IMG/VR virus record: IMGVR_UViG_3300032296_002225
Location: 1-21,150 of that record
Length of the DNA stretch: 21,150 nucleotides
Reading direction: 5' to 3' (one strand)
From: a virus
The notes under the pieces were generated by a model. That model was not told the origin of the DNA and did no database searches. It saw only the letters and a program-made list of their open reading frames with translations. Both the position numbers and the translations under genes were made by a program. The number at the start of each line of letters is the position of its first letter. Positions within the stretch are counted from its first letter, which is position 1. Below are positions 1 through 21,150 of the stretch, one piece after another.

Positions 1-1
1 A

Positions 2-856
2 CAATATGGTGAAGAAGCAGGAGTAGGAGGAAATGTAACTTATTATAGTGGAGCTTTAGCCTTAACCCCAGGAGTTCAAGAATATGATTTAATAGAATGG
101 GCTGTGAGTCAAAGTATAACAGGTAGTATAGAAATTAAAAAAGTATTCTATCAAGGAATCCCAGCTGTTAACCAAATGTATGCTCCATACGGTTTAGGAG
201 CATTTGGAGGGTTAGGAGGAGTACCAGCAGCTGGAATTTATGGAGGAATTTATGGAGGTGGATATGGAGGAGGATATCTAATGATGCCAGTAGCATTTGA
301 TGCGGCTGTAGTTCAAGGTATAGAATTAAGTAATACAATTAGATTATCAGCATTCACTTTTGAAATCATTAATAATAGAATTAAAATATTTCCTATACCT
401 AATGATCAAGATACTAGGAATGGATTTATTTGGTTTGAATATATAAAAACACAAGAAAGAATAGCTAATAGTATTTCTCAACCAACAGGAAATATTAATA
501 ATCCTGATTATGTTGTCACTAATCCATCTAATGCCCCATATACTAATCCTACCTATGCTTTAATTAATTCTATAGGAAGACAATGGATATTTGAATATTG
601 TTTAGCATTATGTAAAGAAATGTTAGGATATGTTAGAGGAAAATACTCAACAGTTCCTATCCCTGACCAAAATATGACTTTAAATCAAGCTGATTTATTA
701 TCAGCTGCTACAGCTGAAAAACAAGCTTTAGTTGAAAGATTAAGAGCATATTTTGATGATATGTCTCAAAAATCTTTATTAGAAAGAAGAAAAGATGAAA
801 GTGAATTTAGGAGACAAGAAATTAATAATGTACCAATGACAATTTATATAGGATAA
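2..856 (+). CDS. Neck protein, T4 gp13-like (5' end cut by window)
   Basis: The frame is open to the left edge, so 284 codons of a longer gene are visible and the true start lies outside. A GTG at 104 is inside the frame and is not needed as a start. The C-terminal part contains an aromatic helix-like stretch (around bases 570-640), then PIPD, a TLN segment and a Lys/Glu/Arg-rich helix, and ends in IYIG. I associate this pattern with gp13-like neck proteins of T4-like phages, which bind the portal side of the head-tail joint. Position supports this: a gp14-like and a gp15-like gene follow directly, the T4 order 13-14-15. Bases 191-277 encode a low-complexity Gly/Tyr run that looks like an insertion or loop. 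The stop overlaps the next start as TAATG, implying coupled translation. The family call rests on order and remembered patterns, not a search. Confidence 0.6.
   Translation, partial: QYGEEAGVGGNVTYYSGALALTPGVQEYDLIEWAVSQSITGSIEIKKVFYQGIPAVNQMYAPYGLGAFGGLGGVPAAGIYGGIYGGGYGGGYLMMPVAFDAAVVQGIELSNTIRLSAFTFEIINNRIKIFPIPNDQDTRNGFIWFEYIKTQERIANSISQPTGNINNPDYVVTNPSNAPYTNPTYALINSIGRQWIFEYCLALCKEMLGYVRGKYSTVPIPDQNMTLNQADLLSAATAEKQALVERLRAYFDDMSQKSLLERRKDESEFRRQEINNVPMTIYIG
191..277 (+). repeat. Gly/Tyr-rich low-complexity segment in the neck gene
   Basis: 29 codons, 15 of them Gly, in a pattern of GGL/GGI/GGGY built from GGA-rich triplets (GGAGGA, TATGGAGG). It looks like a slippage-grown loop between two folded strands of the gp13-like protein. 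Confidence 0.7.
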
Positions 857-1365
857 TGGCAATATTTGGCTCTGCAAGAGACATATCAATGTTTAGAAAA
901 ATCAACCGTGAGTTGTTAGGTGATGTTATTACTCAACAAGTTGCTCTCTATAAATATGTTTTAAATAAAACTAAAGTAAATATGTATGGAGAAGCATCAG
1001 GAGGTAAATTTTTTGATGGACCTATTCTTTTGAATTCATTAATTACAGTAGAGGATAACACATCTCCTACAAGTGAGTTAGGAGTTGATTTTAATTGGGC
1101 TATTAAAGTAGCATTTTTAAGAGATGATCTAGTAGATGCTAATGCTTATCCTGAAGTTGGAGATATAATTTTATATCAAGAAAGTTATTTTGAAATAGAT
1201 AATACAATTCATACACAATTCTTTGCAGGTAAAGATCCTGATTACCCATATGAAGCTAACCCTTTAAACCCAGGTTTAGGAAACTTTGGATATAATGTAA
1301 GTTTAGTTTGCGAAACCCATTATATACCAGCTGATAGAGTAAATATTATTAAACAAAGATTATAA
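856..1365 (+). CDS. Neck protein, T4 gp14-like
   Basis: 169 aa. Gp14 with gp13 forms the neck that seals the packaged head and accepts the finished tail. The N-terminus (NRELLGDVITQQVALYKY, residues about 18-35) and the segments YPEVGDIILYQESYFEID (from Y98) and FAGKDPDYP followed by NPLNPG (from F123) match what I know of gp14 neck proteins in marine T4-like phages. T4 gp14 is longer (about 256 aa), so this is a compact version. It starts inside the previous stop (TAATG) and its own stop overlaps the next start in the same way, so the three neck genes look like one translationally coupled unit. There is no Shine-Dalgarno. Confidence 0.78.
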   Translation: MAIFGSARDISMFRKINRELLGDVITQQVALYKYVLNKTKVNMYGEASGGKFFDGPILLNSLITVEDNTSPTSELGVDFNWAIKVAFLRDDLVDANAYPEVGDIILYQESYFEIDNTIHTQFFAGKDPDYPYEANPLNPGLGNFGYNVSLVCETHYIPADRVNIIKQRL

Positions 1366-2258
1366 TGGCTAAAGGAAGAAAACCAATACCAAAAACACAA
1401 AAAGAGATAAGTGAGTCTTTACAGACACCTTATGAACCACCAGTTGGTTCACCTGGGTTTTCTCCAACAGGTAATCCTAATGATGCTAATCAACCTAATA
1501 GAGGCGAACAATTTTCATTTAAGGATGATCCTGTAAAACCATTAACTATAAGTTTAGAAGATCTAGACTGGGCTATAATGTATTATTTTCAAAATGTTAT
1601 TAAACCATCTGTTTTCCAAAATGGAGAAAAATTAGATGTACCTATTATTTATGGTTCACCTGAAAAATGGAAATCATTTCAAAAAGATGGATATTATAGA
1701 GATTTACAAGGTAGAATAATGGCTCCTCTTATTATGTTTAAGAAGAATAATATTGAAAAAAATAGAAATCTTACAAACAAATTAGATGCTAATAATCCTC
1801 ATAATATAGCTATTACAGGACAAACATATAGTAAACAAAATGCTTATAGTAAATTTAATATACTAAATAATATAAAATTAGAAAAAACATATTATGCCTC
1901 AGTAGTTCCTGATTATTTAACAGTGACATATGATTGTGTAATATTTACTTATTATGTGGATCAATTAAATAAAATTATTGAAGCAGTACAATATGCCTCA
2001 GACGCTTATTGGGGTGACCCAGAACGTTTTAAATTTAGAGCACATATTGACTCATTTCCTGTAACAACAGAATTATCTGATAATAGTGAACGTTCTGTAA
2101 GAAGTGCTTTTACAATTAAATTATTTGGTTATATTATACCTGATGTAGCTCAAAAAGCAGCTACATTTGTAGGTAAATTTTCTAATAGAAATAGATTAAT
2201 TGTAACATCAGAAAACGTTAATAGTATAGAAGATTTAAAAAATAACCCTAACCCATAA
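1365..2258 (+). CDS. Tail sheath stabiliser / tail completion protein, T4 gp15-like
   Basis: 297 aa, close to T4 gp15 (272 aa). Gp15 caps the finished tail tube and sheath and provides the surface that docks to the neck. The first 50 residues are Pro/Gly/Asn-rich and probably disordered. A region around residues 90-130 (IIYGSPEKWKSF, then RD and an APLIMFK stretch) and the segment starting VPDYLTVTYD at residue 181, followed by a Tyr-rich stretch with DQLNKIIEAVQY and WGDPERFKFRA, fit the gp15 family. It follows the gp14-like gene with a TAATG overlap. After its stop comes a putative late promoter, so the neck unit seems to end here. Confidence 0.75.
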   Translation: MAKGRKPIPKTQKEISESLQTPYEPPVGSPGFSPTGNPNDANQPNRGEQFSFKDDPVKPLTISLEDLDWAIMYYFQNVIKPSVFQNGEKLDVPIIYGSPEKWKSFQKDGYYRDLQGRIMAPLIMFKKNNIEKNRNLTNKLDANNPHNIAITGQTYSKQNAYSKFNILNNIKLEKTYYASVVPDYLTVTYDCVIFTYYVDQLNKIIEAVQYASDAYWGDPERFKFRAHIDSFPVTTELSDNSERSVRSAFTIKLFGYIIPDVAQKAATFVGKFSNRNRLIVTSENVNSIEDLKNNPNP

Positions 2259-2266
2259 TATTTATA
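2259..2266 (+). promoter_or_regulatory. Candidate late promoter (TATTTATA core)
   Basis: AATATTTATAATAA lies in the 18-base gap after the gp15-like gene, and its core ends 10 bases before the ATG at 2277. The same core recurs in seven other gaps of this window. It is the reverse complement of the T4 late -10 box. If it is a -10 element, the mRNA leader would be only about 5 bases. Confidence 0.5.
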
Positions 2267-2276
2267 ATAAAAGATT

Positions 2277-3251
2277 ATGCCAACACAAGGAATTAATGGA
2301 CCATTTCCTTTTCAAACACGTGAGTTTTATGATAACAATGGTGATACTAACGCGGCTAAGGGTTCAACATTAACATTTGAAGAATTAGATAAAACTTTAT
2401 TATCATTATCTGCTTCTATAGCTACATCTAGTGCTGTTTTAACTGATAATGTTCTTTCTAATGTTACAGCTGGAAATATTGCTCCTGGCACTACATTAAC
2501 AGCGGGTACTACTTTTCAACAATTTGTTGAAACATTATTAATTACTTACATAGCACCTACTATAACTGGAGTTCAAGCTTGGGATAATGGATCTCAAATT
2601 ACTCCATATACTCGTGATGTGAATAACCCAGTCACTATAGATGAAATAGTATGGAGTTCAACTGATGATAATCCAGATAATCAACCCCCAGAATACTATG
2701 GTCCTATAACTATTACTGTGAATGGAACACCTTATAATGCTGGTCAAAATCCATCACCATTTTCATTACCTTCTACTCAAACCGTAAATAAAACAAATTC
2801 TAGCACAGCTATCATCACAGTAGCTGGAATAGATAAAAATAACAGCGCAGTATCTGGGACTAAAACAATATATTTCTATTTTAGAAATCAATTTGGAGGC
2901 TCATCATATAATTTAACCGCAGGAGATAATTCTACTGCTCAACTTATATCTAATGAAATAAGAACTAATGAAGTAGCATCTAATAATGTTTTAACAAATA
3001 GTAAAGCATTTAACCCAGTTGGCTCAACTTACACTAAAAACCCAGCTAATAGAACATATGTTATATATCCAAGTTCTTATGGAACCTTAACTCAAATTAC
3101 AAAGAATGGTTCTCTTCCTACTATTGACGCATGGATTGATTTAGGAACTTTTACAATAAATAATGCTTATGGTACTTCATTTAGTGTTAGAATATATAAA
3201 TCTGATCAACCCGGAGCTTACGAAGCTACAGATACGTTTCAAATAACATAA
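2277..3251 (+). CDS. Fibre-like structural protein
   Basis: 324 aa, function not firmly recognised. The N-terminus carries a KGSTLTFEELDKTLLSLSASI segment (residues 28-48 roughly) of the kind found at the virion-attachment end of many phage fibre proteins. Residues about 70-95 (GTTLTAGTTFQQFVETLLITY) resemble another linker common in tail fibres. The middle and C-terminus are Thr/Ser/Asn-rich and predicted all-beta, with no cysteine or charged catalytic cluster, as in Ig-like or fibre shaft/tip domains. It opens a four-gene fibre/adhesin island between the neck genes and the sheath gene and has its own candidate late promoter. It is probably an accessory fibre or collar/baseplate decoration. 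No signal peptide or membrane segment is visible. Confidence 0.55.
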   Translation: MPTQGINGPFPFQTREFYDNNGDTNAAKGSTLTFEELDKTLLSLSASIATSSAVLTDNVLSNVTAGNIAPGTTLTAGTTFQQFVETLLITYIAPTITGVQAWDNGSQITPYTRDVNNPVTIDEIVWSSTDDNPDNQPPEYYGPITITVNGTPYNAGQNPSPFSLPSTQTVNKTNSSTAIITVAGIDKNNSAVSGTKTIYFYFRNQFGGSSYNLTAGDNSTAQLISNEIRTNEVASNNVLTNSKAFNPVGSTYTKNPANRTYVIYPSSYGTLTQITKNGSLPTIDAWIDLGTFTINNAYGTSFSVRIYKSDQPGAYEATDTFQIT

Positions 3252-3255
3252 AATT

Positions 3256-4395
3256 ATGCCTTTATATTATCCAAGTATATTAAAAAACTCAAATCCTGCG
3301 TATGCTTTAGTAGATGCTACTGAATTAAGAGGTAATGCTTATCTTACAGGATCGGATGGAGAACAATATGGTATTCCTATAGATAAAAGACAATTAGGAA
3401 TGATTGTTTATTTTTCTTCTTCACAAGATTATAAATATTATAAAGGAGGAACAACATCTAGTGCTGATTGGTCATCTCCTCTTAGTTGGAGTATGTTTGG
3501 AGGAGGTGCTACTTATAATCAAGGTCCTGGTATAATAATAGATGCTAATAATTATATAAGTGCTAGTTTAGGATATGGTTTAGAATTTAGTAGTTCATAT
3601 ATTCAAGCTAATTTAGGAAGTGGTTTAAATTTCGATGGTTCAAATCAAATTCGAACTGATATCTATACAGTAAATGGACAAACCCCTGATCCAATAACTA
3701 GAAATATAGCTACAGCATTAACAGCTACATTAGTCGGGCCCTCTGCTTCAAATTCACCTAATAATTTAATAGGATCATCATCAGGAGACGTCACTGGATC
3801 TATAGCTGATGGTACAGTATGGATAGTAGCTAATGATAGTAGTTTACCAACCCCAAACGGCCAAGCTTGGATATTTGTTAGTCAAAGTATAGGTAAATGG
3901 TATCCATTAGATACTTTAAATCAAACTCAAGCTGATTTAATGTATGTTAAATTATCATCTAATACTCTTCAAAGTATAACTTCTTCACTTTTAATAACTG
4001 GTAGTAGTACTACTAGTGTTACTTTTAGTAGTTCTATATATTGGATAAGTAAAAGTTTTGCCGATTTCCCCGCGTCCACAGTAACAGCTAGTGTAGTTGT
4101 TTTAGGAAATGATAATAAGTTATACATAACAGGATCATATGGAGCTGGAGGAGGGACTACAGTTAAAGCGGGAGCAATATCACCAACAGCTTTTTCAGGT
4201 AATCCTAGAACATATACAGTTACATTTAATACTGCATTTTCTAATACTAATTACGGAATCTCAGTTATAGGAGGAGATGCTAGATCATGGACTATAGATA
4301 ATAAACTTTCAGGCCAATTCACAATCAACACTAATAGCTCAGTAGCATTACAATATAGTGCTAGTTGGATAGCTTCCCCTGAAAATAATCCTTAA
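3256..4395 (+). CDS. Fibre-like structural protein with beta-rich C-terminal domain
   Basis: 379 aa. The N-terminus (MPLYYPSILKNSNPAYALVD, then ELRGNAYL and IPIDKRQLGMIVYF) resembles the attachment module of fibre proteins in marine T4-like phages. The shaft is low-complexity Ser/Thr/Asn/Gly. It includes a GPGIIIDANNYISASLG segment and two related turns at residues about 95-130 (a G-hydrophobic pattern repeated three times), typical of triple-beta fibre shafts. The last ~80 residues (TFNTAFSNTNYGISVIGGDA and after) look like a compact receptor-binding tip. It starts 4 bases after the previous stop with no room for a promoter, so it is co-transcribed. The function is inferred from composition and context. 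Confidence 0.55.
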   Translation: MPLYYPSILKNSNPAYALVDATELRGNAYLTGSDGEQYGIPIDKRQLGMIVYFSSSQDYKYYKGGTTSSADWSSPLSWSMFGGGATYNQGPGIIIDANNYISASLGYGLEFSSSYIQANLGSGLNFDGSNQIRTDIYTVNGQTPDPITRNIATALTATLVGPSASNSPNNLIGSSSGDVTGSIADGTVWIVANDSSLPTPNGQAWIFVSQSIGKWYPLDTLNQTQADLMYVKLSSNTLQSITSSLLITGSSTTSVTFSSSIYWISKSFADFPASTVTASVVVLGNDNKLYITGSYGAGGGTTVKAGAISPTAFSGNPRTYTVTFNTAFSNTNYGISVIGGDARSWTIDNKLSGQFTINTNSSVALQYSASWIASPENNP

Positions 4396-4403
4396 TAAAA
4401 TTT

Positions 4404-5357
4404 ATGGCTACATTTTACACAAATACAGGTTCAATAAATAACTTAACAATACCTGAAACAGTAACTTTTTCAGGATCAATATTTATTTCTGCTTCAGTGA
4501 CTATAACAGGATCTTTAGTTCATGGTGATAATATAGCTTCAGGTATTGGATCACATGCTCAAGGACAAGGTACTATAGCTAGTGGAGATTATTCACATAC
4601 TGAAGGGTATCAAACAATATCTAGTGGTATTGGTTCTCATGCTGAAGGCGATCAAACAATTGCTAGTGGAGACTACTCACACGCTGAAGGATATTTAACA
4701 ACATCCGCAGGTATAGGTTCTCACGCGGAAGGCTTATCTACTACATCTGTTGGGAGTTACTCTCATGCTGAAGGACAATCAACTATAGCAAATGGTTTTG
4801 CATCACATACTGAAGGTCTAAATACAAGAGCTAATGGTACAGGATCACACGCTGAAGGTACTAGTACAACCGCTGGTGGACCTTACTCACATGCTGAAGG
4901 TTCAAACACATTAGCTGCTGGTACAGGATCACATGCTGAAGGGTCCCAAACACAAGCTAATGGTCATTACTCACATGCTGAAGGAACCCAGACAAGAGCT
5001 AATGGTTGGTACAGTCATGCTGAAGGTAATATTACAACAGCCGCAGGTACAGCGTCTCACGCTATGGGGAGTAATACAATAGCTAACGCTGATTATCAAA
5101 CAGTTACAGGATTATTTAATGTTGCTACTACTGATAGTAGAAGTGTTTTTATAATAGGTGGAGGCACAGGAACTGGAACTCGAGCTAATATAGCTGAATT
5201 CTGGCAAACAGGTTCAAATGGTGGAGGCACAGTTATATTACCTTTTGTATCTTCTTCATTTATAGCTGCTAATGATACTGCCGCTGCTGGTTTAGGTGTT
5301 CCTAGAGGAGGAATATATAGAGATACTTCAGGTAATCTTAAAATAAGAATAGCTTAA
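4404..5357 (+). CDS. SHAEG-repeat beta-roll adhesin / tail fibre protein
   Basis: 317 aa. A short N-terminal module (MATFYTNTGSINNLTI) probably attaches the protein to the virion. Residues 50-231 are 13 tandem 14-residue units built on SHAEGxxTxAxGxx, many with alternating GDY/GIG ends. This is the left-handed beta-roll repeat seen in YadA-like heads and in phage proteins of the Hep_Hag/peptidase_G2 type. After the array come QTVTGLFNV and an IIGGGTGTGTRANIAEFW segment, the usual cap of such arrays. In peptidase_G2 proteins that region can self-cleave, but I see no proof here. The last 40 residues (ILPFVSS... GGIYRDTSGNLKIRIA) recur in the next gene. It is likely a trimeric surface-binding fibre. 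The start has an AAATTTATGG leader and no Shine-Dalgarno. Confidence 0.7.
   Translation: MATFYTNTGSINNLTIPETVTFSGSIFISASVTITGSLVHGDNIASGIGSHAQGQGTIASGDYSHTEGYQTISSGIGSHAEGDQTIASGDYSHAEGYLTTSAGIGSHAEGLSTTSVGSYSHAEGQSTIANGFASHTEGLNTRANGTGSHAEGTSTTAGGPYSHAEGSNTLAAGTGSHAEGSQTQANGHYSHAEGTQTRANGWYSHAEGNITTAAGTASHAMGSNTIANADYQTVTGLFNVATTDSRSVFIIGGGTGTGTRANIAEFWQTGSNGGGTVILPFVSSSFIAANDTAAAGLGVPRGGIYRDTSGNLKIRIA
4551..5096 (+). repeat. 13 x 42-bp tandem coding repeats (SHAEG units)
   Basis: Thirteen in-frame 42-base units each encode a 14-residue SH(A/T)(E/Q)G unit. The protein period is perfectly regular, but the DNA copies are diverged at third positions, so the array is old and under selection for the protein. 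In the first copies the alternation GDY / GIG suggests an 84-base super-unit, so expansion may have been by pairs. The last unit reads SHAMG and marks the end of the array. Confidence 0.85.
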
Positions 5358-5359
5358 TT

Positions 5360-6481
5360 ATGGCTCAATGGTTTACAGACAATGCATCTATTTCTAATTT
5401 AGAAATAACTAGTTCTTATATAGGAAGTGGTTCTACTTTTTTTAATAAAAGTGAGAGTATATTATACATCAATAATGGTTTAAGACAAGGTATTAATAAT
5501 GTTAATTTTAATACAACTACTAATACATCAAATCATATAGCAGGTTATAATAACTCAAGCAATGGTGAGGGAGATCATTATGAAGGATATAATAATACAT
5601 CTACATTTGGTGGTTACTCTCATGCTGAAGGAAAAGGAAATACATTATCAAATGCTGTTAGGGCTCATATCGAAGGAGAAACAAATACTATTCAACCTTC
5701 AGGACAAGCACTTTCATTTTATGGATATCACGGTGAAGGAGGAAAAAATACAATAATAGGAGCAGCTACTCCTATCCATATAGAAGGATATAATAATTTC
5801 ACTCAAATATCTAATGGAAGTCTGAGGCAACATATAGAAGGTATAAACAACATATGTTATGGTACAATACAAGGTTTTCACATAGAAGGACATAATCATA
5901 CCTTTACTGGTGGATATAGATATAATCATGTAGAAGGTGGAGAACATATTTATATGGCTGGGAACGCTAGTCATTTAGAAGGTAGAAATAACTATATAGA
6001 CGCTAATAATTCTTCTGGGACAGCTGTACATGTTGAAGGATATAATAATACTATAAACACCTCTGGATCTAATAATCACATATGTGGAATCTCATGTTCA
6101 GTTTCAATATTAATTAATAATTGTTTTTTAAATGGATTAGGATTAACAAATTATTATGGCGCTATAAATGGTGCATTTATTACAGGACAATTTAACACTT
6201 CTAATGCTTCTAGTTATATTAATATTAGCTCAACAGGAAATAAAATATATTATAATTTTACTGTAGGAGGAGGAATAAATAATAGTACTAGAAAAAACAT
6301 ATTTGAAGCAACCCTTATATCATCTGCTTCTAACGTAATTAATTTTCCTACTCGATCAATAATATTACCATGGGTCTCAGAATCTGGTGAATTTGCAAGT
6401 GACTTATTAGCTGCAGCAGGTGGTGTTCCTTTAGGTGGATTCTATAGAACAGGAAGTGATTTAAAGATAAGATTATCTTAA
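5360..6481 (+). CDS. HxEG-repeat beta-roll adhesin, paralogue of the preceding gene
   Basis: 373 aa. The N-terminus (MAQWFTDNASISNLEI) and C-terminus (ILPWVSESG... GGVPLGGFYRTGSDLKIRLS) align with those of the upstream gene (ILPFVSS... LGVPRGGIYRDTSGNLKIRIA), so the two share ancestry or at least exchange modules. The middle differs: about 12 irregular units of 14-21 residues centred on H(I/V/Y/A/L)EG and often followed by YNN, from H59 to H240. A more hydrophobic segment follows (ILINNCFLNGLGL, then FITGQFNTSN). The sequence predicts a beta-roll with larger loops than its neighbour. It begins 2 bases after the previous stop and is co-transcribed. The likely role is receptor binding or virion decoration. 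Cysteines occur in ICGISCS and NNCF, which is unusual for an adhesin of this kind. Confidence 0.65.
   Translation: MAQWFTDNASISNLEITSSYIGSGSTFFNKSESILYINNGLRQGINNVNFNTTTNTSNHIAGYNNSSNGEGDHYEGYNNTSTFGGYSHAEGKGNTLSNAVRAHIEGETNTIQPSGQALSFYGYHGEGGKNTIIGAATPIHIEGYNNFTQISNGSLRQHIEGINNICYGTIQGFHIEGHNHTFTGGYRYNHVEGGEHIYMAGNASHLEGRNNYIDANNSSGTAVHVEGYNNTINTSGSNNHICGISCSVSILINNCFLNGLGLTNYYGAINGAFITGQFNTSNASSYINISSTGNKIYYNFTVGGGINNSTRKNIFEATLISSASNVINFPTRSIILPWVSESGEFASDLLAAAGGVPLGGFYRTGSDLKIRLS
5534..6088 (+). repeat. Degenerate HxEG repeat region
   Basis: About 12 copies of a His-x-Glu/x-Gly tetrapeptide (HIAG, HYEG, HAEG, HIEG, HGEG, HVEG, HLEG, HICG) at irregular 12-21 residue spacing. One unit (YSHAEGKG) is identical in core to the regular array in the upstream gene, which supports common descent. 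Asn-rich loops (YNN, TNN) lie between the cores. Confidence 0.7.
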
Positions 6482-6482
6482 A

Positions 6483-6490
6483 TATTTATA
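6483..6490 (+). promoter_or_regulatory. Candidate late promoter (TATTTATA core)
   Basis: AATATTTATAACAAA lies directly after the stop of the second beta-roll gene. The core ends 14 bases before the ATG at 6505. It is the same motif and spacing class as the other gaps of this window. Confidence 0.5.
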
Positions 6491-6504
6491 ACAAATAACA
6501 AATT

Positions 6505-6756
6505 ATGGAAAAACAAGTTTTAACTCAAGAAGAAATTCAATCTTTAAAAAACATTCAGAATAATCAATCATTATTAATTGAGCAGTTAGGAATTTTAGAA
6601 TATCGAATTTTAATTCTAGAAAAAGAAAAAGAAAAATTAAAACAAACTCTTCATAAACAAATTGAAGAAGAAATAAAAATAGGTGAACAACTTCAACAAA
6701 AATACGGAGACGGAAATATCAATTTAGAAAAAGGAGAATTCATCCCAACCTCGTAA
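6505..6756 (+). CDS. Small coiled-coil protein of T4-like phages, function unknown
   Basis: 83 aa. Nearly the whole chain is amphipathic and charged (residues about 7-68: Lys/Glu/Gln with regularly spaced Leu/Ile), which predicts one long helix or coiled coil. The tail reads QKYGDGNINLEKGEFIP. I recall similar small proteins with a coiled coil followed by YGDG.INLEKGEF in marine T4-like phages, where they have no assigned role. It has its own candidate promoter, and another one follows before the sheath gene, so it may be made in amounts different from its neighbours. A small assembly or scaffold helper for the tail is possible. No catalytic motif or membrane segment is seen. Confidence 0.6.
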   Translation: MEKQVLTQEEIQSLKNIQNNQSLLIEQLGILEYRILILEKEKEKLKQTLHKQIEEEIKIGEQLQQKYGDGNINLEKGEFIPTS

Positions 6757-6774
6757 TTTCGACTATTTTTAGGA

Positions 6775-6786
6775 TATTTATAAATA
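6775..6786 (+). promoter_or_regulatory. Candidate late promoter of the sheath gene (TATTTATAAATA)
   Basis: This copy is a near-palindrome. It contains TATTTATA (6775-6782) and also a perfect T4-type late box TATAAATA on the + strand (6779-6786). It precedes the tail sheath ATG at 6808 by about 21-25 bases. A double motif before one of the most abundant virion proteins fits a strong late promoter. Confidence 0.55.
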
Positions 6787-6807
6787 AAATAAAACACATT
6801 TTAGAAC

Positions 6808-8523
6808 ATGGCAGAAACTTTAGTATCCCCAGGTGTATTAGCAAGTGAAATTGATCAATCATTTATCACTCAAGGCCCAGTAACAGCTGGGGCAGCTATC
6901 ATCGGACCAACTGTAAAAGGTCCTATAGAAATCCCAACAGTAGTTACATCATGGAATAATTTCCAAAACATATTTGGTACTACATTTATAAGTGGTGGTA
7001 ACCAATATACTTATTTTACATCAATAGCAGCTTATAATTATTTTAATAATGGTGGCACATCATTATTAGTAGCTCGTGTAAAATCAGGATCATATTCTCC
7101 TGCTACAAGTAGTATATTTAAAAGTGGCTCAACTTCAGTAGAAAGTTTTAAATTAACCACTATATCTGAAGGAGCAGATCAAAATAGTGTAGGCCCAGTA
7201 CTCGCTAATGGAGTATTAGCTAGTGGTTCTAGAGATAATATACGTTGGCAAATAACATCAGTAAATACAGCTTCAGGATATTTTAATTTAATTATTCGTA
7301 GAGGTGATGATAATAACACTAACCAAATTGTTTTAGAACAATATAATAAATTATCATTAGATCCATTTGATCCTAACTTTATATCTAAGAAAATAGGTGA
7401 TCAAACTCAAACATTAAAAACAAATGACGGATACTATCTACAAACATCAGGTAGTTATCGTGGTGCTTCAAATTATGTTAGAGTATCTTCTATAACAACT
7501 CTTACACCTAATTATTTAAATAGTAATGGTAACATATCTGACTCAGCTTATTCAGCTTCTTTACCATTAGCTGGAACATCAGGATCATTTGGTAGTGCTG
7601 TAGGTACTATAAAATCTGGGGCTCATTATTATGATTTAATTAATAACACTGATACTCAAGGGTTAGTTCCAGATAACTACGATAATATGATTAATTTATT
7701 ATCTAATGCTGATGATTATAAATTTAATTTAATTTTAACTCCTGGATTATGTGCTGATTTAACTGGTCATGGTGATAAAGTTAATGATATCATAGATGTA
7801 TGCCAAAATAGAGGAGATGCTATTTATGTTACAGATTTAGTATCATATGGTTCTACAACTACTGATGTAGTAAGTGAAGCTCAAAACAAAAATACATCAT
7901 ACGCTGCCGCTTATTGGCCTTGGGTTAGAGTTCAAGATCCAAATAGTGGCCAAAATGTTTGGACACCAGCTTCAACTGTGATAGGTGGAGTATATGCTTA
8001 TAATGATAGTGTTTCTGAACCATGGTTTGCACCAGCGGGTATTAATCGAGGTGGATTAGGCACAGTACTTCAAGCTGAAAGACAATTGCCTCAAGCTACA
8101 CGTGATACATTATATGAAGGAAAAGTAAATCCAATAGCTACATTCCCAGGTACTGGAGTAGTAGTATATGGTCAAAAGACATTACAAACTAGACCATCTG
8201 CTCTTGATCGTGTGAATGTTCGTCGTTTATTGATTGCTCTTAAGAGTTATATTTCTCAAGTAGCTAATACATTAGTATTTGAACAAAATACAGCAGCTAC
8301 AAGAAATAACTTCTTAGCACAAGTTAATCCATATTTAGAAAATGTTCAACAAAGACAAGGATTATATGCATTTAAAGTAGTAATGGATGATAGCAATAAT
8401 ACAGCTGATGTGATTGATAGAAATGAGTTAGTAGGTCAAATTTATGTTCAACCAACTAAAACTGCTGAATTTATTTACTTAGATTTCATTGTTACACCCA
8501 CTGGAGCAAGTTTCCCAGCATAA
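6808..8523 (+). CDS. gp18: Contractile tail sheath protein (T4 gp18 family)
   Basis: 571 aa; T4 gp18 is 659 aa. The sheath protein stacks in rings around the tail tube and contracts to drive the tube through the cell envelope. The N-terminus (SPGVLASEID, then a GPxxKGPIEIPTVV stretch and FxNIFG at about residue 54) is classic sheath. In the middle, W370 begins the WPWVRVQDPN segment and S403 begins SEPWFAPAGINRGG, the conserved core of sheath proteins. The C-terminal domain starts near V469 (VNVRRL), continues with a helix and FEQNTAATRNNF, and ends with PTKTAEFIYLDFIV, the strand region that links neighbouring subunits. The start is chosen at the first ATG, 25 bases after the promoter motif. 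The tube gene follows. Confidence 0.95.
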   Translation: MAETLVSPGVLASEIDQSFITQGPVTAGAAIIGPTVKGPIEIPTVVTSWNNFQNIFGTTFISGGNQYTYFTSIAAYNYFNNGGTSLLVARVKSGSYSPATSSIFKSGSTSVESFKLTTISEGADQNSVGPVLANGVLASGSRDNIRWQITSVNTASGYFNLIIRRGDDNNTNQIVLEQYNKLSLDPFDPNFISKKIGDQTQTLKTNDGYYLQTSGSYRGASNYVRVSSITTLTPNYLNSNGNISDSAYSASLPLAGTSGSFGSAVGTIKSGAHYYDLINNTDTQGLVPDNYDNMINLLSNADDYKFNLILTPGLCADLTGHGDKVNDIIDVCQNRGDAIYVTDLVSYGSTTTDVVSEAQNKNTSYAAAYWPWVRVQDPNSGQNVWTPASTVIGGVYAYNDSVSEPWFAPAGINRGGLGTVLQAERQLPQATRDTLYEGKVNPIATFPGTGVVVYGQKTLQTRPSALDRVNVRRLLIALKSYISQVANTLVFEQNTAATRNNFLAQVNPYLENVQQRQGLYAFKVVMDDSNNTADVIDRNELVGQIYVQPTKTAEFIYLDFIVTPTGASFPA

Positions 8524-8538
8524 AATTTAAAAATTGAA

Positions 8539-8546
8539 TATTTATA
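8539..8546 (+). promoter_or_regulatory. Candidate late promoter of the tail tube gene
   Basis: GAATATTTATAATAAATAAA lies in the 37-base gap between sheath and tube genes. The core ends 14 bases before the ATG at 8561. It is followed by an A-rich leader (ATAAAAAACA) and no Shine-Dalgarno. Confidence 0.55.
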
Positions 8547-8560
8547 ATAAATAAAAAACA

Positions 8561-9049
8561 ATGGCGATATTAAATTCAAACGAAATATTTTTTACAGCAT
8601 TTGAGCCAAAACAGGCAAACAGATTTATCCTATATATGGATGGTGTTCCTAGCTATATAGTAAAGGGAGTAAACGCTGTAACTGTATCACAAGGTGAAGT
8701 AGTACTAAACCATATTAATGTGTACAGAAAGGTTAAAGGAAAAACAACATGGGGTGATATTCAAATGACCCTATTTGACCCAATCACACCTTCTGGAGCT
8801 CAATCAGTAATGGAATGGGTACGTTTACACCACGAATCAGTGACAGGACGCGATGGATACTCCGATTTTTATAAAAAGGACTTAGTATTAGATGTTTTAG
8901 GACCTGTAGGTGATGTTGTTAGTGAATGGATTATAAAAGGCGCATTTATTAAAGAAGCCAATTTTGGTGATTATAACTGGGATACTGAAAATACCGCTGT
9001 GAATATCACAATGACTGTTGGAATGGATTATTGCGTATTAAACTTCTAA
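8561..9049 (+). CDS. gp19: Tail tube protein (T4 gp19 family)
   Basis: 162 aa, almost exactly the length of T4 gp19 (163 aa). It forms the hexameric rings of the inner tail tube through which DNA passes. Visible family signs are the N-terminal EPKQANRFILYMDGVPSYIV stretch (strand and loop), a central TWGDIQMTLFDP segment, MEWVRLHHE with GRDGY at about residues 86-99, and a C-terminal strand pair ending in VNITMTVGMDYC. Position right after the sheath gene is the T4 order 18-19. The gene looks slightly richer in G and C than its neighbours by eye, as often seen for highly expressed genes. A terminator follows within 20 bases of the stop. Confidence 0.93.
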   Translation: MAILNSNEIFFTAFEPKQANRFILYMDGVPSYIVKGVNAVTVSQGEVVLNHINVYRKVKGKTTWGDIQMTLFDPITPSGAQSVMEWVRLHHESVTGRDGYSDFYKKDLVLDVLGPVGDVVSEWIIKGAFIKEANFGDYNWDTENTAVNITMTVGMDYCVLNF

Positions 9050-9068
9050 TATCTATTATTTAAACATA

Positions 9069-9100
9069 AAAAGCTCACAGCAATGTGGGCTTTTCTTTTT
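9069..9100 (+). terminator. Intrinsic terminator after the tail tube gene
   Basis: AAAAGCTCACA (9069-9079) pairs with TGTGGGCTTTT (9084-9094) over 11 bp with one G-U pair, closing a GCAA tetraloop of the GNRA class. The right arm runs into TTTTCTTTTT (9091-9100). Being A-rich on the left and T-rich on the right, it could work on both strands. It closes the sheath-tube unit. Confidence 0.88.
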
Positions 9101-9104
9101 CTAA

Positions 9105-9112
9105 TATTTATA
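9105..9112 (+). promoter_or_regulatory. Candidate late promoter after the tube terminator
   Basis: AATATTTATAATAAA begins 4 bases after the terminator T-tract and its core ends 11 bases before the ATG at 9124. The terminator-promoter pairing makes a new transcription unit starting here the simplest reading. Confidence 0.55.
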
Positions 9113-9123
9113 ATAAAAATAAT

Positions 9124-9729
9124 ATGGGTCTATTAGAATTATTATTACAAAACCAATCAGATTTAGATATTGATCCATCACCTCCAATAGGTAATGGTCC
9201 TGTAGGTACACCAACAGGTGAATTTAATACTGGGGCGAATCCATTTATTCAGGTTTGGAACTCAGATAATACTTATATAAATTCATTTATAGGAGGAACA
9301 AATGTTGGAATACAACCTCCAACACTAACAGAAACAGGTTTAGATATTGATAATCCAAACTATAATCCATCTACTACTACTCCTAATACTTTAACAGTCT
9401 ACCCAGCTACAGCTGTAGGTGGGTTAGGGCAAAGTGCAGTTCAATTTTTACAAATATGGAACCCAGTAGTAAATTATAATGATGTTGTAGTAGGTGCTCC
9501 TACAAGTCCTTTAGAACAATCATTAGATGAAACTGGATTAGATATTGAGAATCAAGAAGCTGTTCCTACAACATATGCTGTACCTGAAGTAGATAATACT
9601 GTTTACCCATATGTTGAAGGAGCAATATTGCAACCTGAATCATCTGGAAGTACTATAACTAATTTCAAACAAAACTGGAAACCAACAAATACCTATTTAT
9701 CTTACATTAAAGATGAAGAATCTGTTTAA
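9124..9729 (+). CDS. Unrecognised protein with three internal repeats
   Basis: 201 aa from the ATG at 9124. An upstream in-frame GTG at 9085 is rejected because it lies inside the terminator stem. I do not recognise the family. Three copies of a roughly 60-70 residue unit can be seen. Each begins with LDI(D/E) (residues 14, 73 and 139; the second and third extended to ETGLDI). Each continues through a Pro/Thr/Asn-rich stretch and ends with an aromatic motif FxQxW(N/K) (residues 41, 108 and 181) followed by a Tyr-rich tail (NTYINSF, VNYNDVV, NTYLSYI). There is no cysteine, signal peptide or membrane segment, and it is acidic overall. Its place between tube and chaperone genes, with its own promoter, suggests a virion or tail-assembly role. 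Three repeats fit binding to three-fold or six-fold rings, but that is inference. Confidence 0.6.
   Translation: MGLLELLLQNQSDLDIDPSPPIGNGPVGTPTGEFNTGANPFIQVWNSDNTYINSFIGGTNVGIQPPTLTETGLDIDNPNYNPSTTTPNTLTVYPATAVGGLGQSAVQFLQIWNPVVNYNDVVVGAPTSPLEQSLDETGLDIENQEAVPTTYAVPEVDNTVYPYVEGAILQPESSGSTITNFKQNWKPTNTYLSYIKDEESV
9244..9690 (+). repeat. FxQxW / LDI three-fold protein repeat
   Basis: The three FxQxW motifs start at bases 9244, 9445 and 9664, a spacing of 67 and 73 codons. The LDI motifs precede them by 27-42 codons. The repeats are visible only at protein level, so the duplication is old. Confidence 0.6.
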
Positions 9730-9746
9730 ATTAATACTCTTGTATA

Positions 9747-9754
9747 TATTTATA
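9747..9754 (+). promoter_or_regulatory. Candidate late promoter of the gp26-like gene
   Basis: TATATATTTATATAAGAATA lies in the 56-base gap. The core ends 31 bases before the ATG at 9786, the longest leader of the set. The surrounding AT-alternating sequence could also form a weak imperfect hairpin. Confidence 0.4.
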
Positions 9755-9785
9755 TAAGAATATAAAGTTATATTAAATAAAATTT

Positions 9786-10517
9786 ATGGAAAACAAATTA
9801 AACATCCCTACAGAAATTATTGAACTTCCTTCTAAAGGACTTATCTACCCAGAATCATCACCATTATCTAAAGGTGAGGTAGAAATGAAATATATGACCG
9901 CTCGTGAAGAAGATATATTAACTAACCAAAATTACATCCAGAAAGGTACGGTATTAGATGAGTTAATTAAATCACTTATTGTCTCCGATGTAAATTATGA
10001 TGACTTAATAGTAGGCGATAAAAACGCATTATTAGTAGCAGCTCGTGTTTTAGGATATGGTAAAGATTATACATTTATATGGGGTGGAGAAAACCAAACT
10101 GTTGATTTATCAACATTAGAGAATAAACCTTTAAATGAGAAATTATTTAAAAAGGGAATTAATGAATTTGATTTTACTTTACCTGCTTCTAATATTAATA
10201 TAACTTTTAAATTAATAACAGGCGCTGACGAAAAAAGAATTAAGTCTGAATTAGAGGGTATGAAGAAAATTAATAAAAACTTCTCAGCGGATTTATCTAC
10301 TCGTTTAAAATACATTATTACTTCTATAAACGGAAATAGAGAATTTAAAGATATTAGAGAATTTATTGATAATAATCTATTAGCTCGAGACTCTCGAGCA
10401 TTGAGAGAATATATTAAAGAAATGCAGCCAGACGTTGATCTGACTTTTTTTCCCGACGGAAGCGGAGAAAAAATTAACATTCCAATTAGACTTGACTTTT
10501 TTTGGCCTGACATCTGA
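9786..10517 (+). CDS. Baseplate hub gp26-like / tail assembly chaperone, upstream frame
   Basis: 243 aa. The N-terminal half, with TEIIELPSKGLIYPESSPL, KGEVEMKYMTAREEDIL and a DDLIVGDKNALLVAARVLGYG segment (residues about 8-105), matches proteins annotated in T4-like phages as gp26-type baseplate hub/assembly proteins. It is also similar in layout to the E/gp41-type tail assembly chaperones of other myoviruses. The C-terminal half is Lys-rich and helical, with an ADLSTRLKYIITSINGNREF stretch. The gene lies just before the tape measure gene, the usual site of the G/GT chaperone pair, and its last 26 bases overlap a second frame that has no good start of its own. I infer that the short product and a frameshifted fusion are both made. 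The start ATG follows AAATTT. Confidence 0.7.
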   Translation: MENKLNIPTEIIELPSKGLIYPESSPLSKGEVEMKYMTAREEDILTNQNYIQKGTVLDELIKSLIVSDVNYDDLIVGDKNALLVAARVLGYGKDYTFIWGGENQTVDLSTLENKPLNEKLFKKGINEFDFTLPASNINITFKLITGADEKRIKSELEGMKKINKNFSADLSTRLKYIITSINGNREFKDIREFIDNNLLARDSRALREYIKEMQPDVDLTFFPDGSGEKINIPIRLDFFWPDI

Positions 10518-10791
10518 TTTAGCCCCAGAAGCTAGAGCTAGAATATTTTCTCAAATCCATGAAATAGTTTTTTACGGTCAAGGTGGATATGATTGGAACA
10601 CAATTTATAACATGCCTATTTGGTTACGTAGGTTCACCTATAACAAAATGATAGAACATTATGAAAAACAAAATAAACAACATAATGAAGATCTAGCAAC
10701 TCAATCCCAGAAAATTAAAGAAGGTAAAGTAGATCTACCCTCACATTTTAAAGGTAAGATGGACAATACTAAAAGAGTAGCCAAGTATTAA
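10492..10791 (+). CDS. Tail assembly chaperone C-terminal frame (GT-like extension)
   Basis: About 95-99 aa, probably made as a fusion to the upstream protein (334-335 aa in total) and not from its own start. The only start at the 5' end is a TTG inside the slippery region, and the first ATG is at the MPIW segment, about 40 codons in. Residues include a TSDLAPEARARIFSQIHEI helix, then FYGQGGYDWNTIYNMPIWLR and FTYNKMIEHYEKQNKQ, a Trp/Met-Pro pattern followed by an amphipathic helix. This is a layout I associate with the second half of tail chaperones near the tape measure gene. The C-terminus is Lys-rich. The stop lies in the loop of a terminator hairpin. Such chaperones coat the tape measure protein before tube polymerisation. 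Confidence 0.65.
   Translation: MTFFGLTSDLAPEARARIFSQIHEIVFYGQGGYDWNTIYNMPIWLRRFTYNKMIEHYEKQNKQHNEDLATQSQKIKEGKVDLPSHFKGKMDNTKRVAKY
10493..10503 (+). other. Probable programmed frameshift site
   Basis: TGACTTTTTTT occurs 14 bases before the upstream stop (TGA 10515-10517). The upstream frame reads GAC TTT TTT TGG and the downstream frame reads ACT TTT TTT GGC, so a +1 slip of tRNA-Phe (or a -2 slip) joins them. The same 11-mer occurs at 10441-10451, exactly 52 bases earlier. Both frames are open between 10444 and 10514. Confidence 0.6.
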
Positions 10792-10808
10792 AACTTGGCT
10801 TCCTTTAT
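10780..10808 (+). terminator. Intrinsic terminator overlapping the chaperone stop codon
   Basis: GCCAAGT (10780-10786) pairs perfectly with ACTTGGC (10793-10799). The loop ATTAAA contains the TAA stop (10789-10791). The right arm is followed by TTCCTTTATATTTATT, a modest T-rich tract. Terminating ribosomes would cover the hairpin, so terminator strength may depend on translation of this frame. Confidence 0.7.
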
Positions 10809-10815
10809 ATTTATT
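10808..10815 (+). promoter_or_regulatory. Candidate late promoter of the tape measure gene (variant)
   Basis: TATATTTATTACA differs from the other copies only at the last core base (TATTTATT). It ends 16 bases before the ATG at 10832 and begins within the T-rich tail of the preceding terminator. Confidence 0.4.
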
Positions 10816-10831
10816 ACATATACAATAAATT

Positions 10832-13210
10832 ATGGCAACAGGACAACCAGGACAACCAGGACAACAACCTCAAATGTCAGCAGCTGATTTAGCAAAATTA
10901 GTTGAATTATATAAAAAAATAGATGGTCTTACAGAGTCCGCGGCTAAAAATGCTGCTGATTTAGCTAAACAAAATGGTAACGCTGCTAATGAATTATCTC
11001 GTTTACAAAAAGAATGGGATGATCTTACTAAAGGTATTGCGGGTACTAGAGAATCTTTTGCTAGAATAGTAGACGATATAAAAGGTTTTAGCAGTGGAGT
11101 TAATAGAGCTACTACTGCTTTTAAAGGTTTAGAAAGCTTAGCTAGTAAACTTCAATACCATCAATCAGGCATCAGTCGCTTATCAGCTAAGGAATTAGAA
11201 ACATTAAAGAAAAAAGCCCAACAGAAATTAACAGATTTAGAATTAGCTAAAAAATTAGCTGATGAAGAGACAAGAAGATTATATCTTATAAGAGGTAGAA
11301 GTGATGAGGATTTAAAAGCATATCAAGAAGCTTTAGCTAGATCAACAGAAATAAATGGTCAAATAAATGAAAATGTTAGTGCTTATAAAGACTTTAATTA
11401 TCAATTAGAACATAATATTGATATTCAAAAACAAATTGAGGAGTCTTTAGGAGCGGCTGGAGCATTAGTAAAAGGAGTATCTAAAATTCCATTCTTAGGA
11501 GATTTACCTGGAATGAAAGATGTTCTACAGGAGGTTGAAGAAGAAATTAGAAGAATTGAAGAAACAGAGGGAAGAGTAGTTAGCAAAGCTGAAGCTATGA
11601 GCATGACCTTTAAGAAAATGGGTCCTGTGATTGGAAAAGGATTAATGGATCCTATGACAGGTGTAGTGGCTGTTCTTAAATTTGCTTGGGATGTTATTAA
11701 AGGTATAGATGCTGGAGCAGGGGAATTAGCTAAAAGCATGAATATGTCTTATAAATCTGCTCTACAATTTAGAACCCAATTTACAGATATAGCATCTGCT
11801 TCAAATGATGCTTCTCTTAATACTAAAAATCTTCAAGCTAGTTATATGGCTATTGGCCAAGCTTTAGGAGCAAATGCTGATATAAATGAAAAAGATTTAA
11901 AAACCTTCACTAAATTAAGAGAACAAGCGGGTTACACTAATGAAGAATTAATGGGGATGTATAAAATATCTTTAACAACTGGAAAAAGTGTTGAAGAAGT
12001 TACATCTGGGTTTCTAGGAGGAGCCGAAGCCTTATCAGCACAAAAAGGACTTTCAATTAATGTTAAACAATTAATGAAAGAAACAGCTAATACCTCAGCT
12101 GCTATTAGATTATCATTAGGTGGAAGTAGTAAAGCGTTAGCTGAAGCAGCTGTCAAAGCTAAAGAAATGGGTATAAACTTGGACCAAGCTGATAAAATAG
12201 CAGGTTCATTACTTAATTTTGAAGACAGTATCTCAGCTGAATTAGAAGCAGAATTATTAACTGGTAAACAAATTAATCTTGAGGCAGCTCGATTAGCAGC
12301 TATAAATGGTGACATTGGAACAATGGCTGAAGAAATTAATAGCCAAATAGGAGGCTCAGCTGAATTTACTAAAATGAATCGTATTCAACAAGAAGCTTAT
12401 GCTAATGCTGTTGGAATGTCAAGAGAAGATTTAGCGGAATCATTAGTTCAACAAGAAGCATTACAAAGAGTAGGTGCTAAAACAGCTGAGGAAGCTAAAA
12501 AAAGATATGATGATTTAAGATCTAAAGGACTAACCGCTGAACAAGCCGCTGTAGAATTAGGTGATGCACAATTAGCTCAACAATTTGAACAACAAAGTAA
12601 CGCTGAAAGATTCCAACAAGCTATTGAAAAATTAAAAGATATGCTTGTTGAAATGATGGATGGCCCGTTAAATAAAATATTAGGTGTATTTCAAACTTTA
12701 GTAGAAAACGCGGGGTTAATTAAATTTATATTTGCTGCTATAGCAGGTATAATGACTGGAAAGATGGCTATAGGATTATACCAAATGGTTGCTAAATTAG
12801 GTATAGCTTTAGGATTATCAACAGCTCGAGCTGCAGCTGAGGTGACAGCGGCATCCGCATTAACTTTTGGAGCAGCTGCTTTTGGTATAATAGCTGGATT
12901 AACAGCGGTTATGGGGGTACTTGGAGCATTTTCTGGTGGTGGTAAATCTGTACAAGATGCTCAAATCGCCCCAGATGGAGGATTAATGGTTTCAGGCCCA
13001 AAAGGTACATTCCAATTAGATAAAGATGACACAGTAATAGCAGGTACTGATCTAAATAAAAAGGGTAATTCATCAAATCAATCTTCCTCTTCAAATGTTA
13101 TAGTTAAAGGAGGTGAAACATCACTTACAATTAATGGTGAAGTATTCGCTCGACTAGTAACACCATTTATAGTTGAAGAACTAAATAAAAGAAATACGCT
13201 AGTTCAATAA
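10832..13210 (+). CDS. Tail tape measure protein
   Basis: 792 aa. It sets tail length and occupies the tube lumen until DNA ejection. The N-terminus has a short GQPGQPGQQPQ repeat, then long charged helices (about residues 15-230), including Lys/Glu-rich coiled-coil stretches. The middle is Ala/Ser/Lys-rich helix. Hydrophobic segments lie at about 629-645, 649-664 and 676-704, as expected of tape measure proteins that reach the host membrane. The C-terminal domain (QIAPDGGLMVSGPKGTFQLD, then DDTVIAGTDL) is the typical ending of phage tape measure proteins, followed by a Ser-rich linker and a last helix. At about 1.5 angstrom per residue it implies a tail near 120 nm. It sits right after the chaperone genes and behind a candidate late promoter. 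Confidence 0.92.
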   Translation: MATGQPGQPGQQPQMSAADLAKLVELYKKIDGLTESAAKNAADLAKQNGNAANELSRLQKEWDDLTKGIAGTRESFARIVDDIKGFSSGVNRATTAFKGLESLASKLQYHQSGISRLSAKELETLKKKAQQKLTDLELAKKLADEETRRLYLIRGRSDEDLKAYQEALARSTEINGQINENVSAYKDFNYQLEHNIDIQKQIEESLGAAGALVKGVSKIPFLGDLPGMKDVLQEVEEEIRRIEETEGRVVSKAEAMSMTFKKMGPVIGKGLMDPMTGVVAVLKFAWDVIKGIDAGAGELAKSMNMSYKSALQFRTQFTDIASASNDASLNTKNLQASYMAIGQALGANADINEKDLKTFTKLREQAGYTNEELMGMYKISLTTGKSVEEVTSGFLGGAEALSAQKGLSINVKQLMKETANTSAAIRLSLGGSSKALAEAAVKAKEMGINLDQADKIAGSLLNFEDSISAELEAELLTGKQINLEAARLAAINGDIGTMAEEINSQIGGSAEFTKMNRIQQEAYANAVGMSREDLAESLVQQEALQRVGAKTAEEAKKRYDDLRSKGLTAEQAAVELGDAQLAQQFEQQSNAERFQQAIEKLKDMLVEMMDGPLNKILGVFQTLVENAGLIKFIFAAIAGIMTGKMAIGLYQMVAKLGIALGLSTARAAAEVTAASALTFGAAAFGIIAGLTAVMGVLGAFSGGGKSVQDAQIAPDGGLMVSGPKGTFQLDKDDTVIAGTDLNKKGNSSNQSSSSNVIVKGGETSLTINGEVFARLVTPFIVEELNKRNTLVQ
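10841..10867 (+). repeat. 9-bp x 3 tandem repeat at the tape measure N-terminus
   Basis: GGACAACCA is repeated twice exactly and a third time with one change. It encodes GQPGQPGQQ, a short collagen-like or flexible leader. Such short tandem copies can vary in number between related strains. Confidence 0.75.
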
Positions 13211-13216
13211 AATAAA

Positions 13217-13224
13217 TATTTATA
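13217..13224 (+). promoter_or_regulatory. Candidate late promoter before the baseplate genes
   Basis: AAATATTTATATTAAAC lies 6 bases after the tape measure stop. The core ends 24 bases before the ATG at 13249. No later gap in the window carries the motif, so this may drive the whole baseplate set to the right edge. Confidence 0.5.
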
Positions 13225-13248
13225 TTAAACCAATAAAAAAATAACACT

Positions 13249-13530
13249 ATGGGATTATTAGATAGATTACAAGGCGGAGGCTCAAATTTAAGCCAATATA
13301 ATGGAAATACTCCTCCAATAAATCCATTAGCTACACAACAATCTAAATTACATGATAGTTACTCTATTACAGGACAAAATGCTGATAGTGTTAACACAGA
13401 CTATCAACAGTATTTAGATGGCACTGGGAATATATTACCTACTCCATCTCAATTAGATTTAAATGGAAACCCTCCAACTATCACTCCAAGCGGTCAATCT
13501 TTACCTTATATTTTTAACCAACCTCAATAA
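13249..13530 (+). CDS. Small unrecognised structural-type protein
   Basis: 93 aa. It is rich in Asn, Gln, Pro, Ser and Gly, with few charged residues after the start, and is likely extended or disordered. The opening MGLLDRLQGGGSNLSQYNG resembles the opening of the three-repeat protein at 9124 (MGLLELLLQNQSDLDI). Segments NTPPINPLATQQSKLHDSYS and PSQLDLNGNPP share an 'S-x-L-(x)-NG-x-P' rhythm. I recall such short peptides next to baseplate genes in marine phage contigs but cannot give a function. Its stop overlaps the next start as TAATG, so it is translated together with the 585-aa protein and probably works with it. Confidence 0.5.
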   Translation: MGLLDRLQGGGSNLSQYNGNTPPINPLATQQSKLHDSYSITGQNADSVNTDYQQYLDGTGNILPTPSQLDLNGNPPTITPSGQSLPYIFNQPQ

Positions 13531-15287
13531 TGCCTTTATTAAAAGATAAGCTGGATGAGACCAAACTAAAAAGCTTACCATTTGGAAATGACAGACCAGA
13601 TGGTGGGTCTAGTAATCAACCCTATATTCAAAATCCAATAGATGTAAATCTAGGAGTTGATCAATATCCTAAAGCTTATGATATATTAGGTAATGATTTT
13701 TTATTAAGAGGAGGAGTACTAGGAGCTGTAAACGCGTCAACAACTGATGTTGTTAGATTAACTAAATTTTTTAATCCTTTAGCTAAGGGTGCTTCATTAA
13801 ATGGAGCATTATTTGTAGCTAAACAAGCTGCTTTAGAAAGACAAGGTGTTGATGTGAGAGATGGTAGAAGTAGAACATATTTACCTACTAATACTATAGC
13901 TCAAGCTGGTGTAAATGCTTTTGGTTTACATTTAGATAAAGACGGATTAAACCCATTTAAAGCAGGTTATTATGGAGGTGGTGATACTGGATATTTTCCT
14001 ATTACTTTAAAAAATGAAACTACTGATTTTGAGGACGGCCCACATAATCGTCTTCAATTATTATATCAAGTTAAAAGATTAGGAGATGATACTATAGAAG
14101 TAACTAAAATCCGTAAAGGATTACAATTCTCACTTATTCCAACAACTAATCAAAGGATAGCTAAAATATTCAAATTAACTCCATCATTAAATGTTGTAGA
14201 TAAAACTAAAAAAGTAAAACTAGCTGAGGATTTATACGGTATAACAAATGCTAATGATAATATTAACCTACTATCATATGGAGGAGGACCAGGCTCATTT
14301 TTAGGTGTTGGTAAAACCAATATAAAAATTTGGAACCCACTACCATTTAGAAATTTTGACTTCCCAGAGTATACTAATATTACTAAAAATGAACAATACC
14401 CAGATAATCCTTATCTTTATTTAACACCTGGTGATGGTGAGGTTAAAACTAATTTTACAATTCTTAGAGAAACTAAACTTAACACTAGTGAAACATCATT
14501 CTCTAGAAAAAGAAATGGTCAAGAGAAAATATTTAACCCTAACTTATCAATATCTTCAGACCAAGTGCTTCCAAATGATGGAGATATTATTAATTTTTAT
14601 TTTGAATTAATTAATAATGATAATATTACTGAAAATACTAAAATTCCATTAAGAGCATATATAGAAGACTTTAGTGATAATTTTACTGGGGAATGGGATA
14701 CTTTTAAATATATGGGTAGAGCTGAGAATTTTTATAGATATAAAGGATTTACTCGTGATTTTAATATTACTTTTAATATTCCTACTTTATCTAGAACTGA
14801 TCTAATTACTAATTATCAAAAACTAAATGCTCTAACTTGGTTAACAATGCCTGATTATTCTGATCAAGGATATATTAGAGGAAATTTAGCATTTTTTACA
14901 ATGGGAGATTATTTTGATAAAGCAGTCATTGTAATGAAATCTCTTACTTTCACCCCAATAATGGAAATGGGATTTGACATTAATAGATCTACTGATGATT
15001 TTACTAGACTCCAATCTAGTAACTCTTTATATACAGGACAATTACCTAAAGGTATAAAAGTATCATGTACTATGACTCCATTAACTCAAAAGACAAATGT
15101 TGATACAAATAATAGTAAAGATTTATTCTACACTCCACAAAGAGGAGAAGCATTTATAGGTAATAGAATACATGTTATTAAAGATAGACCTAATACTATT
15201 GGTAAACAATATACTAATGAAAGTAGTACAACTGCTAATTTTCAAGCTAATAATCCTGAAGATAGTGGTATATTTAAAAATAGTTAA
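13530..15287 (+). CDS. Putative baseplate / tail tube initiation protein
   Basis: 585 aa. There are two recognisable parts. Residues about 70-130 (from K79: KFFNPLAKGASLNGALFVAKQAAL, then TNTIAQAGVNAFGLHLDKDG) form a helix/strand module. Residues about 350-495 contain IPLRAYIEDFSDNFTG, M395 with GRAE, then YKGFTRDFNITFNIPTLSRTD, L432 with NALTWLTMPDY, and an FFTMGDYF segment. This pattern recurs in marine T4-like phage proteins encoded between the tape measure gene and the LysM-like gene. The second part is all-beta and looks like a tube-type fold, so a role in tube initiation like T4 gp48/gp54, or as a hub/wedge adaptor, is a reasonable guess. It is coupled by TAATG to the small gene before it, and a LysM-like gene follows after 6 bases. 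Confidence 0.5.
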   Translation: MPLLKDKLDETKLKSLPFGNDRPDGGSSNQPYIQNPIDVNLGVDQYPKAYDILGNDFLLRGGVLGAVNASTTDVVRLTKFFNPLAKGASLNGALFVAKQAALERQGVDVRDGRSRTYLPTNTIAQAGVNAFGLHLDKDGLNPFKAGYYGGGDTGYFPITLKNETTDFEDGPHNRLQLLYQVKRLGDDTIEVTKIRKGLQFSLIPTTNQRIAKIFKLTPSLNVVDKTKKVKLAEDLYGITNANDNINLLSYGGGPGSFLGVGKTNIKIWNPLPFRNFDFPEYTNITKNEQYPDNPYLYLTPGDGEVKTNFTILRETKLNTSETSFSRKRNGQEKIFNPNLSISSDQVLPNDGDIINFYFELINNDNITENTKIPLRAYIEDFSDNFTGEWDTFKYMGRAENFYRYKGFTRDFNITFNIPTLSRTDLITNYQKLNALTWLTMPDYSDQGYIRGNLAFFTMGDYFDKAVIVMKSLTFTPIMEMGFDINRSTDDFTRLQSSNSLYTGQLPKGIKVSCTMTPLTQKTNVDTNNSKDLFYTPQRGEAFIGNRIHVIKDRPNTIGKQYTNESSTTANFQANNPEDSGIFKNS

Positions 15288-15293
15288 TAAAAT

Positions 15294-15596
15294 ATGAATC
15301 GTTATCAATATATTCCTATTACTTCAAGTTTAAATACTAAGGTAAAATACTATGAAAATAGTAAATATCCTGAAGTCCCTGCATCACCAGATGATATATA
15401 TGTTATAACTACAATTGGAGATAGACTAGACTTATTAGCTCAACAATATTATAGTGATTCAACTTTATGGTGGGTAATTTCAATAGCTAATAATTTTCTT
15501 AAACAAGATTCTATATTTATACCCACAGGAACACAAATTCGTATTCCTGTAAATGTTAATTCAATTTTAACTAGTTACCGAAATTTAAATTCTTGA
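15294..15596 (+). CDS. LysM-like baseplate protein (gp53 / gpX type)
   Basis: 100 aa. Residues about 34-85 (YVITTIGDRLDLLAQQYYSD, then STLWWVISIANNF and GTQIRIP) form a LysM-like domain of the kind found in T4 gp53 baseplate wedge proteins and P2 gpX-like tail proteins. There the domain clamps baseplate or tube subunits and need not bind peptidoglycan. The preceding part contains KYYENSKYPEVP. It is encoded next to the hub, where LysM-type adaptors sit in contractile systems. The start ATG (AATAAAATATG) has no Shine-Dalgarno. No enzyme motif is seen. Confidence 0.8.
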   Translation: MNRYQYIPITSSLNTKVKYYENSKYPEVPASPDDIYVITTIGDRLDLLAQQYYSDSTLWWVISIANNFLKQDSIFIPTGTQIRIPVNVNSILTSYRNLNS

Positions 15597-15597
15597 T

Positions 15598-18500
15598 ATG
15601 GGAGAAGTTATAGGAAAAGGTTTTGATAAGTATGTCCAAGAACAAGTACTTAAAAGACAAGAAAAATTAAGACAAGGACAAATAGATATAGATGTAATAA
15701 AATGGAATAATACTAACAATGCCTTTTTACGTTTATCATCTGGTGTTAATGTATCTAGTAATTTTGTTAAAGATAAATTAGGACTAGATGAAATTATTTA
15801 CAAAGATAATAATTTAGCTAAATATTTTAAATTATTTGCCGCTCAAGCATATGATGGTTCAACTTATAATTTTACTAAAGGAGTAGGATATAATTTTCAA
15901 TCATCTTATGGATTTGCATCTCCAACTTATACATCATATGGATTAGTCCCACCCCCAGGTTTAATATCCGCTGATATTAAAGCTTTAAATCGTGGTTCAT
16001 TACGTGAAGCTAATATTCAAATTAAATGCCATAATCTTCAACAATTCCAAATTATTGAAGCATTATATTTAAGATTGAAATATAGTATACTTTTAGAATG
16101 GGGTCATAGTATATATTTTGACAATAATGGTAATCTAATCCAATCTTCCCACGATTTATCAGATGAATTTTTAAGTGGAAATAATAATCAAACTGATATT
16201 CTTAAAAAAATACAAACTGAAAGAGAAGCATCATACGGAAATTATGATGCGTTTTTTGGTTTAATTACTAATTTTGAATGGACAGTTAGACCTGATGGAG
16301 GATATGATGTAAGTTTAAGAGCTAGATCCTCAGGAGATGTTATAGAATCATTAAAAATTAATACTAACACACCTGTCACAACAGACAATTCATCACCAGC
16401 AAGTCCTTTAATTTTTATCCAAGATGAAAGTAAATCTATTTTAAATAGATTACTTAGAACTATAAGTTATAAAATTAATAATTATGGTTCTAATGTAACT
16501 TGGGCTCATGGTTATGTTGATACTTCAAAAACATATTTCCCATTAAATAACCAATCTATGGGAGCTAATACAGGAGGTGGTTTAAAAACAGCTTATGATA
16601 GATCTACTCCTCCATATCAAGATAAAAAAGATAAATATTTAACTGATTATGAAGCTCGTACATTTACTAATGTACAAAACTTATCAATATCTAAAGCTGA
16701 TTATAATAGACTATATTATATTAAATTAGGTACTTTATTAAGGTTTATAGAATCATTTACTATATTATATGATAGTAGTACTAAAACATCAAATAATAAT
16801 CCATTATTTAATATAGATTATAATTTTGATACTAATTATTGTTTCTCTATCCCATATCATTTTTCATCAGACCCAAGAATATGTCTAATCCCATATCCTA
16901 CAGCAAACTCAGCTAAAAAACTAGCTTCAGGACAATTGATGATTGAAACATTTAGAGCTATAGGAATAACTTATGACCTAGATCCACAATATAGTGATCC
17001 TAACACATCTAGTAATGTAGATTTATATAAATCCCTTAATTCAGCTTTAAATAGTGCTAGTAAATATACCGTATATCAATTGACAAATAGTGGGGCTAAT
17101 AGGTGTATATACACTTATAGAGGTACAACTACTGGTCCTGGACTTTACACTGGCTCTAAAAACTCAGCAGGAACTCAAGCTAATATACCTAATACAACTA
17201 AAACATACGATACAGATTATAAATCTTATATTGAAAGCACAGATATAAATACAGAACCTGGCCGTAATACCTTTATATACGATGGAGTTATACCAGCAGT
17301 TAATGATTTAAAAAATTCAACATCTAAAATTGATGCTAATTTTTCACCTGAAAAATATGTTTATGCACAGTGGGTTAACACAGTATATTATAAATTTATA
17401 GTAGAAACTATAACCACAGAATTAAATGGGACAATACTTAGTAAAAAAACAACATCTAAATTAGATAATAGTACTGGTACATCCACTCCAAATCCTTCTT
17501 ATACTCAAAATTCTACAACTAGTATAGATAGAATAACAGGTCAAACAACAACAATTTTAACAGAAGAATATAATGTTACAGCTAGAGAATATTATTTAGA
17601 TGTAGCTGAATTTTCAAATACAGCAGCTACAGGTTTTACATCAGCAACACTTGGTGGTATATATAAAACATTAGAAGCTGATAATAATGATTCTACTTAT
17701 CCTTGGAAGAAAGATCTATATGATGAAAAGGAATACACAGGTAGAACAATGAATATGCTTGTTAATATTGAATATATAGCTAAAATATTACGTAATAATA
17801 TTAATGTTAAAGAAGGCTCTATAAATTTATATGAGTTTTTAGATAAATTAATGGCTGGAATACAAAATGCTTTAGGAAATATTAATAAATTTGAAGTTAT
17901 ATATAAAGAAGATACTAATGCTTTTAAAATAATAGACAGCACCCTCATACCAGGCCAATTTAATAACCAGTCTAGCCCTTATGATAAAAAGATAGTAGAG
18001 TTTTTAATAGCATCCTCAGGTAGTTTAGGAACAACTGGTGGTAGTTTTATTACTGATTTTAATTTTAAAACAAAATTATCTAATAATTTCTCTACTATGG
18101 TAACAGTAGGAGCACAAGCAAATGGAGCTGTTGTAGGATCAGATGCTACTGCTTTAAGTAAGTGGAATGATGGTTTAACAGATAGAATTATACCTGAGAG
18201 ATCTAATCCTAATGGAGTTATAACTAACACAACAAATGCCGAGTTAGAGTATCAGACAAATTTAATTAAAATACAAAAATTTTTATTAAATACTAATGAT
18301 GGGATAGTCACTGATGAGGAGATATCATCTATCATAAACATAGTTAATGATATATTTAAGACTAAAATATCTGCCTCTACCTTAGAACACAAAACTAAAG
18401 GAAATAATAACGGTATTCCAGGTATAGGCTTTATTCCTTTTGATTTAGAATTAAATATGATAGGATTAAGTGGTCCAAGAATATATGAATCATATACTAT

Positions 18501-19401
18501 TGATACTAGATTACTACCTAAATCATACCAGGATTCTATTCAATTTATATGTTCTGGAGTTTCTCATAATATATCAAATGGTGAATGGAAAACTACTTTA
18601 AATAGTATATGTGGTCCTAAACAAGAGGGAGTAGTGGTAGGAAAAATGAAACCTGGAACTCCTATTGTTAGTACTCCACCTCCACCACCCGCCCCTGCTT
18701 CCTCAGGTAAAGGTGGAGTAACACTTTTAGATTGTGAAGCTAGAAAAGATGGTTGTTCACCTCAAACAAAACCATTAGTAGACCAATCTCAAGCTAAACC
18801 CAATATTCCAAATTCAAAAAATCCTGGAGTAAGAGCTGGTGTTAAATTAGCTGATATAAAAGATAGAAATCAAGAATATATATTTAATGAATATTTAGCT
18901 ACTTTAGAAAAAATGCCTGAATATAGTTCATTAACAAAAGGATTTAAAGTATTAATGACATCACAAGCAATTAATGAAGGATTTTATCCAAATAAAAAAA
19001 ACTGTAACGCTATTACTGGTAAATGTGGAACAAGAGCATATAGAACTAATAACCCAGGAAATATAAATAATACTGACACTGGCAATGAAAATGCTTACTC
19101 AACATTAGAAGAGGGTATTAGAGCACAAATAGAATACATTAAAGACTCATCAGAAGGAAATACTAAGGCACATAAATTTCGTAAAGTTTCATTTTGCAGA
19201 TCATATAGCCCAGAATTAAAAGAGTGTTTACCAGCTTTTGAATTTGAGTATAAGGGTGAAATAGGATATTATCTTTTTATATATGCCACAGCACCACGCA
19301 TAAGTAATAATTATTTAGAAAATATATTAGGGTTTTATAAGTATAATGGGATAGATGTTAATTATAAAAATACAATAAAAGAAATTATTAATATAACTTA
19401 A
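15598..19401 (+). CDS. Baseplate hub protein with C-terminal peptidoglycan hydrolase
   Basis: 1267 aa, the largest gene here. The N-terminal ~1020 residues are hub-like. N131 starts NRGSLREANIQIKCHNLQQF and I164 starts ILLEWGHSIYF, both typical of the large hub/lysozyme proteins of marine T4-like phages. Another hub-like stretch is FITDFNFKTKLSNNFSTMV (around 818-836). A Pro-rich linker begins at P1027. Residues about 1100-1267 look like a lysozyme-fold hydrolase. ASQ-type helix MTSQAINEGF contains E1127, a candidate catalytic acid, and T1150-I1156 (TNNPGNI) followed by AYSTLEEGIRAQIEYI matches cell-wall hydrolases found in virions. This would do the work of T4 gp27 plus gp5 in one chain: anchor the tube tip and cut the wall. 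Six cysteines cluster in three pairs (see findings). The exact hydrolase family is uncertain. Confidence 0.8.
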   Translation: MGEVIGKGFDKYVQEQVLKRQEKLRQGQIDIDVIKWNNTNNAFLRLSSGVNVSSNFVKDKLGLDEIIYKDNNLAKYFKLFAAQAYDGSTYNFTKGVGYNFQSSYGFASPTYTSYGLVPPPGLISADIKALNRGSLREANIQIKCHNLQQFQIIEALYLRLKYSILLEWGHSIYFDNNGNLIQSSHDLSDEFLSGNNNQTDILKKIQTEREASYGNYDAFFGLITNFEWTVRPDGGYDVSLRARSSGDVIESLKINTNTPVTTDNSSPASPLIFIQDESKSILNRLLRTISYKINNYGSNVTWAHGYVDTSKTYFPLNNQSMGANTGGGLKTAYDRSTPPYQDKKDKYLTDYEARTFTNVQNLSISKADYNRLYYIKLGTLLRFIESFTILYDSSTKTSNNNPLFNIDYNFDTNYCFSIPYHFSSDPRICLIPYPTANSAKKLASGQLMIETFRAIGITYDLDPQYSDPNTSSNVDLYKSLNSALNSASKYTVYQLTNSGANRCIYTYRGTTTGPGLYTGSKNSAGTQANIPNTTKTYDTDYKSYIESTDINTEPGRNTFIYDGVIPAVNDLKNSTSKIDANFSPEKYVYAQWVNTVYYKFIVETITTELNGTILSKKTTSKLDNSTGTSTPNPSYTQNSTTSIDRITGQTTTILTEEYNVTAREYYLDVAEFSNTAATGFTSATLGGIYKTLEADNNDSTYPWKKDLYDEKEYTGRTMNMLVNIEYIAKILRNNINVKEGSINLYEFLDKLMAGIQNALGNINKFEVIYKEDTNAFKIIDSTLIPGQFNNQSSPYDKKIVEFLIASSGSLGTTGGSFITDFNFKTKLSNNFSTMVTVGAQANGAVVGSDATALSKWNDGLTDRIIPERSNPNGVITNTTNAELEYQTNLIKIQKFLLNTNDGIVTDEEISSIINIVNDIFKTKISASTLEHKTKGNNNGIPGIGFIPFDLELNMIGLSGPRIYESYTIDTRLLPKSYQDSIQFICSGVSHNISNGEWKTTLNSICGPKQEGVVVGKMKPGTPIVSTPPPPPAPASSGKGGVTLLDCEARKDGCSPQTKPLVDQSQAKPNIPNSKNPGVRAGVKLADIKDRNQEYIFNEYLATLEKMPEYSSLTKGFKVLMTSQAINEGFYPNKKNCNAITGKCGTRAYRTNNPGNINNTDTGNENAYSTLEEGIRAQIEYIKDSSEGNTKAHKFRKVSFCRSYSPELKECLPAFEFEYKGEIGYYLFIYATAPRISNNYLENILGFYKYNGIDVNYKNTIKEIINIT

Positions 19402-19405
19402 TAAT

Positions 19406-19921
19406 ATGGCTTACTACCCTAAAAATAAAATAAAAACTAATTTATTTACCAATGGTGGGGAATATCAAACATATAGTATGGCTAGTGTAAGTTTAAGTTC
19501 TTCATATGTTGGGTATTATTATTCATTAGCTAATGGTAAATTTTATACTGGTAAGTTTCCTGGAGATGGAAGTAATGAGGAATTATTTTTAATAAATCCA
19601 CAAGAAACCCCAACTGTTACCCCTAAAACATCTGTGCCTCCATTATATCCTACACCTGATGATTATGATAGTGGATTTTTTACAAGATACTTTAAGAAAA
19701 AAATAAATGAATTCGTATTTGAAGAATTAACAGCAGATCAATTTCCAACAGTTTATACTATTTTATATATACCTTTTTCTATGAAATGGCAATTAATTGG
19801 AAAAGATATAGATACTGTTTATAATATAAATAAAAATATGACATTATTAACTGAACAAAAATACAAAGTTAATGGTTTTGCCGGATATTTAAATAATGAT
19901 TACGCTAGATATTACAAGTAA
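19406..19921 (+). CDS. Conserved-looking baseplate-neighbour protein, function unknown
   Basis: 171 aa. The N-terminus (MAYYPKNKIKTNLFTNGGEY, then SSYVGYYYSLANGKFYTGKFPGD) resembles proteins that I recall beside hub genes in marine T4-like phages. The motif 'Y(I/V)GYY..L.NGK.YTGK.P' suggests a beta-rich structural fold. A Pro/Thr-rich linker (around residues 65-85) leads to a second part with FFTRYFKKKINEFVFEELTA and an aromatic C-terminus (GYLNNDYARYYK). It has no enzyme motif, cysteine or membrane segment. It lies 4 bases after the hub gene and overlaps the next start (TAATG), so it is made with the baseplate set and is probably a minor virion component. Confidence 0.55.
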   Translation: MAYYPKNKIKTNLFTNGGEYQTYSMASVSLSSSYVGYYYSLANGKFYTGKFPGDGSNEELFLINPQETPTVTPKTSVPPLYPTPDDYDSGFFTRYFKKKINEFVFEELTADQFPTVYTILYIPFSMKWQLIGKDIDTVYNINKNMTLLTEQKYKVNGFAGYLNNDYARYYK

Positions 19922-20307
19922 TGGCCGAAAACCCTATTAATGACATATTATCAGTTAGTGTAGATTCTAATGAAGATAGATTCTATAATTTATCCGCAGC
20001 TAATAATTTAACTGTAGGATTAAATAATGAAATATCTTTTAACGCTACTCAGTCTACTATACCAGGTATATTAAATGCCTCAGCTTCATATGCTCTATAT
20101 TCATTAACATCTTCATATGCTATGAATGGAGGTGGAGGAGGAAGTACAGATACCGGCTCATTATTAGTTACAGCGTCATTTGTAAATCCAAATATTAGGT
20201 TTACAAAAGGTGATGGAACATTATTTGACATTGACATATCAGCTTTAAATGTAATAACTGCTTCATACGCTAGGACATCCTCATTTATCGATGGAGGTAC
20301 TTTCTAA
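19921..20307 (+). CDS. Short fibre-like protein with TASYA-type repeats
   Basis: 128 aa. The N-terminal half is Asn/Ser-rich (DILSVSVDSNEDRFYNLSAANNL). Two copies of the 'ASYAxxxxS' module follow: SASYALYSLTSSYAM (around residues 54-68) and TASYARTSSFI near the end. These flank a Gly-rich hinge (GGGGGS) and a TASFVNPNIRFTKGDGTLFDIDIS segment. Such repeats are common in the shafts of fibres from Bacteroidetes phages. The protein stops right after the second module with no tip domain, so it may be a short fibre, a stem that assembles with another chain, or a remnant of a longer gene. It is coupled on both sides by TAATG, which argues that it is a working gene. Confidence 0.55.
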   Translation: MAENPINDILSVSVDSNEDRFYNLSAANNLTVGLNNEISFNATQSTIPGILNASASYALYSLTSSYAMNGGGGGSTDTGSLLVTASFVNPNIRFTKGDGTLFDIDISALNVITASYARTSSFIDGGTF

Positions 20308-20633
20308 TGAGTACAAGAATACCATTTCAATGGGGTAACGCGAATTTCTCTTGGGAGTCGAATCCATTCCCGAATCAAAGTATTAAACCGTTTACCTGGG
20401 ATGATTGCGCGCTTATAACCGAAGTAATAGAGGCAGTAGGTGGAGGATATACACCAGATGATTTCTTTGGCAAACACCCTAAAAAGAAAAGAAAATTTAT
20501 AAAACTACTTTGTAAAGTAGAAGGTAAAGAATATAAAGAAACTAAAGAAGTACTAGAACGTAAAATACGTATATCAGACGTATCCTTAGTAGCTAAGGAA
20601 GTCTTAGGTATAAACATAAAAGTAGAAATGTAA
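20307..20633 (+). CDS. Unrecognised small protein with TWDD motif
   Basis: 108 aa, no family recognised with confidence. The first ~40 residues are aromatic (IPFQWGNANFSWESNPFPNQ, then FTWDDCALITEVIEA). The rest is strongly basic and helical (KHPKKKRKFIKLLCKVEGKE, EVLERKIRISDVSLVAKEVL). Two cysteines occur (in DDCAL and LLCKV). The first 120 bases contain CG-rich words (GGGTAACGCG, GATTGCGCGC) unlike the flanking DNA. A similar small gene is, to my memory, often near the baseplate/portal region of marine T4-like phages, but I would not assign a role. It is coupled to both neighbours by TAATG. Confidence 0.5.
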   Translation: MSTRIPFQWGNANFSWESNPFPNQSIKPFTWDDCALITEVIEAVGGGYTPDDFFGKHPKKKRKFIKLLCKVEGKEYKETKEVLERKIRISDVSLVAKEVLGINIKVEM

Positions 20634-21150
20634 TGTATAAATTATTTACTGATAAAACTGAAGTATTTGAGTGTAATATTAAACTTGAAGGTGCTTCATT
20701 AAAAAACAGCCAAGCAAGATTAATCATTGAATCAGAAGATGTTAATTTAATGTTCGAAGGAACCATCAATAAAGATGGTAAGTGTTCAATACCTATTAAA
20801 AAATTAAAAGGTCTTTTAGAAGATAGTACCTCAGGTCAAATAAAACTTGAGGTTATAGCAGAGGATACGTATTTTACACCTTGGAAGTCAGAATTTATAG
20901 TTGAAGCGTCTCGTAAAGTAACTGTTGAAGTTAAATCAAACGATGCTGAAATTATAAAAGAAAATACTCCTAAGATCCAAATTTCAGGAATTGAAGAAGT
21001 AGACCCAGTAACTGAACATATTATTCGATTAGTTAAAATGTTAGTTAAAGAAGATATTAATCTTAAAGACTTAACAGTTAAAAAAGACAAATTAAATAAT
21101 ATTGTAGGTACTTATTTAAATGAAAATAAAATTGAACAAGAAATAGTTCA
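20633..21150 (+). CDS. Unrecognised protein, 3' end cut by window
   Basis: 172 complete codons are visible from ATG 20633 and the frame stays open to the right edge. The ATG overlaps the previous stop (TAATG). Residues 1-90 look like a beta-sandwich: MYKLFTDKTEVFECNIKLEG, RLIIESEDVNLMFEGTINKD, GKCSIPIKKLKG and IKLEVIAEDTYFTPW. Then comes a Val/Lys/Glu-rich link and an acidic, helical C-terminal part (HIIRLVKMLVKEDINLKDL). A beta domain plus charged helices, next to structural genes, would suit a head or baseplate accessory protein or a scaffold-type protein. I cannot name it. Base use matches the neighbours. Confidence 0.55.
   Translation, partial: MYKLFTDKTEVFECNIKLEGASLKNSQARLIIESEDVNLMFEGTINKDGKCSIPIKKLKGLLEDSTSGQIKLEVIAEDTYFTPWKSEFIVEASRKVTVEVKSNDAEIIKENTPKIQISGIEEVDPVTEHIIRLVKMLVKEDINLKDLTVKKDKLNNIVGTYLNENKIEQEIV

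Follow-up and report, generated by a model that had tools for sequence, protein, structure and literature searches.

The locus described here raises the question of how a reading frame with no usable start codon, lying directly before a phage tape measure gene, comes to be translated. The answer suggested by comparison of sequences is a one-base forward skip (+1), which ribosomes very probably make at a conserved spot in a large group of contractile-tailed phages that has been little studied, and which gives both a short and a long tail assembly chaperone (TAC). Frameshifting TACs are known. What appears to be new is +1 shifting in the T4 gp26/gp51-type TAC family, of which no earlier report was found in the literature searched, where Vladimirov et al. 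2022 is represented by the papers that cite it.

The locus and its two frames

The window, which is the whole stretch of DNA analysed, is a virus fragment of 21,150 bases. On its plus strand it carries the genes of a tail sheath (6808-8523; phrog_23 tail sheath, E = 2e-79), a tail tube (8561-9049; phrog_4542 tail tube, E = 1e-21), a 243-aa gp26-like TAC (TAC-N, 9786-10517) and a probable tape measure protein of 792 aa (10832-13210). The last was assigned from its position and from the gene at the same place in Flavobacterium phage immuto, which is annotated as tail tape measure protein. An orphan ORF with a GTG start (9085-9729) sits between the tube and TAC genes.

TAC-N is the 0-frame product. 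Its frame ends CTT GAC TTT TTT TGG CCT GAC ATC TGA, with the stop at 10515-10517. A second frame, shifted by +1 (equivalently -2), is open from 10444 to a TAA at 10789-10791, and its first ATG is at 10612, 40 codons past a TTG at 10492. The candidate frameshift site, TTT TTT TGG CCT in 0-frame codons, lies at 10497-10508 on the plus strand. Fusion of the two frames was computed to give a putative product of 334 aa (TAC-NC, …LDFF-GLTSD…; 9786-10791, plus strand), in which the +1-frame domain, TAC-C, accounts for 95 aa and the TAA stop (10504-10791, plus strand). An 11-mer, TGACTTTTTTT, occurs exactly at 10441-10451 and 10493-10503, at a spacing of 52 nt; the TGA of the first copy (plus strand) closes the +1 frame. 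The initial annotation had placed both frames correctly (the first ending at 10517, the second open over 10444-10791), together with both copies of the 11-mer, 52 bp apart. It had also read the overlap as a programmed shift that fuses a tail chaperone just before the tape measure gene, with which the comparative data agree (160/160 readable loci).

By profile, the 243-aa ORF is a member of the T4 gp26/gp51 family (phrog_150, PF12322). It matches phrog_150 with E = 1.4e-10 and Pfam T4_baseplate with 18.6 bits, under the cut-off of 24.5; two relatives, LR756508 and SP-15, reach 56 and 100 bits, respectively. T4 gp26 and gp51 were both placed in PF12322 and phrog_150 by profile search; gp51 reaches the end of the longer profile, while gp26 ends where TAC-N ends. 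The fused product of the window matches phrog_150 across the junction. When the fused profile was compared with the gp51 family, both domains were aligned weakly (E = 4e-4, probability 36%), and the C domain alone gave no significant profile match to gp51. The two domains were modelled apart. The AlphaFold model of TAC-N has a pLDDT of 91 and its BFVD matches are SP-15 and T4-like hub assembly proteins, while TAC-C is predicted to form two helices, the second one long, with a short loop region between them. A fold search of the PDB with TAC-N returned nothing significant, with the HK97 TAC (2ob9) as a non-significant fold match only, and no solved structure related to TAC-N by sequence was found. 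The earlier guess that gp26-like proteins are misannotated chaperones was right in substance, except that T4-like TACs had already been identified: Vladimirov et al. 2022 is cited for this and for some T4-like phages in which a short gene is accompanied by a longer, fused one (PMC10885494), and elsewhere for -1 signals of the poly-T kind in the TAC genes of T4-like phages (PMC12846349).

Conservation of the site and of the frame relation

Relatives were collected by two scans of IMG/VR. A protein scan, for which only peptides upstream of the site served as queries, found 80 loci with 60-84% identity; a further 80, with 39-49% identity to another member, came from a profile scan. Annotated phages were added, namely Flavobacterium immuto, Microcystis Mel-JY01, Rhodothermus RM378, Bacillus SP-15, Listeria LIS04, Streptococcus GXN1, Streptomyces GiJojo and BRock, and several jumbo phages. 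The 161 loci include the window, and 160 are readable for the C domain, as one contig ends too early. The IMG/VR loci are not mutually independent. Codon statistics were taken from 28 representatives below 60% amino acid identity. A scan of prokaryote genomes gave no relatives, so this is not a common prophage gene.

These loci directly show how the site is built, how the two frames are related and that no start of the second frame is conserved. A search with a C-domain profile placed the C domain in the +1 frame in all 160 readable loci. The same relation is seen in the cultured genomes of immuto, Mel-JY01, RM378, SP-15, LIS04 and GXN1, where the frame of RM378, like those of the Streptomyces phages, XacN1, PA5oct and Atu_ph07, was taken from ORF extent and alignment and not from significant profile scores. 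No frame was assigned to Alishewanella Slickus01. An arrangement that recurs in 160/160 readable loci is more than chance. The site has the consensus YTT-T(GG/AC)-CCT in the 161 loci and the 0-frame ends F-F/L-W/Y-P, the spellings being TTT TTT TGG CCT (116 loci), TTT TTT TAC CCT (37), TTT CTT TGG CCT (6), TTC TTT TGG CCT (1) and TTC TTT TAC CCT (1). The 0-frame stop follows 5-10 codons past the first Phe codon, and in a quarter of loci the +1 frame is shut within 5 codons upstream of the site. Protein conservation in the alternative frame starts at the residue after the shift (G/T-L), and the C domain has invariant L, Y, P and R residues.

The run of seven T (T7) is not essential, as TTTCTTT, TTCTTTT, TTCTTTCGT and CTGTTTCGC stand at the same place in relatives, and the sites without it retain a UUU_Y or CUU_U slip. 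The initial annotation had proposed to look in relatives for conservation of both the T7 run and the +1 relation, and for loss of the run with the two proteins kept separate. The relation is conserved (160/160 readable loci), the run itself is not, and where it is missing the +1 relation persists with the substitute slip sequences. A second slip point at the upstream 11-mer, which had also been suggested, was rejected: a run of six or more T is found near there in just 44 of 161 loci, the first copy is not conserved as a slip site, which leaves one slip locus.

Conservation at the nucleotide level is limited to the site itself. The Pro codon is CCT in 28/28 representatives, compared with 33% usage over the rest of these genes (p = 3e-14), although part of this conservation could stem from dual coding. 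TTT is above usage at both Phe codons in the representatives (p = 0.003 and 0.0005) in a test done per amino acid; pooling all amino acids overstates the Phe columns, since TTT is the usual Phe codon. TTT is favoured in these genes anyway (75-78%), and part of the TTT TTT conservation is therefore codon usage. Tyr at the site is written TAC and never TAT (3/3 representatives, 38/38 loci). Other in-frame TTT TTT pairs occur 46 times in the 161 genes, and none is then followed by T. The alternative-frame codons directly past the shift are rare ones in the representatives (GGC, 35 of 379 Gly codons; CTG, 28 of 701 Leu codons). No excess nucleotide conservation was found in the representatives at codons -6 to -2 before the site.

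Mechanism and direction of the probable shift

It is highly probable, judging from the conserved sequences, that a single TAC gene of the T4 gp26/gp51 family gives two products by +1 slippage in the P site at the conserved site. Most ribosomes would keep the 0-frame and halt at 10515, yielding TAC-N (243 aa). In a minority, the P-site tRNA-Phe (tRNA-Leu in the CTT variants) on YUU would move forward one base and re-pair with UUU or UUC, and reading in the +1 frame would then yield TAC-NC (334 aa). In the window, the slip is expected on the second TTT (10500-10502), with the new frame picked up at GGC 10504 and a junction peptide that would be LDFFGLTSDLAPEAR. The 0-frame A-site codon, an invariant choice of UGG or UAC in the window's group, is, by indirect evidence, probably slow. 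If lambda gpG/gpGT is a guide, many copies of TAC-N and few of TAC-NC would cover the tape measure protein and bring in subunits of the tail tube. We infer the slippage itself and its efficiency, just as we do the slow A-site codon and the chaperone role.

The initial annotation had given the shift as +1 or -2. Its frame relation stands, and the direction is most likely +1, which is favoured over -2 shifting, transcriptional slippage and sequencing error because T7 is replaceable at the site. Frameshifting by -2 on the T-run, as in phage Mu, would produce the identical frame relation with one extra residue (LDFFF-GL), and TTT TTT T permits re-pairing two bases back in most loci. However, two-base re-pairing of tRNA-Phe is barred by TTC TTT T (L096, L100), by TTC TTT CGT in GXN1 and by CTG TTT CGC in the Streptomyces phages, so that a Mu-type move is not available in all members, and it is improbable here. 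A move of one base forward, on the other hand, lets the tRNA re-pair throughout: YTT T is conserved in the 161 loci, and each distant +1 member offers UUU_Y or CUU_U. The sites of the latter are TTT CTA TTC (LR756508), TTT TTT TGG (RM378), TTT TTT CAC (SP-15), TTT TTT AGT (LIS04), TTC TTT CGT (GXN1) and CTG TTT CGC (Streptomyces phages).

TAC-C could instead be a separate protein that is made from its own start, either the TTG at 10492 or a later ATG, and coupled to the termination of TAC-N. The window does have this TTG, and the annotation of immuto begins a 36-aa ORF at a downstream ATG. Nevertheless, the TTG is TTA in close relatives and TTA or other codons in relatives generally; no ATG position is common to more than 14% of the 161 loci, and in 46 of the 161 the open alternative frame lacks ATG, GTG and TTG alike at or upstream of the site. 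The first downstream ATG of that frame comes at a median of 32 codons, past the start of the conserved block and thus within the conserved domain, whereas conservation starts at the slip site. The chance of a separate start is accordingly slim. The initial annotation had noted the lack of a usable start (a TTG, then an ATG about 40 codons in) and had named an own conserved ATG in relatives as evidence against a shift; none is conserved among the 161 loci.

Slippage of RNA polymerase on the seven-T run, a possible slippage tract, would yield a minority of mRNAs one T shorter with the fusion in-frame, but relatives without a long homopolymer (TTTCTTT, TTCTTTCGT, CTGTTTCGC) hold the same frame relation, which makes this very unlikely. 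A sequencing or assembly error that splits one real ORF in the homopolymer is conceivable for a single metagenomic contig in which removal of one T would fuse the frames, but has next to no probability: many assemblies (160 loci) and several cultured genomes agree on the relation, even at sites that lack a long homopolymer, and no relative with a single intact ORF was found in the group.

The proposed +1 slip resembles those of E. coli prfB (CUU_UGA) and influenza PA-X (UCC_UUU_CGU), in which a P-site YUU moves one base forward onto UUY (PMC3498833, PMC10885494). The GXN1 site is exactly UUU_CGU, i.e. of the PA-X type, and the immuto site is CUU_U, of the prfB type. In contrast to prfB and PA-X, where the A site holds a stop codon or a rare codon for Arg, the window's group has UGG or UAC, and no Shine-Dalgarno-like stimulator is evident. 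A universal Shine-Dalgarno element was sought near the site and not found, the upstream excess being weak (7/28 representatives versus 13% in the control). A universal 3' structure was not found over the representatives either (mean z of -0.9 to -1.4), and the window gave z = -0.85 and +0.27. A GC-rich hairpin that starts 5 nt past the T-run and carries the 0-frame stop codon within the loop is present in one sublineage only (L104, GGGGTC-TGATTATC-GACCCC; L126, AGGGCC-TAATTATA-GGCCCT). A strong stem at this place is seen in 36% of representatives versus 3% of control positions. Structure may tune the slip site, yet it cannot define it, because the window is without the hairpin. In the hairpin loci (L104, L126, L127, L147, L136 and others), the stem lies 12-31 nt past the first Phe codon, and its arms vary between loci yet pair.

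Relation to other chaperones and to T4

TAC frameshifting has been described as widespread 'except T4', with a shift of -1 (the usual one), -2 or +1 depending on the phage (PMC5009743). The lambda gpG/gpGT pair is similar to the window in having a short ORF and an overlapping second frame before the tape measure gene, with a shift that comes late in the first ORF (PMC5009743); here, too, the overlapping second frame stands directly before that gene with no conserved start. The shift in lambda is -1 as opposed to +1, its slip sequence is unrelated, and no sequence relation of the window TAC to gpG is detectable. The haloarchaeal myovirus HSTV-2 is likewise contractile-tailed, and its TAC is described as very likely +1 (PMC5009743). 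The TACs of Vandenendeviridae and Andersonviridae, also myophages, share a poly-T slip site at the end of TAC-N, although the shift is -1 at GTTTTT and the phage group is another one (PMC12846349).

A further comparison is with T4 itself. Its gp26, of the same family, is a short form that stops at the same Phe-Phe motif (…EFFELL), and gp51 is a long form with a C domain of a Y-S/W…M-P…R pattern similar to that of the window fusion. Unlike in the window, the two forms are paralogous genes on opposite strands, and no frameshift is needed. The window's group has one gene with a +1 second frame and not two genes, and all readable relatives are alike. Long-tailed phages are said to obtain their two TAC forms by frameshifting as a rule, with T4 as the exception (PMC5009743). 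In a large sister group with T4-type TACs, there now appears to be a frameshift signal, of the less common +1 kind.

Four jumbo phages, Atu_ph07 (L091), RAS14 (L172), XacN1 (L173) and PA5oct (L174), together with LR756511 (L089), have their C domain in the -1 frame, and the same Phe-Phe codons make up a canonical -1 heptamer, T_TTT_TTY, there. Shifting by -1 at these codons is apparent in proteobacterial jumbo phages from their sequences. In the tree, the core +1 group is united (97/93), as is the proteobacterial -1 group (100/95), and gp26 and gp51 form a branch of their own; for the deepest branches, the placement is unsure. The chances are even that the Phe-Phe codons ending the T4-type TAC-N are one ancient decoding point that can be switched, being used for +1 shifting in Flavobacterium-type, Microcystis, SP-15-type and Streptomyces myophages and for -1 shifting in proteobacterial jumbo phages, and replaced by gene duplication in T4 (gp26 short, gp51 long). 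If this is true, the two genes of T4 are a later substitute for a frameshift on which much of the family still relies. Taken with the jumbo-phage -1 sites at the same codons, the 28 diverged +1 sites would provide a natural series on what sets the direction of slippage in bacteria.

Enterobacter phage EC-F2, a Pseudotevenvirus, carries a long gp51-like gene and a probable short gp26-like gene in tandem (L180 1501-2794). Unlike in T4, they are on one strand with an 8-nt overlap, an order that is possibly nearer to the arrangement after duplication.

TAC-C is overlooked or miscalled in current records. The 36-aa hypothetical protein of immuto (immuto26A_233, L082 6854-6964) is a fragment of the +1-frame C domain, and SP-15 has a similar short ORF call (L087 3809-3928). 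In the -1 members named above, the C domain is at present unannotated or called a separate hypothetical gene.

Other ORFs of the window deserve mention. The 1267-aa ORF of the baseplate region (15598-19401) gave no Pfam or PHROG match, and its immuto counterpart is annotated as a carboxypeptidase. The orphan ORF at 9085-9729, for which no family match was found, has a 25-nt repeat present three times at spacings of 177 and 198 nt, and its protein has an LDID-type motif. The ORF at 4404-5357 consists of YadA-head-like repeats (SHAEG… units) and probably encodes a tail fibre; its neighbour at 5360-6481 resembles it by eye.
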